The notes under the pieces were generated by a model. It ran no database searches, had not been told where the DNA came from, and worked only from the letters and a program-made list of their open reading frames with translations. From Lachnospiraceae bacterium (GTDB lineage: Bacteria; Bacillota; Clostridia; Lachnospirales; Lachnospiraceae), in the NCBI GenBank assembly GCA_017520425.1, contig JAFXFO010000011.1, positions 1 through 64,000 on the forward strand: a stretch of DNA of 64,000 bases, written 5' to 3'. The position numbers and the translations under genes were made by a program. Below, in pieces: positions 1 to 64,000 of the stretch (positions are counted from its first letter, which is position 1; each line of letters opens with the position of its first letter).

Positions 1-70
1 CACCTATAATGATGCTCTATTTGTCATGCAGTTTTCAATGTTCAAAGAACTCTGCAAGAGTTCTTTTATA
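1..70 (-). other. rRNA operon leader or 16S-23S spacer fragment
   Basis: Read on the minus strand, this stretch has a hairpin (AAGAACTC/GAGTTCTT, 45-52 with 58-65) followed by ATTGAAAACTGCAT (26-39). That box is very like the antitermination/processing sequence found before 23S, and sometimes 16S, in clostridial rRNA operons. The rRNA gene itself would lie left of the window. No 16S sequence is present to the right, so this may be an operon leader instead of a spacer. Confidence 0.4.
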
Positions 71-164
71 TCCTGAAATGCATTTCTGCAAATCATTCAT
101 AAAATTTTGTTTTTAGACTTGACTTTTAATAGTTAGTCTTTATATATATTTGCGCGTAGTAACG

Positions 165-291
165 AGCCATGCACAGATGAAACGAATTGACTGTCGGGAG
201 CTTGCTCACGGGCAGGCATATTCGCTTTCAGATGTATACGGCGAATGCCGCGACAACGAGCAAGCTTGCTTGCGAGTCTGTCGGCATGGCT
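165..291. repeat. Long imperfect inverted repeat
   Basis: The outer arms are AGCCATGC (165-172) and GCATGGCT (284-291). Further in, GAGCTTGCTC is mirrored by GAGCAAGC, and GGCATATTCGC by GGCGAATGCC, so the roughly 127-bp segment can fold into one rod-like structure. It lies between the left-edge rRNA-like sequence and the end of the first ankyrin gene. It codes for nothing plausible and may be an interspersed repeat of this genome. The rest of 1-363 shows only a TTGACT/TATATA promoter-like pair near 119-147. Confidence 0.4.
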
Positions 292-363
292 ACTCTCCAC
301 AAAACTGAAAGTTTCATGTTACCAATCAATACCCATACCATTCATCTATATTTCAGATTCCTA

Positions 364-1449
364 TTAAGCATACTTTCCTTCTACCATATCATGTAGATAT
401 CCCTCGGGATTTGCAATAAACTCTTCCCATGTACAAACAGGCTGAAATTGTTCATGCTCTACATCTATGAAACATACTTTTTTATCCTTAGGACTCCATA
501 CCAACAGCACATCACTATATTGGTCCAAATCCTCCATAATTGAAAGTACCTTCTTACGCCCCCATTTCATTTCTACAGTATCTGTATAGGAATATAACTT
601 CATCCATTTCAAACATCTTCCATTCGGGAACTCCAATAACAAAGGACCAGTCTTGAGATAATCACTTAAACTTTCAGGTAATTTGTAAGACTTCAGCTTT
701 TTCGTCTTTTCTAATTCACTATGTAAATCCTCAGGCTCCAACCGTTTCAAGAACTCTACCATTTCTGCATTTTTATTCTTTACTGCCAATGTATAAGGTC
801 TGTCACCATACTTATCCTCAATCAAAATATCTGCACCTTGCTCTGCCAGATATTGTACCATCTCCATATTATCATGTCTTGCTGCTTCTGTAATTGCTGT
901 AGATGCATATGGAAATACCATATTAGATTTATGGTAATTGATATCCACACCTTCAGACAATAAATACTGAACCATAGGTATATTTCCTTTTGAAGCAGCG
1001 CTTCGAAGCATATTTCCTCCATTCGCTAATGGAAGCTTTAATTTCTTAACAGCCTCTTGTATCTGCGAAAAATCGCACTTTTCTAACCACAAAAATAGTC
1101 TTTCTACTTCATCCTTGTTTTTATTGATACTTGCTCCGCATTCCACCAAATATGAAAATATGACACCACGTTGCCAAGTAAGCGGTACATAAAGCAGGCT
1201 TTCACCAGCGGGATTTAAGTCCAGCCCATATTCAACTAATATCTTCACAACATCCAGATTGTCATGTAAACACGCCAGATTGAGTAAATTGGTATTACCT
1301 TCATATTCTTTCCCCTCATACGTAGTAACAAACGATATCTCCTCCATTGGTGCCATACCAGCATCTAACAACTTCCGTATAGCTGTTACATTATTTTCTT
1401 TGATGTAATTTTCAATCTCAATTTTTCTTTCTGTCTTTGCGTCGTTCAT
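364..1449 (-). CDS. Ankyrin-repeat protein with C-terminal non-ankyrin domain
   Basis: This predicted cytoplasmic protein of about 361 residues has several ankyrin repeats, e.g. near residues 50-80 (NLLNLACLHDNLDVVKILVE) and about 145-235. They carry the usual hydrophobic helix pairs and the G-A/V-D-I turn. The last 100 residues are not ankyrin-like. There is no signal peptide or membrane segment. The ATG at 1449 follows GGAGGAAG; an in-frame ATG at 1467 is also possible. It is the last of three same-strand genes (Fic, ankyrin, ankyrin). Ankyrin repeats bind proteins, so a partner-binding or immunity-like role is possible, but the function is unknown. Confidence 0.85.
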   Translation of the reverse strand: MNDAKTERKIEIENYIKENNVTAIRKLLDAGMAPMEEISFVTTYEGKEYEGNTNLLNLACLHDNLDVVKILVEYGLDLNPAGESLLYVPLTWQRGVIFSYLVECGASINKNKDEVERLFLWLEKCDFSQIQEAVKKLKLPLANGGNMLRSAASKGNIPMVQYLLSEGVDINYHKSNMVFPYASTAITEAARHDNMEMVQYLAEQGADILIEDKYGDRPYTLAVKNKNAEMVEFLKRLEPEDLHSELEKTKKLKSYKLPESLSDYLKTGPLLLEFPNGRCLKWMKLYSYTDTVEMKWGRKKVLSIMEDLDQYSDVLLVWSPKDKKVCFIDVEHEQFQPVCTWEEFIANPEGYLHDMVEGKYA

Positions 1450-1644
1450 TCCGAATTCTTCCTCCATTAACTCCAAATGTTAACATGCCCTCAAACTCAT
1501 CAAAATTCATGCGTGCTTTCAGACTCTCCAGAAGCCTGAAAGTTGTCTTACTATCCAACTTTACCTTCCAATGTTATATTGACTGCCAATCCATTAAAAG
1601 TTCAATAATTGTATAGTTCTAATCAATTCAACAATAGTCCGCTA

Positions 1645-2610
1645 TTATTTTTTTGAATAATTTTTCAAAAACTCCACCACTTCAATATTACCATCACGTT
1701 CCGCACACTCCAGTGCAGTCTGTCCAAAACTATTCTTAAGTTCGATATCTACTCCATTATCCAACAAGAATTTAAGCCCCACCATATTTTCCCCTCGTGC
1801 ACAACTATGCAACAATGGTTGTTTCTGTCCTTCACAACAAAAATCAAGCCCAAGACTCTTCAAAAGCTCATATATCCGTATATCTCTTGAAACTCCAGCA
1901 CAATAAAAGTCCTTGACCTCCTTATCAAACTGCTCGCGATAATTGTCAAAAATATACTTAACAATATCATACGAAAATCTAAATGCTGTCATTAAAGGGG
2001 TTTGCTCGCCCGATATGCTTTTTGATAAGTCCGCACCTTTTTCCACAAGTGCTTTAAAAGACTCCAAATCATTATTTTTTGCACAGATTATTAGAGGAGT
2101 ACCTTCTAACTTCAGCACCTTATTTAACTGTGAAGCATTAAGTTTAGGACTTTCCAAAAACTCATGTATCTTTTCTTTATCTCCTGTATAACATGCCCAT
2201 ACAAGAGTATTTTTTACTTTTTCAGCTTTTATTGCATCGGCAAGCCATTTCTTCTGAAATTCATTAGCTGGTTCGAATCCATACTCTTGATAGATAGCAA
2301 GTTCTACAGCTCCGGAAAAAATTGTTTCAGGAACAAAATGCGAAATATAACGCTTTTCAATATACTCTCCCTTTGAAAATCTATATAGATGTATACCACT
2401 TTCGAAATACTCAAATCCCCCCCACACAAGCTCATTATAGTCAGGATGAGCAGTAAGAGCTTCATTATCACTTTTTGTAATATTTCCTTCTATCCGATAT
2501 AGACCTTGTGAACAACTCTGTCCAATTTTTTTCACAACAAGAATTGAATCCTCCATACCAATGACCTCATGTGCCATATCCATAAATCGTTCTATATACT
2601 GCATATTCAT
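1645..2610 (-). CDS. Ankyrin-repeat protein
   Basis: The 321-residue protein has an N-terminal domain of about 140 residues that I do not recognise. Ankyrin repeats follow at roughly 165-200 and 265-318 (for example GTPLIICAKNNDLESFKALV, and a last repeat ending VVEFLKN). No signal peptide is visible. The ATG at 2610 follows AAAGGTGGA. It lies 103 bp downstream of the Fic gene and 195 bp upstream of the other ankyrin gene on the same strand. The two ankyrin proteins differ in their non-ankyrin domains, so they are not simple duplicates. Function unknown. Confidence 0.85.
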   Translation of the reverse strand: MNMQYIERFMDMAHEVIGMEDSILVVKKIGQSCSQGLYRIEGNITKSDNEALTAHPDYNELVWGGFEYFESGIHLYRFSKGEYIEKRYISHFVPETIFSGAVELAIYQEYGFEPANEFQKKWLADAIKAEKVKNTLVWACYTGDKEKIHEFLESPKLNASQLNKVLKLEGTPLIICAKNNDLESFKALVEKGADLSKSISGEQTPLMTAFRFSYDIVKYIFDNYREQFDKEVKDFYCAGVSRDIRIYELLKSLGLDFCCEGQKQPLLHSCARGENMVGLKFLLDNGVDIELKNSFGQTALECAERDGNIEVVEFLKNYSKK

Positions 2611-2713
2611 TCCACCTTTCGGATTTATATCAAATTTTAAGTAGATTTACTCTCCACCAACTTCAAATTCTCTTTTCTGTTCTGCCTTGCACCATTCGTA
2701 ATTCTCCCTCTCA

Positions 2714-3706
2714 TTAACATCTAACATATCTTTGATTTTTACTATTTGGCTTATCAGGTATCGTCATTCTTACAAGATTAAGTTCCAATGCCGGATTCAT
2801 ATAGTTTTTCCGAAATGTTTCTTTTGACCTTAATCCTAACATTCCCATAATAGTAGTCGCTGTATAAGGCACATCGTATTCCATGACATCTAGCATTCTT
2901 TTTAAATACTCTGTCATTTGTTCGCCACTTTCTGATATCTGTACCAATACTTCATCTAAGATTTTATCTATCTGCATAAGCATGAACTCTATAAACGTAG
3001 TAGACTCTCCCTCTACATGACATTTCGCAATTGCTTCATAATAGTCATCTTGAAACTTTTCAATCTGACTTTCTATCGGTATAAATTCAAAGATTGGTTT
3101 CCATTGAGATAAAATTGCGGTATGCCATAGCCTTGCCATTCTTCCGTTACCGTCCGAGAAAGGATGAATAAACACAAATTCATAATGAAAAACACTACTT
3201 AAGATGAGAGGATGTATACTGGTTCTTTCCTTTTTCATCCAGGAAAAAAGTTCTTCCATCTGACCCGGAACAAATCTTGCAGGAGGACACATAAAAATAC
3301 ATACATCTCCGTTAAAAACACCTTCCTCCCCTTTTCTAAAATCTCCGGACTCCTCGACAATATACTTCGTCATAATACCATGAAATTCTTTAAGCTTCTT
3401 TATGCTGTATGGATTAATATTGTTAAGCTTTTCATAAGCAACATAGGCATTTTTAACCTCTTGTATTTCCTTTTGTTCTCCAAGAACTAACTTTCCATTT
3501 ATTACATCTCTAACTTGACCAAGAGATAACGAATTTGCTTCAATCTTTAATGATGAATGTATAGATTTAATTCTATTATTTCTTCTAAGATGAGGCTTTG
3601 TCTCAAGATTGTTTGCTACAGATATCTTACCAATCTTTTCAGAAATAGAAGATACATAAGCTAATATCTCATTTGTTATATGAAATGGTGGTTTATATCC
3701 GCTCAT
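2714..3706 (-). CDS. Fic family protein (probable AMPylase)
   Basis: Fic enzymes transfer AMP, or another nucleotide part, to hydroxyl side chains of target proteins. The core motif HPFSDGNGR is intact at residues 181-189, with the catalytic His first. An inhibitory-helix-like SSLKIEAN at 51-58 keeps the Glu that blocks ATP in self-inhibited Fic proteins. The C-terminal 70 residues look like a winged helix, as in many 330-380 residue bacterial Fic proteins. Length 330 is normal. Two ankyrin-repeat proteins follow on the same strand. The target is unknown, and this could be a free-standing regulator or a toxin-like enzyme. Confidence 0.9.
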   Translation of the reverse strand: MSGYKPPFHITNEILAYVSSISEKIGKISVANNLETKPHLRRNNRIKSIHSSLKIEANSLSLGQVRDVINGKLVLGEQKEIQEVKNAYVAYEKLNNINPYSIKKLKEFHGIMTKYIVEESGDFRKGEEGVFNGDVCIFMCPPARFVPGQMEELFSWMKKERTSIHPLILSSVFHYEFVFIHPFSDGNGRMARLWHTAILSQWKPIFEFIPIESQIEKFQDDYYEAIAKCHVEGESTTFIEFMLMQIDKILDEVLVQISESGEQMTEYLKRMLDVMEYDVPYTATTIMGMLGLRSKETFRKNYMNPALELNLVRMTIPDKPNSKNQRYVRC

Positions 3707-3826
3707 TTTTCGCCTCCGACTTGCTTATTATCTTGCTTATTATCTTGTTCTATTATATAAGTTAAAGAAGAAAAACGCAATCAAATTCTTTTTTCCACCT
3801 CATCCTTTTCTAACATAGGATAAGAG

Positions 3827-3955
3827 TCACTTGCCACATAGCTTCTCGGCCTTCTTTATACGTTCAAGTAAATTAACACATTCATCATTCGTTCTCTTAG
3901 CCAACTCCCTGGCTATAAATTCTGTGTTACCGGTTGCTGAAAAATATAATACCAT
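3827..3955 (-). pseudogene. Flavodoxin N-terminal fragment
   Basis: A 42-codon reading frame (ATG at 3955, TGA at 3827) begins MVLYFSATGNTEFIARELAK. This is the FMN-phosphate-binding start of flavodoxin or EFR1-type proteins (S-x-T-G-N-T). Normal members have at least 140 residues, so only the N-terminus survives. No continuation is seen downstream before the Fic gene. It lies just after an orphan T-box-like leader, so the two may be remnants of an old rearrangement. Confidence 0.6.
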
Positions 3956-4009
3956 GTAAACTCTTCTAAATGTTCTCTCTATTCTGTCATGCTACCGGCT
4001 TCCTGTGAA

Positions 4010-4232
4010 CGCACGAAGGGTGGTACGTCAAGCACCCCTCCAAAGGGGCCAAACTCGGCGGTACCACCCTAATATTCACTCATCCTACCGTTAACGCCGG
4101 TGCTACGCTGTACTTTCATACAGGGCTCCAAGGTAGGTTCCAAATCTTCCGCATAGAAACTCTCACCACACGTTTCCTCTCTGGGATGCATCCAATCTGT
4201 ACTGGTCCTCTTCCTAGCCACATCCTATATAT
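4010..4232 (-). promoter_or_regulatory. T-box leader (apparently orphan)
   Basis: The minus strand contains the T-box core AGGGTGGTACCGC (4058-4070), the tRNA-acceptor-binding bulge. It is preceded by stem-I-like sequence with AGAGAGG and GTGAGAG, and by a specifier region reading TTTGGAACC, so UGG (Trp) or UUG (Leu). GGGTGGTAC can pair with GTACCACCC (4018-4026), but no U-tract follows. No tRNA synthetase or amino-acid gene is downstream, only a flavodoxin fragment, so it is probably a relic or has lost its gene. Confidence 0.7.
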
Positions 4233-4236
4233 GCTT

Positions 4237-4265
4237 ACTATATGCAAAGGAAAAGGTTTTGTCAA
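4237..4265 (-). promoter_or_regulatory. Promoter of the orphan T-box leader
   Basis: On the minus strand TTGACA (4265-4260) is followed by a 17-bp spacer and TATAGT (4242-4237), a strong housekeeping sigma promoter placed correctly to start the T-box leader just downstream. Confidence 0.65.
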
Positions 4266-4322
4266 GTGCTAGTTGCTGCGCGGGATGAGACGAGCCGTTT
4301 TTATACTTTACCTGAGTATGTA

Positions 4323-5111
4323 TCATCTCACACCCTCCACAAATCCACGATACCCGCTACTCTGCCTTCGTTCCGCATATTCCTCACAAAGGTAGGTTTC
4401 CTGATAGATGTCAAAATCCTTATCCTCAAGATATTCAAAATACTCATCCTTGCTATTTACCTTTAAGCAAGCTTCTTTGTGTCTGCGGTAACAAAGCATA
4501 TTCCCGAAATCATCATTTCCATAAGGGGAATACTCCGAATACTGGCAGGTAAAGCAACATTTCAGATAATATTTCTCCTGCATCTGTCTGCTGATATCCA
4601 ATAAGGCCGACTCAAAATACAAAGTTTTCCTACTACTGCTGTACAACTCATCTTCCACCAATAAGACAAACTCTTCTACCTCGCAATTGTCCGGATAAAT
4701 TCGCTCACCATCACATAGATAACAAATACCTCGCTTTGTTTTTTCATCATCACGCTTTTCATACGAAAAAGCCAGTTTCAATTCACCGGGCACTTCCTGA
4801 TAATCACTCTTTCGAATTAACTTTATGGGCATTCTTAAATCCAAACCATAACCCTGTAATGCATAAAAATAGGGAAAGGTATCCTGCGCCAGTTCATTGT
4901 ATCCCCCATGCTTCAGAATCCGAAACTTTTCCCTCGCTTCCTCATATTGTTCCGGATTCGCCAATTCGAAATCTCCCAAGCTCGTTCCCCGAAAGGTCAC
5001 TCCATCCAAGGTAAAGGAAAGAGGATTTGTTTTATATTCCCCCTGTGTATTCTCAATTACAATATCCACATCATGATGCTCGTCTTTGTAATGCGCCTTA
5101 TAATATTCCAT
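4323..5111 (-). CDS. DUF6304-like hypothetical protein
   Basis: This 262-residue soluble protein begins MEYYKAHYKDEHHDVDIVIE and resembles the DUF6304 family of unknown function. Its C-terminal half has a Cys cluster (CCFTCQYSEYSP, then MLCYRRHKEAC) that could bind a metal. The ATG at 5111 follows GGGGGAAGTT. It lies 21 bp downstream of the epimerase gene on the same strand and is probably co-transcribed. The family call is from memory and is only moderately sure. Confidence 0.7.
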   Translation of the reverse strand: MEYYKAHYKDEHHDVDIVIENTQGEYKTNPLSFTLDGVTFRGTSLGDFELANPEQYEEAREKFRILKHGGYNELAQDTFPYFYALQGYGLDLRMPIKLIRKSDYQEVPGELKLAFSYEKRDDEKTKRGICYLCDGERIYPDNCEVEEFVLLVEDELYSSSRKTLYFESALLDISRQMQEKYYLKCCFTCQYSEYSPYGNDDFGNMLCYRRHKEACLKVNSKDEYFEYLEDKDFDIYQETYLCEEYAERRQSSGYRGFVEGVR

Positions 5112-5132
5112 AACTTCCCCCTACAACTTCTC

Positions 5133-6014
5133 TTACATCACCCTTATCACATTACCGCCTGTCCATGTTTCTCCGCTTTCCACCACATTGGTGTAAGGTC
5201 GCTCCGAAATCTCACCCTCAAAGCCTTCATAGTCACAGATACCATACCAGGGCTCCAGACATACATAACCCGCATCATTATTGGGCACGGACCAGACACC
5301 CCACACCGGTGCGTCGCACTCCACGCGCACATATTCCCGCCCGTTCTCGTCACAAAGGCCTGCTGCTGTCACACCTTCCCCATCAAATACCAGCGCATCC
5401 GCTTCAAAGGTATGTTCGTCGATGGTAATCATACCATCCTCCACATCCAGGGTCAGCAGTTCATCCGTAAGTAGTCCCTTTTCATTAATACGCAGAGAGA
5501 AAATCAGGGTCTTATGCTCCGCTCCGTAAAGCTTCACCTTCTGACCGATTCTGCCGGCACCGCTTAACGGACAGGCAAAAGCCGCATGGCCGCCGATGGA
5601 GAAATACATGGTATTCTCACCGGTATTCTTTACATACCAGTTTTCCTGCACGCTGTCCTCGCCTAATACATACTCGATATCCAGCACAAAATGGAAAGGG
5701 TATTTTTCGAAAGTTTCCGAACTGTCCGTGGTTCGGAATACAATTCTATCCGCCTCCTGTGCCACTATCTTATAGTCCACTCTCTGACCAAAGCCATGCT
5801 TGTCCGCAGGATACACCTTGCCTTCATAGGTGTACTCTTCCTGCACCAGCTTCCCGATGAAAGGGAAAAGAAAAGGAGCGGTCTTGCCCCAGTAAGCCGG
5901 GTCTGCTCCCCACATATATTCCTGTCCCGTGGCCTTTTTTACCAAAGACTTTATCTCCGCACCAAAGCTTTCAAATTCTACTTTTATGGATTCATTTTCT
6001 AAAATATAACGCAT
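5133..6014 (-). CDS. Aldose 1-epimerase family protein
   Basis: Aldose 1-epimerases (GalM-like mutarotases) interconvert anomers of sugars in the cytoplasm. The 293-residue product begins MRYILENESIKVEFESFGAE and has WGADPAYWGKTAPFLFPFIG, typical of the YeaD/LacX branch, with a later GGHAAFACPL holding the expected active-site His. An earlier in-frame ATG at 6047 adds 11 residues unlike the family, so 6014 was chosen. It is followed at 21 bp by the DUF6304-like gene. The sugar substrate cannot be read from the sequence. Confidence 0.88.
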   Translation of the reverse strand: MRYILENESIKVEFESFGAEIKSLVKKATGQEYMWGADPAYWGKTAPFLFPFIGKLVQEEYTYEGKVYPADKHGFGQRVDYKIVAQEADRIVFRTTDSSETFEKYPFHFVLDIEYVLGEDSVQENWYVKNTGENTMYFSIGGHAAFACPLSGAGRIGQKVKLYGAEHKTLIFSLRINEKGLLTDELLTLDVEDGMITIDEHTFEADALVFDGEGVTAAGLCDENGREYVRVECDAPVWGVWSVPNNDAGYVCLEPWYGICDYEGFEGEISERPYTNVVESGETWTGGNVIRVM

Positions 6015-6173
6015 ACATATTCCTTTCCGCACCGAAATAGGGTGCATCCCAATACATTCTTTTCTGCTTTTCAGAATACCATATTTTCCTCTGTCTTACA
6101 AGAAATCTTATTGCCTGCAACACATAGAACATGATACACTGTTATACAAAAGAAACCCGCAAAGGAGACTCTT

Positions 6174-6473
6174 ATGTTCACACCGGATACCTTACAGGAA
6201 ACCATAGACCGAATCACCAAGATGGAGTTTTATTTTGATACCATACAGAAGGCCTTGGAAATCAACCCTGATTTCATAATAAAAGAAGCCCCGGCGGGCA
6301 TTATGCTGCAGGAGCTGATAGAATACTACGAAAATGGTCAGTGGCTGGCAGACTATGAAGCCGACGAAGCCGGCTTGCTGCCTTCGGACCTAAAACGTGG
6401 TGTATTGTCTGAGGACGGCGTATACAATCTGCTATTCGAACTTTCTGAGGCTACAGAGGAAACAGTTGAATAA
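6174..6473 (+). CDS. DUF4298 domain protein
   Basis: This small 99-residue acidic protein contains WLADYEADEAGLLPSDLKRG followed by VLSEDGVYNLL, the hallmark of the DUF4298 family in Firmicutes. The function of that family is unknown. The ATG follows AAAGGAGAC. It stands alone on the plus strand between two minus-strand operons and ends just before a strong bidirectional terminator. Confidence 0.85.
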   Translation: MFTPDTLQETIDRITKMEFYFDTIQKALEINPDFIIKEAPAGIMLQELIEYYENGQWLADYEADEAGLLPSDLKRGVLSEDGVYNLLFELSEATEETVE

Positions 6474-6484
6474 ACTAATACATA

Positions 6485-6517
6485 AAAAGGAGCGTACCAC
6501 CCGGATACGCTCCTTTT
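6485..6517. terminator. Bidirectional terminator between convergent genes
   Basis: AAAAGGAGCGT (6485-6495) and ACGCTCCTTTT (6507-6517) form a stem with A and T runs on both sides. It can serve both the DUF4298 gene and the oppositely oriented oxidoreductase gene. Confidence 0.8.
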
Positions 6518-6531
6518 ATACTCTATCAATC

Positions 6532-7503
6532 TTACTCCTCGCAAGGATACTTCATTCCCCACTGCTTACGGATTTCATCTAAAAGCTCCATAAGCTTCAG
6601 GGTCTCACTGTGAGGCATCTCTTCGCACTCTAACTTCCCTGCCTTCAAAGCCTCCATACAAGCCTTCACTTCATACTCATAACCGGTAATCTGCTTGGGA
6701 ATCTCCAAATTCCGAATCACCTGTCTGTCCCGATTGAACACCAGGATTTCCTCCGGATTGATGGCTCCCTTTACGGCTATGTAACCTTCCCTACCGTAAA
6801 TCACGCCGCCACCCATCATCTGGGCACGCATATCGCTATGCAGAAGTGCCAGCACATTGTTTTCGAAGGTCAGTGTCACACTGTTGGTCATATCCACTCC
6901 CGCCTCAGTCTGTATGGATACTGCGGATACATTCTTTACCTCCCCTTTCACATACATGAGGGCGAAGTTAATGGGATATACTCCCAAGTCCAAAAGGGCA
7001 CCGCCTGCCAATTCCGGCTTTACCAAACGCTCCCTGTTTTCCAAAGCAGCACCGAAATTGGACATAACAGATGTCACTTCCCCGATGATACCACTGTCAA
7101 TCAAATCCACAATCATCTTACGGGAAGGCATATAACGGGTCCAGAAGGCCTCTGCTAAAAATACCTTCTTTTCACGTGCCAGCTCTACCAATTCCCTTGC
7201 CTGCTTTGCATTGACCGTAAAGGCTTTTTCCACCAATACGGGCTTGCCATGCTCCAGACACAGCTTGGCACATTCATAATGATGAGAGTGGGGTGTAGCC
7301 ACATAGATTAACTCCACCTCTTCATCCTTCACCAGCTCCTCATAGGAGCCGTAAGCCTTTTGAAAGCCATATTTCTCTGCAAAAGCCTTGGCCTTTTCTT
7401 CACTTCTGGAAGCCACTGCGTAGCTTTCCACCTCCGGCATTTCTGCGATGGTTCTTGCCATCACATCTGCAATCCATCCGGTTGCCATAATCCCCATTTT
7501 CAT
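6532..7503 (-). CDS. Gfo/Idh/MocA family oxidoreductase
   Basis: Cytoplasmic NAD(P)-dependent sugar or cyclitol dehydrogenase family, 323 residues. The Rossmann start GIMATGWIADVMART lies near residues 4-18. The family EKP-like motif appears as KPVLVEKAFTVNAKQA (around residue 90), with catalytic-region GGALLDLGVYPINFALMY near 165-185. The ATG at 7503 follows AGGGGAAAAC. It lies 24 bp after the xylanase gene, so a role in using xylan-derived or other sugars is plausible. The substrate is unknown. Confidence 0.9.
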   Translation of the reverse strand: MKMGIMATGWIADVMARTIAEMPEVESYAVASRSEEKAKAFAEKYGFQKAYGSYEELVKDEEVELIYVATPHSHHYECAKLCLEHGKPVLVEKAFTVNAKQARELVELAREKKVFLAEAFWTRYMPSRKMIVDLIDSGIIGEVTSVMSNFGAALENRERLVKPELAGGALLDLGVYPINFALMYVKGEVKNVSAVSIQTEAGVDMTNSVTLTFENNVLALLHSDMRAQMMGGGVIYGREGYIAVKGAINPEEILVFNRDRQVIRNLEIPKQITGYEYEVKACMEALKAGKLECEEMPHSETLKLMELLDEIRKQWGMKYPCEE

Positions 7504-7527
7504 AGTTTTCCCCTAACCTTTCTTCTG

Positions 7528-8802
7528 TTACTTTGCTTTCTTGCTTTTCAACATTTCATACACATCACTGAAAACCTTCTTCACCTGGTAATCCGATGTA
7601 AATAATCCGCAATACGGACTGTTCAGCTTATAGGTATAGTGGTCTCTGGGCAAATCCACCAAATCCGTCAGTCCCCAGATAGCGATACAGGTAAGAGGTT
7701 TTTCCTCCCCGCTGTTGAGATCCACCAGCGTGCTTATCAGCTCTGTATAAAACTCCTCATGCTTACGAATCTCCTGCTTATCGCTGCTGTAATTACGTAC
7801 TGCCATTTCCGTAATCTGTACTTCCACACCCAAATCCGCATATCTCAAAACCGCTTCCTTTATCATGGGAATCAGTTCCGGATCCAGGCATCCCTGCTGT
7901 GTACCGTAACCACCGATATATCCCTGCATGCCCACGCCGTCACACAGTTTTCTGGGCTGACCATCTTCGTCTGTTGCATAATTATTGATACTATCTACCA
8001 GCCTGCAGATAGCCTCCCGCTTTTCCGGATAAAAAGCATTGTAATCGTTATAAAACAGCTTAATATCCACTTCCGGATTCTTGGCCTGCAGGGCTTCTAC
8101 CGCATTCCCGGCATAGAGAAAAGCCAGCTCCACATAGTCATCACCTACGTACTGATAAAACAGATTTTCTCCGCCTTCCCGATACACCCTTATATGCCTT
8201 TCATCTGCCGGATTATAGTCCCCCTCAGCATCCCCGATTGCCTCGTTTACCACATCCCAGCAGTATACCTCTCCCGGATATTTTTCTTCAAAATAGGTGA
8301 CCACCTGGGTGATATAGGATTCCAGCCGCTTCAGCATGGTATCCCGATCCACAAAGCCTCCATTAGTCTGATAGCCGTCCCTGAAAAACCAGTCCGTCAT
8401 ATAGGCATCCCATACCAGCACATGTCCACGCACCTTAGCTCCATTGGAGATGGCTGCCTGCATAATAACATCCGCCAAGCTAAAATCCATCACCGGCATA
8501 CCGTCCGCAGCATTCATGGACGCCTGCTGGTCTAACAAACTGTAAGCTTTCATTTCGTTATTGGCGGTAACGGAGTTAAAATGCTGTGCAATCAGCTCCT
8601 GCATTCTGCTGCTTACGGCGGTATCAGGATTCAAACTGGTTCCGAATCGGATACCGTACTCCCCTAAAAGCTCTGCCATGGATTCATAATCCTTAAAATC
8701 TCTGGAATGTGTTCCGTCCGCATAAATGTCCGCCGTACTTTCACAAGCCGTCAGACTGAGACACAAACAAATACAACAAATATATACCAATATTCTTCTC
8801 AT
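7528..8802 (-). CDS. GH10 endo-1,4-beta-xylanase lipoprotein
   Basis: GH10 enzymes cleave internal beta-1,4 xylosidic bonds of xylan. The 424-residue product starts MRRILVYICCICLCLSLTAC, a lipoprotein signal with lipobox LTAC. The catalytic domain shows RGHVLVWDAY, the acid/base region WDVVNEAIGD and the nucleophile region VQITEMAVR, so both catalytic Glu residues are present. ATG 8802 follows GAGGG at good spacing, whereas longer in-frame starts would bury the signal peptide. It sits between the ABC exporter genes and the oxidoreductase. It probably acts on the outer face of the membrane. Confidence 0.9.
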   Translation of the reverse strand: MRRILVYICCICLCLSLTACESTADIYADGTHSRDFKDYESMAELLGEYGIRFGTSLNPDTAVSSRMQELIAQHFNSVTANNEMKAYSLLDQQASMNAADGMPVMDFSLADVIMQAAISNGAKVRGHVLVWDAYMTDWFFRDGYQTNGGFVDRDTMLKRLESYITQVVTYFEEKYPGEVYCWDVVNEAIGDAEGDYNPADERHIRVYREGGENLFYQYVGDDYVELAFLYAGNAVEALQAKNPEVDIKLFYNDYNAFYPEKREAICRLVDSINNYATDEDGQPRKLCDGVGMQGYIGGYGTQQGCLDPELIPMIKEAVLRYADLGVEVQITEMAVRNYSSDKQEIRKHEEFYTELISTLVDLNSGEEKPLTCIAIWGLTDLVDLPRDHYTYKLNSPYCGLFTSDYQVKKVFSDVYEMLKSKKAK

Positions 8803-8850
8803 AAAAACCCTCATTCCCTTCCGGGCAAATGTCGGTTCCAAGCCGGCCCT

Positions 8851-10683
8851 TTATTCCTTCTGCGCATTATACAGGGTACTGTAGAATCCGCCTAAATTTA
8901 TCAGTTCCTCATGGTTGCCCTTCTCCGTAATCTTACCCTGTTGAAGCACCAGGATGCAGTCCGCATTCTGAATGGTGGACAGACGGTGAGCGATAACAAA
9001 ACAGGTACGATTCTTCATGAGCTCGTTCATAGCCTCTTGTATCTTCATCTCCGTGCGGGAGTCTACGTTAGAGGTAGCTTCATCCAAAATCAACATGGGT
9101 GAATCGGAAAGCAGGGCTCTGGCAATGGTAATCAGCTGGCGCTGACCCTTGGAAATATTGATACCCTCGTCGGAAAGGATGGTATCATAGCCCTCCGGCA
9201 AATGCTCGATGTAGGAATCGATTCGTGCTGCCTTTGCTGCCGCCTTGACCTCCTCCATGGTAGCATTTTCCTTGCCGTAGCGGATGTTTTCATAGATACT
9301 GCCCTGGAACAGCCAGGTATCCTGAAGCACCATGGTATAAGCCTTTCGCAGGTCTTCTCGCTTTACATTGCAAATCTCCTTGCCATCCACGGTGATAGTA
9401 CCGCTGTTCACATCATAAAAACGCATCAACAGGTTGATGATAGTGGTTTTGCCCGCACCGGTGGGTCCTACGATGGCTATGGTCTGCCCCGGATTTACAT
9501 CCACGGAAATATCCTGCAAAATCTTTTTCTCCGGTACATATCCGAAATCCACATGGCGGAAAATCACTTCACCTTCCACGTTATTTAAGGGTAATGCATT
9601 TTCCACATCTGCCGGCTCAGGTCCCTCATCAATGATGCGGAACACTCTCTCCGCTGCGGAGAAAGCTGACTGGAACTCGTGGATAATATTGGCAAACTCA
9701 TTGATGGGTCCCGCAAACTTTCTGGAATACTGTACAAACTGTGCCACACCACCCAGGGAAATAAAGAACAGGGAGGTTTCCGCCACGGTTCCGTTCTGGG
9801 AGAACATATACAAAATACCACCCAGAATCATGACCAGGGAAATGGACAGGTTGTTGATAAAGTTGACGGAAGGTCCCATGGTAGCACTGTAGTATTCTGC
9901 TGCATAGTAGGCATCCATGGCCTCCGTATTACGCTTGTTAAATCGTTCGCCGATGACCTCCTCACGGCCGTAAGCGGCTATGGTCCGACATCCGGAAAGC
10001 ATTTCCTCCGCATAACCGTTCAGCTCACCCAGCTTCTGGGAACGCTTGGAAAACAGAGGGCGCACCTTCTTGGAACGATATCTGGTAAACAATATGGATA
10101 TGGGCACGGTAATCACAAACACCGCAATCATGGGCTTACTGATTTGCCACATGAAAATCAGGGAACCAAGTACCGTATAAATACTGGTCATAACCTGCAC
10201 CAAATCATGGGACAGGGAGCTGTTCACCGTATCAATGTCATAGGAGATACGGCTGATAATATCTCCCACCGGATGGGTATCGAAATAATTCACCGGCAGG
10301 GTGGTCAGCTTTTCAAACAGCTGCTTCCGCATGGTATATACGATTCTCTGACTTAAATGAATCATCAGAACTGCCATAGCGTAAGCTAAAATAGCTGAGC
10401 CAATATAACAAATCAACATTTTTCCTACATTTAATTTGACTGCCTCAAAATCCACTCCCTGGGAACCGGACATGGCGTCGATGGCCTCACCGGAATACAT
10501 GGGTCCCAAAAGGGACAGCTGGTTAGACAGTAAGGTCAGGGCAATAGCTACCAGAAACAGGGGCCACTGCTGCATAATATATTCCCCCAGACGTAATAAC
10601 ACGTCCTTGGTTCGTTTCTTACCCAGCTTTCCTCCCTGAGCGTGCTTGTTGGGGTTATTTTCCATTCTGGGATCTCTTCCCAT
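8851..10683 (-). CDS. ABC exporter half-transporter (canonical Walker B subunit)
   Basis: 610-residue type IV ABC exporter with six membrane helices and a C-terminal nucleotide-binding domain. Walker A is GPTGAGKT and Walker B is MLILDEATS with the catalytic Glu. The signature is unusual (NISKGQRQL instead of LSGGQ). ATG 10683 follows AGAGGAAAT, 7 bp after the stop of the partner gene; an upstream reading-frame extension overlaps that gene and is unlikely. The non-standard signature here completes the degenerate site, while the partner supplies a standard signature, as in BmrCD/TM287-288-type heterodimers. Substrate unknown, possibly a drug or lipid. Confidence 0.92.
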   Translation of the reverse strand: MGRDPRMENNPNKHAQGGKLGKKRTKDVLLRLGEYIMQQWPLFLVAIALTLLSNQLSLLGPMYSGEAIDAMSGSQGVDFEAVKLNVGKMLICYIGSAILAYAMAVLMIHLSQRIVYTMRKQLFEKLTTLPVNYFDTHPVGDIISRISYDIDTVNSSLSHDLVQVMTSIYTVLGSLIFMWQISKPMIAVFVITVPISILFTRYRSKKVRPLFSKRSQKLGELNGYAEEMLSGCRTIAAYGREEVIGERFNKRNTEAMDAYYAAEYYSATMGPSVNFINNLSISLVMILGGILYMFSQNGTVAETSLFFISLGGVAQFVQYSRKFAGPINEFANIIHEFQSAFSAAERVFRIIDEGPEPADVENALPLNNVEGEVIFRHVDFGYVPEKKILQDISVDVNPGQTIAIVGPTGAGKTTIINLLMRFYDVNSGTITVDGKEICNVKREDLRKAYTMVLQDTWLFQGSIYENIRYGKENATMEEVKAAAKAARIDSYIEHLPEGYDTILSDEGINISKGQRQLITIARALLSDSPMLILDEATSNVDSRTEMKIQEAMNELMKNRTCFVIAHRLSTIQNADCILVLQQGKITEKGNHEELINLGGFYSTLYNAQKE

Positions 10684-10690
10684 ATTTCCT

Positions 10691-12415
10691 CTACTCAACG
10701 AAAGCACCTCCCATCTGTGAATCACTGATTTCCTTATATTCCGGACAGGTCTCCAAAAGCTCCTCGTGGGTGCCCTTTCCGATGATTTTTCCCTCATCCA
10801 GCACCAGGATCAGATCACAATTCTTTAAGGAGCTGACACGCTGCGCCACAGTGATGATGGTGGTATCCTTCATATGTTCATTCAATGCCTTACGTAAGTT
10901 GGCATCGGTCTTGTAATCCAGTGCAGAAGAGCTGTCGTCCAATATAAGAATCTCCGGAGCTCCTGCAATGGCGCGGGCAATCAAAAGTCGCTGCTTCTGT
11001 CCGCCGGAAATATTGGTGGCCTTCGAAGAAAGCATATGCTCATACCCATCCTTAAAAGAAGTAATAAAGTCGTGAGCCTGAGCCACCTTAGCCGCCTGTT
11101 CTACCTGATCTCTGCTTAAATCCCTGCCGAAACGGATATTTTCAAAAATGGTGTCCGCATAGAGGAAATCATACTGCATGGCCGTACCGAACATGGCACA
11201 AAATTCCTCTGAAGGGATGGTACGGATATCTCTTCCTTTTATGTAAATGGCGCCTTCGCTTACATCGTAAAAACGTAGCAAAAGCTTCACCAATGTGGAC
11301 TTACCGCTACCGGTGGCACCGATGATACCAAGCGTACCGCCCTTGGGCAGCTCCAAGGAAACATCCTCTAAATTATTTAACTTTCCTAAATAGGAAAAAT
11401 CTACGTTATCAAAAAGGATATGGGCTGCTGTGTTACAAGGGGGATAATCCTTCTCATCCTGCACCACCAAATCCTCCGGTGCATCCATAACCTCTGCAAT
11501 ACGATTGGCAGAAGCGGCACTCTTGGTAAACATAACAAACATACGTGACATAACCATCATGGCCATGGAAATCAGGGTAAAATACTGCATAAAAGCGATA
11601 ACCGTTTCCGGGTCGGACTTATGCCCTGCCACACGGGAAGCACTTAAAGCCACTACCGCCACGATACCACTGTTCATCAGCAGGGTCATCACAGGATTTA
11701 CGGAACCCATGATAATACCCGCTCTTTTCTCATCCTTTACCAAAGACTGATTCACTTCATTATATCGTCTGTGCTCATAATCCGTCTTAGACAGCGCCTT
11801 AATCACGCGGATGCCCTGTACGTCCTCACGTACCACACGGACCATTTTGTCCACGGACTGCTGCACCTTAGTGTACAGCGGCACACCCTTACGGGAGATA
11901 AAATAGATGATACCAAAAATAATGGGCATGGTAATCAGCATAACCATACTCAGATACCAGTCCATAATCATGGTAATCACCGCACCACCAATCAGCAATA
12001 TGGGAGCACGCACACCCATTCTTTGCATCATAGCCACAAAGTTATGAATGTTGTAGGTATCCGTGGTAATACGGGATTCCAGAGAAGGAATGGTGAATCG
12101 ATCCACCTGCGCCGGTGAAAGTTGCAGCATTCTGGCAAACAAAGCCTTTCGCACCTTTTCCGAAAAATCCCTGGCCACCTTGGAGGCCATACGATTGGCC
12201 ACCACATTAAACAAGCAGGCAAAGCCCGCACAAGCCACCATCAAAAGTCCCCAGTATACCACATCCTGAATCTTTCCGTTCAATACTACATTCTCCAGAA
12301 TATGACTAAGGATATAGGGCAAAAACAGCTCCACCACGGTTCCTAAGACCTTGATGGTAAATCCGAAGGACATCCTCTTCGCAAAGGGTTTTAAATACTT
12401 TAGAATAAACTTCAT
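10691..12415 (-). CDS. ABC exporter half-transporter (degenerate Walker B subunit)
   Basis: 574-residue type IV ABC exporter with six membrane helices and a nucleotide-binding domain. Walker A is GATGSGKS and the signature ISGGQKQR is standard, but Walker B reads LILDDSSSALD, with Asp in place of the catalytic Glu. This is the pattern of the inactive site in heterodimeric multidrug exporters. ATG 12415 follows AAGAGGAACCGG. It is first in the operon and is followed at 7 bp by its partner, then the xylanase gene. The pair should act as one membrane complex. Confidence 0.92.
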   Translation of the reverse strand: MKFILKYLKPFAKRMSFGFTIKVLGTVVELFLPYILSHILENVVLNGKIQDVVYWGLLMVACAGFACLFNVVANRMASKVARDFSEKVRKALFARMLQLSPAQVDRFTIPSLESRITTDTYNIHNFVAMMQRMGVRAPILLIGGAVITMIMDWYLSMVMLITMPIIFGIIYFISRKGVPLYTKVQQSVDKMVRVVREDVQGIRVIKALSKTDYEHRRYNEVNQSLVKDEKRAGIIMGSVNPVMTLLMNSGIVAVVALSASRVAGHKSDPETVIAFMQYFTLISMAMMVMSRMFVMFTKSAASANRIAEVMDAPEDLVVQDEKDYPPCNTAAHILFDNVDFSYLGKLNNLEDVSLELPKGGTLGIIGATGSGKSTLVKLLLRFYDVSEGAIYIKGRDIRTIPSEEFCAMFGTAMQYDFLYADTIFENIRFGRDLSRDQVEQAAKVAQAHDFITSFKDGYEHMLSSKATNISGGQKQRLLIARAIAGAPEILILDDSSSALDYKTDANLRKALNEHMKDTTIITVAQRVSSLKNCDLILVLDEGKIIGKGTHEELLETCPEYKEISDSQMGGAFVE

Positions 12416-12546
12416 ATCCGGTTCCTCTTACACATTAAATCAATCTACACAATATGAAAATTTTACTCCTCACCTTTTTTTATGTCAAGGGCACCTACTT
12501 GAAGATTCCATATTTTCGTGAAACACTGCTTATAAACCATCCATTC

Positions 12547-12618
12547 TTTAAGATTTGTTTAAGGTCATTTTAAGATTTTTGGTAGTCCATTGACAGGGCT
12601 TATCTCCCATATTAGGCT
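12547..12618 (+). promoter_or_regulatory. TTTAAG triple direct repeat and promoter of the FtsX-type ABC operon
   Basis: Three exact TTTAAG copies start at 12547, 12558 and 12569, exactly 11 bp apart. They are followed 15 bp later by TTGACA (12590-12595), a 17-bp spacer and a weak TAGGCT -10 (12613-12618). Direct hexamers at 11-bp period just upstream of a -35 are the usual binding pattern of OmpR/PhoB-family response regulators. A weak -10 fits an activated promoter. The nearest such regulator in the window is at 22122-22814; a link is inference. Confidence 0.65.
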
Positions 12619-12658
12619 GAGGATATCACACGAGAAATCTGTAAAAGGGGAGAATACC

Positions 12659-13798
12659 ATGAAATATGTTTTTAAGAATCTGAAGAACTTTGCCAAACAG
12701 GAGAAAGTGATTTTTATCGTACTTATCGTTTGTATTATTACATCATCCTTTGTTATGAACTTTTCTTATGGTCTTTATATAAACTACAAAACATCTCTTT
12801 ATGAAAGCATTGAAGAACTAAAAGACATCTATCTTGATATAACTGAAAATGAAACACTTACCAAAGGGGAATTTCGTCAGTTTTTAGAAGCAATTGATGA
12901 CGAGACACATGATAAAATCAACTTAATCTATGCCGAATCTGACCTGACCAAACACGGATATAATGATGAATCCTATGCCTTTTTTCCCATGCGTTTTGAC
13001 ATAAATAAAGGAAAATATTGCACTTCCGATTACATTAAAGACCTATGGGAAAGTAAAAAACTCCTTAAGCGTGGTGAATTTATAAGCAATGTCGATGAAG
13101 AGACAGGTGCCTATTCTGCCATGGTATCCGAAGACGAGCATGGTGATAAATCCATCGGAGATACGGTAGATTTTTTAGGACATACCTATAAAATTGTTGG
13201 TATTTACAGAGCAGGAAGTTTTACTCCGCTTGTACCCTTCTTGACCGTTCCGGATGAAATTGAAATTGTTAGGTGCTGCTTTACTTTTCCTGAGTTTATT
13301 ACTCGTCAATCATATGAAGACTTAATTCGTGCAGCTAATGAAACCATTCCTAACAAGCTGATTTTTCCTGAACTTCAACTACCGGATGATGATGTATTCT
13401 CCTTGTACCGGAACATTATTCTGATTTCCGTGATGGTAGCTCTTGTTTCGGTCATGAATTTTGCCATGCTGTATCTGTTTGTGATTCGCAAACGAAGAAA
13501 TGCTCTGGCTGTTATGCGACTTTGCGGTGCCCGGAAATTGCAGGTAGTAAAGCTGTACCTGTCAGAATGTATTGTGATAACCATTCCCATGTTTTTCTTG
13601 GGTACACTGACCTTTCACATCCTGCTGAACATGGTTTTTGCTAAGATTTTCCCATATATGAAGGAATCCTACAGCCTTACCGTATACGTACTGATTTTTA
13701 TCACCTATCTGCTGGCGATGATGCTTGTATTGGGAATCATCATCCGAAAAAACACTTGCGCTAATGTGAAGGAATACCTTTTGGAGGGTAATATATGA
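12659..13798 (+). CDS. FtsX-type ABC transporter permease (first)
   Basis: 379-residue permease starting MKYVFKNLKNFAKQEK with one N-terminal membrane helix, a large extracytoplasmic domain (about residues 40-250) and three C-terminal helices. This is the MacB/FtsX layout. ATG 12659 follows AAAAGGGGAGA; a longer frame from 12590 would overlap the promoter. The second permease begins in its last codons (ATGA overlap), and the ATPase follows. Such systems in Firmicutes often export or resist antimicrobial peptides, or act in the cell envelope. Confidence 0.85.
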   Translation: MKYVFKNLKNFAKQEKVIFIVLIVCIITSSFVMNFSYGLYINYKTSLYESIEELKDIYLDITENETLTKGEFRQFLEAIDDETHDKINLIYAESDLTKHGYNDESYAFFPMRFDINKGKYCTSDYIKDLWESKKLLKRGEFISNVDEETGAYSAMVSEDEHGDKSIGDTVDFLGHTYKIVGIYRAGSFTPLVPFLTVPDEIEIVRCCFTFPEFITRQSYEDLIRAANETIPNKLIFPELQLPDDDVFSLYRNIILISVMVALVSVMNFAMLYLFVIRKRRNALAVMRLCGARKLQVVKLYLSECIVITIPMFFLGTLTFHILLNMVFAKIFPYMKESYSLTVYVLIFITYLLAMMLVLGIIIRKNTCANVKEYLLEGNI

Positions 13799-15045
13799 CA
13801 CTATTTAAGTATGCGATTAAAAATTTTAAAAAGGAGCCTGTGGTAAATATTCTAACCATTTTACAGCTTACTGCCGTGATTGTGATTGTGGTTATCATGA
13901 CTTCCTCCGTGCTCATCCGTTATCGGTATTATGCACCATTTAAGGACATTTTACAATCAAATGGTATATTTTGTGATTTTTCGCTACCGGCTAACTATGA
14001 TGAGCAAAAACTACAAGACCCTTTTAAATACATAGCTGATGATGAAATCAAAAATCTGATTCCTTATGTAGAAGATGTAGTTTCCTGCAACTTTGGTCCC
14101 TGCTGGTTTGTTGATGAAAATCAATTCCCTTTGGATTTCAATTTTTCATCTCTCTTCTATGATAACGATATGATTGAACGATATGAACCGGAGATCGCAC
14201 AAGGGCGCTGGCTACAAACCAGCACAGAAGCCGACTGTATCGAATGCATCATTTCTGAAAACAACCATGGCTTAAAGGTGGGTGATAAAGTAAAGATAGC
14301 TTTTACCGCATTTGAAGAAAAAGATTTATTTCAAGAAGTTCTTATTGTTGGTATGCTGACGGAACGTACCAAAATCATTGGCTATCAGCAAAATAGAGGA
14401 ACTATGGGAAATCCCGATATTACCACCCTTTACGGTGGCGGTATTTTCAATGCGGAAGAAGATCTTTTAATTTTATTATCCTCTGACTACCTTTCCGAGC
14501 ATACCACCGTTATACAAGGCATGTTTGGCCCCGCCCTTATCACCTTCAAAGAAGGAACCTCAGCCGAACAAATAAAACAGGCCAGAACGCAGCTTAGCGA
14601 TTATAACGCTATCATTTCCTATTCGTTTTCGGATATGAATAAAAACAGCCGGGCTTATGTATTTGAACAGGTGAAAAATCTTCTGCCCATCATTATCGTA
14701 CTGGTGGTCATGACGGTGGTTAGCGGTGTCAGTAGCTCTGCTTTGTCCACACGGCGTGAGCTGAAAAGCTTCGCAGTGCTTTATATCACGGGCCTTCGCT
14801 GGAAACAATGCGCCCTCATAAGCCTGCTGCACTCGCTGATTATAGCGGCTTCTGCTCTTGTGTTGTCAGGGGTTTGTATTTGGGTCCTGAAGCTGGTAGA
14901 AATTGATGTGGGTATATTACTTATTTTGCAATGGGAAACCATATTATGTGTAGCTGCAATCATCGGCTTCTTCGTGCTGATGTCCCTGCTGATGCCCCTC
15001 CTTATGCTGTCCCAAAACACTCCCAAACAAATATTAACGAGGTGA
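13795..15045 (+). CDS. FtsX-type ABC transporter permease (second)
   Basis: 416-residue permease with an N-terminal helix (about residues 17-40), an extracytoplasmic domain and three C-terminal helices, the last ending in a charged tail. It overlaps the upstream permease by 4 bp with GGAGGG ahead of the ATG, so translation is coupled. With its neighbour it forms the membrane part of a MacB/LolCDE-like transporter. It is a distinct sequence, not a copy of the first permease. Confidence 0.85.
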   Translation: MTLFKYAIKNFKKEPVVNILTILQLTAVIVIVVIMTSSVLIRYRYYAPFKDILQSNGIFCDFSLPANYDEQKLQDPFKYIADDEIKNLIPYVEDVVSCNFGPCWFVDENQFPLDFNFSSLFYDNDMIERYEPEIAQGRWLQTSTEADCIECIISENNHGLKVGDKVKIAFTAFEEKDLFQEVLIVGMLTERTKIIGYQQNRGTMGNPDITTLYGGGIFNAEEDLLILLSSDYLSEHTTVIQGMFGPALITFKEGTSAEQIKQARTQLSDYNAIISYSFSDMNKNSRAYVFEQVKNLLPIIIVLVVMTVVSGVSSSALSTRRELKSFAVLYITGLRWKQCALISLLHSLIIAASALVLSGVCIWVLKLVEIDVGILLILQWETILCVAAIIGFFVLMSLLMPLLMLSQNTPKQILTR

Positions 15046-15051
15046 TAAACT

Positions 15052-15732
15052 ATGATTAAGCTGAATAACATTCATAAAATTTATAATGCCGGAAAACCCA
15101 ATGAATTAGAAGCACTGAAGGGTGTTTCCCTGGAAATCAAGGATGGCGAGCTGGTGGCTATCATAGGCAAATCCGGTGCCGGCAAGTCCACCCTTTTGCA
15201 TACCCTTGCCTGCATCGATGGCTTTGATGAAGGAGAATATTATATCGATGAGCAGAAAATACAGTATCTTTCCGAAAAAGAATATGCTAAAATCAGAAAT
15301 GAAAAAATCGGAATCGTAATGCAGGACTTTGCCTTAATCGATGATTTCACCGTGCTGGAAAATGTGATGCTTCCCTTGGACTTCGCCTCCAAAAAGAAAG
15401 CAAATCCCAAGCAGTCGGCTACCGAAGCACTGCAATCCGTGGCCATGGAAACTATGTTGCATTCTTATGCAAGTAAGCTTTCCGGCGGTCAGAAACAGCG
15501 TGTTGCCATTGCCAGGGCTATCGTGAATGAGCCCGGTATCCTTCTGGCAGATGAACCCACTGGTGCCCTTGACAGCAAAACCGCTTCAGAAATTATGGAT
15601 GTATTCAAAGCCCTGAATGCCAAAGGTAAAACCGTCATTATCGTCACCCATGATCCGGGGATAGCCGGACAGTGCCGAAGAATCATTGAGATTGCGGACG
15701 GTGTGATTGTTTCCGACCAAACCAATGAATAA
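15052..15732 (+). CDS. ABC transporter ATP-binding protein (MacB/LolD type)
   Basis: 226-residue cytoplasmic ATPase that powers the two upstream permeases. Walker A GKSGAGKST, signature LSGGQKQR, Walker B ILLADEPTGALD and the switch His in IIVTHD are all present. Members of this subfamily (LolD, FtsE, BceA) are this size. It begins 6 bp after the second permease, with AGGTGATAAACT ahead of the ATG. Confidence 0.93.
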   Translation: MIKLNNIHKIYNAGKPNELEALKGVSLEIKDGELVAIIGKSGAGKSTLLHTLACIDGFDEGEYYIDEQKIQYLSEKEYAKIRNEKIGIVMQDFALIDDFTVLENVMLPLDFASKKKANPKQSATEALQSVAMETMLHSYASKLSGGQKQRVAIARAIVNEPGILLADEPTGALDSKTASEIMDVFKALNAKGKTVIIVTHDPGIAGQCRRIIEIADGVIVSDQTNE

Positions 15733-15752
15733 ATCCACAATGGAGAAAACGG

Positions 15753-16643
15753 ATGAACCGAACCCTCACCTACCCCATAACTTCACAGGACGCCGGCCAA
15801 AGCATTGAGCAATTCTTACGTGCAAAGGGCTACTCTACCCAGTGCATCAAGGAATTAAAAAAGCAATGGGGAAGCATCCTAATAGACGGCACGCCCCAAT
15901 ATATGAGGGTCGCTTTACAGGAAGGCAGCACCCTGACCGTGCAGATTCAGGAGGAGAGCTCTTCCGAAAAGATTCCTCCCGTAGAACTGCCTCTGGATAT
16001 TGTTTATGAGGATGAGGATTTGCTTGTGGTAAACAAGCCTGCCGACATGCCCATACACCCTTCCTTAAATAATTATGAGAACTCTCTGGCCAATGCCCTG
16101 GCCTGGTACTTTGCCAAGCAGGACAAGCCCTTTGTCTTCCGCTGTATCAATCGTCTGGACAGGGACACTTCGGGACTTACCATTGTGGCCAAGCATATGC
16201 TCAGTGCGGGGATTCTTTCCTCCATGGTGGTCAAGCGCTCCATTCATCGGGAATATCTGGCCATTGTGCGGGGACAGGTTACTCCTGAAAGGGGTACCAT
16301 CGACGCCCCCATCGGTCGTAAGGGGGACTCCATCATCGAAAGGCAGATTGATTATGTGGGCGGCGAGCGGGCAGTTACCCATTACGCCCTGAAAGAATAT
16401 AAAAACGGGCACAGCCTGCTTTCCATTCACTTGGAAACAGGCCGCACCCATCAGATACGTGTTCATATGAAGCATATGGGCTTCCCCTTAATCGGGGACC
16501 ATCTTTACAATCCGGACATGGAATACATAACCCGTCAGGCACTGCACTCACATCGTCTGCAGTTTACCCATCCTATCACGGGAGAGTCCATGGACTTTAC
16601 GGCTCCCTTGCCGGAGGATATGAGGCAGGTATTGGAGCCTTAG
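15753..16643 (+). CDS. RluA family pseudouridine synthase with S4 domain
   Basis: Converts uridines to pseudouridine in rRNA or tRNA. The 296-residue product has an S4-like RNA-binding region (residues 15-80) and the catalytic motif INRLDRDTSGL with the active Asp, followed by the typical GRTHQIRVHMKHMGFPLIGD. It starts 20 bp after the ABC ATPase, so it may be read through from that operon. It ends tail-to-tail with the cyclophilin gene, the stops overlapping by 4 bp. The target position in RNA is unknown. Confidence 0.9.
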   Translation: MNRTLTYPITSQDAGQSIEQFLRAKGYSTQCIKELKKQWGSILIDGTPQYMRVALQEGSTLTVQIQEESSSEKIPPVELPLDIVYEDEDLLVVNKPADMPIHPSLNNYENSLANALAWYFAKQDKPFVFRCINRLDRDTSGLTIVAKHMLSAGILSSMVVKRSIHREYLAIVRGQVTPERGTIDAPIGRKGDSIIERQIDYVGGERAVTHYALKEYKNGHSLLSIHLETGRTHQIRVHMKHMGFPLIGDHLYNPDMEYITRQALHSHRLQFTHPITGESMDFTAPLPEDMRQVLEP

Positions 16644-17311
16644 TCCACTACCTCGATGGTTTCAATCACCGGACGGTTACCGGTAGGGATGATATAGTTG
16701 TAGTCACCACCCTTGGTATTTTCACAGATATCATCTACAATATCCATACCCTCGGTTACATACCCAAAGCAGGCATAAGCACCATCCAGGAAAATAGAAT
16801 CCTGATGTACGATGAAAAACTGTGAGCTGGCACTGTTGAAGTCCGTGGCACGAGCCATGGAAATAGCACCACGGGTATGGGACAGTTTATTCTTTACTCC
16901 GTTTTCTGTGAACTCACCTTTGATATTCTGGTCGGAACCGCCGTTACCGGTACCGGTGGGGTCACCGCCCTGCATCATAAAACCGTCTTTAATTCTGTGA
17001 AACACCAAGCCATCATAAAATCCTTCTTTTGCCAGATTCACAAAATTGGTAACTGTAATGGGTGCAGAGTCTGCATCCAGCTCTACCTTGATAGTTCCCT
17101 TGTCCTTAATCACGATATTCACATGATGCTTACCGGTAAGCAATCCATCTGCATTCTCTGCCGGTACAGCTTCCTTGCTTACTTCCTGACCATCTGCCTT
17201 GTCCGTATACTGTCCGGAGGTGGTGGTAGTTTTCTTCTCGCCACAACCTGCCAGTAATAAGGTCATCATGCATATGATTACAATTGCTTTTAATAATTTA
17301 CTCTTTCTCAT
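16640..17311 (-). CDS. Cyclophilin-type peptidyl-prolyl isomerase lipoprotein
   Basis: 223 residues. A lipoprotein signal ends LLLAGCGEKK near residue 23, followed by a Thr-rich linker and a cyclophilin domain (about 65-223) with VFHRIKDGFMMQGGDPTGTG and SQFFIVHQD motifs. It probably helps protein folding outside the cell membrane. Length and motifs are normal for Gram-positive surface cyclophilins. It is transcribed toward the RluA gene. Confidence 0.92.
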   Translation of the reverse strand: MRKSKLLKAIVIICMMTLLLAGCGEKKTTTTSGQYTDKADGQEVSKEAVPAENADGLLTGKHHVNIVIKDKGTIKVELDADSAPITVTNFVNLAKEGFYDGLVFHRIKDGFMMQGGDPTGTGNGGSDQNIKGEFTENGVKNKLSHTRGAISMARATDFNSASSQFFIVHQDSIFLDGAYACFGYVTEGMDIVDDICENTKGGDYNYIIPTGNRPVIETIEVVD

Positions 17312-17476
17312 AGTTACTCCTCATTTTTTAAATTCTAAAGCAAGGATCTCAACGGGTAAAAATTTCTACAGCCGACATATTATCAAGTTCTTTCAATCCT
17401 TCCTTACATTCTTTACAAACACTGGTTTTCTCTCCCTCATTTGTTTTTTGCACATCGGCAGTATAAATATAACACC

Positions 17477-19153
17477 TCATTTCAAGAAAAACAAGTTATT
17501 TTCTTTCCTCACAAATGCTTCACCCATGCCAAGCACCATAAAAATCGTCACGGCACTCATGGCCTGCTGGAAGCTGAACAAATTGTTCACCGTATATGCC
17601 AGTAGCGCAAAGCCACAGGCACCTGCCAAAGGATTGGTTTTTCCGGCTTTCAGAAAACGTACGATAGCCGTCACAAACAGACCTGCATAGCAAAACATTC
17701 CTAGCAGTCCGTTATTTACCAACACCGTCAGCCATTCACAATGGGCATTGGTCAAGGCACGTCCCTTAAAGCATTCTTCTATCATCTCTGACAACTGAGG
17801 ATTGGCACCGCTTCGTATGTAGAAGGCCATACTGTCCGGTCCCACACCAAACAATTTCCTTAGGAAATTCTGGTCTCCGAAGCATTGCACTCCTGCCGCC
17901 CAGGTGGCGCCGCGATAGCTTCCCCACTCCTTGTTGAAAGTCAGGGCAGAAACCTGAGACAGCTTGCCTAAACTACCGGGATATGCGGTGTTAATCAATC
18001 CAAGCACTACAAATACGACAATGGCCAAAACCGCTACACCACAGCCCACATAGCCTAATATCCGAAAAGCCTTCATGGGTGTCTTTCCTCTCTTCTGCCA
18101 AAACACCAGCAACAGACACACCGCAGAAGTTCCACCCAAAAGCACAAACGCTAAAGGGCTGTAGGTCAGTAAATCCGTCAATCCATCCTCATAATTAAAT
18201 CGCTCCGGCAGGAAGCTTCTGACAAAGCAAGTGACCATACAGGCAAATCCCAGACTCATACAGCAGGCGAAGAACAGTAGCAGCTTTTCTTCCTGTTTCA
18301 CGGAAAAAAGATACAATACCGGTAGCATCACAGCCAGTGCCACCACGCCGGAACGGCTTCCTTGCGTCACGAGCGTGGCAAAGCCCACGGTCATCCAAAC
18401 GCCCAGCAGGGCATTTATCCAAGGCTTTTCCTCCGATATGGTCCAAAGATAGTACAGACCTCCGAAAAAAATAATTACTATGTATCCGCAATACCAGTTC
18501 ATATTGCCGATGGTGGACAAAAACTCTATGGTGGTATTCTTCATCTCCATGGGCCGTACCTCAAAGCGGTTCAGATATCCCAGAGCAAAGACCACCAATG
18601 TCACCGGTATCCAAATCGCCGGCAGCCATTTGTTTTTCTGCCAGAAACGGGACACAGCGAAATACACTGCCACCAATAGAAGCTGGGTTCGAAGCCCCAA
18701 ATACCAGCGGTTTACTCCCACATAGGCATCTCCCCAATCCGTTCCCGCTTTATAATCTGAAAACAAATAAGACAGTATCACTATCACGGCATAACCCAGC
18801 ACGAGTAAATCCGTCACGGACAGCTTTTGATACCATTGTATCAAGATGGCTTTTATGTTTTTAAAACCACCCTCACGCTTACAAAGAGCCGCCCGGATTC
18901 CCAGATAGCTTATCCAGAAAATCAAAAAAATGATGCCTACAATGCAGGTCCCTTTATAAAAAAAGTTATACTTATCCGTACCAATCTGTGCATAGCCGTC
19001 GGTATAATAAAAGGGCAGGAGTACCATCATCAAAAGCATATAAAAGGTCACTATCATATGCTGCCCCAACTCCAGCAGCTGAGATAAATCCACCAGTAAA
19101 TCCGGCTTTCTCTTCTGTTTTCTTTTTTTTGATATTACTTTATGGCTTCCCAT
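17477..19153 (-). CDS. O-antigen ligase-like (Wzy/WaaL family) membrane protein
   Basis: 558-residue protein with about twelve predicted membrane helices. A large outside loop at roughly residues 380-460 (TFNKEWGSYRGATWAAGVQC and FGVGPDSM) and a conserved NAHCEWLTVLVNNGLLGM segment are typical of the Wzy_C / O-antigen ligase family. Members polymerise or transfer glycans. In Gram-positives the substrate may be a capsule or teichoic-type polymer. No glycosyltransferase cluster is adjacent, so its substrate is unknown. Confidence 0.8.
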   Translation of the reverse strand: MGSHKVISKKRKQKRKPDLLVDLSQLLELGQHMIVTFYMLLMMVLLPFYYTDGYAQIGTDKYNFFYKGTCIVGIIFLIFWISYLGIRAALCKREGGFKNIKAILIQWYQKLSVTDLLVLGYAVIVILSYLFSDYKAGTDWGDAYVGVNRWYLGLRTQLLLVAVYFAVSRFWQKNKWLPAIWIPVTLVVFALGYLNRFEVRPMEMKNTTIEFLSTIGNMNWYCGYIVIIFFGGLYYLWTISEEKPWINALLGVWMTVGFATLVTQGSRSGVVALAVMLPVLYLFSVKQEEKLLLFFACCMSLGFACMVTCFVRSFLPERFNYEDGLTDLLTYSPLAFVLLGGTSAVCLLLVFWQKRGKTPMKAFRILGYVGCGVAVLAIVVFVVLGLINTAYPGSLGKLSQVSALTFNKEWGSYRGATWAAGVQCFGDQNFLRKLFGVGPDSMAFYIRSGANPQLSEMIEECFKGRALTNAHCEWLTVLVNNGLLGMFCYAGLFVTAIVRFLKAGKTNPLAGACGFALLAYTVNNLFSFQQAMSAVTIFMVLGMGEAFVRKENNLFFLK

Positions 19154-19207
19154 CTCATCCTCCGTATTTATCCTATATCCTAATGATAGTCAAGACCCGT
19201 CCTTTCG

Positions 19208-20287
19208 TCAACTGCTTTCGCCTTCCTGCACTCCCTCTGCTTCCTTCCAAAAACCCTGCTTTTGCAGACTGGTATAGACTTGCTGTACCAATATAAAGCC
19301 CAGCGGTCCCTTGATAATGCCTGCTATGCCGAAAAGCTGTATGCCGGCGTAAACCGTGGCCAGGACCGCCAATGGTGGTATCCCAATCTTGCCTCCGATG
19401 AGCTTGGGTTCCAAAAGCTCTCTTGAGAAAATGCATATCACATAAAGACCAACTATGAAGATACCTGTTACATAACGACCACCAAAAAACTGTACGATAG
19501 CCAAGGGGCCCAACACAATCCCGGTCCCTAAAAAGGGAAGAGCATCCAAAAATCCTGCCAATATCCCCCAGAATATGCTGCTTGGAATCCGAAGCAGGGA
19601 CAATACCAAGGCACAGATACTGCCAACCAGGGACATGATTAGAAGATTCGCCTTTACTACCGTAGCAATATAGCGGATAATCCCACAAATGGCTTCCAGT
19701 GCAATATGACATTCCTGTCGGTTCAGCATTTTGTTCATAACACTGTCATAATCCTTTGCCAGGAATATGGTGGAAATGGTAAACACCAACAGAAAACCGC
19801 TAATAGATGCTATAACCTTCGCATACTGTAAGGATCCGGAAAGAAGACCCGGCAGGGCATGATTTTCAATATAATCTGCTCCCTCCTGTATCCGCCCAAG
19901 CAGCATCTCCTCCAGATATTCCGTATCCATGCCGGTAAGCCTGCTTCCCATGCGGCAAAGCTGTTCCACGGAATCCAACAGACTTTCCCAAAGACCATCC
20001 AAACCGTTTAGCCACTGGGGCAGACTGCTTACCACCCAGGTAATCAGGCACCAAAGCAGCAACAATATCACCCCACCGATTAGTAACAGTAATATCACCG
20101 CACCGATTTGTCGGTGTACATGAAGCTTGTCCTGTATCTTCTTCAGACGCGTCCCAAACATAGTGACAAAGAGCATGGCCACCAGTATGGGCGATACCAA
20201 GGGCACAATATATTGCAGAAAAAAATACACTACTCCGATGATGGCGAGTAGTGTAATATAGGGACTCTTTTTCCAAATCTGCATCAT
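19208..20287 (-). CDS. AI-2E family transporter (YtvI/YdiK-like permease)
   Basis: 359-residue membrane protein with eight predicted helices and the family segment ILAGFLDALPFLGTGIVLGP followed by a PKLIGGKIGIPPL motif. The family is named for an E. coli autoinducer-2 exporter, but many members move other solutes (for example Na+/H+). ATG 20287 (or 20284) follows GGAGGCAGG. It stands between the ligase-like gene and an RluA gene on the same strand. Confidence 0.88.
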   Translation of the reverse strand: MMQIWKKSPYITLLAIIGVVYFFLQYIVPLVSPILVAMLFVTMFGTRLKKIQDKLHVHRQIGAVILLLLIGGVILLLLWCLITWVVSSLPQWLNGLDGLWESLLDSVEQLCRMGSRLTGMDTEYLEEMLLGRIQEGADYIENHALPGLLSGSLQYAKVIASISGFLLVFTISTIFLAKDYDSVMNKMLNRQECHIALEAICGIIRYIATVVKANLLIMSLVGSICALVLSLLRIPSSIFWGILAGFLDALPFLGTGIVLGPLAIVQFFGGRYVTGIFIVGLYVICIFSRELLEPKLIGGKIGIPPLAVLATVYAGIQLFGIAGIIKGPLGFILVQQVYTSLQKQGFWKEAEGVQEGESS

Positions 20288-20400
20288 ACCTGCCTCCTTT
20301 TGAAAGCCTGTTTCGGCTCTCGGTTTCTTTTAAGATTAGTATGATGCTTTCTCGTTTTTTTATGATGCTGTGAACCTATCACATATTGGAAATTAATATT

Positions 20401-21096
20401 TTATTTTGTCAGCGGCATTGCCGGTTCTATCAGAAATAGTAACGATTTTCCGGTGGCCGGATGCTTTAACTCCAAGTGATAAGCATATAGTGCCACGTTT
20501 CGTATGTTTAATTTTTTGCTTATGTTTGCGGACTGTTCATTCCCATACTTGCTGTCTCCCAGAATGGGCCAACCTGCATGGGACAGCTGAGCACGTATTT
20601 GGTGAAAACGTCCGGTATCGATATGAATATCCAACAGGGTGATATTTTCTCCCTCTTCTGTTTGAGTACCGGATAGGGTCTGATACTGCAGAACTGCCTT
20701 TTTGGCTTCTTTATCGTTGGCATTGGAAACTCGCGCCAGATTCCCTTCTTTGCTCAAATAATCCACAAACTCTCCCTTTTCTTTGTCAGGTTTTCCACAA
20801 ACAACAGCATAATACTTTTTATTCAAGGTACCGCCTGCCAGCTGAGTCGTCAGCTTTGCCGCCGCCTCCTTGGTTTTGGCAAATACCAAAAGCCCTTCCA
20901 CCGGCTGATCCAGACGATGAATGATTCCCAAGTACGGTGCCCCTGACCTTTTTTCTTTCTTTTGTTGACCGGCCAGATAAATTTTCAATTCGCTGACCAT
21001 ATCCGTCTGTCCCACTTTAGCACTCTGGGTAGCCAGCCCCGCGGGTTTATGTGCCACCAGAATATGGGCATCCTCATATACGATTTTGGTTCGCAT
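20401..21096 (-). CDS. RluA family pseudouridine synthase (no S4 domain)
   Basis: 231 residues with the catalytic IIHRLDQPVEGLLVFAKT (active Asp present) and GRFHQIRAQLSHAGWPILGD. It lacks the N-terminal S4 domain of the other RluA enzyme at 15753-16643. Short forms like this are common in clostridia. Gln-Pro-Val replaces the usual three residues after HRLD. RNA target unknown. The start at 21096 is preceded by GGAGGATAT. Confidence 0.9.
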   Translation of the reverse strand: MRTKIVYEDAHILVAHKPAGLATQSAKVGQTDMVSELKIYLAGQQKKEKRSGAPYLGIIHRLDQPVEGLLVFAKTKEAAAKLTTQLAGGTLNKKYYAVVCGKPDKEKGEFVDYLSKEGNLARVSNANDKEAKKAVLQYQTLSGTQTEEGENITLLDIHIDTGRFHQIRAQLSHAGWPILGDSKYGNEQSANISKKLNIRNVALYAYHLELKHPATGKSLLFLIEPAMPLTK

Positions 21097-21155
21097 GATA
21101 TCCTCCGTCCCTGTTTCACAGCTAATTTAAATATCTATTTGAAAATTTTTGACGA

Positions 21156-21327
21156 TTGGGCATAATACACAATTTCGAACTGCCTCTGCCCAAAATAAAC
21201 CTTCTACCTTGGGCATAAAATATGGATTTCCTAGAATGGTGCCCAAAAGCGTCATAAATCATCCATTATGACCACATTCTCTTCTCTATTTTGGGCACGA
21301 AATAGAGTTTTTTCCTTCTATGCCCAA
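21156..21327. repeat. Three TTGGGCA...TGCCCAA dyad units
   Basis: Three units of 38, 38 and 37 bp (21156-21193, 21209-21246, 21291-21327) each begin TTGGGCA and end TGCCCAA, while the interior sequence differs. They fill most of the 330-bp gap between the RluA gene and a decayed gene. No U-tract follows the stems, so they are not ordinary terminators. Size and design resemble the dyads at 50180-50725 and 59285-59600, with a different stem sequence. Confidence 0.7.
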
Positions 21328-21426
21328 CTCCGGTTTTCTTCACTATAACTCATAATAAAACGCCATAGAAGAGAGTCGTCTAAATTACCATTATATAGAT
21401 TATACCTCAAATCCTGCTTAAATCAA

Positions 21427-21963
21427 CTATTCCTCAAAGTCTTTTAACACACTAAGTATCTTTTGCGTATTACGGTCTACAAAATCAAGAAGTTTCACTG
21501 CATCCTCACAGCATTTCATATCCTTTTGTCCTAAAAACCAGGCTATGAAAAGTAGCTCTATGGACTTCATCACATAAGGAACCGCTTGAATCTCCTGCAA
21601 CTGCAATGGATTGATTTCCATATATCCCCGAAACACCTTATGTAACACCCGAAACCACTGTTCCTCTGTAACTGCCATTGCCGCCTCCTCACACAGCAGT
21701 CCCAGCAGGAAATAACACAAATCAAAAATTCGTATATTCTTTTGGCTTAAGTCGAAATCAATGTAACCGCTAAAACACTCTCCTTCAAAGAGGAAATTGC
21801 CAAAGTGCTCATCCCTTTTTTTCACCTCTAATGCATAGTCTGTTATATTGTTATGTACTTCCCGCTCCTTAATGGGGATATAAAGATACTCTCCCTGCAC
21901 ATATTCCCGTAGCTACTCTATCATTTCAGGTGGCAGTATTTTTGCCGCATTTTTATATTTCAT
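21427..21963 (-). pseudogene. Decayed gene: CD3324-like start joined to a phosphotransferase C-terminus
   Basis: From ATG 21963 (after GAAAGGAAGC) the frame reads MKYKNAAKILPPEMIE, then a TAG stop, then LREYVQGEYLYIPIKERE. This is the N-terminus of CD3324-type small DNA-binding proteins with one internal stop. The frame continues directly into HFGNFLFEGECFSGYIDFDL and RIFDLCYFLLG, the C-terminal half of an aminoglycoside-phosphotransferase/CotS-like kinase whose N-terminal half is missing. A GTG at 21900 could start a 157-residue remnant, but it would be inactive as a kinase. Probably a deletion fusion. Confidence 0.7.
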
Positions 21964-22121
21964 TTGGTAAGCTTCCTTTCGTCAAAGACTATACATATTT
22001 ATTTTTATTATACCAAAAAGCAAAGAAAAAGTTGTCTATGTTTGTTTCTGTCACAACATAGACAACTTAATTATTTCAAAATCTAAACAAGTTCACATCG
22101 CGCCATTCGCAAAGGCGCCTC

Positions 22122-22814
22122 TTACACCTTAAACCGATACCCTACACCCCAAATAGTTTCAATATACTGGGGCTTAGCGGTGTCAGTCTCAATCTTTTCA
22201 CGAATCTTCTTAATGTGTACGGTTACGGTGGCGATATCACCGATGGAATCCATATCCCAGATTTCACGGAACAGCTCTTCCTTAGTAAATACATGGTTGG
22301 GGTTCTCCGCCAGGAAGGTGAGCAGGTCAAATTCCTTGGTAGTGAAATTGCGCTCTTCTCCATTGATATATACTCTGCGGGCAGTTTTGTCGATACGAAT
22401 ACCACGGATTTCCACAATATCATTCTGCGCCTTCTGGTTGCTGCCTACCAGGCGCTCGTATCTGGCCATGTGGGCCTTCACTCTTGCCACCAACTCGCTG
22501 GGACTGAAGGGCTTGGTCATATAGTCATCAGCACCCAAACCAAGGCCTCTGATTTTGTCGATATCATCCTTCTTGGCTGAAACCATGAGGATGGGAATAT
22601 CCTTTTCCTCACGAATCTTCTTGCACACCTCGAAGCCATCCATACCGGGAAGCATCAAGTCCAGAATGATCAGGTCATACTCACCGGTCAAAGCCATCTG
22701 TAATCCGCCGTCACCGGTATTGCAGATATCTACCTCGAAATCACTTAATTCCAGATAATCCTTTTCTAAATCTGCGATTGCCACTTCATCTTCAATAATT
22801 AAAATCTTACTCAT
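22122..22814 (-). CDS. OmpR/PhoB family response regulator
   Basis: 230 residues. The receiver domain (1-120) has acidic EDE near residue 8, the phospho-acceptor Asp in LIILDLMLPGMDG and Lys in MTKPF. A winged-helix DNA-binding domain (130-230) ends IETIWGVGYRF. It pairs with the histidine kinase encoded 19 bp upstream. Regulators of this class bind direct repeats, and the TTTAAG boxes at 12547-12574 are one possible target. Signal unknown. Confidence 0.95.
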   Translation of the reverse strand: MSKILIIEDEVAIADLEKDYLELSDFEVDICNTGDGGLQMALTGEYDLIILDLMLPGMDGFEVCKKIREEKDIPILMVSAKKDDIDKIRGLGLGADDYMTKPFSPSELVARVKAHMARYERLVGSNQKAQNDIVEIRGIRIDKTARRVYINGEERNFTTKEFDLLTFLAENPNHVFTKEELFREIWDMDSIGDIATVTVHIKKIREKIETDTAKPQYIETIWGVGYRFKV

Positions 22815-22833
22815 ACTTCTTCCTCCTCATAGC

Positions 22834-24306
22834 TTAAGCCTGCAGCTCTTTATATTTTCTGATTACAAAATGGAGACAGGTGCCTTCCCCCTCTTTACTG
22901 GTGGCCCAGATATATCCTCCATGGTCCTCGATAATCTTCTTTACAATGGATAGCCCGATGCCGCTACCGCCCTGGGCGGAGTTACGGGAAGCATCCGTCC
23001 GATAGAAACGCTCGAATATTTTCGGCAAATCCTTTTGGGCGATGCCCTTACCGTTGTCCTCGATTTCCACACGGATGGCATCGTTCTCATCCAATATGCG
23101 GATATCGATGCGTCCCTTGGCCTTGTCCATATATTTCACACTGTTGCTGATAATATTGTTGATAACCTTCTTCATCTGCTCAGGATCCGCTATGATGATG
23201 GTATCCGCAGGTACCAAATCCGTATAATTCAGTTCGATGCCCTTGGACTCCAGATCCAAACCTACTTCTTCCACGCAGTCCCCAAAATAATCTGCCACAT
23301 TGATACGGTGGAAATTATAAGGGATTCGGTTGCTATCGATTCCGGAATAAATCGTCAGCTCGTTAATCAGCTTATCCATGTCCATAGCCTTATTATATAT
23401 GGTACGAATGTATTTATCCATCTTTTCCGGCGTGTCTGCCACACCGTCCATGATACCCTCCACATAGCCCTTGATAGCCGTTATAGGAGTCTTCAAATCA
23501 TGGGAAATATTACTCACCAGCTCTTTGTTCTGCTGGACATGCTGCTTATTCTCTTCCGTGGTCTCCTTCAGACGAAGACGCATATCCTCATAATTGCGGT
23601 ACAAATCACCGATTTCTCCCTCTAAGTCCGTCTCCAGCATATAGTCGAAATTGCCATCCTTAATTTTCGCCATGGCCACATCCAACTTATCCAAAGGGGT
23701 AAACACACTCTTTCGAAACCACAGAGTCAGCATGATACCCGTAAAGATGAGAATCAGCAGAATCGCAATAAACATATCCACCAGAAGCTCTCTGGAAATA
23801 AGGGTGTTCATCTTCGTCACTACGAAGATACTTCCCTTTGCCCCATCCCGGAACACAAAATCATATTGCTTTACATATTTATTAAAAGCTTTAAAATAGT
23901 AGCCCGAATCCTTATCCGGCGCCTCATCATAATCCGGCAGCTTATCAAAAAGCTTATCCGATAGTTCCTGATTGCCTGTATAGTACAGCTCCTTATCCTT
24001 ACGAACCAGGAGATATGCGGACTTCTTGGTTATTTTATCATTCAGCTCCTGCAGATAAGCAGTGTCCTCTAATTTCGTAATATCCGTCTTTGCCTGCGTC
24101 ACTATCTCTTCATAAGTAAGCTCTGCCGCATTGGCAAAGGATTCAAAGCTTTCCGTCATGAGTGAGTAATCCCACTCCTGTATGGAGTGACCCTGTCGAT
24201 AATTCACCAGGATAGCCCCGATAAAGCAATATGCCAGTACCGTTAATACCAAAGGCAATACGATAATGGTAATCAATGTAATCTGTAACCGTGTTTTAAA
24301 TTTCAT
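22834..24306 (-). CDS. Sensor histidine kinase
   Basis: 490 residues. Two membrane helices (about 10-32 and 175-197) flank an extracytoplasmic sensor domain. HAMP follows, then the HisKA phospho-site NISHDLKTPITAIKGYVEG and a HATPase domain with N-box IISNSVKYMDKA, DNGKGIA and GGSGIGLSIV. It should phosphorylate the adjacent response regulator. The ATG at 24306 lies in an AT-rich promoter region shared with the divergent Fur-family gene. The sensed signal is unknown. Confidence 0.95.
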   Translation of the reverse strand: MKFKTRLQITLITIIVLPLVLTVLAYCFIGAILVNYRQGHSIQEWDYSLMTESFESFANAAELTYEEIVTQAKTDITKLEDTAYLQELNDKITKKSAYLLVRKDKELYYTGNQELSDKLFDKLPDYDEAPDKDSGYYFKAFNKYVKQYDFVFRDGAKGSIFVVTKMNTLISRELLVDMFIAILLILIFTGIMLTLWFRKSVFTPLDKLDVAMAKIKDGNFDYMLETDLEGEIGDLYRNYEDMRLRLKETTEENKQHVQQNKELVSNISHDLKTPITAIKGYVEGIMDGVADTPEKMDKYIRTIYNKAMDMDKLINELTIYSGIDSNRIPYNFHRINVADYFGDCVEEVGLDLESKGIELNYTDLVPADTIIIADPEQMKKVINNIISNSVKYMDKAKGRIDIRILDENDAIRVEIEDNGKGIAQKDLPKIFERFYRTDASRNSAQGGSGIGLSIVKKIIEDHGGYIWATSKEGEGTCLHFVIRKYKELQA

Positions 24307-24457
24307 GATTCACTCCTATACTTCCCATAAAATCATAAAATCGTTTTTCTTCAATATAAATAAGTATAACACATTCTGCTCCAAGGTCAAAAAAAACCTC
24401 GAAAAAATAGTATTAAAAAAGTATAAAAAATTTTTTCAACTTTTTTCGAAAAACCTA

Positions 24458-24507
24458 TTGACTTTTCCCGCAAATTTTGTATAATAAAATCAGTAATCGT
24501 TACTGAT
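24458..24507 (+). promoter_or_regulatory. Promoter and palindromic operator of the Fur-family gene
   Basis: TTGACT (24458-24463), a 16-bp spacer and TATAAT (24480-24485) are followed at once by a perfect palindrome, ATCAGTAA-TCG-TTACTGAT (24489-24507). The operator covers the expected transcription start. Fur-family repressors bind such A/T-rich dyads, so autoregulation is the simplest reading. Confidence 0.75.
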
Positions 24508-24528
24508 ATCGATTTGAAAGGAGGAAAA

Positions 24529-24918
24529 ATGGCACTAAAGCATAGCAAACAGCGGGATATGATTAAAGACTTTTTAATGAGTCGTAAGGATCATCCCACA
24601 GCTGACGTTGTATATATGAATGTCAGACAGATACAACCCAATATCAGCTTAGGTACCGTATACCGGAATCTGACTCTTCTGGCAGATATCGGTGAGATCC
24701 AAAGGCTTCGCCTGGGAGACGGAGTAGACCACTTTGATGCTGATATTTCCGAACATTATCATTTCGTATGTAATGATTGCGGAGGTGTGATCGATTTGGA
24801 GATGGAGAATATTGATTCCATCCAAGAGGTAGCACAAAAGAAGTTTGATGGTCATATTACAGGTCATGTCACTCATTTCTACGGCACATGCAATTGTTGC
24901 ATGAAAGCAGTGAAATAG
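24529..24918 (+). CDS. Fur-family transcriptional repressor (PerR-like)
   Basis: 129 residues. An N-terminal winged helix is followed by the metal-binding region HYHFVCNDCGGVIDL and a final CNCC cluster, giving the Cys pairs of a structural zinc site. HFDADISEHYHF supplies the regulatory metal ligands expected in PerR/Fur. ATG 24529 follows AGGAGG; an upstream TTG is less likely. It lies 99 bp upstream of rubrerythrin, a peroxide-detoxifying protein, which favours a PerR-type role. Metal specificity cannot be read from sequence alone. Confidence 0.9.
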   Translation: MALKHSKQRDMIKDFLMSRKDHPTADVVYMNVRQIQPNISLGTVYRNLTLLADIGEIQRLRLGDGVDHFDADISEHYHFVCNDCGGVIDLEMENIDSIQEVAQKKFDGHITGHVTHFYGTCNCCMKAVK

Positions 24919-25017
24919 GGTAAAATGTAACAAAGAATTTACTCCGGCCAGTCCGGTACACGCGTTAAAAAACGCAGAACTATAAACAATTTTTGAAAAG
25001 AAAAGGAGAACAAGATT

Positions 25018-25557
25018 ATGAAGTATGTATGTAGTGTATGTGGTTATGTTCATGAAGGAGATGCAGCACCTGAGAAGTGCCCCGTTTGTGGAGTTCCTGC
25101 AGAGAAGTTCACTGAGATGGCAGGCGAAAAGGTTTGGGCTGCTGAGCATGTAGTAGGTGTAGCACAGGGTGCTCCCGAAGATATTATGATGGATTTAAGA
25201 GCAAACTTCGAAGGCGAATGCTCAGAAGTAGGTATGTACCTGGCTATGGCTCGTGTAGCTCACAGAGAAGGCTATCCTGAAATTGGTCTCTACTGGGAGA
25301 AGGCTGCTTGGGAAGAAGCTGAGCACGCAGCTAAGTTTGCAGAATTACTGGGCGAAGTGGTAACTGCTTCTACCAAGAAGAACTTAGAGATGAGAGTAGA
25401 CGCTGAAAACGGCGCTACCGCAGGTAAGTTCGACCTGGCTAAGAGAGCAAAGGCTCTTAACTTAGACGCTATCCATGACACCGTTCACGAAATGGCTCGC
25501 GACGAGGCAAGACATGGTAAGGCATTTGAGGGATTGTTAAAGAGATACTTTGGTTAA
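25018..25557 (+). CDS. Reverse rubrerythrin
   Basis: Rubrerythrins reduce hydrogen peroxide in anaerobes. This 179-residue form has the rubredoxin iron site first ([10 protein letters not shown] and CPVCG, residues 5-30), then a diiron four-helix domain with E-rich helices ([33 protein letters not shown]). That order defines the reverse type. ATG follows AAAGGAGAAC. Its last 26 codons and stop are inside the left repeat of an integrative element. An equivalent tail with silent changes lies at 34097-34177, so the protein stays intact after insertion. Confidence 0.95.
25477..25557 (+). repeat. attL: left attachment repeat in the rubrerythrin gene
   Basis: This 81-bp segment matches 34097-34177 in direct orientation with six differences, all silent. 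The longest identical run is 29 bp (25501-25529 with 34121-34149), which probably contains the crossover core. It encodes the rubrerythrin C-terminus. Confidence 0.85.
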
Positions 25558-25597
25558 GCTACAAGCCGAGTAAATTCAATACTTTTGAATAACCCCA

Positions 25598-25629
25598 GAG
25601 GGCAAATCAGAAATGGTTTGCTCTCTTTT
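25598..25629 (+). terminator. Element-borne terminator after rubrerythrin
   Basis: An imperfect stem (GAGGGCAAA paired with TTTGCTCTC) followed by TTTTT lies 40 bp after the rubrerythrin stop. It is element DNA, so the element seems to bring its own terminator for the gene it entered. Confidence 0.5.
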
Positions 25630-25651
25630 TATGTCTTTAGAGTGGAAGAAA

Positions 25652-25718
25652 AGTGTACTTTTTCTATTGTACAACACTCAAAAAATCTTAAAAGTGTACT
25701 TTCTGTAGAGTGTACTTT
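25652..25718 (+). repeat. Left putative integrase arm sites (three decamers)
   Basis: AGTGTACTTT occurs exactly at 25652-25661, 25693-25702 and 25709-25718, all in one orientation. Two more exact copies lie by the right end (33971-33980, 34026-34035). Clustering at both ends suggests arm-type sites for the integrase. The rest of 25558-25905 holds no gene. Confidence 0.6.
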
Positions 25719-25905
25719 TTTACTCCCCCATTTTACTCCAGAAATGCCCATTTTTCAAGCATTTCTTTGACATCAACTCAACAACAACTCTTAATAACTT
25801 TTCTATGTTTCACAAGTACTTTTATTAAAATTTATCATCCTTAGGACAAGTTTAAATAAAAATCCTGCTGCCATTTTGAAATATCTCTGAAAGGAGTATT
25901 TCAAA

Positions 25906-26352
25906 ATGGTTACAAAAGCAAACAAAAGAAAAGTGGCAGAGTTCTGGCACAATCAATGTGCCTACTGCCACAAAACCGATTATTTACAATTCCACCACAT
26001 CAAGCCTAAATCCGCAGGCGGCACTGATGAACCAGACAATTTATTGCTACTGTGTGCCTGCTGCCATGCTACTGTGCATGGGAAAGTATACAACCCTCAG
26101 AAACCAAACTGCCGCACTTCTATTGCCTATGAAACTGCCCTGCCTGTTTTGGAAGATTATTTTGCAAATAGAATAGGGGCAAAAGAAACAAAAGAAAAAC
26201 TGAAACTCTCTCCCAAAACTCATTTATCGGAAAGTGCCTTGATAAAGCGGTACAAGAGAGAACACAAGATTGATAAGTTTTACAATAACGTAGACCTTAA
26301 AAACAGCCATAAAACGCAAAATGCAGGGCTTGCTCTGACAGCCCCAGAGTAA
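25906..26352 (+). CDS. HNH endonuclease
   Basis: 148-residue protein with a compact HNH (beta-beta-alpha metal) nuclease domain near the N-terminus. CAYCHK begins a Cys pair and LQFHHIKPKSAGG supplies the catalytic His pair. DNLLLLCACCHATVHGK holds the Asn, the second Cys pair and the last His. The C-terminal 60 residues are basic and unfamiliar. ATG follows GAAAGGAG. It is the first gene of the integrative element, facing inward. HNH proteins in such elements can be homing, restriction or packaging nucleases; which one applies here is unknown. Confidence 0.88.
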   Translation: MVTKANKRKVAEFWHNQCAYCHKTDYLQFHHIKPKSAGGTDEPDNLLLLCACCHATVHGKVYNPQKPNCRTSIAYETALPVLEDYFANRIGAKETKEKLKLSPKTHLSESALIKRYKREHKIDKFYNNVDLKNSHKTQNAGLALTAPE

Positions 26353-26368
26353 ATCCCTGTGATTTTAT

Positions 26369-26397
26369 TTGTTAAAAAAATTATGATAAAATATATA
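26369..26397 (+). promoter_or_regulatory. Promoter for the small-protein pair in the element
   Basis: TTGTTA (26369-26374), a 17-bp spacer and TATATA (26392-26397) lie 40 bp before the ATG of the 71-residue protein, separating it from the HNH gene. Confidence 0.5.
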
Positions 26398-26438
26398 TGT
26401 AATAAAGAAAAAAAATTAACGAAGAAAGGAGAACTCGC

Positions 26439-26654
26439 ATGCACAGAATGTTAAGAAACAATGACCCATATTACACTCTTGTATCAGATGAAAATATACA
26501 AGAGGCATTGATGTATAGAAATTATATGCAGGCTCATCAATATGCCAATAATCAAGTAAATGCTAAAAGAATTGCTGATTATATCGCAAATGAGGCAGCC
26601 GCAAAAGCACTTGCTGCACTTGAAAAAGAACTAACGAAGAAAGGATTTAAATAA
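26439..26654 (+). CDS. Small hypothetical protein of the element
   Basis: 71 residues, mostly helical, with an Ala/Lys-rich end (AAAKALAALEKELTKKGFK). No recognised domain. ATG follows AAAGGAGAAC, a strong site, and the next gene begins 4 bp after its stop, so the two are probably one operon. Possible partner or regulator of the next protein; function unknown. Confidence 0.7.
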   Translation: MHRMLRNNDPYYTLVSDENIQEALMYRNYMQAHQYANNQVNAKRIADYIANEAAAKALAALEKELTKKGFK

Positions 26655-26658
26655 ATTT

Positions 26659-27255
26659 ATGGCAACAGAAAAAGAAGAAGTTGAAATTTTTACTGAATGG
26701 ATGACTCTCGAACAATATCCATTCAAAATCTTAGCCATTACAAGTATTCTTGCCAATGAGCAAAGAGCCTTTAGAGGAACACTGAACCAATTCTGTGAAC
26801 ACCTTGGTATACAAAATTCTTCTGGCAATAAAAACAAAATTAAGGCAACTCTTGGCTTTTTGGTGGCAAATGATTATGTTAAACTTATTGTTGACAATCA
26901 AATATATACTATTTCACTAGCTGCGGCAGCCGAAAAAAATCCAACCATAAAAAAAATCAAAAAGGCTTGGTATCAACTGATAAGAAATAATGCAGGGAAA
27001 ACTGATTGGGGAAATACTTTAAAAGTATTTCTCCACCTTGTAGACATTCCACCAGATAATATAACCACTTATGCGGAAATAGGGGCTGCTTTATCTATCA
27101 GTGCTTCTACTGTGGAAAGGTGTGTAAAAACCATTTGTTCTATTGATTTTGGGGATTTTGAGATACAAAAAAATATTGTTTCCAAAAAGCAGCCAGACGG
27201 AACTATTCATTGTCTGGGGCAGACCTATGAGCAAGTACTCAACTTTGAAAAATAA
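26659..27255 (+). CDS. Hypothetical protein with winged-helix-like halves
   Basis: 198 residues. Two segments look like winged helices: about residues 20-85 (FRGTLNQFCEHLGIQNSSGN, then an extended KLIVDNQIYTISL hairpin) and about 125-180 (TTYAEIGAALSISASTVERC). That suggests a DNA-binding protein, perhaps a replication or copy-control factor of the element. No family is recognised for certain. The start is weakly placed after AAAGGATTT. Confidence 0.65.
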   Translation: MATEKEEVEIFTEWMTLEQYPFKILAITSILANEQRAFRGTLNQFCEHLGIQNSSGNKNKIKATLGFLVANDYVKLIVDNQIYTISLAAAAEKNPTIKKIKKAWYQLIRNNAGKTDWGNTLKVFLHLVDIPPDNITTYAEIGAALSISASTVERCVKTICSIDFGDFEIQKNIVSKKQPDGTIHCLGQTYEQVLNFEK

Positions 27256-27335
27256 TATAATTTTTTGATTTACACATTTATAAATATAATACCTTTCAAA
27301 AAATTATGTATTTTCTCCTCATAAAGTGCTACACT

Positions 27336-27392
27336 TGTTTGTGAAACCGCAGGTTTCACAAACACTCTGCTTTGGTGCTCCGCACCAAAGCA
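27336..27392 (+). promoter_or_regulatory. Two tandem perfect hairpins ahead of the WYL gene
   Basis: The first hairpin has 13-bp arms and a 3-nt loop (27336-27364, arm TGTTTGTGAAACC, loop GCA). The second has 11-bp arms and a 3-nt loop (27368-27392, arm TGCTTTGGTGC, loop TCC). Only 3 bp separate them, and the second ends 10 bp before the GAGGAG ribosome site. No U-run follows, so they are not a simple terminator. They may be operators or leader structures for the downstream regulator. Confidence 0.75.
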
Positions 27393-27409
27393 TAACAAGA
27401 GGAGAAGTT

Positions 27410-28414
27410 ATGAGTAAGGGCACATCCGATAGTAAAAAATTGACATTAATATATTTGCAGCAACTATTCTTAGAAAAGACGGACGAAACACATTATGTAA
27501 GAATGCCTGAAATTTTGTCCTATCTGGCAAGCAAAGAAGTTTTTGTTGACAGACGAACAATTTACACAGACCTAAAGTTGCTTGATTACACAGGTTTTGA
27601 AATTGTTGGTGTGCAGGAAAAAGGGGGATATAAATACCACCACCCATCCAGACTTTTTAGCACAAATGAGTTGAAATTCCTTATTGACTCTGTTGCAGCC
27701 TCAAAATTTCTGACCGAAAAGAAGTCAAAAGAACTTATCACAAAAATCAAAACCTTAGGAAGTACTTTTGATAATGAGTCTTTTAACAGAAATATTTTGC
27801 TTGGCAAAAGAATAAAAAGCATGAATGAAAAAGTACTCAAAAACCTTGACTTGATTTATGCGGCACTCAGCAACAATAGCCAAATCACTTTCCAATATAT
27901 GAAATGGAACTACCAAAGACAACTTGAATATTTCAAGAACGGACAACTTTACACAGTAAGTCCCTTTGCCGTTTCCCTCAGTGATGATAACTATTACCTC
28001 ATTGCCTATGATACTACCTCTAACACTCTAAGGCATTACAGGATTGACAAGATGAAAAACATCAAACAAACCTTTGAGGCACGCACAGGAAAGGAATATT
28101 TCAAAACCTTTGATATTGTTGACTATACCCAGAAAACCTTTGGAATGTTCACAGGTAAAGAGGAAACTGTTACCTTTGAAGTTTATAACTCTCTTGCAGG
28201 TGTATTCATTGAAAGGTTTGGAGAGGCAGTACGCCTCAGAAAAAACCTAGATAATCCACACACTTTTATTGCCAGAGCAACAGTGAATATAAGCCCTCAA
28301 TTCTATGCTTGGGTTTTCGGACTTGGTAAGGGTGTAAAAATCCTTTCCCCAGAGTCCGTTGTTACAGGCTTCACAGAGGCAGCCAAAGAAGTACTAACCA
28401 AATATCAATCGTAA
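27410..28414 (+). CDS. WYL-domain transcriptional regulator
   Basis: 334 residues. An N-terminal HTH (about 10-75, MPEILSYLASKEVFVDRRTI with YTDLKLLDYTGFEI) is followed by a WYL domain (about 150-240). The domain shows ITFQYMKWNYQRQ, YTVSPFAVSLSDDNYYLIAY and RHYRIDKM. A WCX-type C-terminal extension follows (TVNISPQFYAWVFGLGKGVK, then ILSPESVV). WYL regulators sense ligands, often nucleic acids or nucleotides, and many control phage-defence or mobile-element genes. ATG 27410 follows GAGGAGAAG, so longer upstream frames that read through the hairpins were rejected. Confidence 0.9.
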   Translation: MSKGTSDSKKLTLIYLQQLFLEKTDETHYVRMPEILSYLASKEVFVDRRTIYTDLKLLDYTGFEIVGVQEKGGYKYHHPSRLFSTNELKFLIDSVAASKFLTEKKSKELITKIKTLGSTFDNESFNRNILLGKRIKSMNEKVLKNLDLIYAALSNNSQITFQYMKWNYQRQLEYFKNGQLYTVSPFAVSLSDDNYYLIAYDTTSNTLRHYRIDKMKNIKQTFEARTGKEYFKTFDIVDYTQKTFGMFTGKEETVTFEVYNSLAGVFIERFGEAVRLRKNLDNPHTFIARATVNISPQFYAWVFGLGKGVKILSPESVVTGFTEAAKEVLTKYQS

Positions 28415-28570
28415 ATTTCCGAAACTTCCGTGTTTTCCGTTTTCAGAAAAACTTTGAAAACTGATAATTTTTTGATAACCATATTTTATTTTTCAAAAAA
28501 CTTTTGGTAACAGAGTAATGCAGGAGGAAAAGGGAAACGGAAAACCATTTTACAAAATCCCGAATTGTAG

Positions 28571-28593
28571 CCCTCCCTCTTGGGAGGGTTTTT
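28571..28593 (+). terminator. Intrinsic terminator after the WYL gene
   Basis: CCCTCCC-TCTT-GGGAGGG (28571-28588) is followed by TTTTT. It lies between the WYL gene and the convergent small genes. Confidence 0.8.
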
Positions 28594-28610
28594 GCCTGCT
28601 GCCACACTGC

Positions 28611-28997
28611 TTATGCTGCTATCTGTGGTCTTGCAGCAAAAATCAATTCTCTGTGGTTGGGGTAATTCTCCAAAAACCAATCCTTTACCATAACATACAC
28701 TGTTGCACTTTCCTCATAATACTGTTCAAAATGAAGAATGGTTTTCTCAAAATTTACAAGGTTTTCTTCATCCATTGCAGCAATAAATTTTCTCATGTAC
28801 TTGTATGTCAATCCCTTGTTTTCATTTGTTCTGTGGCAAGCTCTTGACTGCCGCAAAACTACTTTCATGTTAGGGTGCTCCTGCTGTACCAATGTTAATG
28901 CAATATATTCCTCTGAGCCATACTCATTTGCAGCCTCTCTGAAAGCCTTGGTAATAGTAATCGTGTTTGTTACAAAATCAATCTTCATTCCGTTCAT
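28611..28997 (-). CDS. Small mobile-element protein (paralogue 1)
   Basis: 128 residues. The N-terminus KIDFVTNTITITKAFREAAN is clearly related to NVDLVEKKIVITKAFAKAAG of the next protein upstream, and both have a YxG(S/T)xE(Y/F) motif and a later GL(T/S)xxxMR(K/A)F segment. It is a family I have seen as hypothetical proteins on clostridial mobile elements. Function unknown. ATG follows AGGAGAATGAGAAA. Lies 23 bp after its paralogue. Confidence 0.75.
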   Translation of the reverse strand: MNGMKIDFVTNTITITKAFREAANEYGSEEYIALTLVQQEHPNMKVVLRQSRACHRTNENKGLTYKYMRKFIAAMDEENLVNFEKTILHFEQYYEESATVYVMVKDWFLENYPNHRELIFAARPQIAA

Positions 28998-29020
28998 TTT
29001 CTCATTCTCCTATCTATTGT

Positions 29021-29443
29021 TTATGCTACAGAAGGTAACTCACTTGCTAAAATATCCAATTCCATAACTTCATCTGTTGTAAGAGCATTATACTCTTCCT
29101 TGTACATATTTAAGAAAGCCTTTTTAACAACTGCATACTTTCCCTTTTCTCCCTCATGTGCTCTTACAAACTTATCGAAAGAAACCAATGCTTCTTCGCC
29201 ATGCTTCATCTGCATGAAAGCTCTCATCTTAGAAATGCTCAGACCGCTGTAAGATACCTTGTCCTTATTCTTTGTAATGTCCTTATATTCAATTTTAAAA
29301 TCCGGAAATGCGTTTCTCAAACCTACAAAAGCCTCAAATTCTGCTGTTCCATACACGCCTGCTGCCTTTGCAAAAGCCTTGGTAATTACAATCTTCTTTT
29401 CTACTAAATCCACATTGTATCCTTTGTTTGTTGTCTTGTTCAT
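29021..29443 (-). CDS. Small mobile-element protein (paralogue 2)
   Basis: 140 residues, soluble, Lys-rich. Related to the downstream 128-residue protein over most of its length (shared ITKAF..AA..YG..E, then GLSISKMRAFM). ATG follows AAAGGAGATTAG. The pair is co-directional and probably co-transcribed. Two diverged copies kept side by side suggest a heteromer or related substrates. No known catalytic motif. Confidence 0.75.
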   Translation of the reverse strand: MNKTTNKGYNVDLVEKKIVITKAFAKAAGVYGTAEFEAFVGLRNAFPDFKIEYKDITKNKDKVSYSGLSISKMRAFMQMKHGEEALVSFDKFVRAHEGEKGKYAVVKKAFLNMYKEEYNALTTDEVMELDILASELPSVA

Positions 29444-29723
29444 AATTCTAATCTCCTTTTCTCTTGTTGTTATTAGTTGTTGTTTTGATGTTGCTTTGTT
29501 CTTGCTTCATCTTATGTACTTATTATATTGCGGCAGGTGTACAAAATTTTTACCTTCGATAACAACTTGTAAAACTTTTTAAAATTATTTTTTCTTTATT
29601 ATTGTACCAAAATAAACCTTATAAATTTTGTACCAAAATTGTTGACTTTCACTCTCAAAAGTGGTATTATTTAAGTACCACAAAAGAGGTTCGTTTATTT
29701 TAATACTGAAGGAGATTGAAAAC

Positions 29724-30458
29724 ATGGAATATATTGATTATGGCTATTGCAGAATTTCAACACCAAAGCAGAACATTGACAGACAGGAAAGAAACATTTT
29801 GGATGTTTTCCCAAATGCACATATTGTCAAAGAAACTTTCACAGGAACAAAGATAAATGGTAGAAAAGACTGGAACAAACTATACAAATTAGCAACTCAA
29901 GAAGCACAAACAAAGAAAGTTCGAATAATTTTCGACTCGGTTTCCAGATTTTCCAGAAATGCGGATGAGGGCTGCGAACTATACGAGGATTTATTTAACA
30001 GAAATATAACCCTTGTATTTTTGAAAGAGCCCCACATCAACACAGAGGTTTACAAGCAGGCTTTACAAAACCAGATAGACATAAAGCTCAACACAGGAAA
30101 CAGGGCAACAGACGAATTTATCAACAATATCATAGAGGCACTGAACAAGTACACCATTGACCTTGCAAAAGCCCAAATCCGCATTGCCTTTGAGCAGGCA
30201 GAGAAAGAGGTTCTTGACCTGCACCAGAGGACTTCTGAGGGTATCAAGACAGCAAAGCTCAATGGCAAGCAGATAGGCAGAGTAAAGGGCAACAAATACA
30301 CCACAAAAAAAGAGCTTGCAGCAAAAGAAATCATTTTGAGAAACAGCAAGGACTTTAACGGAACAAACTCCGATACAGAGGTTATGCGGATTGCAGGAAT
30401 TTCCAGAAACTCTTTTTACAAATACAAGGCAGAATTGAAAGAGGCAGCAGAGCAATGA
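29724..30458 (+). CDS. Serine recombinase (resolvase/invertase family)
   Basis: 244 residues. A catalytic domain begins DYGYCRISTPKQNIDRQERN with the nucleophile Ser in RIST, then FDSVSRFSRNADEG with the conserved SRxxR-type segment. A long helix (TIDLAKAQIRIAFEQAEKE) precedes a C-terminal helix-turn-helix (VMRIAGISRNSFYKYKAEL). It is the size of resolvases, not large integrases. ATG 29724 follows GGAGATTG. It may resolve or invert DNA in the element; no res-like site was identified. Confidence 0.9.
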   Translation: MEYIDYGYCRISTPKQNIDRQERNILDVFPNAHIVKETFTGTKINGRKDWNKLYKLATQEAQTKKVRIIFDSVSRFSRNADEGCELYEDLFNRNITLVFLKEPHINTEVYKQALQNQIDIKLNTGNRATDEFINNIIEALNKYTIDLAKAQIRIAFEQAEKEVLDLHQRTSEGIKTAKLNGKQIGRVKGNKYTTKKELAAKEIILRNSKDFNGTNSDTEVMRIAGISRNSFYKYKAELKEAAEQ

Positions 30459-30469
30459 GCCCTGCTGCC
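30443..30469 (+). terminator. Terminator overlapping the serine recombinase stop
   Basis: GGCAGCAG (30443-30450) pairs with CTGCTGCC (30462-30469), then TTGTTTATTGTTTT. The 5' arm is inside the last codons of the recombinase gene. Confidence 0.65.
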
Positions 30470-30473
30470 TTGT

Positions 30474-31172
30474 TTATTGTTTTAATTCTTTCCACACTAT
30501 TATGTGTGAGCCATTCGTATAAAGTGTATATATATCACCATTTGCATCCGTCCAAGTATTATCCTCGTAGTAACTACTACCATGTTCTCCATATTTTTTT
30601 GTAAAATAAGCGTTTATTTTTTCAACATACTTATTATAGTCACCTAAACTTTTGTTTTCCGGTATGTTAAATTTCCATTCAACCATATAAAGAAATAATG
30701 CGTGCTCTGTATCATATTCAAATGTTACTTCTCCGTCTAAACCACAAAATCTATATTTATTACTACTGTAGTAATCACGCCGACAATGAAAAAGATTTTC
30801 GTTTATGAGATAACAGTCATCCGGCTCACCCATCATATTATGAATATCGTTATATGTCATATCAGCAGTAAACTTATCAAAAGAAAAAGATTTTGTCATA
30901 CTAATTCCTAAAAATACAGCAATACATACAACTGCAATTATAGCAATTATCCCCTTTTTATTATTTAAGAAATTGCTTTTGCTTTCTTGATTATCATCTT
31001 TGCTTACCCTTGATGGACTTTCTTCCTCAACAATTTCAGTAGTCGATACATTGTTGGAACTTAAATTACTATCTACTTCTGTATTAGGCGACAAGGGATA
31101 TCCACAGTGAACACACACATCCGCTTTATCTGATACCTTACCACTACATTCTGGACATATTATTAAAGACAT
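30474..31172 (-). CDS. Zinc-ribbon membrane protein
   Basis: 232 residues. An N-terminal zinc ribbon (CPECSGKVSDKADVCVHCGY, residues 5-24) is followed by a polar linker and one membrane helix (about 75-95, KGIIAIIAVVCIAVFLG). The last 130 residues lie outside, with MTYNDIHNMMGEPDDCYLI resembling the SmpA/OmlA-like fold. Such proteins are common in clostridia, with no known role. It lies 36 bp downstream of the SHOCT protein gene. Confidence 0.8.
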   Translation of the reverse strand: MSLIICPECSGKVSDKADVCVHCGYPLSPNTEVDSNLSSNNVSTTEIVEEESPSRVSKDDNQESKSNFLNNKKGIIAIIAVVCIAVFLGISMTKSFSFDKFTADMTYNDIHNMMGEPDDCYLINENLFHCRRDYYSSNKYRFCGLDGEVTFEYDTEHALFLYMVEWKFNIPENKSLGDYNKYVEKINAYFTKKYGEHGSSYYEDNTWTDANGDIYTLYTNGSHIIVWKELKQ

Positions 31173-31208
31173 TTACTACTCCTCATTTTCCTATATATTC
31201 TGCTCAAT

Positions 31209-31865
31209 TTATAAACCTAATAACTGCTTTTTCTTTGCGTCAAATTCCTCTTGTGAAATAACACCACTGTCTAAAAGGTCTTTGTACTTCTTCAATTCAT
31301 CTGCGGAGCTCTGTGCCTGCTGTGTGATATGAGTAACAGCTGCAGCCTCTTTTTTGTTTCCAGATTGTCTGTTCTGTAACAACCCACTAATTGCTTTATG
31401 TATTTCATCTCTGTTACTGATACCCCAAAAAGTTATCTTTCCAGAGGAAGTTGCAACAGCTATGGAACTAAACATTCCCATTCCTAATGCTGAAATGCTG
31501 TCTAATGGCAAATCAACCTGTTTCCCAAACATTGCCTTTCCATATACTCTTTTATCTGTAACCACAATCAATATCTTTGAAAGACCATTGTATACAATAC
31601 TTGCTGCCACTATGCAAATTATTAACAAACAAGCGGTAATTACACCACTAATTATTACCCCTAATTGCTTTTGCTGTACAACAGAGTAAGCAACATACGG
31701 AGAACTTCCATAATTTAAGACAAAATCTGAATAGTCAAAATATAGCCCCAATGTCACTATAGCCATTATACCAACCAAAATCATTCCTATAATCAATATA
31801 GTATTTCTCATTTTCTTGATATGTCCCAATTCGCCTTGCACTAATACTTTCTCGTCCATTTTCAC
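31209..31865 (-). CDS. Membrane protein with PH-like and SHOCT domains
   Basis: 218 residues. Two membrane helices (about 20-42 and 70-95) precede a bacterial PH-like segment (ILIVVTDKRVYGKAMFGK, about 97-160). It ends with a SHOCT motif (ADELKKYKDLLDSGVISQEE, then FDAKKKQLL), a short module common in proteins that oligomerise or guide others. It overlaps the small HTH gene upstream by 4 bp (ATGA). Role in the element unknown. Confidence 0.8.
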   Translation of the reverse strand: MKMDEKVLVQGELGHIKKMRNTILIIGMILVGIMAIVTLGLYFDYSDFVLNYGSSPYVAYSVVQQKQLGVIISGVITACLLIICIVAASIVYNGLSKILIVVTDKRVYGKAMFGKQVDLPLDSISALGMGMFSSIAVATSSGKITFWGISNRDEIHKAISGLLQNRQSGNKKEAAAVTHITQQAQSSADELKKYKDLLDSGVISQEEFDAKKKQLLGL

Positions 31866-32047
31866 ATTCCTTTCAAAATCTTAATTCCATTTTTCTTCGG
31901 ACATTCCGCATTTATGGGTATTCGCCAAGGACTGCCTTTCTTATCCTGCTCAGCCTTATCAACGAGCCCCTCTCTACACCATTTGGAAATAACAGCCTGC
32001 GAATAGCCCCACTTTTCTGACGCTTCTTTTGTTCCCATGTATTCCAT
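31862..32047 (-). CDS. Small helix-turn-helix (excisionase-like) protein
   Basis: 61 residues. GTKEASEKWGYSQAVISKWC with GSPWRIPINAECP is the pattern of MerR/excisionase-type winged HTH proteins. The start at 32047 (or ATG 32038) is preceded by AGGAGGG at a slightly long distance. In an integrative element such a protein may be the directionality factor for the tyrosine integrase, but it is not adjacent to it, so this is inference. Confidence 0.75.
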   Translation of the reverse strand: MEYMGTKEASEKWGYSQAVISKWCREGLVDKAEQDKKGSPWRIPINAECPKKNGIKILKGM

Positions 32048-32181
32048 GTACTACACTGCCCTCCTCTCTTGTTTTGCTCCTTAGAGCAAATAACTCTACT
32101 CATGTTTATTTTAGAGTTTTTAACTCTATTTGTCAATCTTTGCACCTATTTTTCTTATAATTATTCTCAGAGGTGTAGAAC

Positions 32182-32406
32182 ATGAAATACAATGAAAGAA
32201 TAAGAGAAATCAGAGAGGATTGTTCTCTGACACAACAAAAAGTGGCAGACCTTTTGCACATAGGGCAGAGGACTTATGCTGACTATGAGAGCGGCAAGAC
32301 TAGAATACCTGTGGACAACCTGTTAATTCTTGCCAAATACTACAATGTTTCCCTTGATTATATCACAGGGGCAAGCAACATCAAAACCGAATACCCAAAG
32401 GAATAG
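32182..32406 (+). CDS. XRE/Cro-type HTH regulator
   Basis: 74 residues, almost all one Cro/C1-type helix-turn-helix (LTQQKVADLLHIGQRTYADY, then YESGKTRIPVDNLLILAKYY). It is divergent from the excisionase-like gene, with a shared AT-rich region between them. It probably represses genes of the integrative element, like immunity regulators of phages and conjugative elements. Confidence 0.9.
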   Translation: MKYNERIREIREDCSLTQQKVADLLHIGQRTYADYESGKTRIPVDNLLILAKYYNVSLDYITGASNIKTEYPKE

Positions 32407-32445
32407 GCAGCCGCATTTATAACATTCAATGAGGCTGCCTTTTTG
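32405..32445 (+). terminator. Terminator after the XRE gene
   Basis: AGGCAGCC (32405-32412) pairs with GGCTGCCT (32433-32440), followed by TTTT. The 5' arm overlaps the stop codon. Confidence 0.7.
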
Positions 32446-32691
32446 CTATTGTTCCTTACCTGTTGCCAGAGCTATGTAATTATCTAACCTGTTAATGCTG
32501 CTTTGCATTTGCTCTTGTAAGCCCTCTACAGCCCATTTTCCATTGCTTACCAATAACTTTAGCTCCTCTTGTTCATCCTCGCTGTAATAGCCCTCTAAAG
32601 CCTTTAGAACAGACAATAAAGCCTTTTGCCTATACTCCACCTGCAAGAAATCATCCATAATCAAATACAATTCATTCATCTTTTGCACCAT
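32446..32691 (-). CDS. Small helical hypothetical protein
   Basis: 81 residues, predicted all helix, acidic (YYSEDEQEELKLLV), no known domain. ATG follows AAAAGGATGGTGCAAA. It lies 29 bp downstream of the integrase gene on the same strand, so it is co-transcribed and might affect integration. Function unknown. Confidence 0.65.
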   Translation of the reverse strand: MVQKMNELYLIMDDFLQVEYRQKALLSVLKALEGYYSEDEQEELKLLVSNGKWAVEGLQEQMQSSINRLDNYIALATGKEQ

Positions 32692-32720
32692 CCTTTTTAG
32701 ATTTTAGTAATTGTACTTAA

Positions 32721-33941
32721 TCACATTTTCTCTAGGTTTTTGAGCAATTCCTCAACACCCTTTTCGGAAATGGCAATATAGTATTTATGTGTTACATTAC
32801 TGCTTGCGTGCCCCATTTGATTGCACAATAAATGCTCTGGGGTATTCAAGGTTGCAAGGTTTGTTCCGTAAGTATGTCGCAAATAGTGATACTTAAACAT
32901 AATATTGTACTCCCCCTGTAAAGTTCTGGAATGATACTTCATAGAATTAACAGTTTGTATTTTCCCATTTGGCAGGGAGTTTACAAGCTCCAATGAGGAC
33001 ACCTGTTTTCCGTCAATGTCCTGTATAAAAGTCTGGTTCTGCTGCCGTTGCAATGCTAACTCCTCTTTATCTCTTGCCTGCTGCCTTTGCAGCTCTCTGA
33101 AATACTCCTTTAACTTGCTACACATATATATTTTTCTCTTGGCATTTCTGGTTTTAAGCGGCACTAGTTTAATCAAGCCCTCTTGATACTGCATTTGCCT
33201 GTCAATCGTGATAATACCATTCTCTAAATCAACATTCTCCCACTTCAACCCATAACATTCATTTATTCTCAATCCGCAAAACTTTCCCAACATATAAGCG
33301 GTTTCCGCATTAGTTCCTTCAAAATACTTATCCAACAGTTCAATCTCCTGTTCTTTGAAATATACTATGTCTAAATCATCATCCACCTTTAACTTGGGCA
33401 TATGAATTTTGGTATCTTTGTTTACACACAGTTTGTTGTAATCATCAACAGACAAATAATTCCTAGAGTATGCCTGTCCGAACAAGAGGTAAAACATTTT
33501 CAGAAAAGACTCTGTGTAAGAATATGCCCTGTCCTCTACATAATACAACTCTTCCAGATAGTCCTGTATCTCTGCCACTGAAATATCATCAATATACCTT
33601 TTCCCAAACCTCTTACCTAAATGGTTCTTCCACAAGCTATCCTGCTTTTTAATTGTGGCATAAGCCTTGCCGCTCCTTCCCTTTTCACAGTACTCTTTGA
33701 ATACTTCCTCTACTGTTTTTCTCACAAGCTCCTTTTGAGTCGGCATTTTGGCAGCTGCCTGTGCTCTTGCAATAGCAACTCCCCTCTCTCTTGCGGCTTG
33801 CTTTGCAGTTTTGAAAGGTTTTCCCAACTCATTTTTCAATTTTTTCTTTTCAGTCCTCTTGCCATTGATTACAATTGCGTACCGATAACCCCAATAACCA
33901 TTATCCAACTGAAAAACTCCTGCTAATTCTTGTTCTGACAT
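32721..33941 (-). CDS. Tyrosine recombinase (integrase)
   Basis: 406 residues. An N-terminal arm-DNA-binding region (GYWGYRYAIVINGKRTEKK) is followed by a SAM-like core-binding domain (about 70-165) and a catalytic domain. The catalytic residues are R in CGLRINECYGL, the HxxR box in HYLRHTYGTN, H in MGHASSN and the nucleophile Y in THKYY. All are present. It lies 155 bp inside the right attachment repeat and reads away from it, the usual arrangement. It should catalyse insertion into and excision from the rubrerythrin gene. Confidence 0.95.
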   Translation of the reverse strand: MSEQELAGVFQLDNGYWGYRYAIVINGKRTEKKKLKNELGKPFKTAKQAARERGVAIARAQAAAKMPTQKELVRKTVEEVFKEYCEKGRSGKAYATIKKQDSLWKNHLGKRFGKRYIDDISVAEIQDYLEELYYVEDRAYSYTESFLKMFYLLFGQAYSRNYLSVDDYNKLCVNKDTKIHMPKLKVDDDLDIVYFKEQEIELLDKYFEGTNAETAYMLGKFCGLRINECYGLKWENVDLENGIITIDRQMQYQEGLIKLVPLKTRNAKRKIYMCSKLKEYFRELQRQQARDKEELALQRQQNQTFIQDIDGKQVSSLELVNSLPNGKIQTVNSMKYHSRTLQGEYNIMFKYHYLRHTYGTNLATLNTPEHLLCNQMGHASSNVTHKYYIAISEKGVEELLKNLEKM

Positions 33942-33960
33942 AATAAAAAACCTCCTGTAA

Positions 33961-34035
33961 GTTGTACTTTAGTGTACTTTTTCTACAGAAAGTTCCATGA
34001 AATTTGTTGTTAAGTTGTACTTAGAAGTGTACTTT
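33961..34035 (+). repeat. Right putative integrase arm sites
   Basis: AGTGTACTTT occurs exactly at 33971-33980 and 34026-34035, with near copies (GTTGTACTT) at about 33961 and 34014. They lie between the integrase start and the right repeat and match the decamers near the left end. Confidence 0.6.
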
Positions 34036-34096
34036 TCTTCTCTTGTTCTTCCCATAAACACTAGGTTTCCTCAAATTTGCCTCTGCGGTTTCCAAT

Positions 34097-34177
34097 GACA
34101 CCGTTCATGAAATGGCTAGAGACGAGGCAAGACATGGTAAGGCATTTGAAGGATTGTTGAAGAGATACTTCGGTTAA
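34097..34177 (+). repeat. attR: right attachment repeat (duplicate rubrerythrin tail)
   Basis: Encodes [20 protein letters not shown] and the rest of the rubrerythrin C-terminus plus stop, identical in protein to the end of the gene at 25477-25557 but with six silent changes. No start or upstream gene precedes it, so it is the displaced gene end. Confidence 0.9.
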
Positions 34178-34226
34178 TTGATATTTCGCACCTTTTCCAG
34201 CGAAGGTGCTGTAGAAGATAAAGAAA

Positions 34227-34265
34227 CACGCCCTGGGTGCTTGCACACAAGGGCGTGCTTTTTTT
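34227..34265 (+). terminator. Original rubrerythrin terminator
   Basis: CACGCCCT (34227-34234) pairs with AGGGCGTG (34250-34257) around an inner GTGC/GCAC pair, followed by a T run (34259-34265). It lies 50 bp after the displaced stop codon and would terminate the gene in the element-free chromosome. A second dyad, TCACATGCC/GGCATGTGA, lies at 34288-34311. Confidence 0.8.
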
Positions 34266-34508
34266 ATCTTCGTTTAGGGCGCAGCCCTCACATGCCGCTT
34301 GTGGCATGTGAAACAGCACCGTAGCCGTATCTGCTTTTAGCTACTTCAAAAGAGTAACCATCTTGCCGACCGCCTTCCAACGAGGAAATGCGCAGCATTT
34401 TCGAGTCTGGCTCGGCCTGATTTCCTCTACACCCATTCCTAAATTCCCTCCTCCATCTATCCGATATATTTATATAGCACTTATTCATACAAACACGGAG
34501 GAAATCCT

Positions 34509-35486
34509 ATGAAAAATAGACTTCGACTCTTTCTTGTTATTACCCTACTTGTTTTATTAACCGGTTGCGGTAGGCAAACCGTGCAGTCCGACTCACCTAT
34601 TATTCCTGATAGTACGCCAACTGCGGAAGCCACGACCGCGCCTACAGAACCTGCTTCAGAGGAAGTACCGCTTCCTACGGATGCACCTATTCCTACTCCG
34701 GAAGAGACTCCGTCCACCGTACCGGATCAGACCGAAGTTCCCGCATCTACGGCAGTGCCTGATATTACGGAAGCTCCTTCCACGACTTCATATCCCGATA
34801 TTACAGAGACTCCTGACACAACTGCAGTGCCCGAATTCACACCAACTCCCGTTGCTACCGATGAGCCGGAAGTGTCTGAAGTTCCTACTTCAGCACCTAC
34901 TGCTACACCTGATCAGGACAGTACTTCCACACCGAAACCGGAAGCAACTCCTATTGTTACTACTGTACCTACAGAAGCACCGACACCTGTACCTACTCCG
35001 GAACCCACTCCCGCACCCACAGCGGCACCGACTCCGGCGCCCACACCGGTGCCTACACCAGCACCCACTCCCGTACCAACTCCTGCACCGACGCCTGTTC
35101 CTACACAGGCACCCTCAACAGGACATGATTTGGTGAAGGCTCAAGAAGTATTTAATCTGGTAAATTCCATTCGTGCCGAAAACGGGTTGCCTGCTTTAGT
35201 CTGGGATGACAGATTATACGAGGCTGCTGTAATCCGTTCGCAAGAAATCAGTGTTTTCTGGTCTCATACCCGACCGGACGGAACCGATTGCTTCACCGTT
35301 TCGGATGTTCTTCATGGTGAAAACATAGCCTCCGGCTATCCCGACGCCGCCAGTGTGGTAAACGGATGGATGGGTTCTCAGGGACATAAAGAAAACATAT
35401 TACGAAGCAGCTTTACACGTACCGCCATTGCATACTACCTGGCCGCAGACGGAACCCCTTACTGGTGCCACCATTTTGGTTATTAG
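34509..35486 (+). CDS. CAP-domain (SCP/PR1-like) lipoprotein with long Pro/Thr linker
   Basis: 325 residues. A lipoprotein signal ends LLTGCGRQ (Cys near residue 20). A Pro/Thr/Ala-rich linker runs from about 30 to 205, ending in near-perfect [14 protein letters not shown] repeats. A CAP domain fills the rest ([56 protein letters not shown]). The metal-site His and Glu residues (SHTRP, GEN, GHKENIL) are present. Bacterial CAP proteins occur on the surface and in spore coats; function is often unknown. The linker DNA may vary in length between strains. Confidence 0.92.
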
Positions 35487-35533
35487 TGATATATTTATTC
35501 ACAAATTATTTACGAAACGTTTTCCCTTTTTCG

Positions 35534-35562
35534 TTGACAAATAAATCTTTACCTCATATAAT
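35534..35562 (+). promoter_or_regulatory. Strong promoter before the 132-residue protein
   Basis: TTGACA (35534-35539), a 17-bp spacer and TATAAT (35557-35562) form a consensus promoter 112 bp before the start codon, leaving a leader of about 105 nt. Confidence 0.8.
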
Positions 35563-35673
35563 GTAAATAGACAGAATATTTAGAATTGTTCAGCCCAATT
35601 GAGTGGCACAAATACTCTATCACTTTATTGTGTCAAAAAAAACTATACATTATAAAGAAAAGGAGAAAACACT

Positions 35674-36072
35674 ATGGCAAAAGTAAATGGTGCACAATCA
35701 GTAGAAACAATTCCCGGCAGAAAAATCGTTCTCTCCGCAGGAGTAGGCAAAACTAATATTGATGAATTAAAATGGCTCAGTGAAACCGTTTTGAAAGAAG
35801 CAGCCGCGTGGAAATCCACCGGATGGGCTTACATCGCAGACTGCTCCAAGATGAATCCGGTCACTCCGGCAGAAGGCGGTGAACTGGTTATCATGACCAA
35901 GAAGTTCGTAGAAGCCGGATGTAAGGCTTTCGGCTTTGCAGAAGGAAGTTCCGTAATGCTGAAACTTCAGGCACAGAAAAATACACAACGTTCCGAAACC
36001 GGCGTATTGGAAGGACATTTCGCAACCGTAGAAGAAGTATTAACCTGGCTGAAGGATACGGTAGGCATCTAA
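35674..36072 (+). CDS. Hypothetical protein, possibly STAS/SpoIIAA-like
   Basis: 132 residues, soluble. The alternating strand-helix pattern (GRKIVLSAGVG, helix with WLSETVLKEAA, then GWAYIADCSKM, GCKAFGFAEG) is suggestive of a SpoIIAA/STAS-like fold, but no motif proves it. ATG follows AAAGGAGAAAAC. It has its own consensus promoter and terminator, so it may be highly expressed. A PilZ protein follows. Function not assigned. Confidence 0.7.
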   Translation: MAKVNGAQSVETIPGRKIVLSAGVGKTNIDELKWLSETVLKEAAAWKSTGWAYIADCSKMNPVTPAEGGELVIMTKKFVEAGCKAFGFAEGSSVMLKLQAQKNTQRSETGVLEGHFATVEEVLTWLKDTVGI

Positions 36073-36088
36073 ACTCAGCAAACGCAAG

Positions 36089-36116
36089 GAGGGGATTTAA
36101 ACATCCCCTCTTTTTT
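36089..36116 (+). terminator. Intrinsic terminator
   Basis: GAGGGGAT (36089-36096) and ATCCCCTC (36103-36110) are followed by six T residues, 16 bp after the stop of the 132-residue protein. Confidence 0.85.
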
Positions 36117-36140
36117 AGAAACTGTTAATGGGGGTATTTT

Positions 36141-36752
36141 GTGGGACATATTTTATCGGAAGTGGCAGAAGGGAATCGCTTTGTATTACATATATCCGCC
36201 GACAACAATTCACTTGACCTGTATGGCATAGTAAAAAGACATTTAAAAGAGAATATTGCCTTAATCACCATCCTGTACAACCAACGTTTGAGTTTCGAAA
36301 ATGTGCATGTGGATATGGAAGCCATGGGGGAAGACAGTATCCCCATTATGTGGCGTAATGTGAAGGTAGTGGCCTATAAGGAGGACTATATTGTCCAGGC
36401 TCCTACGGATGGTGTGAAGCACAATCGTCGCGGTTGCTTCCGTGTAGCTATCGGTATAGTCGCGCAGATGCGGTCAAGCGGCAACGGTGCCAAGCACGTG
36501 CTGGTGAAAGACATCAGTCTGACCGGCTTTGCCATTGCGGATCGCAAGAAGGAATTGGAGCTTAGCAAGGGTACTCTTCTCTCCATCTATTTTGAAGATG
36601 CGGGCTGTGTCATTGATTTGACCGGCAAGCTGGTTCGTATCGAAGAACGGGAAGAAATGACCGTATACGGTTTTGAAACCATTAACCTTTGCAGGGATTT
36701 ATCCTCTTACTTAAGTCTGAAGCAACGACGAAACCGTACCAGATTAGATTAG
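36141..36752 (+). CDS. PilZ-domain protein (c-di-GMP receptor candidate)
   Basis: 203 residues with GTG start after GGGGG. The N-terminal 85 residues resemble a YcgR-N-like beta domain. The C-terminal PilZ domain has an HNRRGCFRV motif (RxxxR-type) and DISLTGFAI (D/NxSxxG), the two c-di-GMP contact motifs. It could link c-di-GMP to motility or exopolysaccharide; no partner gene is adjacent. Confidence 0.85.
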   Translation: MGHILSEVAEGNRFVLHISADNNSLDLYGIVKRHLKENIALITILYNQRLSFENVHVDMEAMGEDSIPIMWRNVKVVAYKEDYIVQAPTDGVKHNRRGCFRVAIGIVAQMRSSGNGAKHVLVKDISLTGFAIADRKKELELSKGTLLSIYFEDAGCVIDLTGKLVRIEEREEMTVYGFETINLCRDLSSYLSLKQRRNRTRLD

Positions 36753-36764
36753 TTACAAACGCAA

Positions 36765-36794
36765 AACGCGGAAGCATTTGACTGCTCCCGCGTT
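36765..36794. terminator. Bidirectional terminator
   Basis: AACGCGG (36765-36771) pairs with CCGCGTT (36788-36794) with T-rich DNA after it and A-rich DNA before it. It separates the PilZ gene from the converging ABC permease gene. Confidence 0.75.
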
Positions 36795-36803
36795 ATTTTT
36801 TCT

Positions 36804-38174
36804 TTACGCTTCTTCTTTTTTCTTTTTCTTAAATCGGCTTAAGAAGCCTGCACCCTTATAGAAGAGCTGGTTCTTGTAAACCTTACCGGTTACAAGGATT
36901 AAGACAATGGTTGTCACCAACAAAATGCCCACATACAATATGCTTTCCACTACGGTAATATTACCCACTACAATATCACTGGGTAATAAATAAGCACTGG
37001 TAATAGGGAAAATACGCGCCAAGGTCATTAACAGGCCACCGGGTCCACCGCCTGTAAGGCTTGACAATGGTAAAAAGATACCGGCAAAGTAACCTATGAT
37101 TACCGCCATTGTATAGTAACCCATTGTCTGTGCCAGACTTTCTGCCTTATCTGCAAAGCTGGCAACCATACCTGCCAATACACAGTAGAACAGGAATGCC
37201 AGGCAAGCTGTTAAAAGTCCCAGTATCAAAGCACCTGTACTAAAGGCCGTGCTTCCATCCTTACTCTTTAACAGATTAAACACCTCTATCAGGTAATTAG
37301 TATACTCCGGATAAATCATTTCTTTGGCAACCCAGTGGCCTGCAAAGAAGCCGCCTACCAAAGAACCGACCCAAACAACCATCTGCAGGATACCGCTGCA
37401 TGCAGTAGCCAAAATCTTACCCCAAATCAAACCATAGGGTCTGGTCATGGTCAACATCATTTCCATCAGCTTGGTCACCTTTTCCGAGCTGACCACATTA
37501 CCGATACTCTGTCCGTACAAAATAGTCATCATATATAGGAATATTACGAAAATGAAGGGCAATGCGAAAGCTACCAATTCCTCACCTATACTCTTTTCAT
37601 CCTCACCGGCATCCAGCAGGGTGGTATTCACAGCACTCATTACCACACCCAGCTTCTCCATGGGGATGTCAGAAGAAAACAGCTTACTCTGCTCCATTAC
37701 AACAGTTAATGCAGAAAGGAAATCTTCTCCGTCATCCTTGGATATTGCAGAATTCTCCGGCAGATACATACTCATAAGATATCCTTTGTCGGATTCTGTA
37801 ATATGGAGTACCGCATCCTTGCTTCCGGTATCCGGATCCGCTTCCTTGGCAAGCTTCTGCACAAGCTCTTCTGCCTTTCCTTCTTCCGTCTTAAAGCTTA
37901 CATTGGGATACTTTTCACCATAAGCCTCCTTAAAACCATCCAGATACAATACCTGAAGATTACTTTCATCAATAACGTGTACTACCTTAAGATCTGATAT
38001 CTCCTCTTCATCATCCTGCTGGACAAAAGCCATAATAATACTGATAGCCATACCTGCCAATAACAATGCGATAGCCACACCAAGGGTAACACTCTTATAC
38101 TTTTTCGTACTTACACCCTGCTTAAAGGTGAAAGAAAAGACATCTCTCCAACCATGAAATAAGGATCTATTCAT
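36804..38174 (-). CDS. ABC-2 type permease (NatB-like, second)
   Basis: 456 residues with a first helix near residues 28-50, a large extracytoplasmic domain and a cluster of five or six C-terminal helices. The tail is Lys-rich. This is the NatB/YhaP layout. ATG 38174 lies inside the end of the preceding permease gene (8-bp overlap), so the two are translationally coupled. With the ATPase at 39587-40531 they should form one exporter. NatAB in Bacillus exports Na+, but the substrate here is not known. Confidence 0.85.
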   Translation of the reverse strand: MNRSLFHGWRDVFSFTFKQGVSTKKYKSVTLGVAIALLLAGMAISIIMAFVQQDDEEEISDLKVVHVIDESNLQVLYLDGFKEAYGEKYPNVSFKTEEGKAEELVQKLAKEADPDTGSKDAVLHITESDKGYLMSMYLPENSAISKDDGEDFLSALTVVMEQSKLFSSDIPMEKLGVVMSAVNTTLLDAGEDEKSIGEELVAFALPFIFVIFLYMMTILYGQSIGNVVSSEKVTKLMEMMLTMTRPYGLIWGKILATACSGILQMVVWVGSLVGGFFAGHWVAKEMIYPEYTNYLIEVFNLLKSKDGSTAFSTGALILGLLTACLAFLFYCVLAGMVASFADKAESLAQTMGYYTMAVIIGYFAGIFLPLSSLTGGGPGGLLMTLARIFPITSAYLLPSDIVVGNITVVESILYVGILLVTTIVLILVTGKVYKNQLFYKGAGFLSRFKKKKKEEA

Positions 38175-39600
38175 GACTCTTTTCCCCCTTTCTTTCCACC
38201 TGTCTGCGATTCTTTGCAATCTGTAAGATATCCTTAAAGCTCATAACCTTACCATTGTAGAAAATCAATGACTCATATACCATTGCGGCAAGAGTGAATA
38301 ATGCCCACACAAAAACCACCAAAATCAACAGACCGATAATACTGATTCCCAAAGGTACCTTGCCTAACAAAAGACATGCAGGCAATATAAAAGGAGATGA
38401 AATAGGAACCAGACAGCAAATATTAGTAAAGGTAGGATTGCCTGCACCGCTATACATCATCATTACTACGCCAAAGCTTAAGAAGAAACCAACCAAAAGC
38501 AGCATCGTGTAAAGCTTGATACTTTCTGCCATTTCCTCCAGCTTACTTGCTGTGGCACCGCATAAGCCTGCCAGCATACAGAAAAATAGCATACCACATA
38601 TTACAGCCACCAATGCAATCAAAGCTTCGCCCACATTTACACCGGAAAGTAATTCCAGCATATCTGACGAGTCCATGACGGATACCTCCATTCCGGTACC
38701 GGCACTTGCAGCTACTTTCTCAGTCTCACCAAACATAGCCTTGTTAATGAAACCGGAAGCCACAAAGCAGGCAACCATAGCTACCGCCTGAATGATTACC
38801 ATCACTAAATTTGCTAATATCTTACCGGTAAGCAAAGCCATGGGACGCACATTAATCATGAGATACTCTACCACCTTGGTGGACTTTTCGGTGATGATGG
38901 ATGTGGCAATACTGCTACCACAAAGGTTAACAATCATGAATACCACCATTTGCAGTATATACATCACATTGTATTCATCCTCATTGATTGCCTGTGCCTC
39001 ATCCTCTTCCGGTACGGTATCTCCGGCTTCTGTCACAAACTCCAGCTTGGTATCCACGGGACGATTTAAGAAATCCAGCTGCTCCTGGGATACCTGGATA
39101 GCATTGATTCTTTCTTCATCAAAATAATTCTTAAAGGTATCTGCCAGCTTCTGGGCATCGTCATTCTTCAAGTCTGCATTGGAGGCCTTAACGAAGGTCA
39201 GGTTAAAATAGCCTGCCTCTTCATAGGTCATGTGCACGATAACCTCTTTGCTCTTTTCGCCTTCTTTATCCTTGCTCTTTTCCTCCAAAGCCTTCACATG
39301 ATCGTCAAAGCTCATAGTGGGGGCAAGATTTATTTTTACATCCTTAAAACCTTCATCCGCAAGGGACTGGGTGTAATCGATGGGCAAGCCCACCTCGTCA
39401 TAAACGGTAAATTCCGTTACTTCGCAATGATATGCTTCTTCCTCACTATCCATGTTATTGAACAAACTCACCACGGGCTTGGCCAGAAGCAGTATCAAGC
39501 AACCTGCAATTAAAAAGCCTTTATAAGCCTTTCCCTTCATTCCCTGTTCCAGAGTGAAGCGGAAGACCTCTTTCCAGCCTATGTACTCACTCTTCCTCAT
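38167..39600 (-). CDS. ABC-2 type permease (NatB-like, first)
   Basis: 477 residues. A helix near residues 27-45 is followed by an extracytoplasmic domain (about 50-220) and six C-terminal helices. The start MRKSEYIGWKEVFRFTLEQG parallels the next permease (MNRSLFHGWRDVFSFTFKQG), so the two are paralogues from an old duplication. It overlaps the ATPase gene by 14 bp. Confidence 0.87.
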   Translation of the reverse strand: MRKSEYIGWKEVFRFTLEQGMKGKAYKGFLIAGCLILLLAKPVVSLFNNMDSEEEAYHCEVTEFTVYDEVGLPIDYTQSLADEGFKDVKINLAPTMSFDDHVKALEEKSKDKEGEKSKEVIVHMTYEEAGYFNLTFVKASNADLKNDDAQKLADTFKNYFDEERINAIQVSQEQLDFLNRPVDTKLEFVTEAGDTVPEEDEAQAINEDEYNVMYILQMVVFMIVNLCGSSIATSIITEKSTKVVEYLMINVRPMALLTGKILANLVMVIIQAVAMVACFVASGFINKAMFGETEKVAASAGTGMEVSVMDSSDMLELLSGVNVGEALIALVAVICGMLFFCMLAGLCGATASKLEEMAESIKLYTMLLLVGFFLSFGVVMMMYSGAGNPTFTNICCLVPISSPFILPACLLLGKVPLGISIIGLLILVVFVWALFTLAAMVYESLIFYNGKVMSFKDILQIAKNRRQVERKGEKSHE

Positions 39601-40531
39601 TTGCTGCCCCTGCTTTCTCTACGAATATTTCGTGCAAAGAAGGCTCACGCAATTCGAAGCGGACTACCTTTTTGTTTTCCTTCAACAAATCAGCCAAAAA
39701 TGCATTGGCCTGTTCTTCACCGGTTACCTTCAGCTGTGTGCCGTCGGGAGTATCGTTTACAACAGGAAGTGCATGCTTTTCAATCAGGTCTGCAAAGGAC
39801 TCGTCACATTTTACCATCAGGTTTACACGGCCGTAGCCTTTCTTAATCTCGTTCAAGTCACCCTGAAGCACTGCCTTACCACGATTCAAAATGGTGATAT
39901 CCTTACAGAATTCTTCGATGGTGAACATCTGGTGGGATGACATAATCAAATACTTGCCCTTGCTGATTTCTTCACGGATAATACCCTTGAATAAATCGGT
40001 GTTTACAGGATCCAAACCACTTAAGGGCTCGTCTAATATTAATAATTCCGGCTCGGAAAGAAGTGCAGCCATAAGCTGAATCTTCTGCTGGTTACCCTTA
40101 GAAAGTTGTTCTGCTGTCTTAGGTTTCTCCGGCTTCTTACCCTTTACCTTCTTAGGGGGATAAAGGTATTCTTCCACTTCCAGACGCTCTGCCCAGTATT
40201 TAATACGCTGCTTGGCAGTCGCTTTATCCACGCCCTTCAGCTTTGCAAAGTAAAGCAGCTGGTCCATCAGGGTATACTTTGGATACAGACCTCTTTCTTC
40301 TGCCAGATAGCCCACGTTCATATTCATGGGGTCGATGGGCTTTCCATTCCAGAGAACTTCTCCGCTGTCCTTGGCAAGCATGCCTAAGATCATACGGATG
40401 GATGTGGTTTTGCCGGCACCGTTGGTACCCAAAAGTGCGTACACGCCGGGCTCTTTGAGTTCAAATGACAGGTTGTCAACAACCGTCTTTGAGCCGTAGG
40501 TTTTTGTTAGATTCTTGACTTCTAAAGACAT
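39587..40531 (-). CDS. ABC transporter ATP-binding protein (NatA-like)
   Basis: 314 residues. Walker A GTNGAGKT, signature LSKGNQQK, Walker B LLILDEPLSGLD and the switch His in MSSHQM are all present, with a C-terminal DUF4162-like extension of about 85 residues. ATG 40531 follows AAGGAGGAGAAA. It is first in a three-gene operon with two paralogous permeases and is preceded by rod leader copy A. Confidence 0.93.
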   Translation of the reverse strand: MSLEVKNLTKTYGSKTVVDNLSFELKEPGVYALLGTNGAGKTTSIRMILGMLAKDSGEVLWNGKPIDPMNMNVGYLAEERGLYPKYTLMDQLLYFAKLKGVDKATAKQRIKYWAERLEVEEYLYPPKKVKGKKPEKPKTAEQLSKGNQQKIQLMAALLSEPELLILDEPLSGLDPVNTDLFKGIIREEISKGKYLIMSSHQMFTIEEFCKDITILNRGKAVLQGDLNEIKKGYGRVNLMVKCDESFADLIEKHALPVVNDTPDGTQLKVTGEEQANAFLADLLKENKKVVRFELREPSLHEIFVEKAGAANEEE

Positions 40532-40554
40532 TTTCTCCTCCTTGTTTTCCGTCC

Positions 40555-40710
40555 GTGTCGGAAGGTATACCAGTCACTCACACACCGGATAAAAAACATG
40601 TCCCTTGTCCTGTGTGCCCTGTTCGGACGTAACGTCCGCACCGGTCACACATTCCTTCGGTACCTGTTCTTTTATACGGTGCATTACGTGACAAGTATAC
40701 CCTCCGACAC
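40555..40710 (-). ncRNA. Rod-shaped leader, copy A (upstream of the ABC operon)
   Basis: A 156-nt near-perfect dyad. GTGTCGGA pairs with TCCGACAC, GGTATAC with GTATACC, and GTCAC with GTGAC (left 40555-40577, right 40688-40710). An inner helix follows, CACCG.ATAAAA with TTTTAT.CGGTG, then TGTGTG/CACACA and a GC-rich hairpin (CGGAC/GTCCG). On the minus strand a TATAAT (40735-40730) lies 19 nt before it, and the start codon lies 23 nt after it with AAGGAGG between. Copy B has the same layout and conserved inner blocks, but different stem sequences. Function unknown. Confidence 0.75.
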
Positions 40711-40778
40711 TAGTCGGTTCCTCATAGAAATTATATTAATAAATACTCAAGTTCGGTTTGTTAGATCGCTTTGAGTAG

Positions 40779-41549
40779 TTATTTCAGTTTGGGGTATAGG
40801 TTGTATGCATTCCTCGTGGTGGTTTTTTGTACTTCTTCAAGAGATATGCCCTTTATTTGGGCGATTTGTTCCACCACGTGGGTTAGTTTGCGGGAATCGT
40901 TGCGTTTGCCCCGGAAAGGTACCGGTGCCAGATAAGGGCTGTCGGTTTCCAATACCATGCGGTCAAGGGGTAAGTATTCCACTACTTCTTTTAGTTTGCG
41001 GCCGTTGCCAAAGGTGACCACACCGCCGATGCCGAAGTAAAAGCCCATATCCAGGAAGGTTTTAGCCAGCTCTTTGCTGTAAGAATAGCAGTGCACCACA
41101 CCGCCCAAATCCCGGGCATTCTCAGCTTTCATGATATCCACTGTATCCTGGGCTGCATCCCTGGAATGGATCACCACGGGAAGCTTCACTTCCCTGGCCA
41201 GTGCCAGCTGACGGACAAACCATTTTCTCTGAATGGCACGGTCCGGCTCATCCCAATAATAATCCAGGCCGATTTCACCTACTGCCACGCATTTTTCCAA
41301 TGCGCAATTTTCCCGAATCCATTCTATATCGCTTTCGGTCAATTCGCCGCTGTCCGTGGGGTGAATCCCCAAGGCGCCGTAAACAAAGTCATACTGCTCC
41401 ATTAACTGTATGGTCCGCTTGCAGGCACCCAGGCTGGAACCGATATTCACAATGCGTTCTACTCCTGCACCTTGCATGCTTTGCAATAATTCTGCACGGT
41501 CTTCATCGAAGGCCTTGTCATCATAATGGGCATGTGTATCGATGATCAT
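40779..41549 (-). CDS. tatD: TatD family hydrolase
   Basis: 256-residue metal-dependent DNase/hydrolase of the TatD family. The metal motifs are DTHAHYDD near the start, VGEIGLDYYWD, VIHSRDA, VVHCYS and ETDSPYL. The length is standard. It overlaps the upstream dehydrogenase gene by 4 bp (ATGA). Roles proposed for the family are DNA repair and 3'-end processing. A weak dyad at 40745-40778 may end the transcript. Confidence 0.95.
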   Translation of the reverse strand: MIIDTHAHYDDKAFDEDRAELLQSMQGAGVERIVNIGSSLGACKRTIQLMEQYDFVYGALGIHPTDSGELTESDIEWIRENCALEKCVAVGEIGLDYYWDEPDRAIQRKWFVRQLALAREVKLPVVIHSRDAAQDTVDIMKAENARDLGGVVHCYSYSKELAKTFLDMGFYFGIGGVVTFGNGRKLKEVVEYLPLDRMVLETDSPYLAPVPFRGKRNDSRKLTHVVEQIAQIKGISLEEVQKTTTRNAYNLYPKLK

Positions 41550-42607
41550 CCAAACACTTCCTCCATCTCTTTATAAAGACCGGCCAATCTTTCATAGGAC
41601 AAATCCGTCTCATTTAAGATGGTATAACGGTCCGGTCTGCTGGCTGAAGCCTGCTGCCAGGCTGCCACGAATATTTCTTCGGTGATGCCCCAGCTTGAGG
41701 GCTTCACAGGTAATTTATATTGTTTCAACAATCTGGTAATCTTGGCAATATTGCGGTTCTGGAAAATACATGCTCCGTAGCTTCCCATAGCCACTGCAAT
41801 ACCGTGTGTCACATTCACCTGCTCACTGAAATTCTCCTCCAACGCATGGCAGAATAAATGCTCGGAACCGCTTGCAGGTCTGGAATCTCCGGCGATTTCC
41901 ATAGCCAATCCGCCCATTACCAGTGCCTGGGTCAGCAGCTTGATAAAGTCCTTGCTTTTTAAGGGTAACTCCTCGCTATAGCAAATGGTATTAAATGCCA
42001 TCTTGGAAATCATGTAGGCGAAGTCATCCACCTTGCTGTTGCCCACGGTATGAGCCAGCTTCCAGTCATTCAGTGCGGTATATTTACTGACAGTGTCGCC
42101 GATTCCTGCCAAAAGCTGGCGGTCCGGCGCACCGGTTATCACATTCACATCTACGATGATGGCATCGGGAATGGTACATTTGAAGGTCTTACGGGCTTTG
42201 CCCTCGGTACCCAGTACTGCCACGGGAGATGCCAGGCTATCATTACTCAAGGTAGTGGGCAGGCAAAGGTACATTGCCTTGCTGACAAAAGCAGCATATT
42301 TAGCCAAATCCAGCACGGTACCGCCACCAAAGCCGATGATTACATTCACATTATTCATGCAGGCATACTTGGCCAAAGCCACAGCATCCTCGAAATAATT
42401 ATTCTGTACCAGATACACTTCCGACTTGTCAAAATCGTTCTGAAGCGCCCCGATAATATCTCCAAAAAGAGTCTGTAAATTAGAGTCTGTCACAATAATC
42501 ACTTTCTTCTTTTTCATATCCGGCACACAATCGGCCATCACTTCATCCACCCGCTCAAAAATACCTTCCTGAACAATTAAATGATAGGGCAATCTGAAAT
42601 TATTCAT
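41546..42607 (-). CDS. sn-glycerol-1-phosphate dehydrogenase-like enzyme (EgsA/AraM family)
   Basis: 353 residues. Members reduce dihydroxyacetone phosphate to glycerol-1-phosphate with NAD(P)H. Seen here are the nucleotide loop IGFGGGTVLDLAKYAA, TTLSNDSLASPVAVLG, and the metal ligands Asp in LAGIGDTVSKYTALNDW, His in SGSEHLFCHAL and His in VTHGIAVAMG. ATG 42607 follows AAGGAGG; upstream frames run through rod leader B and were rejected. TatD follows with a 4-bp overlap. In bacteria the product may be used for unusual lipids or glycans; other iron-type dehydrogenase activities cannot be excluded. Confidence 0.85.
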   Translation of the reverse strand: MNNFRLPYHLIVQEGIFERVDEVMADCVPDMKKKKVIIVTDSNLQTLFGDIIGALQNDFDKSEVYLVQNNYFEDAVALAKYACMNNVNVIIGFGGGTVLDLAKYAAFVSKAMYLCLPTTLSNDSLASPVAVLGTEGKARKTFKCTIPDAIIVDVNVITGAPDRQLLAGIGDTVSKYTALNDWKLAHTVGNSKVDDFAYMISKMAFNTICYSEELPLKSKDFIKLLTQALVMGGLAMEIAGDSRPASGSEHLFCHALEENFSEQVNVTHGIAVAMGSYGACIFQNRNIAKITRLLKQYKLPVKPSSWGITEEIFVAAWQQASASRPDRYTILNETDLSYERLAGLYKEMEEVFG

Positions 42608-42631
42608 GTGGGGCCTCCTTCGCATATTTCC

Positions 42632-42788
42632 GTGCTTGGGCATATAGGTAGTATTCACACACCGGATAAAAAACATTCTCCTTAATCTGTGTGCCATATG
42701 CCGGACAGGTTTGTCAGTCAGTGACACACAGATTTCGTCGACTGTTCTTTTATACGGTGCATTACATACTACCTATATACCCAAACAC
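42632..42788 (-). ncRNA. Rod-shaped leader, copy B (upstream of the dehydrogenase-tatD operon)
   Basis: A 157-nt dyad with the same plan as copy A. The outer arms (42632-42654 and 42766-42788) pair with only two mismatches, yet their sequence (TATAGGTAGTAT core) is unlike copy A. The inner blocks CACACACCGGATAAAAAACAT and CTGTTCTTTTATACGGTGCA are nearly identical to copy A. A middle stem AATCTGTGTG/CACACAGATT extends the TGTGTG stem of copy A. On the minus strand a TATAAT (42812-42807) lies 18 nt before it, and the ATG lies 24 nt after it. Function unknown. Confidence 0.75.
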
Positions 42789-42825
42789 TGGGTTATGGAA
42801 CAAAACATTATAATAATATATCAAT

Positions 42826-43494
42826 TTAAGGGTTCTGAATATTTCTCAGATACCCTTTTACTTCTAAAAGGGTTTCGAGGATTGCTTCCGAAAGGCTTCG
42901 CATTTCGTCGGTGGGGGGCATGAGGTCAGGCACCATCAGGGGGCGTAAATGTCCGGATGCCGCGGCACGGATACCATTGTAGGAATCTTCGATGGCGAAG
43001 GATTCTTCCGGTGCAACGCCTAACTCTTCGCATGCCTTTAGAAAAATATCCGGCTGGGGCTTGCTGCGGGTCACCATATCTCCTCCCACAATCACTTGGA
43101 AGTATTCCAGGATGCCTGCGTCACGCAACTGCTGTACCACCACTTCTGTACGTGTGGAGGAGGCCAGAGCCACCTTTATGCCTGTTTCCTTCAAATATTT
43201 TAGCAATTCTACCACACCGATTTTCATGGGTAGTCTGCCACCATCGTAATTATCATGGTAAATCTTGGACATTTCAGCTTTGTATGCATCATAGGGGAAA
43301 TCACAACCGTAGCGGTCTAAGAATTTCTCCTTGGTTTCCACACCGTTCACGCCCAAGCATTCGTTACAAGCCTCTTCGATATCCGGGATGGCGTATTTTT
43401 CTGCTACCACTTTCCAGCAATCGATTACCAAGCGCTCGGAATCAAATATAATACCGTCCATATCAAAAACCACTGCTTTGAAATCCATAAGCAT
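42826..43494 (-). CDS. HAD-superfamily phosphatase (beta-phosphoglucomutase-like)
   Basis: 222 residues. HAD motif I VVFDMDGIIFDSE (nucleophile and acid Asp) is present, with motif II ALASST, motif III Lys in RSKPQPDIFL and motif IV IEDSYNGIRAA. The cap domain between motifs I and II fits the PGMB/GPH type. Substrate unknown, probably a small phosphate ester. It has its own promoter and lies upstream of rod leader B. Confidence 0.93.
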   Translation of the reverse strand: MLMDFKAVVFDMDGIIFDSERLVIDCWKVVAEKYAIPDIEEACNECLGVNGVETKEKFLDRYGCDFPYDAYKAEMSKIYHDNYDGGRLPMKIGVVELLKYLKETGIKVALASSTRTEVVVQQLRDAGILEYFQVIVGGDMVTRSKPQPDIFLKACEELGVAPEESFAIEDSYNGIRAAASGHLRPLMVPDLMPPTDEMRSLSEAILETLLEVKGYLRNIQNP

Positions 43495-43520
43495 ACTCCC
43501 ATCCTTTCCACCTTATTGCT

Positions 43521-43575
43521 TTACCATGATAAAGCCATACGAAATTATTATATGGTAACCAACATAAATTGACAA
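43521..43575 (-). promoter_or_regulatory. HAD gene promoter with overlapping dyad
   Basis: On the minus strand TTGTCA (43575-43570), a 17-bp spacer and TATAAT (43552-43547). A 38-bp dyad (TTACCAT at 43521 with ATGGTAA ending 43558, plus inner ATAA/TTAT) overlaps the -10 and start region, so it could be an operator. Confidence 0.6.
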
Positions 43576-43652
43576 TATATTTTGATAATCTTAATAAATT
43601 GTTCATAATTCACAATTGTTTACTTTGTGGACGTTTCACTTCTTAAACCGAC

Positions 43653-44207
43653 TTATTCTTTATATATCTTCGCCTTAAAGTTCCAATACTGTTTCATGTA
43701 CCAGATGAAAACCACCAAATATCCCACCAGGATTCCCGTAAACATTCCCAGGAAAAATGATGATAAAGAATGATTTCCCAACAAGCCGTTGGTAATCAGT
43801 TGGGGAATCACAATTGTAAACAACAGAACCAACAAAGGTGTCATCCTTCCTATCAGAATTCGCTTCATAAACTCCAGCCGGGAAGCATCATCACAGAAAA
43901 TCCCTTCCTCCTCGTTCATGATTCCTATGGGCTTACGGAAATAGCTGAATCCAAAAAAATCCTGTATATATTCCCAGCCGCAATCTTCAAACAGCTGTAC
44001 ATATTCTTCCTTATTGGCCAGTCCCTTCTTGTTATAGTCCAACTGGTATATCACATCCGCCGGCTCACATTCCTCAAAGTGATACATACCCAGGCCGTTT
44101 ACCTTCTGAAAGCACCAGCCGTGATTGTGCATTTCCCTTAAATAATCCTGCTCTTTTTCATAATCCGCAATAGTGAACCACTTAAATTCCTTCTTTTGCT
44201 TTTTCAT
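43653..44207 (-). CDS. DUF2812 membrane protein
   Basis: 184 residues. The N-terminal 95 residues match the DUF2812 pattern (FKWFTIADYEKEQDYLREMH, YQLDYN, GWEYIQDFFGFSYFRKP). Two membrane helices follow (about 120-140 and 145-168). DUF2812 genes usually sit beside a PadR repressor, as here, and are thought to respond to membrane stress or peptides. It follows the PadR gene by 45 bp. Confidence 0.9.
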   Translation of the reverse strand: MKKQKKEFKWFTIADYEKEQDYLREMHNHGWCFQKVNGLGMYHFEECEPADVIYQLDYNKKGLANKEEYVQLFEDCGWEYIQDFFGFSYFRKPIGIMNEEEGIFCDDASRLEFMKRILIGRMTPLLVLLFTIVIPQLITNGLLGNHSLSSFFLGMFTGILVGYLVVFIWYMKQYWNFKAKIYKE

Positions 44208-44252
44208 TCTTTTGTCTCCTACCCTACTACGAAAGCTGACTTTTCGGATCGC

Positions 44253-44567
44253 CTATATCCCTTCACGGGAGTTGCGGTACAACCTCTCGATCCGCTTTAA
44301 CTCCAACTCCAGCACCTGTCTTCCCAACTCTGTCATCTGATAAATCTTACGCTTCTCTTCCTCCCGGACAAAGCTTATCAAACCATCCTTCTCCATCTTG
44401 GACAGGCTTCCGTACATGGTGCCCGGCGTCAGACGAATCTCCCCCTTCGTCATCTGCTCCACCCTTTGTACGATGCCATAGCCATGATTAGGGTATTGCA
44501 GGCACAATAGGATATAAAAGCCGGTCTCTGTCATAGGAACATAAACTTTCTTAATGTGTGCGTTCAT
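44253..44567 (-). CDS. PadR family transcriptional regulator
   Basis: 104 residues with the PadR winged helix: FYILLCLQYPNHGYGIVQRV, then LTPGTMYGSLSKMEKDGLIS and a KRKIYQMTELGRQVL wing. It probably represses itself and the following DUF2812 gene by binding the palindrome in its promoter. ATG 44567 follows GGGGAGGTG. Confidence 0.93.
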   Translation of the reverse strand: MNAHIKKVYVPMTETGFYILLCLQYPNHGYGIVQRVEQMTKGEIRLTPGTMYGSLSKMEKDGLISFVREEEKRKIYQMTELGRQVLELELKRIERLYRNSREGI

Positions 44568-44639
44568 CCTACACCTCCCCTGTGTAATCCACGCATTTAC
44601 CGGTTATTTTTGTTTCACTTTTCTGCATCGCACCAAGAT

Positions 44640-44700
44640 ATATCGCAGTGCGACTATCCTGGTGTGATACAACTATATCGCAGTGCAATATAGTTGTCAA
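44640..44700 (-). promoter_or_regulatory. padR promoter with embedded operators
   Basis: On the minus strand TTGACA (44700-44695), a 17-bp spacer and TATAGT (44677-44672). A 27-bp near-perfect palindrome (44670-44696) with arms CAACTATAT.GCA and TGC.ATATAGTTG fills the promoter. A second related dyad, TATCGCA-G-TGCGA, lies at about 44641-44652 downstream of the start point. This is a clear autorepression layout. Confidence 0.8.
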
Positions 44701-44720
44701 GGATTATTCTCCAAAAATAA

Positions 44721-44745
44721 CAGGGCGCTTATAACGCCCTGCTAA
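44721..44745 (-). terminator. Terminator after the methyltransferase gene
   Basis: CAGGGCG (44721-44727) pairs with CGCCCTG (44735-44741); on the minus strand the stem is followed by TTATTTTT. It ends the gene at 44752-45345. Confidence 0.75.
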
Positions 44746-44751
44746 TCTAAA

Positions 44752-45345
44752 CTATATCACTTCAAATATCAGTATTCTTTCTCGCTGATTCTCCCCATCA
44801 AACAAATCGCTGCAATCAATTTCGTCCACAAACATAAGCTCATCCTGTGTCATAAGAAAAGCTACATATTCATCCGACGGATAATAGAAAAACAACTGCA
44901 TCTCTCGGGGATTTTCATAATAGGACTCCAGGATTCTCCCCAACACAGATTGTAAAATCTCCAAAGAAAACGGATTAAAAAGATAAAAGCGGTCCACATC
45001 CTTTACCGACAAATCCTTGGCATCCCGGCACACGAACTCTACCTCATCGGAAGTACCTCGCACATAGTTTCTCAAGTTGTCTCGGGCCTGCTCATAAATT
45101 TTCTCCTCATACTCTACCCCCACTACCGAACAACCCAGCTTATAATGCAGAAAAAAGTCCACACGGCCTTTGCCGCAACCGTAGTCCATCACCTTGTGTT
45201 CTTTGCCAATATATCCACTCTCTGCCAAGCGCACCAATACCGGGTAAGGTGTGGGCTCATAGGGGTAATGGTACTCGTCTTCATGGTCAGCCATGCGCCC
45301 GCAGGTAGCGATTTTCAGTTTTTTGTCCCAATCTTTTTCGGTCAT
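44752..45345 (-). CDS. Class I SAM-dependent methyltransferase
   Basis: 197 residues. SAM-binding motif I is VMDYGCGKGRVDFFL, followed by VVGVEYEEKIYEQA (acidic residue for ribose) and EFVCRDAKDL. The post-motif segment is FYLFNPFSLEILQSVL, lacking a clear NPPY, so it is probably not a DNA amino-methylase. Substrate unknown. Stands alone on the minus strand. Confidence 0.88.
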   Translation of the reverse strand: MTEKDWDKKLKIATCGRMADHEDEYHYPYEPTPYPVLVRLAESGYIGKEHKVMDYGCGKGRVDFFLHYKLGCSVVGVEYEEKIYEQARDNLRNYVRGTSDEVEFVCRDAKDLSVKDVDRFYLFNPFSLEILQSVLGRILESYYENPREMQLFFYYPSDEYVAFLMTQDELMFVDEIDCSDLFDGENQRERILIFEVI

Positions 45346-45516
45346 AATGCTTACCTTTTCATTTACAAAATAGCACTCTGTTGAATGCGTTGTTCCAATT
45401 CATTTTAGCCAATTATCCCCTATTTTGTCCATACATTTTGTTTCCCCATGTTTAGCATCCATCTTCTAAGGTGACATCTGACATCTGTTGCTTAACATAA
45501 TTTATATGTAAATATC

Positions 45517-45545
45517 TCGACATTCAAAGAATTTATGTTTATAAT
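45517..45545 (+). promoter_or_regulatory. Promoter of the solute-binding protein gene
   Basis: TCGACA (45517-45522), a 17-bp spacer and TATAAT (45540-45545), 28 bp before the start codon with GAGGGG between. Confidence 0.7.
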
Positions 45546-45572
45546 ATCAATACAAAAGAGGGGTATACATTA

Positions 45573-46940
45573 ATGAAAAAAACACATTTATCTAATAACT
45601 TTTACAAAGTATTTATCCTAACAATTATATTGGGAAGTATTTTATGTTTGGCCGGCTGTTCGGACAACAAGACGGATACCACACCAAATCCTACACCTGA
45701 TTTAGAGGAGATTACCATTCATTATCAGGCGGATGACGGTGCGTTTCGAAAAGACACTTATTCTACGGAACCTAAGGAAGAGAAAGAACAAGCTATAGAA
45801 AAGGGAAAAAACATCATCTCCTTTTATTGTGGTGGCTATGAAACCCGCTTTTTAAACTATTTAGTTGCGGATTTTAATCGCGAAAATCCTCTCTTTCATA
45901 TAGAAATGACCCAATTTCCCTATGACACAGAATTTAAGAATGTTCAAGAACGTTTACGGATTGACGTTTCCACAGGAAAAGGTCCGGATGTTATGTCCTT
46001 AGATATTTTTCCGGTTTCCGAGAAAATCATTGCAGATGGGTATTTGTTGGATATGGCACCTCTCATGGCAAAAAGTAACATTACGGATGACAAATACTTT
46101 CCTGCATACAAAGCCTTAACGAAGGATAACCAAGTTTATGGCCTTTGCCCATCCATGGAAGTAGTTCGTATGTCAATCGACAAAAATGTACTTCCAAACA
46201 AAGAAATTCCGGATTTGGAATCATTGGTGGATATTCTGTTAAAATACTCCTCATCCACTATTTTCTTAAATGATTATCAAGAAGGCATCTATATTATGGA
46301 CTATTTTCTTTGCGGTTCCCAAGACCTTTGGGGCATGATTGACTGGGAAAACAAAACTTGTGATTTCTCAACAGAACTTTTTTCCAAGATTCTGGACGTG
46401 TCCAAGAAATTTGCAGATAACAGAAATAAAGGATATGCGCCGATTATGCGCATGGAACACTGTTACATAGGGCTCTATCCCGGTGAAAAAGTCTTGGAAA
46501 AAGAAGGACGGGTGATGTTGGATTTTTATTTTGACGATGGCAATTACCCCAAATATAATCCCAGTGTAGAAACTCTTGTAATCAATTCCGGCACCTCCAA
46601 TTTAGAAGGAGCTTGGGCATTTGTATCCTATGTCATGTCCAAAACAGGGCAAAGCTACTGCGCAGTTCCCACACATAAGGAGTTGTTTATCGAACAAAAC
46701 AAAGAATTATTAAAAGACCTTGATGCCGGTATAGCCAATACCATGGTTGAATATACCGAAGAAGTCATGCAAGATTCCATACAGGTTTATGAAGCCGGAA
46801 AATACTGTCCTACAAATACAGAAGAAATCCTTAATATCATTTATGAAGAATCCGGCGCGTATTTTTCAGGAGATAAAGGGAAAGACGAAGTAATTCATAT
46901 TATTCAAAACAGAGTACAGCTTCTTTTGGACGAATATTAG
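45573..46940 (+). CDS. Family 1 extracellular solute-binding lipoprotein
   Basis: 455 residues. A lipoprotein signal ends LCLAGCSDNK (Cys near 29). The mature part has the sugar-type binding-protein pattern: IISFYCGGYETRFLNYLVAD, RLRIDVSTGKGPDVMSLDIF, and a late SNLEGAWAFVSYVMSKTGQ. ABC importers of this type take up oligosaccharides. No permease or ATPase gene is adjacent, so it is an orphan or works with a distant transporter. The ligand is unknown. Confidence 0.88.
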   Translation: MKKTHLSNNFYKVFILTIILGSILCLAGCSDNKTDTTPNPTPDLEEITIHYQADDGAFRKDTYSTEPKEEKEQAIEKGKNIISFYCGGYETRFLNYLVADFNRENPLFHIEMTQFPYDTEFKNVQERLRIDVSTGKGPDVMSLDIFPVSEKIIADGYLLDMAPLMAKSNITDDKYFPAYKALTKDNQVYGLCPSMEVVRMSIDKNVLPNKEIPDLESLVDILLKYSSSTIFLNDYQEGIYIMDYFLCGSQDLWGMIDWENKTCDFSTELFSKILDVSKKFADNRNKGYAPIMRMEHCYIGLYPGEKVLEKEGRVMLDFYFDDGNYPKYNPSVETLVINSGTSNLEGAWAFVSYVMSKTGQSYCAVPTHKELFIEQNKELLKDLDAGIANTMVEYTEEVMQDSIQVYEAGKYCPTNTEEILNIIYEESGAYFSGDKGKDEVIHIIQNRVQLLLDEY

Positions 46941-46968
46941 TTATATGCCAAAAATCTAATTTACTCAC

Positions 46969-46997
46969 TTGACATTTCTAAATCTCTTGCATATAAT
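46969..46997 (+). promoter_or_regulatory. trpBA promoter
   Basis: Perfect TTGACA (46969-46974) and TATAAT (46992-46997) with a 17-bp spacer, just upstream of the T-box leader. Confidence 0.85.
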
Positions 46998-47003
46998 ATG
47001 TGA

Positions 47004-47306
47004 AAAGAGTTTTTGACAATTGCATATTTTTGAAACCGTTGAAGTGGAGATAAAAATAAACGGGCACTTACAGAGAGTCGGGGGGCTGAGAGCCGGCAGA
47101 ATGCTATTTATTAAATGGACCACGGAGGGCATAGTCAACGGAAAGCCTGCTTTCTCAGTATTCTATGACGTGTACGCATACGTAAGTTGCGAGGAATATG
47201 TTAGTATTCTGTAGAGTGTGTGGATTCCACAAATCAAGGTGGCACCGCGGTAACGATTTTACCGTCCTTGACAATAGACAGAACTATTGTCAAGGACGTT
47301 TTTTTT
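47004..47306 (+). promoter_or_regulatory. T-box leader of trpBA (tRNA-Trp specifier)
   Basis: A T-box senses uncharged tRNA and prevents termination. Stem I includes the AGAGAG/GAGAGCCGG apical part. The specifier reads UGG (47116-47118, in AAATGGACC), matching tRNA-Trp. The T-box AAGGTGGCACCGCGG is at 47236-47250. The terminator is a perfect 15-bp stem (47263-47277 with 47284-47298) followed by eight T residues. trpB starts 24 bp later. Confidence 0.93.
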
Positions 47307-47330
47307 ACTCAAAATCAGGAGGATTTCAAC

Positions 47331-48515
47331 ATGGCAAAAGGAAGATATGGTGTTCATGGCGGTCAGTACATTCCCGAGACCCTTATGGACGAAGTTTTGA
47401 AGCTGGAAAAGGCTTATGAATTCTACAAAAATGACCCTGCATTCAACGAAGAACTGAATACCTTATTAAAGGAATATGCAGGCAGACCCTCTCTTCTCTA
47501 CTACGCGGAGAAGATGACCAAGGATTTGGGCGGTGCGAAGATTTATTTCAAGCGTGAAGATTTGAATCACACCGGCTCCCACAAGATTAACAATGTACTT
47601 GGTCAGGCACTCTTGGCAAAGAAAATGGGCAAGACCCGTATTATCGCAGAAACCGGTGCCGGCCAGCATGGCGTGGCAACCGCTACTGCTGCGGCTCTTT
47701 TAGGATTGGAATGCGAAATCTTCATGGGTGAGGAAGATACCATCCGTCAGGCCCTGAATGTATATCGTATGGAGCTTCTTGGTGCAAAGGTTAACCCGGT
47801 TATGACCGGTACCCGTACCTTAAAAGATGCCGTTAACGAATGTATGAGAGAATGGACCACCCGTATGGACGATACCCTGTATGTACTGGGTTCCGTAATG
47901 GGGCCCCATCCCTTCCCCATGATTGTACGTGATTTCCAGAGCGTTATCAGCCGCGAAGCACGTGAGCAGATTCTGGAGAAGGAAGGTAAGCTTCCTGACG
48001 TGGTTATGGCTTGTGTAGGCGGCGGAAGCAATGCTATGGGTATGTTCTATGAATTTATCAAGGATGAATCCGTGAAGCTGATTGGCTGTGAAGCAGCCGG
48101 ACTTGGTGTGGACACGGACAAAACTGCTGCTACCGTTTCAACCGGCAGCTTAGGTATTTTTCATGGTATGAAGTCCTACTTCTGCCAGGATGAATACGGT
48201 CAGATTGCACCGGTATACTCTATTTCCGCAGGTTTGGACTATCCGGGTGTAGGTCCCGAGCATGCTTATCTGCATGATATCGGCAGAGCACAGTATGTGC
48301 CTGTTACCGATGAAGAGGCAGTAGAAGCATTTGAATATATTGCAAGAACCGAAGGTATCATCGCTGCTATCGAAAGCTCCCATGCTGTAGCACATGTGAT
48401 GAAGCTGGCACCTACCATGAGTAAGGACCAGATTATTATCTGCTGTCTGTCCGGTCGTGGAGACAAGGACGTTGCCGCAATCGCGAGATATAGGGGGGTA
48501 GATTTACATGAGTAA
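47331..48515 (+). CDS. trpB: Tryptophan synthase beta subunit
   Basis: 394 residues. Condenses indole with serine, using PLP, in complex with TrpA. The PLP-lysine motif GSHKIN (in HTGSHKINN), the GAGQHG loop and the phosphate-binding GGGSNAMG are present. ATG 47331 follows AGGAGG; the longer frame runs through the T-box and is not used. trpA overlaps by 8 bp. Length and motifs fit TrpB1. Confidence 0.97.
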
Positions 48516-49275
48516 GATTCGTGACGCATTTACAAATAAAAAAGCTTTTGTGGGCTTCCTTACCGCAGGAGACCCTTCTTTAGAAAAAACCGAAGAATTT
48601 ATCATCACCATGGAAAAGGCCGGTGCATCTGTAATCGAAATCGGCGTACCTTTTTCCGATCCTATCGCAGAAAGCCCTGTAGTAAAGGAAGCTAACGTAC
48701 GTGCCCTCTCTGCGGAGGGTGGCTGTACCACCGATATGATTTTCGACATGCTGACCCGTGTAAAGGATAAGATATCCGTGCCCATCGTGCTTATGTCCTA
48801 TTTAAATCCTGTATACAAATACGGTTACGAAGCTTTTATGGCAAAATGTGCCGAGACCGGTGTAAGCGGACTGATTATTCCTGATATGCCTTACGACGAA
48901 AGAAGCGAACTTCTTCCTTACGCAGAAAAGTATAATGTGGATATCATCTCTTTGGTAGCACCTGCAAGCAAGAGCCGCATCCGCATGATCGCAGAGGAAG
49001 CTAAGGGATATATTTATGTATTACCTTCCATGAATGCCTCCGATGCCCGTAATGATATCATCACCGATATCTCCGGTATCGTAGCGGAGGTCCGCAGCGT
49101 AACCGATACACCTGTTATCCTGGAAATCGGCGTACACTATCCGGAAGCTGAATACGAAACCATCGCCGATGGATTTGTGGTAGAAAATGCTATCGTAAAT
49201 ATTATCGCAAAACATGGCAACGAAGCTGCCGGACCGATTTTTGATTATGTAAAGAAAACCGTAGAAAGTTTGTAA
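48508..49275 (+). CDS. trpA: Tryptophan synthase alpha subunit
   Basis: 255 residues. Cleaves indole-3-glycerol phosphate and channels indole to TrpB. The catalytic Glu lies in [11 protein letters not shown], the catalytic Asp in [11 protein letters not shown]. Instead of the usual YYVS-GVTG region it has [18 protein letters not shown], and a late [14 protein letters not shown], so it is a divergent clostridial TrpA. It overlaps trpB. No trpEGDCF genes lie nearby. Confidence 0.88.
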
Positions 49276-49284
49276 GAATGTATG

Positions 49285-49326
49285 AACCGCTACAGTGTTA
49301 TGAATATGATACTGTGGCGGTTTTTT
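49285..49326 (+). terminator. Terminator after trpA
   Basis: AACCGC.ACAGT (from 49285) pairs with ACTGT.GCGGTT (ending 49322), followed by TTTT. It separates trpA from the convergent gene. Confidence 0.8.
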
Positions 49327-49335
49327 ATTGCCCTC

Positions 49336-50130
49336 CTACACCAGATACTGCTCTATCATTAATTGTACTATCTTTTGATTAAGCGGCGCTTTTGCTGTTT
49401 CATAGGTTAGTATGAAATTTATGCCCGGTAATATATTATTCTGGGCATATATGTTGATTTTCTCCAATGCTTTTTCTACATACTCCAAATCATCCATCAT
49501 TCCCAGATGTTCCCAATAAACTTCCTTTCTTTCCTTAACATTCAGCATGGTAAAATCCGGATACACCGTCCCCCATCCTTCCACGTAAATGGGACATTCA
49601 TAACGATAGGGCACACCTTCTCTGTTCAAAGAATCCGCTATAATCACTTCTGACTTGGAGCGTACTCTTTCCCCCTTCGCAGTATATAGCTTCGGTGCAA
49701 ATACATCAAAATCTTTTCCCGTGTACTCCACATTCTCCCAATTTGCAACAAATTCCTCTTGCGACTCTATAATGGGACAAATTAGCTTACGACGCTCTGC
49801 TTGTAACCTACTATAAATTTCTTCTGCGGGAATTGAGGGGCTAACCGTCAGATATTTATCCAGTGCATATAATTCCTTATCCACACTGACCAACACCTTT
49901 TCATCATAATCCTTTTGCGCTAACTTATGCGCCATACCAATACTTTTTTGAGGAATATATACCCCATTAAAATCTTTTGGGTCGGTCCTGTGATAGTATT
50001 GCACTTTCTCTCCCCTCTGACAAATTCGCAAATGGCCCGCGGGCACATTTTTTAGTGCCTTTTCTTTCTCCTTTTTGATTTTGAGCAACTGCTCTTTACG
50101 CTCTTCCAGCGCAGTTCTGATTGATTTCAT
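49336..50130 (-). CDS. Predicted PD-(D/E)XK-like nuclease-fold protein
   Basis: 264 residues. The N-terminal half is helical and charged. The C-terminal half reads RSKSEVIIADSLNREGVPYR, then YPDFTMLNVKERKEVYWEHLG. That matches a PD-(D/E)XK fold: helix Glu in SKSE, PDF, then a strand E-V-Y-W-E-H in place of E-x-K. Related clostridial proteins are annotated only as hypothetical. The start follows AAGGAGGTCATG. The 64-bp-period hairpin array begins 50 bp upstream of its start. Nuclease activity is inferred, not shown. Confidence 0.7.
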   Translation of the reverse strand: MKSIRTALEERKEQLLKIKKEKEKALKNVPAGHLRICQRGEKVQYYHRTDPKDFNGVYIPQKSIGMAHKLAQKDYDEKVLVSVDKELYALDKYLTVSPSIPAEEIYSRLQAERRKLICPIIESQEEFVANWENVEYTGKDFDVFAPKLYTAKGERVRSKSEVIIADSLNREGVPYRYECPIYVEGWGTVYPDFTMLNVKERKEVYWEHLGMMDDLEYVEKALEKINIYAQNNILPGINFILTYETAKAPLNQKIVQLMIEQYLV

Positions 50131-50179
50131 ATTTCATGACCTCCTTATTATATAACTAATTTATGAATCATCCGCCTAA

Positions 50180-50725
50180 GGCAGATAGATTTTTGTAATT
50201 CGCGTGGGATATATGGCGTAATTCCACGCTCCAACTTATCACGACATATAGATATTGTTATTCAGTTATATCTATATGCCATTTCTTTCCCTCACCTTAC
50301 TCTCTTGGCAGATAGAACTAACCTTATATGAGTTTCTATCCGTCATTTTATTTCTTTCTTTTGTTACGACGACAGATAGTTGTCACTATATCTGCTTTCA
50401 TATATGTCATTTTTGCATCTGTGGTTCGCCTTACAACAGATAGATTGTCTTGATTGAGCTAATATATCTGTTGCCCTCTCCACTTCTTCATATTTTTCGG
50501 CAGATAGATTGCGCTAAATACTCATTTCTATATGCCGCCACCCCATTTCTGATGTATCTTTCATCATATAGATGTCATAAAATAGGCACATCTATATGTC
50601 CTATGCCATTTCGACCACGCTCAGTCAGCCGATAGATTGCGCAAAAATGTAACTATATATGTTATTTATTTTTTTAGGATTTCTTTACAGATAGTTTTGA
50701 AATACTGATATTTTATAGATGCCCC
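50180..50725. repeat. Nine-unit hairpin array, period about 64 bp
   Basis: Units start at about 50180, 50244, 50307, 50370, 50435, 50498, 50563, 50628 and 50686. Most begin (G/A)(G/A)CAGATAGATTG or CATATAGAT and end, 37-39 bp later, in TCTATATG(C/T)C, then carry a 24-27 bp pyrimidine-rich spacer. Stems differ yet keep pairing: CATATAGATAT/ATATCTATATG, CATATAGATGT/ACATCTATATG, AACAGATA/TATCTGTT. No protein is encoded. It is not a CRISPR array, since the repeats are degenerate and only their ends are conserved. It fills the gap between the nuclease-like gene and the SGNH gene. Confidence 0.8.
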
Positions 50726-50753
50726 TACAGGGATACTCACACTCTGTAGGGGC
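50721..50753. terminator. Terminator-like hairpin at the array end
   Basis: GCCCCTACAG (50721-50730) and CTGTAGGGGC (50744-50753) form a perfect 10-bp stem, followed on the plus strand by TTGATTTT. It lies 45 bp past the end of the SGNH gene and may end transcription from either side. Confidence 0.6.
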
Positions 50754-50797
50754 TTGATTTTATGAAATTTGTCTGCTCTCACACTGCAAACAGTATA

Positions 50798-51754
50798 TTA
50801 CTCCTGATTCTCTTCGCTAATGCTCAAGTATCCCTTCTCCACCATGTAGCGGGTGACTTTTGCCTGTCCATAGCAGTTGAAATGCTGGGAATCTTTGTAG
50901 TCTGTCATACCATCCAGATTCATTTCCGGTATTTCATAAAACAGATTATAATATCGAAGACCCTTTTCTTCGGTATAGTCCTCCAGCCAGTTAAATATCC
51001 TCTGTCTGCGGAATAAATCTTCTCTGGTGTTTTCTTCATCATACAGGGAGTTAAAGGGCGCTACATACATAATCAGCTCCACTTTGTTTTCCTTGCAAAG
51101 CTCCACCAGCATGTCCAGATATTTCAGCATCTCTTCCGGCATAGGTTCCTTCTCATCCTTGGAAATCACCGGAATCTGCCAGTTATACTTAGTTTCCTCC
51201 GAATAAAATCCTCCCCGGGGCGAATCAAGATTGCTCATAAAGTCCTTCTCTGTCAAGTCTTTCCAACGGGTATGATAACGTCCCAGATTCAAATAATAAT
51301 AAATCTGCTCCTCCGGCTCTATCAAATCCTCAATGGCCAGCTTCCCGGCTTCACATCGGGGCATGCCGTCAAAGAAGGTATGAGACATCTCCGGCGTCAC
51401 GGTCCGGAAATCATTGGTGCAGTAAAGTGCCTCCAATACGATGGCCTTGGGATGCTGTAGCTCTATGGCTTCCATAGCCGCATAATATGACATAGGTATG
51501 GTCTGCGCTGAAGTGGCCAGCATAAAACTGTTAATCCCATACTCCTCATACAGCAAATCCGGATTGATGGTACAGAACTGATGACTGCTGCCGATAAAGA
51601 CCACATCCACACTGTCCCGCTCTAATTGCTTAAAATTGTCCTGAATATTGGTTCCTTCCTTCTCCCGCAGTACATAGGAAATCCTGAGTACCGCCGGAAT
51701 CAAAACCGCCCAAAACAGAAGGAACAAAATAATGATGTAACATTTCTTTCTCAT
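50798..51754 (-). CDS. SGNH-hydrolase-like partner of MBOAT protein
   Basis: 318 residues. One N-terminal membrane helix (about 6-28) anchors an extracytoplasmic SGNH-like domain: VVFIGSSHQFCTINPDLL (block I, Ser) and DYKDSQHFNCYGQAKV (block V, Asp and His). It follows the MBOAT gene by 15 bp. By analogy with AlgI/AlgJ-X and DltB/DltD pairs, the two should O-acylate a surface polymer. Confidence 0.85.
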   Translation of the reverse strand: MRKKCYIIILFLLFWAVLIPAVLRISYVLREKEGTNIQDNFKQLERDSVDVVFIGSSHQFCTINPDLLYEEYGINSFMLATSAQTIPMSYYAAMEAIELQHPKAIVLEALYCTNDFRTVTPEMSHTFFDGMPRCEAGKLAIEDLIEPEEQIYYYLNLGRYHTRWKDLTEKDFMSNLDSPRGGFYSEETKYNWQIPVISKDEKEPMPEEMLKYLDMLVELCKENKVELIMYVAPFNSLYDEENTREDLFRRQRIFNWLEDYTEEKGLRYYNLFYEIPEMNLDGMTDYKDSQHFNCYGQAKVTRYMVEKGYLSISEENQE

Positions 51755-51769
51755 ATTACGTACCCTCCG

Positions 51770-53260
51770 TTAGAACTGAAAATAAATAAACTGCGCCGCG
51801 CTGTAAGCCGGTCCGTAGATACCAAATACCATGATAAACAGGATGCCCACCAGAAAAAATCCCCACTGAAATATTAGGTTCTGCTCTGCAAACTTCCCGG
51901 ACAAGGATACCTTTTTGTATTGGAAGCATTCCGTTACAAACATTACCAACAACGCGAACAAAAGCACATTCCAATCCTTACCGTCCAAACCCAAACACAA
52001 AAGGGAATCATCAAACAATACCCAGGGGTTCCAAACCGTCAGCATATTTTTAATCAAATCCAGCGCCTGACCAATACTTTCCGCCCGAAAAAATACCCAG
52101 GCAATAGTCACCAGGAAAAAGGTCACACACACACGGAATGCTTTGTATGACAACACCGCTGTATTAATCTGCAAAAGGTTTGTAACCTTGGTTCGAAGCT
52201 TCTCTGTGATTTCCTCCGCCACTCGCAAACCCCCATGAAGCATGCCCCATACCACATAATGCCAGGCCGCACCATGCCACAAGCCGCTTACGGAAAATAC
52301 AATCATGATATTCACATATTTACGTAGCTTTCCCTTTCTGCTGCCGCCCAATGGGAAATACAAATAATCCCGGAACCAGGAGGTCAGGGAAATATGCCAT
52401 CTGTCCCAAAAGTCCTTAACGGATGTAGCCAGATACGGTGTGTTAAAGTTGTTCATCAGCTCCACACCCAGGATTTTCGAGGCACCGATAGCAATATAGG
52501 TATAGCCTGCAAAGTCACAATAAATCTGAACGGAGAACAAAATCGCTCCCACCAGTGCCGTGAAACCCACATACTGGGAATAGTAATTGGCATGGAACAC
52601 GGTATCTACCAAAAGGGCTGCCCGGTCTGCAATCACCATCTTTAAGAAATATCCGTACAGCATCACCAGGGCTCCACTGCGAATCCGTTCCAAATTCCAA
52701 ACCTTGATTTTATCCAGATTCTTTAACTGAGGCAAGAGGCGTGTACTTCTTTCAATAGGGCCCGCCACCAATTGGGGAAAGTAGGATACAAACAAAGCAT
52801 ATTTTAAGAAGTTCTTTTCCGGTGCCAGTTTTTCTCTGTAAATGTCCACCATATAGCCCACTGCCTGGAAAATATAGAATGAAATTCCTACCGGCAGAAG
52901 CAGATTAAAGGAAGGCTCTGCGATGGTGATTCCCACCTTAGCTACCAGGCTTTGTATGGTATCTATTACAAAATCCAAATATTTGAACAAAAACAGGATA
53001 CCGAAATTTACGACTAATCCCACCGCTACTACGGTCTTTTTCCGTCCGGGCTTTTCCCGCCATTTATATAAGAGAAGTCCTGCCCCATAGGTTACTACTG
53101 TGGAAAACAGCAGAAGCAGGGCATACTTGGCATTCCAGCCCATATAAAAGAAGTAGCTGGCAAGCAATAACCATATATATCTGACCTTAGGTGGTATCAC
53201 AAAATACAGTAAAACCACTATGGGAAAAAAGATTAAAAAGCTCAAGGAATTGAACAGCAT
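51770..53260 (-). CDS. MBOAT family O-acyltransferase (AlgI-like)
   Basis: 496 residues with about 10-12 membrane helices. The catalytic region reads FWDRWHISLTSWFRDYLYFP with the following SGLWHGAAWHYVVWG, which has the invariant MBOAT His. It moves acyl groups across the membrane onto a glycan with the help of the SGNH protein encoded downstream. No glycan synthesis genes lie beside it, so the polymer is unknown. Confidence 0.94.
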   Translation of the reverse strand: MLFNSLSFLIFFPIVVLLYFVIPPKVRYIWLLLASYFFYMGWNAKYALLLLFSTVVTYGAGLLLYKWREKPGRKKTVVAVGLVVNFGILFLFKYLDFVIDTIQSLVAKVGITIAEPSFNLLLPVGISFYIFQAVGYMVDIYREKLAPEKNFLKYALFVSYFPQLVAGPIERSTRLLPQLKNLDKIKVWNLERIRSGALVMLYGYFLKMVIADRAALLVDTVFHANYYSQYVGFTALVGAILFSVQIYCDFAGYTYIAIGASKILGVELMNNFNTPYLATSVKDFWDRWHISLTSWFRDYLYFPLGGSRKGKLRKYVNIMIVFSVSGLWHGAAWHYVVWGMLHGGLRVAEEITEKLRTKVTNLLQINTAVLSYKAFRVCVTFFLVTIAWVFFRAESIGQALDLIKNMLTVWNPWVLFDDSLLCLGLDGKDWNVLLFALLVMFVTECFQYKKVSLSGKFAEQNLIFQWGFFLVGILFIMVFGIYGPAYSAAQFIYFQF

Positions 53261-53315
53261 ATGTATCTCCTCACAGTTTCTTATGTACTGTTACTTTCTC
53301 TTTCGGTAATTCTCT

Positions 53316-54386
53316 CTAGGCCTTTACAGCCCAGCGCATCTTGGTGGAACGGGCTCTGGGATTACGATTGCACTCCTCCGCGGAGGGACGTACCACATCC
53401 TCTGCCACCTCACTGTATACCCCTTCCTTTTTCCACTGTTTGAAGGACTTCTTCACCAGTCTGTCCTCACCGGAATGGAAGGTAAGAATCGCCACTCTGC
53501 CGCCGGGATTTAAGATATCCGGAAGCTTCTCTAACAGGCTGTGCAACACCTCATACTCATTGTTTACATCGATACGCAAAGCCTGGAACACTCTCTGGCA
53601 AGTCTTTTTTACGATTTCCTTACGGTCTTTTTCGGAAGCCTTAGCCACCTCCCGAATGCCCATCAAAGCCTCTTCGATGGCTTCCTTTAACTGGGTAGTA
53701 GTCTCGATTTTCTTACCACGCTTTATACCGGTTACGATTTTGTCTGCAATCTCATAGGCATAGGGTTCGTCCGAGTTTTCTATCAACATGTATTGCAGCT
53801 CTTCTTTGCTGATACCCTCCAACCGCTTCGCCGCACTAATACCCTTGGTGGGGTCCAAACGCAAATCCAAAGGTCCCTCCACCTTGTAGGTAAAGCCTCG
53901 CTCCGGGTTGTCAATCTGCATGGAGGAAACACCCAAGTCCGCCAGCACGAAATCAAACTTTCTTCCGGCTTCCTCTGCCACCTTATCAATTTCTGCAAAG
54001 TTAATCAGCTTCACCGTAAGCAGTTCCTCACCGAAGCCTTGGTCTGCCAGTCGCTCTTTCGTCTTTGCCGATTCGATTGGGTCCACATCCAAACCGTAAA
54101 TATGCCCTTCTCCCTGCAGGCACTTTAACATCTCCCTGGTATGTCCGCCATATCCCAGAGTACAATCCAGCCCCCACTGTCCGGGCTTAATCTGCAGGAA
54201 ATCCAGTATCTCCTGCACCATGATGGATATATGCATACCCGCAGGAGTACTGCCCTTACTGATAACCTTGGATATGGTATCGCCGTACTTCTCCGGATTA
54301 TGCTCTTTATATTTCTCACTGTATTTCTTCGGATGGGTACCGGAGTACCGCACTCTCCGCTTATGCTCGCCAGTCTGGTTTTCCAT
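53316..54386 (-). CDS. rsmH: 16S rRNA m4C1402 methyltransferase, long-form RsmH
   Basis: 356 residues. The SAM site LDCTLGYGGHTREML, the catalytic-region DLGVSSMQIDNPERGFTYK with DLRLDP, and VAILTFHSGEDRLVK with a final RARSTKMRWAVK are typical. The N-terminus is about 50 residues longer than the standard enzyme (RVRYSGTHPKKYSEKYKEHN) and the gene is outside a division cluster. It may be a second RsmH paralogue; the standard one would be elsewhere. Confidence 0.9.
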   Translation of the reverse strand: MENQTGEHKRRVRYSGTHPKKYSEKYKEHNPEKYGDTISKVISKGSTPAGMHISIMVQEILDFLQIKPGQWGLDCTLGYGGHTREMLKCLQGEGHIYGLDVDPIESAKTKERLADQGFGEELLTVKLINFAEIDKVAEEAGRKFDFVLADLGVSSMQIDNPERGFTYKVEGPLDLRLDPTKGISAAKRLEGISKEELQYMLIENSDEPYAYEIADKIVTGIKRGKKIETTTQLKEAIEEALMGIREVAKASEKDRKEIVKKTCQRVFQALRIDVNNEYEVLHSLLEKLPDILNPGGRVAILTFHSGEDRLVKKSFKQWKKEGVYSEVAEDVVRPSAEECNRNPRARSTKMRWAVKA

Positions 54387-54442
54387 TGTTCCATTCCTTT
54401 CTTATGTGCCGGATGCGTCCGTTTCTTGTACCGGTTTTTTAG

Positions 54443-55009
54443 TTACTGTCCTAAAATTCCCAAGCCCTTCAGCAAAATCTTCAAGCCGATAATAATCAAC
54501 ACCATACCGCCGAAAAACTCTGCCTTGGATTTATACTTCATGCCAAAAAGGCTTCCTACCTTCACACCCACTGCTGACAGAGTAAAGGTCACCACGCCGA
54601 TAAATAACACCGCCCATACAATCTGCACTTTCATGCAGGCAAAAGTCACACCCACCGCCAGTGCATCAATACTGGTGGCAATGGCCAGAATAAACATGGA
54701 CTTAATGGTCATGGAAGCATCCACTTCCTCTTCTTCCTTGCTGAGGGCTTCCTTTATCATATTACCACCGATAATCAGTAACAGTGTGAATGCTACCCAG
54801 TGAGAACATTTATTGATAAACACTGTAAAGAAGCTACCTAAAAAGTAACCTATGGCTGGCATCAGAGCCTGAAATCCACCGAACCACAATCCGGCAATAC
54901 ACATATGCTTCCACATGATTTTGCCTAAGGACAAGCCCTTACAAACAGATACTGCAAAAGCGTCCATGGACAGGCCCACTGCCAACCAAAACAGTTCAAA
55001 TAAGCTCAT
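54443..55009 (-). CDS. mntP: Manganese efflux pump MntP
   Basis: 188 residues, six predicted helices with two repeats. The acidic residues in LSMDAFAVSVCKGL (helix 1) and TSIDALAVGVTFA (helix 4) are the metal-path Asp residues of MntP. It exports Mn2+ from the cytoplasm. A yybP-ykoY type riboswitch lies immediately upstream, which supports the call. ATG 55009 follows GGAGGCAA. Confidence 0.96.
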   Translation of the reverse strand: MSLFELFWLAVGLSMDAFAVSVCKGLSLGKIMWKHMCIAGLWFGGFQALMPAIGYFLGSFFTVFINKCSHWVAFTLLLIIGGNMIKEALSKEEEEVDASMTIKSMFILAIATSIDALAVGVTFACMKVQIVWAVLFIGVVTFTLSAVGVKVGSLFGMKYKSKAEFFGGMVLIIIGLKILLKGLGILGQ

Positions 55010-55022
55010 ACATTTGCCTCCA

Positions 55023-55147
55023 AAAAAAGACCCAAAATCAGCTACCTCAACTGATCTTGAGTCTCATCATTTCAAGTAAAACCGGGTACGTAACCGCACC
55101 AGTATGTCGATTATACTATACACCCAAGTGTACTGATTACTCCCTCT
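55023..55147 (-). promoter_or_regulatory. yybP-ykoY type manganese riboswitch
   Basis: The minus strand begins GAGGGAGTAATC and contains the second conserved side GATGAGACTCAAGATCAG, as in Mn2+ riboswitches. A terminator follows: GACTCAAGATCAG pairs with CTGATTTTGGGTC, then seven T residues ending at 55023. Mn2+ binding to the aptamer should free the downstream mntP gene. The aptamer is recognised from motif order, not modelled. Confidence 0.85.
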
Positions 55148-55159
55148 TGACGTGGTTTC

Positions 55160-55187
55160 ATTATAGCATAGTGGCACGAAAAGTCAA
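55160..55187 (-). promoter_or_regulatory. mntP promoter
   Basis: On the minus strand TTGACT (55187-55182), a 16-bp spacer and TATAAT (55165-55160), just upstream of the riboswitch. Confidence 0.8.
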
Positions 55188-55257
55188 GCACCGGCTTACG
55201 AGTCTGTTCACTTTCGAAACTTTAAAAATTATTGAATTTTGAAAAAGCCAGACTTCA

Positions 55258-56064
55258 TCAGTCTGACTTTTTACAACACTTCAACATCCCTTCCAGATCC
55301 CGGATATTCGCCCCTACATCCCTTTGCTTGTGTGCATCCGAAGCCGTCTCAATTTGCACATTATTTTTTCTTAAAATAGATAACAATTGAGGATTTAAGC
55401 CCAGTTCCAGATTCGGACTATAATTCAATCGTAATCCGCCGCTATTCTCAGCATACATACCATGCTTATTTAGCAGCTCCGCCAATTTCTGATAACAATC
55501 CGTCAAGTCAATGTTCGGTTTATAGCCGAAACACTTGATGGAGTCAGGATGGGCAAGGCCGCCAAACAGACCACTCTCACACAACTGAAACATGATATCA
55601 TAATATCTTTTATATACTTCATCCACGTTCTTGCTTTCCCAAAGCTCTTTTTGCCCCATGTGGTCAAATCCCCAACCATCAATCCAATGCACAGAGCCTG
55701 TCAGGAAATCAAAATCGTAATTCTTAAGAATATCTACCAGAAGGTCAGCCGTTTCAGGGATATAACAGACCTCAAGACCAAATTTCACCTTAACAGGGTA
55801 CTTCGTATCCTTTACTTTATTAATAAAATCAATGTACTCGTTTATGGATCCGTTCATTCTTTTTGTGATCCAGTTATACTGAAAATCGTTATATGCCTTT
55901 ATAGGTTCATATACTCTCTCAAACTCCATAAATTGATGGGTATGCTCAAGCAAGTATATTTCATCCAGGCCTGCCTCTTGTGCCACCTTAAGAAAGCCCT
56001 CAAAGTAATCCATCTGATAGCCTATGGGATTTCCATGCAAAAAGTGCACATGTACATCTCTCAT
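55258..56064 (-). CDS. PHP-domain phosphoesterase (histidinol-phosphatase-like)
   Basis: 268 residues. The PHP metal motifs are in order: RDVHVHF, LLEHTHQ, GLEVCY, TGSVHWIDG, GLAHPDSI and TASDAHKQ. The family includes histidinol phosphatases, but there is no his operon here. It is the last gene of the polyamine operon, 11 bp after the HD gene. The substrate is unknown. Confidence 0.9.
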   Translation of the reverse strand: MRDVHVHFLHGNPIGYQMDYFEGFLKVAQEAGLDEIYLLEHTHQFMEFERVYEPIKAYNDFQYNWITKRMNGSINEYIDFINKVKDTKYPVKVKFGLEVCYIPETADLLVDILKNYDFDFLTGSVHWIDGWGFDHMGQKELWESKNVDEVYKRYYDIMFQLCESGLFGGLAHPDSIKCFGYKPNIDLTDCYQKLAELLNKHGMYAENSGGLRLNYSPNLELGLNPQLLSILRKNNVQIETASDAHKQRDVGANIRDLEGMLKCCKKSD

Positions 56065-56075
56065 GATTCACACCT

Positions 56076-56780
56076 CTACTCACCCTGCAAAAGCTCTTCT
56101 ATATCCAACGTCCCCTGCATTTCCGCCTGCAAAGCTTCGTAAAACCGGCTTCGCATCTGCAGTTTTTCTTCCCAAAAGGCTTTGGCGGTATCCGTACCGC
56201 AGATTCTGTCCTGCCAGTCTGTCAAGGTTTGCTGACGCTTTTCGCACACTTCAATCAACTCTCTGGCGCTACGCTCCCCAATATCACTCCGTCCAATCAT
56301 ACACACACGCATAATATCAAAACGGTCCAAATCGTCCGCATCTCTGACGCTCAGCTCAAAAGGCGTAGCATCCTCCGGCACATCATTCCATCTATCGTGA
56401 ATGCGGATAGCCTGACAAATATTCTCCGTCAGCTCCTCATAATAACCAATTTTCTGCAAAAACAGTTTTGCCACCTCTGCACCATAAGTAGGGTGCATGT
56501 TCCACTCCTCCATGGTTTCACAGAACGGGTAGCCCGTATCATGCAAAAGACAGGCCATTACCAGGGGCTCACTGTCCCAGCCTTCCGCTTCTGCAATCCT
56601 CTTTCCCCAAAGGGCGGCACGTAAGGAATGCTCATACCGGTAGGTCTTATCATAACGGTCCGGCTGAGGATCAAGGAGTTCCTTTACAAAGGAGCGGGTA
56701 GCTGCTACCGGGTCTAAGCCGGGGCCGTAACCCTTCAATATTTTCTCTAAACGTTTCTTTTCTTTTTTACACTTTAGCAT
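56076..56780 (-). CDS. HD-domain phosphohydrolase
   Basis: 234 residues. YEHSLRAALWGKRIA, the HD pair in MACLLHDTGYPF, IRIHDRWND and SVRDADDLDRFDI mark a metal-dependent HD domain. ATG 56780 follows GGAAGGTG and lies within the end of nspC (14-bp overlap), giving tight coupling with polyamine genes. Substrate unknown; nucleotide or phosphodiester compounds are typical. Confidence 0.88.
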   Translation of the reverse strand: MLKCKKEKKRLEKILKGYGPGLDPVAATRSFVKELLDPQPDRYDKTYRYEHSLRAALWGKRIAEAEGWDSEPLVMACLLHDTGYPFCETMEEWNMHPTYGAEVAKLFLQKIGYYEELTENICQAIRIHDRWNDVPEDATPFELSVRDADDLDRFDIMRVCMIGRSDIGERSARELIEVCEKRQQTLTDWQDRICGTDTAKAFWEEKLQMRSRFYEALQAEMQGTLDIEELLQGE

Positions 56781-57993
56781 CACTGCACCTTCCCAACCGA
56801 CTTTTAAATTCATTATAGCCAAAATCCGTCAGTCTGACAAGGTTGCCTGCCACAGTTCTCTTCCAGATATTGGGCAAGGGCATGCCGTTGAAGGTGTTGT
56901 TTTTGCAGGTGGTATAAATGGCCATGTCCCCAAAGAGAAGTAAATCTCCCTCCTGTAATTCCTCTGAAAATCCATAATCTCCTATTACATCCCCTGCCAG
57001 ACAGGTGGGTCCCGTCAGGCGATAGGTGTGTGGTGTAGTAGCGTTAGCCTCGGCTCCGTACAAAGGCGGTGTGTAAGGCATCTCAATCACATCCGGCATA
57101 TGGCAGGCTGCACTGGCATCCAGGATGACAATCCGGGTGTCCTCATTCTGCACCACATCCAGCACTCGTGTAGCCAGATAGCCTGCATTTAGGGCTACCG
57201 CTTCTCCCGGCTCCAGATATACTTCTACGCCCCATTTGTCCTTGGCGTAGCGGATGCATTTCTCCAGACGTTCCACATCATAGCCGGGGCGGGTAATATG
57301 ATGTCCCCCACCCATATTCAACCATTTCATGGCAGGCAGTACATCCCCAAACTTCTCCTCAACAGCCTGTAGGGTAGTCTCCAAATCCTCCGCATCCTGC
57401 TCGCAAAGAGTGTGAAAATGCAACCCCTCCAACAGTGCCACCAGTTCCTCTGTCATCAGCTGTTTCCACATGGCCCGGGTGGTTCCCAACCGGCTTCCCG
57501 GTGCACAGGGGTCATAGATGGCATGTCCCTCTTGGGTGGAACACTCCGGATTGATGCGAAGTCCTATGCTCTTCCCAGCCTGCTTTGCCTGTAGTCCAAA
57601 CTTTTCCAACTGCCTCGGCGAATTAAACACAATATGGTCCGCATACCGTAACAGCTCCTGAAACTCCTCCTCCCGATAGGCCCCGCAAAAGACATGAACT
57701 TCCTTTCCGGGCATTTCCTCCGCCCCCAGTCTGGCTTCATAGAGCCCGCTGGCCTCCGTACCGGCCAGAAAAGGAGCCAGCAAGGGATAACAATCATAAT
57801 TGGAAAAAGCCTTCTGAGCCAGCAGTATTTTACAGCCGGTACGCTTACTTACTGCTTCCAGGATGCGACCGTTTTCCTGCAGTTTCTTTTCCTCAATGAT
57901 ATAGCAGGGTGTAGGAATATCCCCGAACACCTCCGTGGGTTTTCGCCCGCCCAATGCCGCAAACATAGGACGGTTTTCTGCTCCCCTCTTCAT
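56767..57993 (-). CDS. nspC: Carboxynorspermidine/carboxyspermidine decarboxylase
   Basis: 408 residues, PLP-dependent alanine-racemase-fold enzyme. It has IPTPCYIIEEKKL, the PLP-lysine region CKILLAQKAFSNYDCYPLL, LRINPECSTQEGH, MGGGHHITRPGYD and the active-site Cys region GPTCLAGDVIGDY. It decarboxylates carboxyspermidine to spermidine (or carboxynorspermidine to norspermidine). The ATG overlaps the stop of the synthase gene (TAATG), so the two steps are coupled. A shorter start at residue 10 is possible. Confidence 0.94.
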   Translation of the reverse strand: MKRGAENRPMFAALGGRKPTEVFGDIPTPCYIIEEKKLQENGRILEAVSKRTGCKILLAQKAFSNYDCYPLLAPFLAGTEASGLYEARLGAEEMPGKEVHVFCGAYREEEFQELLRYADHIVFNSPRQLEKFGLQAKQAGKSIGLRINPECSTQEGHAIYDPCAPGSRLGTTRAMWKQLMTEELVALLEGLHFHTLCEQDAEDLETTLQAVEEKFGDVLPAMKWLNMGGGHHITRPGYDVERLEKCIRYAKDKWGVEVYLEPGEAVALNAGYLATRVLDVVQNEDTRIVILDASAACHMPDVIEMPYTPPLYGAEANATTPHTYRLTGPTCLAGDVIGDYGFSEELQEGDLLLFGDMAIYTTCKNNTFNGMPLPNIWKRTVAGNLVRLTDFGYNEFKSRLGRCSDAKV

Positions 57994-59252
57994 TAGTCCA
58001 CCAGCACAGGGTTGTGATTTTCCCTGCGGGGCAGACCATATTTATCCAACGCATCCAGGAAAGGATCCGGGTCAAATTCCTCCACTGTATATACGCCGGC
58101 CTTGTTCCACTGTCCGGTAAGCAGCATCAAAGCGCCGCACATGGCCGGCACACCGGTGGTGTAGCTGATGGCCTGGCTCTCCACTTCACGGTAGCATTCC
58201 TGATGGTCACACACATTGTAAATATAATAAGTCTTTTCCTTGCCATCCTTCTTGCCGGTGAAGATACAGCCGATATTGGTCTTGCCGTGAGTGCGGGGAC
58301 CTAAGCTGGCCGGATCCGGAAGCAGTGCCTTTAAAAACTGAATGGGCACAATTTCCTTACCTTCAAAAAGAATGGGCGTGGTGGAAAGCATCCCCACATT
58401 TTCCAAACATTTCATATGGGTCAGGTAGCTTTGACCAAAGGTCATAAAGAAGCGGATTCTCTTCACCTCCGGAATGTTCAGTGCCAGGGACTCGATTTCC
58501 TCATGATGGAGCAGGTACATATCCTTCTCCCCCACGCAGTCAAAATCATACTCTCTCTTAATGCTCATGGCAGGGATTTCCACCCAGTGACCATCTTCCC
58601 AGTAGCTGCCCGGTGCGGATACCTCACGAAGGTTAATCTCCGGATTGAAGTTGGTGGCAAAGGGATAGCCGTGGTCGCCACCATTGCAGTCTAAAATGTC
58701 AATAGTATCGATGGTGTCAAACTCATGCTGTTTTGCATAAGCACAGTAAGCCTGGGTGACACCCGGGTCAAATCCACAGCCCAGAAGGGCGGTAAGTCCG
58801 GCCTTTTCAAACTTCTCTCTATAAGCCCATTGCCAGCTGTAATCAAAATACGCCGAAAAACCCTGCTCCTCACAACGCTTCTCATAAATAGCTCTCCACT
58901 CAGAATCATCCGTATCCTCCGGCTCATAATTGGCCGTATCCATATAATTTACCCCACAAGCCAGGCAGGCATCCATAATGGTTAAATCCTGATAGGGAAG
59001 GGCAATATTCATCACCAAATCCGGCTGATAGGAATTAATCAAATCAATCACCTGCCCTACATCATCTGCATCCACCTGTGCGGTGGTTATCTTTGTGGCA
59101 GTCTTGCCTGCCAAGTCCTGCGCCAGCTTATCACACTTTTCCTTAGTTCTGCTGGCAATACACAGCTCTGTAAAAACTTCACTTACCTGACAACACTTTC
59201 TGATTGCTACGGAAGCTACACCGCCGCAGCCGATTACTAAAACTCTGCTCAT
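57993..59252 (-). CDS. Carboxynorspermidine/carboxyspermidine synthase (saccharopine dehydrogenase family)
   Basis: 419 residues. The Rossmann start VLVIGCGGVASVAIRKCCQ, MDTANYEPED and GCGFDPGVTQAYCAYA are typical of this dehydrogenase. It joins aspartate semialdehyde and putrescine (or diaminopropane) with NADPH, giving the substrate of NspC. It is followed directly by nspC. Upstream is a 385-bp tandem-repeat spacer separating it from speB. Confidence 0.94.
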   Translation of the reverse strand: MSRVLVIGCGGVASVAIRKCCQVSEVFTELCIASRTKEKCDKLAQDLAGKTATKITTAQVDADDVGQVIDLINSYQPDLVMNIALPYQDLTIMDACLACGVNYMDTANYEPEDTDDSEWRAIYEKRCEEQGFSAYFDYSWQWAYREKFEKAGLTALLGCGFDPGVTQAYCAYAKQHEFDTIDTIDILDCNGGDHGYPFATNFNPEINLREVSAPGSYWEDGHWVEIPAMSIKREYDFDCVGEKDMYLLHHEEIESLALNIPEVKRIRFFMTFGQSYLTHMKCLENVGMLSTTPILFEGKEIVPIQFLKALLPDPASLGPRTHGKTNIGCIFTGKKDGKEKTYYIYNVCDHQECYREVESQAISYTTGVPAMCGALMLLTGQWNKAGVYTVEEFDPDPFLDALDKYGLPRRENHNPVLVD

Positions 59253-59277
59253 TTTTTTCTCCTTTTCCTCTTTTTGA

Positions 59278-59615
59278 TTCCAAATTAAGCTATTTTTTCT
59301 GTTTTCTGATTTTTGGCTTACTTTTTTCTCTCTTCCGCCTCTGGTTTTCTCCGAAAACTAAGCCACTTTTTCTATTTCTCAATTTTTGGCTTACTTTTTT
59401 CCCTACTTCCCCCTCTGATTTTCTCCAAATACTAAGCCACTTTTTCTATTTCTCAATTTTTGGCTTACTTTTTTCTCTCTTCCACCTCTGGTTCACTCCA
59501 AATACTAAGCCACTTTTTCTATTTCTCAATTTTTGGCTTACTTTTTTCCCTACTTCCCCTTTGGTTTTCTGTAAAACTAAGCCACTTTTCAGATTTCTCG
59601 ATTTTGGGATGAGTT
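59278..59615. repeat. Tandem repeat, period 72-74 bp, each with a TAAGCCA/TGGCTTA dyad
   Basis: Units begin at 59285 (TAAGCT variant), 59359, 59433, 59506 and 59578 (last partial). Each holds a 35-bp dyad TAAGCCA...TGGCTTA with an AT-rich loop, then a 38-bp linker rich in C and T (plus strand). On the transcribed minus strand the linker is A/G-rich, with GGGGGAAGTAGGG. It lies between speB and the carboxyspermidine synthase gene and has many stops, so it is non-coding RNA spacer. Confidence 0.85.
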
Positions 59616-59637
59616 CTCCTCAACAAGCCATGCCTTA

Positions 59638-60495
59638 CTACCCTGCAAGTGCTAACAGTAGCTCCCGTAGCACCTTACATGCAGTGGCGGTGGATACGCC
59701 GCTACTGTCCAGCATAGGGGCCAACTCGTTGATATCGGCTCCCACAATCTGCAACTTACTAACCTGCAGGATAGCTTCCAAAAGCTGCAAAAAGCTTACG
59801 CCTCCTGCCTCAGGTGTGCCGGTACCGGGAAAAGCTGACGGGTCCAGGCAATCTAAATCGATGGTAAGATACACCGGTACGCCGGCTTTCTTCAAATCAA
59901 ACACCACCTCCGACAGTCCTTCAAAAGTAAACTTATGCATATCCGTATGTTCCTTGGCAAAAGCAAATTCTTCCCTATCTCCGCTACGGATGCAGAACTG
60001 GTGGATTCGTCCGTTCCCTACCAGCTCATGGCATCGTCGCATAACGCAGGCATGACTAAGCTTTGCCCCCAGATAATCCTCCCTCAAATCTGCATGGGCA
60101 TCAAAATGGATGATGTGTATATCCGGGTACTTTTCATAAACCGCCCGGACTGCTCCCAAGGTCACCAGATGCTCGCCTCCTAAAAGGATGGGCAGCTTAC
60201 CATCCTCCAAAATCGACCTTGTCCGCGTCTCAATATCTTCCAAAGCTCTTTCCGCACTGCCAAAGCAAAGCTCCAAATCCCCGCAGTCAAAAACCTTTAC
60301 ATCCAACAAATCCTTATCCTGATAAGGGCTGTAGGTTTCCAGCCCGAAGCTTTCATGGCGGATGGCTGAGGAGCCGAATCTTGCTCCGGGCCGGAAGCTG
60401 GTGGTGGAGTCAAAAGGTGCTCCAAACAACACCAAATCCGCTTCCTCATATTCGTGGTCGCAACCGATAAAGGTCTCTATATTTTTTCTGATCAT
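59638..60495 (-). CDS. speB: Agmatinase
   Basis: 285 residues. Ureohydrolase metal motifs are complete: GGEHLVTLG, HIIHFDAHADLRED, SHACVMRR and TIDLDCLDPSAFPGTGTPE. It splits agmatine to putrescine and urea in the cytoplasm. ATG 60495 lies within the end of speE (4-bp overlap) after GGTAGAGGG. A longer frame starting at 60600 is inside speE and was rejected. Confidence 0.95.
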   Translation of the reverse strand: MIRKNIETFIGCDHEYEEADLVLFGAPFDSTTSFRPGARFGSSAIRHESFGLETYSPYQDKDLLDVKVFDCGDLELCFGSAERALEDIETRTRSILEDGKLPILLGGEHLVTLGAVRAVYEKYPDIHIIHFDAHADLREDYLGAKLSHACVMRRCHELVGNGRIHQFCIRSGDREEFAFAKEHTDMHKFTFEGLSEVVFDLKKAGVPVYLTIDLDCLDPSAFPGTGTPEAGGVSFLQLLEAILQVSKLQIVGADINELAPMLDSSGVSTATACKVLRELLLALAG

Positions 60496-61346
60496 CCCTC
60501 TACCTCCTCTAACATTTTTTCCAGATAGGCGGGCAGATAAAATGCCCCCACATGCAGCTTGGTGGTATAATACCTGGTCCCCAGATTCAGCTTCTTCCAC
60601 TTCTCTCCGTCGAAATCATCAATGGGGTGGTACTTCTTGCTGGCAAAGCCAAAGAGCCAATACCCTGCCGCATAGGTAGGAATGTGGGCCTGATACACTC
60701 GGCTGATGGGGAATGTATTCACGATACGCTTGTGACTTCTCTGCATGGCCTCCGCATCGTGCTTGTAAAAGGGGCTCCCCTGCTGATTCACCATGATGCC
60801 TTCCTCCCTCAGTGCATTGTAACAGATGCCGTAAAACTCTCTGGTAAAGTACCCTTCCGAAGGACCGAAAGGATCATTGGAATCCACAATAATCAAATCA
60901 TACTCCTCTTTGCAACGTCGGATAAACCGCAGCGCATTGTCATAATAAATATGGACTCTGCTGTCATCCAATCGGCTGGCATTCTCCGGCAGATAAGCCC
61001 TGCAGGCCTCCACCACCTGTGGGTCCATTTCCACCAAATCGATACGCTTAACGCTTTCATAACGGGTCAGTTCCTTCACCACTCCGCCGTCTCCTGCACC
61101 GATAACCAGCACATCCTGAATATTCGGATGTACCGACATGGGCACATGGGTAATCATTTCATCATAAATAAATTCATCCCGCTCCGTCAGCATCACATTG
61201 CCGTCCAAAGCCAGCACCTTTCCAAACTCCGGCGTTTCAAAAATATCAATTTGCTGATAATCGCTCTTGCGGGAATACAAATGCTTGTTCATACGGATGC
61301 TGTGTTTCACATCCGGTGCATGATATTCACTAAACCATAGCTCCAC
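60492..61346 (-). CDS. speE: Spermidine synthase family aminopropyltransferase
   Basis: 284 residues. It has the decarboxy-SAM site VIGAGDGGVVKELTRY, IDLVEMD, and the catalytic region IIVDSNDPFGPSEGYFTREF. It transfers an aminopropyl group to a diamine, or to agmatine in some lineages. No speD (SAM decarboxylase) is in the window. It lies between speA and speB, 13 bp after speA. Confidence 0.94.
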   Translation of the reverse strand: MELWFSEYHAPDVKHSIRMNKHLYSRKSDYQQIDIFETPEFGKVLALDGNVMLTERDEFIYDEMITHVPMSVHPNIQDVLVIGAGDGGVVKELTRYESVKRIDLVEMDPQVVEACRAYLPENASRLDDSRVHIYYDNALRFIRRCKEEYDLIIVDSNDPFGPSEGYFTREFYGICYNALREEGIMVNQQGSPFYKHDAEAMQRSHKRIVNTFPISRVYQAHIPTYAAGYWLFGFASKKYHPIDDFDGEKWKKLNLGTRYYTTKLHVGAFYLPAYLEKMLEEVEG

Positions 61347-61359
61347 TTATTTCTCCTCC

Positions 61360-62802
61360 TCACAAAAGCACGTTTAAATGCTGTATTTCCGGGTCCTCCG
61401 GTCCGGTCATGGAACAGCCCTTCACACGTGCATATTCTATATAATCCAAAATCTCCCTGGTAATCCGTTCTCCGGGTGCCAGAATCGGGATCCCCGGAGG
61501 ATAACACATGACAAACTCATTACAAACCAATCCCGCACTCTCCTGAATGGGTACACTCTTCTTCTGCGCATAAAAGGCCTCCTGGGGACTACATACCACC
61601 TCCGGGTCGATGTACTCCTGACTGAGTAATCCGCTGCTGTCCTTCTGGAATCTGCGCCGGATTTCCGTCAGGGCACTTACCAGACGCTCCAGCTCCTGAG
61701 GTCTGTCGCCGATGGATAGATAAGCCAATATATTGCCGATGTCACCAAACTCAATCTGGATGTCATACTCATCTCTTAAAAGGTCATAAACCTCAATGCC
61801 CGCCAGACCGATGTCCCTGGTATGTATACTGAGCTTGGTGGGGTCGAAATCATAGATGGAATTGCCGTTTACCAACTCCCTGCCAAAGGCATAATATCCA
61901 CCGATTTCATTGATTTCCTCCCTGGCATACTCTGCCATCCGGATCACCTTATCAAAAACTTCCCGGCCCCGAAGTGCCAGATTCCGCCTGCTGATATCCA
62001 GACTGGACATGAGCAAATAGCTTCCGGAAGTGGTCTGGGTCAGATTAATAATCTGGCGCACATGTCCCACATTCATATTGGGGCCTATGAGAAGCAAACT
62101 GGACTGGGTCAGGCTGCCACCGCTCTTATGCATGGACACGGCTGCCATATCCGCTCCTGCCGCCATGGCCGACACCGGCATATTCTCCCCGAAATAAAAA
62201 TGAGTCCCGTGAGCTTCATCCGCCAGACAATACATGCCTGCATCATGGGCCATTTTAACGATAGCTTTGATATCACTGCAAATGCCATAATAGGTAGGAT
62301 TGTTCACAAACACTGCCACTGCGTCCGGATGCTTTTCAATAGCCTTGGCAACCTGCTCCCGCTGCATGCCCAGAGAGATGCCAAGCCTATGGTCCACCTC
62401 CGGATTTACATACACAGGTACCGCACCGCAAAGCACCAGTGCATTGATGACACTGCGGTGAACGTTTCGGGGTAGTATGATTTTGTCCCCTCTTTTACAA
62501 GTGGAAAGAATCATACTCTGGACAGAACTGGTGGTGCCGCCCACCATTAAAAAAGCATGGGCCGCTCCAAAGGCCTCTGCAGCCAATTGCTCCGCCTCCT
62601 GTATGACGGACACCGGATGGCACAGGTTGTCCAAGGGTTTCATACTGTTTACATCGATACTGACACATTTCTCTCCTAAAAACTCCGCCAGTTCGGGATT
62701 GCCCCGGCCGTGCTTATGTCCCGGCACATCAAAGGGTACTACCCTCATCTGACGGAAAGTCTGTAAGGCTTCATAAATAGGTGCTTCATTTTGATTTAAC
62801 AT
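61360..62802 (-). CDS. speA: Arginine decarboxylase (Orn/Lys/Arg decarboxylase class I fold)
   Basis: 480 residues, PLP-dependent aminotransferase-fold decarboxylase. Features are VPFDVPGHKHGRGNPEL, FLMVGGTTSSVQSMIL, LADEAHGTHFYFGE and the PLP-lysine AVSMHKSGGSLTQSS, with a C-terminal domain with YPPGIPILAPGERIT. It starts the route arginine to agmatine. ATG 62802 follows GGAGGAACCCT, directly after an attenuator-like terminator. An upstream in-frame extension covers the leader RNA and is not used. Lysine decarboxylase cannot be excluded by sequence alone, but speB downstream favours arginine. Confidence 0.9.
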   Translation of the reverse strand: MLNQNEAPIYEALQTFRQMRVVPFDVPGHKHGRGNPELAEFLGEKCVSIDVNSMKPLDNLCHPVSVIQEAEQLAAEAFGAAHAFLMVGGTTSSVQSMILSTCKRGDKIILPRNVHRSVINALVLCGAVPVYVNPEVDHRLGISLGMQREQVAKAIEKHPDAVAVFVNNPTYYGICSDIKAIVKMAHDAGMYCLADEAHGTHFYFGENMPVSAMAAGADMAAVSMHKSGGSLTQSSLLLIGPNMNVGHVRQIINLTQTTSGSYLLMSSLDISRRNLALRGREVFDKVIRMAEYAREEINEIGGYYAFGRELVNGNSIYDFDPTKLSIHTRDIGLAGIEVYDLLRDEYDIQIEFGDIGNILAYLSIGDRPQELERLVSALTEIRRRFQKDSSGLLSQEYIDPEVVCSPQEAFYAQKKSVPIQESAGLVCNEFVMCYPPGIPILAPGERITREILDYIEYARVKGCSMTGPEDPEIQHLNVLL

Positions 62803-62813
62803 AGGGTTCCTCC

Positions 62814-62969
62814 AAAAAAATAAAGAGCACAAGTCATTTACACAACTTGCGCTCCATTCATCTGTTTTTATCCGATTTAAGGCAATGAGACCGGCACTCA
62901 GTCCGGCTAACACTTTACCTCGCTAAAGTCTTTGGATGAATATATAGGATTTCAGAGTCTATATAGCAA
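62814..62969 (-). promoter_or_regulatory. Polyamine operon promoter and attenuator-like leader
   Basis: On the minus strand TTGCTA (62969-62964), a 17-bp spacer and TATATA (62946-62941) start a leader of about 130 nt. It holds hairpins ACTTTA/TAAAGT (62929-62912) and GCCGG/CCGGT. A strong terminator follows, GAGCGCAAGT with ACTTGTGCTC, then TTTATTTTTTT (ending 62814), placed between promoter and speA. This predicts control by transcription attenuation; the sensed signal is unknown. The rest of 62970-63263 shows only short dyads. Confidence 0.65.
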
Positions 62970-63263
62970 CAATACTTTTACTACTCTTATTGACCGTTTC
63001 ACAAGTTTGTGCGGATGCACATTTCGGTTATAAAGTAACCAACTCAGAAATTTGAGCTTCTAACTCAATCAATAAGGCGGCAAGCCGCCAATCGGCAGTG
63101 GACCCGGCTGTCCGTATGGCCTCGACTCCCGTAGGAGTGGTCCGTAAAAATTGCTTGGAAAGACTCTGTCAAAGATTCATTCCACAGACATTTATAAAGC
63201 ATGTAAACAGAAAAGTCAATGCTTTTTTATCGACAAATTTACGGAAAACGTTATCAATTTTAT

Positions 63264-63292
63264 TTGACGTCACATCTAAATTGTCGTACAAT
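63264..63292 (+). promoter_or_regulatory. Promoter of the ThuA-like gene
   Basis: TTGACG (63264-63269), a 17-bp spacer and TACAAT (63287-63292), 51 bp before the start codon. Confidence 0.75.
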
Positions 63293-63343
63293 ATAGCACA
63301 AGAATATAAAATTATCAAAATCCAAAAAGAGAGGGTTACAACT

Positions 63344-63991
63344 ATGAAAAAAGCATTCTTTTTAACCGGTGACTATTGGCATCACGCTGATACCATCGAA
63401 CCTTTGGTGGATGTACTATTTGATAAGGCTACCTGGCAGGTAACCTTTTCTGAAAATCCCGCAGATATGCTGTCTACGGAGGCCTGGGACCTAATTCTTA
63501 CCTTCAAAGATCCTATCGAAAACGACCAGATTCCCACCCCTGTATGGTGTGATGAAGAGTGGACAAAGGCTTTATTTACCAATGTGCAAGAGAATGGCAC
63601 CGGACTGATGATTCTTCACGCTGCCCTGACAGATATGGAAGCTGACCATCCTATAGTCACCGATATGATTCAGTCCATGTTTATTACTCACCCCATGCAG
63701 TGTCCCGTGACCATGAAGCCCATCAAGGAGCATCCTGTTACAAAAGGCATCAATGAGTTCACCTTCCCGGAAAATGATGAACATTATGTGATGGAAATGA
63801 ATGCTGACGCAGATGTCATTATGCTGGCTGAAACCATTTCTCACAATGGCACACGCCCCGGTATGTGGGTAAAGGAATCCGGCAAGGGCAGAATCTGTTG
63901 CATCACTCCCGGACACACTACCAAGAATCTTCTGTGTGAGGAATATGTTAAGCTTATGAAAAATGCAATCAACTGGTGCACCAAGCAATAG
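63344..63991 (+). CDS. ThuA-like domain protein
   Basis: 215 residues, start MKKAFFLTGDYWHHADTIEP, with GTGLMILHAALTDMEADHPI, the HPV-type segment IKEHPVTKGINEFTF, DEHYVMEM and a closing GRICCITPGHTTKNLLCEEY. These match the ThuA/trehalose-utilisation glutamine-amidotransferase-like fold. ATG 63344 follows GAGAGGGTT. Members occur with sugar-metabolism genes, but none is adjacent. The reaction is unknown. The gene ends 9 bases before the window edge. Confidence 0.88.
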   Translation: MKKAFFLTGDYWHHADTIEPLVDVLFDKATWQVTFSENPADMLSTEAWDLILTFKDPIENDQIPTPVWCDEEWTKALFTNVQENGTGLMILHAALTDMEADHPIVTDMIQSMFITHPMQCPVTMKPIKEHPVTKGINEFTFPENDEHYVMEMNADADVIMLAETISHNGTRPGMWVKESGKGRICCITPGHTTKNLLCEEYVKLMKNAINWCTKQ

Positions 63992-64000
63992 GAGACCATA

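Follow-up and report, generated by a model that had tools for sequence, protein, structure and literature searches.

Rod-shaped sequences in a Lachnospiraceae genome as probable copies of a dispersed palindromic repeat kept at the RNA level

Two rod-shaped sequences, rods A and B, found in a 64-kb stretch of Lachnospiraceae DNA (the window; 64,000 nucleotides of contig JAFXFO010000011.1), are on balance best explained as copies of a dispersed palindromic repeat of ~170 bp that is kept at the RNA level and may have a role in mRNA stability. The parts of this reading differ in strength. That the rods belong to a dispersed palindromic repeat family, resembling MITEs or the YPAL element, we regard as very likely, and selection on the rods at the RNA level as quite likely; a role in RNase action or mRNA stability, drawn from analogy, is offered as a tentative suggestion. 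The family is spread in one clade of a Lachnospiraceae genus. Each copy is built in layers, with a nearly invariant core helix containing fixed internal loops, a variable inner arm and a variable outer stem; some copies add a further, outermost arm in which the host flank is repeated in inverted form.

Results

Two stable rods precede genes in the window

Rod A (copy C4a; 40555..40710, with a model match at 40547-40717) lies before a gene for an ABC transporter ATPase (39587..40531; Pfam ABC_tran and DrrA1-3_C), and rod B (copy C4b; 42632..42788, model match 42624-42795) before a gene of the iron-containing alcohol dehydrogenase family (41546..42607; Pfam Fe-ADH_2 and Fe-ADH), which the preliminary description had called glycerol-1-phosphate-dehydrogenase-like. 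A TatD-type DNase gene (40779..41549; Pfam TatD_DNase) separates them, and all of these features are on the minus strand. The segment ends, a TATAAT 18-19 nt upstream and a distance of 23-24 nt from rod to ATG with GGAGG in between could all be read in the minus-strand sequence as originally described. The core helix is common to the two rods: its 5′ strand is an exact match, TGCACCGTATAAAAGAACA, at 40665..40683 (minus) in rod A and 42743..42761 (minus) in rod B, and its 3′ strand, ATGTTTTTTATCCGGTGTGTGA, is likewise letter for letter the same at 40578..40599 (minus) and 42655..42676 (minus) and pairs with the 5′ strand in the predicted fold. Aligned over the shared core blocks, the rods are identical at 23/23 and 21/21 letters. 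In the outer stems, which still pair, agreement drops to 15/31 and 13/31 positions, in keeping with the preliminary description.

Each rod was predicted to fold as a single unbranched rod, with a free energy of -81.2 kcal/mol for rod A (z -10.3) and -82.8 kcal/mol for rod B (z -12.5), and none of 200 shuffles was equally stable in either case. A coarse fold scan of the window gave 58 pairs in 169 nt and 59 pairs in 162 nt for the rods, and comparable values for two other folds (52 pairs in 154 nt at 40304-40457 and 62 pairs in 234 nt at 4861-5094). Because the number of pairs is thus not unique in the window, the claim made for rods A and B rests on the shuffles and on the comparison with other copies.

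No promoter could be established ahead of either rod: a scan of 40400-42950 returned 5 sites against 4.7 expected in shuffles. The TATAAT upstream of rod B (42807..42812, minus) is a candidate that overlaps a 9-of-12 promoter-like site, TTCAGA-18-TATTAT (42839-42810); that upstream of rod A (40730..40735, minus) is a candidate by its letters, with no promoter-scan site there. Before orthologous rods in relatives the letters of the TATAAT vary.

The view that the rods belong to no known Rfam family was upheld: nothing at the rods exceeded the gathering cut-off in a search of the window with Rfam 15, the best match in a permissive search of the rods was a microRNA family with 30.7 bits where 120 were needed, and none of 18 rod loci gave a match to a rod above cut-off. 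A literature search turned up no described repeat that we recognised as this one.

The rods belong to a family of dispersed copies

DNA searches of the host genome (G000) gave 7 matches with one rod at the default limit and further ones with the other. Ten copies were aligned (alignment A1) to produce a covariance model, R1, of 172 positions; 35 of the 60 predicted pairs in A1 show a double change in at least one copy, and the R1 fold has 60 pairs and 0 branch points. Running such a model, the check put forward in the preliminary description, did find more copies, with double changes across those aligned. Rods A and B scored 150.6 and 175.2 bits, and the host genome holds 12 full sense-strand copies above 100 bits, the two rods included. 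The genomes compared throughout are drafts and the E-values rough. Two further host sequences have unusual architectures. An extended copy (C3:44457-44640; 50.4 bits) has the usual ends and, between core and inner arm, ~40 additional paired positions, so that it looks like one hairpin nested inside another. A short copy (C8:13320-13400; 44.4 bits) has an outer stem and core ends, the inner arm being absent, and sits in opposite orientation, with the full C8 copy on one side and the upstream gene on the other.

Nine of the 12 full copies precede a start codon, at 14-83 nt counted from the modelled edge, and all nine are sense to the gene; counting distinct leader loci, 11/11 are sense to the downstream ORF (9 in G000 and 2 in UBA4346; ORFs as read). 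The remaining three (C6, C34 and C3) are at gene 3′ ends. The nine downstream proteins fall into unrelated Pfam families: DUF1854, IlvD-type dehydratase, MatE, 2-hydroxyacid dehydrogenase, patatin, a thiamine-diphosphate oxidoreductase, a Mur-ligase-fold protein, an ABC ATPase and the iron-containing alcohol dehydrogenase family. Labels more specific than a Pfam family are our own reading of the sequences, and on this reading the thiamine-diphosphate oxidoreductase would be IorA and the Mur-ligase-fold protein FolC.

The leader position of 9/12 copies, together with the conserved internal loops described below, is what would be expected of an ordinary cis-regulatory leader (a riboswitch or a protein-binding autoregulatory element) that had been duplicated to several genes. 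We consider this very unlikely. The rods are not riboswitch-like, since the fold is unbranched and the downstream genes are unrelated; in addition, some copies are at 3′ ends, sister sites are rod-free, the scan found no terminator-like site at either window rod, and the GGAGG of the window copies lies outside the rod.

Rod-free sister sites indicate insertion

Twenty sites were fetched from relatives; the C8 site of G091 was aligned separately, the serA site of G085 and the DUF1854-gene and folC sites of G018 were re-read, and the ilvD and MATE sites of G002 were left out of the rod-free comparison. For five G000 copies (C10, C15, C25, C39 and C8) the corresponding G091 site was examined; all five of these sites were rod-free, and by eye no consistent target site duplication was seen in the five aligned empty sites. 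The stop-to-start spacer is 15 nt (G091) and 27 nt (G085) for iorA, 45 nt (G091), 22 nt (G085) and 17 nt (G016) for the patatin gene, 11 nt (G091) and 271 nt (G018) for the DUF1854 gene, and 129 nt (G018) for folC. The 271-nt spacer means that not every difference in spacer length is a rod. Given the rod-free G091 sites and the short spacers in relatives, C15 and C25 are best read as insertions in the G000 line. Conversely, all 7 G091 copies adjoin, by eye, the same gene as some G000 copy, which puts several copies already in the common ancestor; for C6/G91_12 and C3/G91_43 a single flanking gene is in common. At the 3′ end of murA the orientation of the rod relative to the gene is opposite in G000 (C3) and G091 (G91_43). 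The region 5′ of the patatin gene in G018 carries a different long rod (-133.2 kcal/mol over the 330 nt before the start codon), in a genome with no R2 match, and there may be other rod families in the genus.

The main alternative named in the preliminary description, a MITE-like mobile hairpin, holds alongside a selected RNA-like structure, as the 12 dispersed copies, the rod-free sister sites and the copies at 3′ ends indicate. Like MITEs, the rods are non-coding, shorter than 200 bp, dispersed in intergenic regions and matched by empty sites in relatives; terminal inverted repeats of constant sequence are what they do not have.

The family was found in few relatives

An initial set of 60 other genomes, of which 36 belong to the same genus, gave no copies with 45 candidates scored per genome. 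A pattern scan of one genome per species gave 8 hits, of which 5 were confirmed by R1 (4 loci in RGIG6281 and 1 in UBA4346); the other 3, in Mucilaginibacter, an archaeon and Chitinophaga, failed this confirmation. There are 7 sense copies in RGIG6281, which we take to be G091 (Lachnospiraceae) on the agreement of contig numbers, positions and scores, and 2 in UBA4346. In the genus scan (20 candidates scored per genome) the family was present in 3/138 genomes, namely the host G000, G091 and G085, and in the family-wide scan (7 candidates per genome) a match was obtained in 12/397 genomes, host included. Four out of four further genomes of the same genus were without copies when 150 candidates were scored in each; absences in relatives are soft throughout, as fixed numbers of candidates were scored per genome.

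Matches in other genera scored 35-76 bits and follow a plan in which a long inner stem is combined with an outer stem unique to each rod. By eye, 5/11 folded rods from other genera plainly show a CGGAC...GTCCG tip, as do 8/8 rods of G387, which have a common core. The arms of the eight G387 rods, again by eye, are marked by recurring TGTCCG/CGAACA and CGAAC/GTACG steps in which C·A or A·A mismatches occur. The rods of other Lachnospiraceae genera are either the same family or a sister family. A phage or plasmid origin was rejected: a blastn search with one rod against 72,556 plasmid and 50,697 phage records came back empty, and a search of viral contigs for an exact pattern also gave no match.

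Pairing is conserved in a manner that points to the RNA

Conservation of pairing was examined in an alignment of 23 copies (A3) fitted to R1, from which antisense matches of the same rods were removed by an E-value limit and the extended C3:44457 and short C8:13320 copies were left out. With pair counts that depend on this fitting to the model, 95.4% of 1370 cells pair, compared with 31-49% when the partners were slid, and there are 267 double-change cells against 73.8 in shuffles (0/500 shuffles as high). In the outermost helix each of the 9 pairs shows variation on both sides across the 23 copies. Internal loops are conserved, mismatches are strand-asymmetric, and one U·G pair is kept in 23/23 copies. 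The alignment contains 108 G·U cells against 14 A·C cells; leaving aside three near-fixed wobble columns the figures are 53 and 14, and G·U outnumbers A·C in 20/23 copies. A constraint acting on DNA only is an unlikely source of this excess, as it would give G·U no advantage over A·C. The sense strand also folds more stably than its complement in 12/12 G000, 7/7 G091, 2/2 UBA4346 and 1/2 G085 copies, a bias that is missing in other genera (5/8 and 6/10, with G263 and G386 left out). Judged from these sequences, the sense RNA is the strand that is kept.

Orthologous copies allow changes since insertion to be followed. Across the outer stems of seven G000/G091 ortholog pairs, 39/168 cells have changed: 21 are double changes that keep the pair, 11 are one-sided changes that still pair and 7 are broken, so that 32/39 pair. 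The core cells of the same seven pairs are unchanged in 115/126 cases. As far as predicted pairs can tell, the ortholog comparison shows that pairing has been kept after insertion.

Some outermost arms are inverted copies of host DNA

The left flank of C34, when inverted, matches the last 80 coding nucleotides of the convergent gene on the right at 60/80 positions. Inverted copies of a coding end were also found in its ortholog G91_116 (52/76), in G85_5 (25/32) and in G85_134 (17/19), and the share of 500 shuffles that scored as high for these four rows was 0, 0, 0 and 0.6%, respectively. All four rows, which represent three loci, top every one of 134 cross-locus comparisons; at 9/13 loci tested, C6 among them, a coding-end copy was not significant. 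A comparison of the flanks beyond the modelled stem exceeded all 200 shuffles in 8/23 copies (C39, C6, C34, G91_116, G91_43, G85_134, G85_5 and U52), and the right-hand arm of C39 is recognisable in the rod-free G091 site. Taken together, the coding-end copies, the flank comparison and the C39 arm indicate that the outermost arm in some copies is an inverted duplication of host DNA. Identity between these coding copies and the gene is now 68-89%, whereas the rod has remained paired. Where a coding-end copy is significant, at three loci, the original is on the 3′ side of the rod; in the reciprocal tests 1/10 (G465) was above its 90 controls, and so we claim no fixed polarity for the host copy.

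Stems that differ can thus also arise by fold-back copying. The preliminary description had argued from differing but paired stems to a selected RNA structure rather than duplication; the structured, RNA-like rod in sense leaders stands, but duplication is not excluded by such stems, since the outermost one can be inverted host flank.

An alternative origin for the outer stem is that a core hairpin was inserted into existing dyad symmetries such as terminators, the outer stem being an old host stem, as reported for YPAL targets. A convergent gene end does lie within 60 nt of the modelled 3′ edge in 14/20 rods of other genera (the first G346 copy, on a short locus, was left out). The gene that carries rod G85_5 in G085 is followed in G000 and G091 by an ordinary hairpin and no rod, as would also suit such an origin; in this comparison, which used only G000, G091 and rod rows, the arms of the hairpin differ between G000 and G091 yet by eye still look complementary. 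A terminator would not explain inverted copies that reach into coding sequence, as at C34 (60/80 nt), or the C39 copy, which is in a promoter region, and we judge this origin to be unlikely.

Arms also appear to have been exchanged between neighbouring copies. At the window locus the outer strands of G000 and G091 agree by position (27/31, 27/31, 30/31 and 27/31), whereas the inner arms agree crosswise (C4a with G91_31b, 55/64; C4b with G91_31a, 49/66) and only at 35/64 and 37/64 when compared in the same place. The simplest reading of these sequences is a swap of inner arms between neighbouring copies through the shared core. Such swapping, and the strand-asymmetric mismatches of a near-palindrome, would fit a DNA site at which a recombinase or nicking enzyme (attC-like or HUH-like) recognises the folded single strand or cruciform, in which case the RNA would be incidental. 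This too has very little probability in our estimation: no such enzyme was noticed among the ORFs read beside the copies, and the sense bias in stability and sense placement before genes suit an RNA better.

The most serious competitor is a passive mobile hairpin, with an inert RNA, whose arms are kept alike by template switching during replication alone. One template-switch event is reported to be able to create a perfect stem or restore pairing and to make reverse-complement repeats (PMC8794818), and template switching is reported to homogenise arms and invert spacers (PMC8604942). The inverted copies of host flank, the flipped rod beside murA and the 21/39 changed outer-stem cells that are double changes are all in keeping with this process, and template switching can be the source of the host copies, of part of the compensation and of the flipped murA rod. 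However, strand-neutral copying predicts no excess of G·U, and 53 G·U against 14 A·C cells were counted outside the wobble columns; nor does it predict a U·G pair kept in 23/23 copies or leader copies that are sense in 11/11 cases. The G·U excess and the sense-only leader placement point to a role for the RNA that template switching does not account for, and a wholly passive repeat is considerably less probable than one kept at the RNA level.

Discussion

A repeat kept at the RNA level could work as follows. Copies that landed before a ribosome site would be transcribed within the mRNA leader, where the rod would shield or mark the transcript, and the copy would be kept. The rod would most likely be a substrate for an RNase III-type double-strand RNase that determines how stable the downstream message is, while fold-back (template-switch) copying at the hairpin would generate the inverted host copies and help the arms to stay complementary. 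We take mRNA processing or stability as the likeliest role by analogy with NEMIS and ERIC, as these are described in PMC2229807.

Several known systems are similar in description. The bcr1 element of the Bacillus cereus group is a dispersed repeat of ~155 bp with a conserved RNA fold, and the rods are like it, as these general descriptions go, in being dispersed and in having such a fold. YPAL/RU-2 of Yersinia is ~168 bp and intergenic, with internal inverted repeats, empty and filled sites, and targets at or beside dyad symmetry (PMC2229807). The rods resemble it, by description and not by sequence, in size, intergenic location, inverted repeats and empty and filled sites, but they differ in that no target duplication is readable, leader copies are all sense and host gene ends are inverted. 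The small ERIC and NEMIS/Correia repeats form stem-loops in transcripts that affect the neighbouring mRNA, RNase III having been proposed for NEMIS, and according to the same paper (PMC2229807) they generally have fixed terminal repeats; compared by description, the rods have outer stems that differ from copy to copy. The study of Monttinen and Loytynoja, 2022 (PMC8794818) concerns a mutation process acting on RNA genes, whereas the rods are a dispersed repeat family.

The rods might even represent a new class of bacterial insertion. The hairpin would attach to a host end and then fold back, leaving an inverted copy of the flank and a unique stem at every insertion; in leaders the sense RNA rod would afterwards be recruited as an mRNA element. 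The class would include the similarly planned rods of other Lachnospiraceae genera. We think this rather improbable as a whole. Whatever the class, covarying stems between dispersed copies can have two sources, birth by inverted copying and later compensation, and the ortholog pairs and empty sites of this family let the two be told apart. The inserted palindrome comes between genes that are direct neighbours in relatives and provides them with a structured leader, and the rod-free sister sites allow direct tests.

A separate RNA feature was seen elsewhere in the window. Positions 63092-63143 (minus strand) match the Rfam family SpF59_sRNA (RF02440), named for Streptococcus, with 68.6 bits against a cut-off of 37.2, and the match adjoins a gene of the Orn/Lys/Arg decarboxylase family (61363-62913) and an ORF with a ThuA domain.
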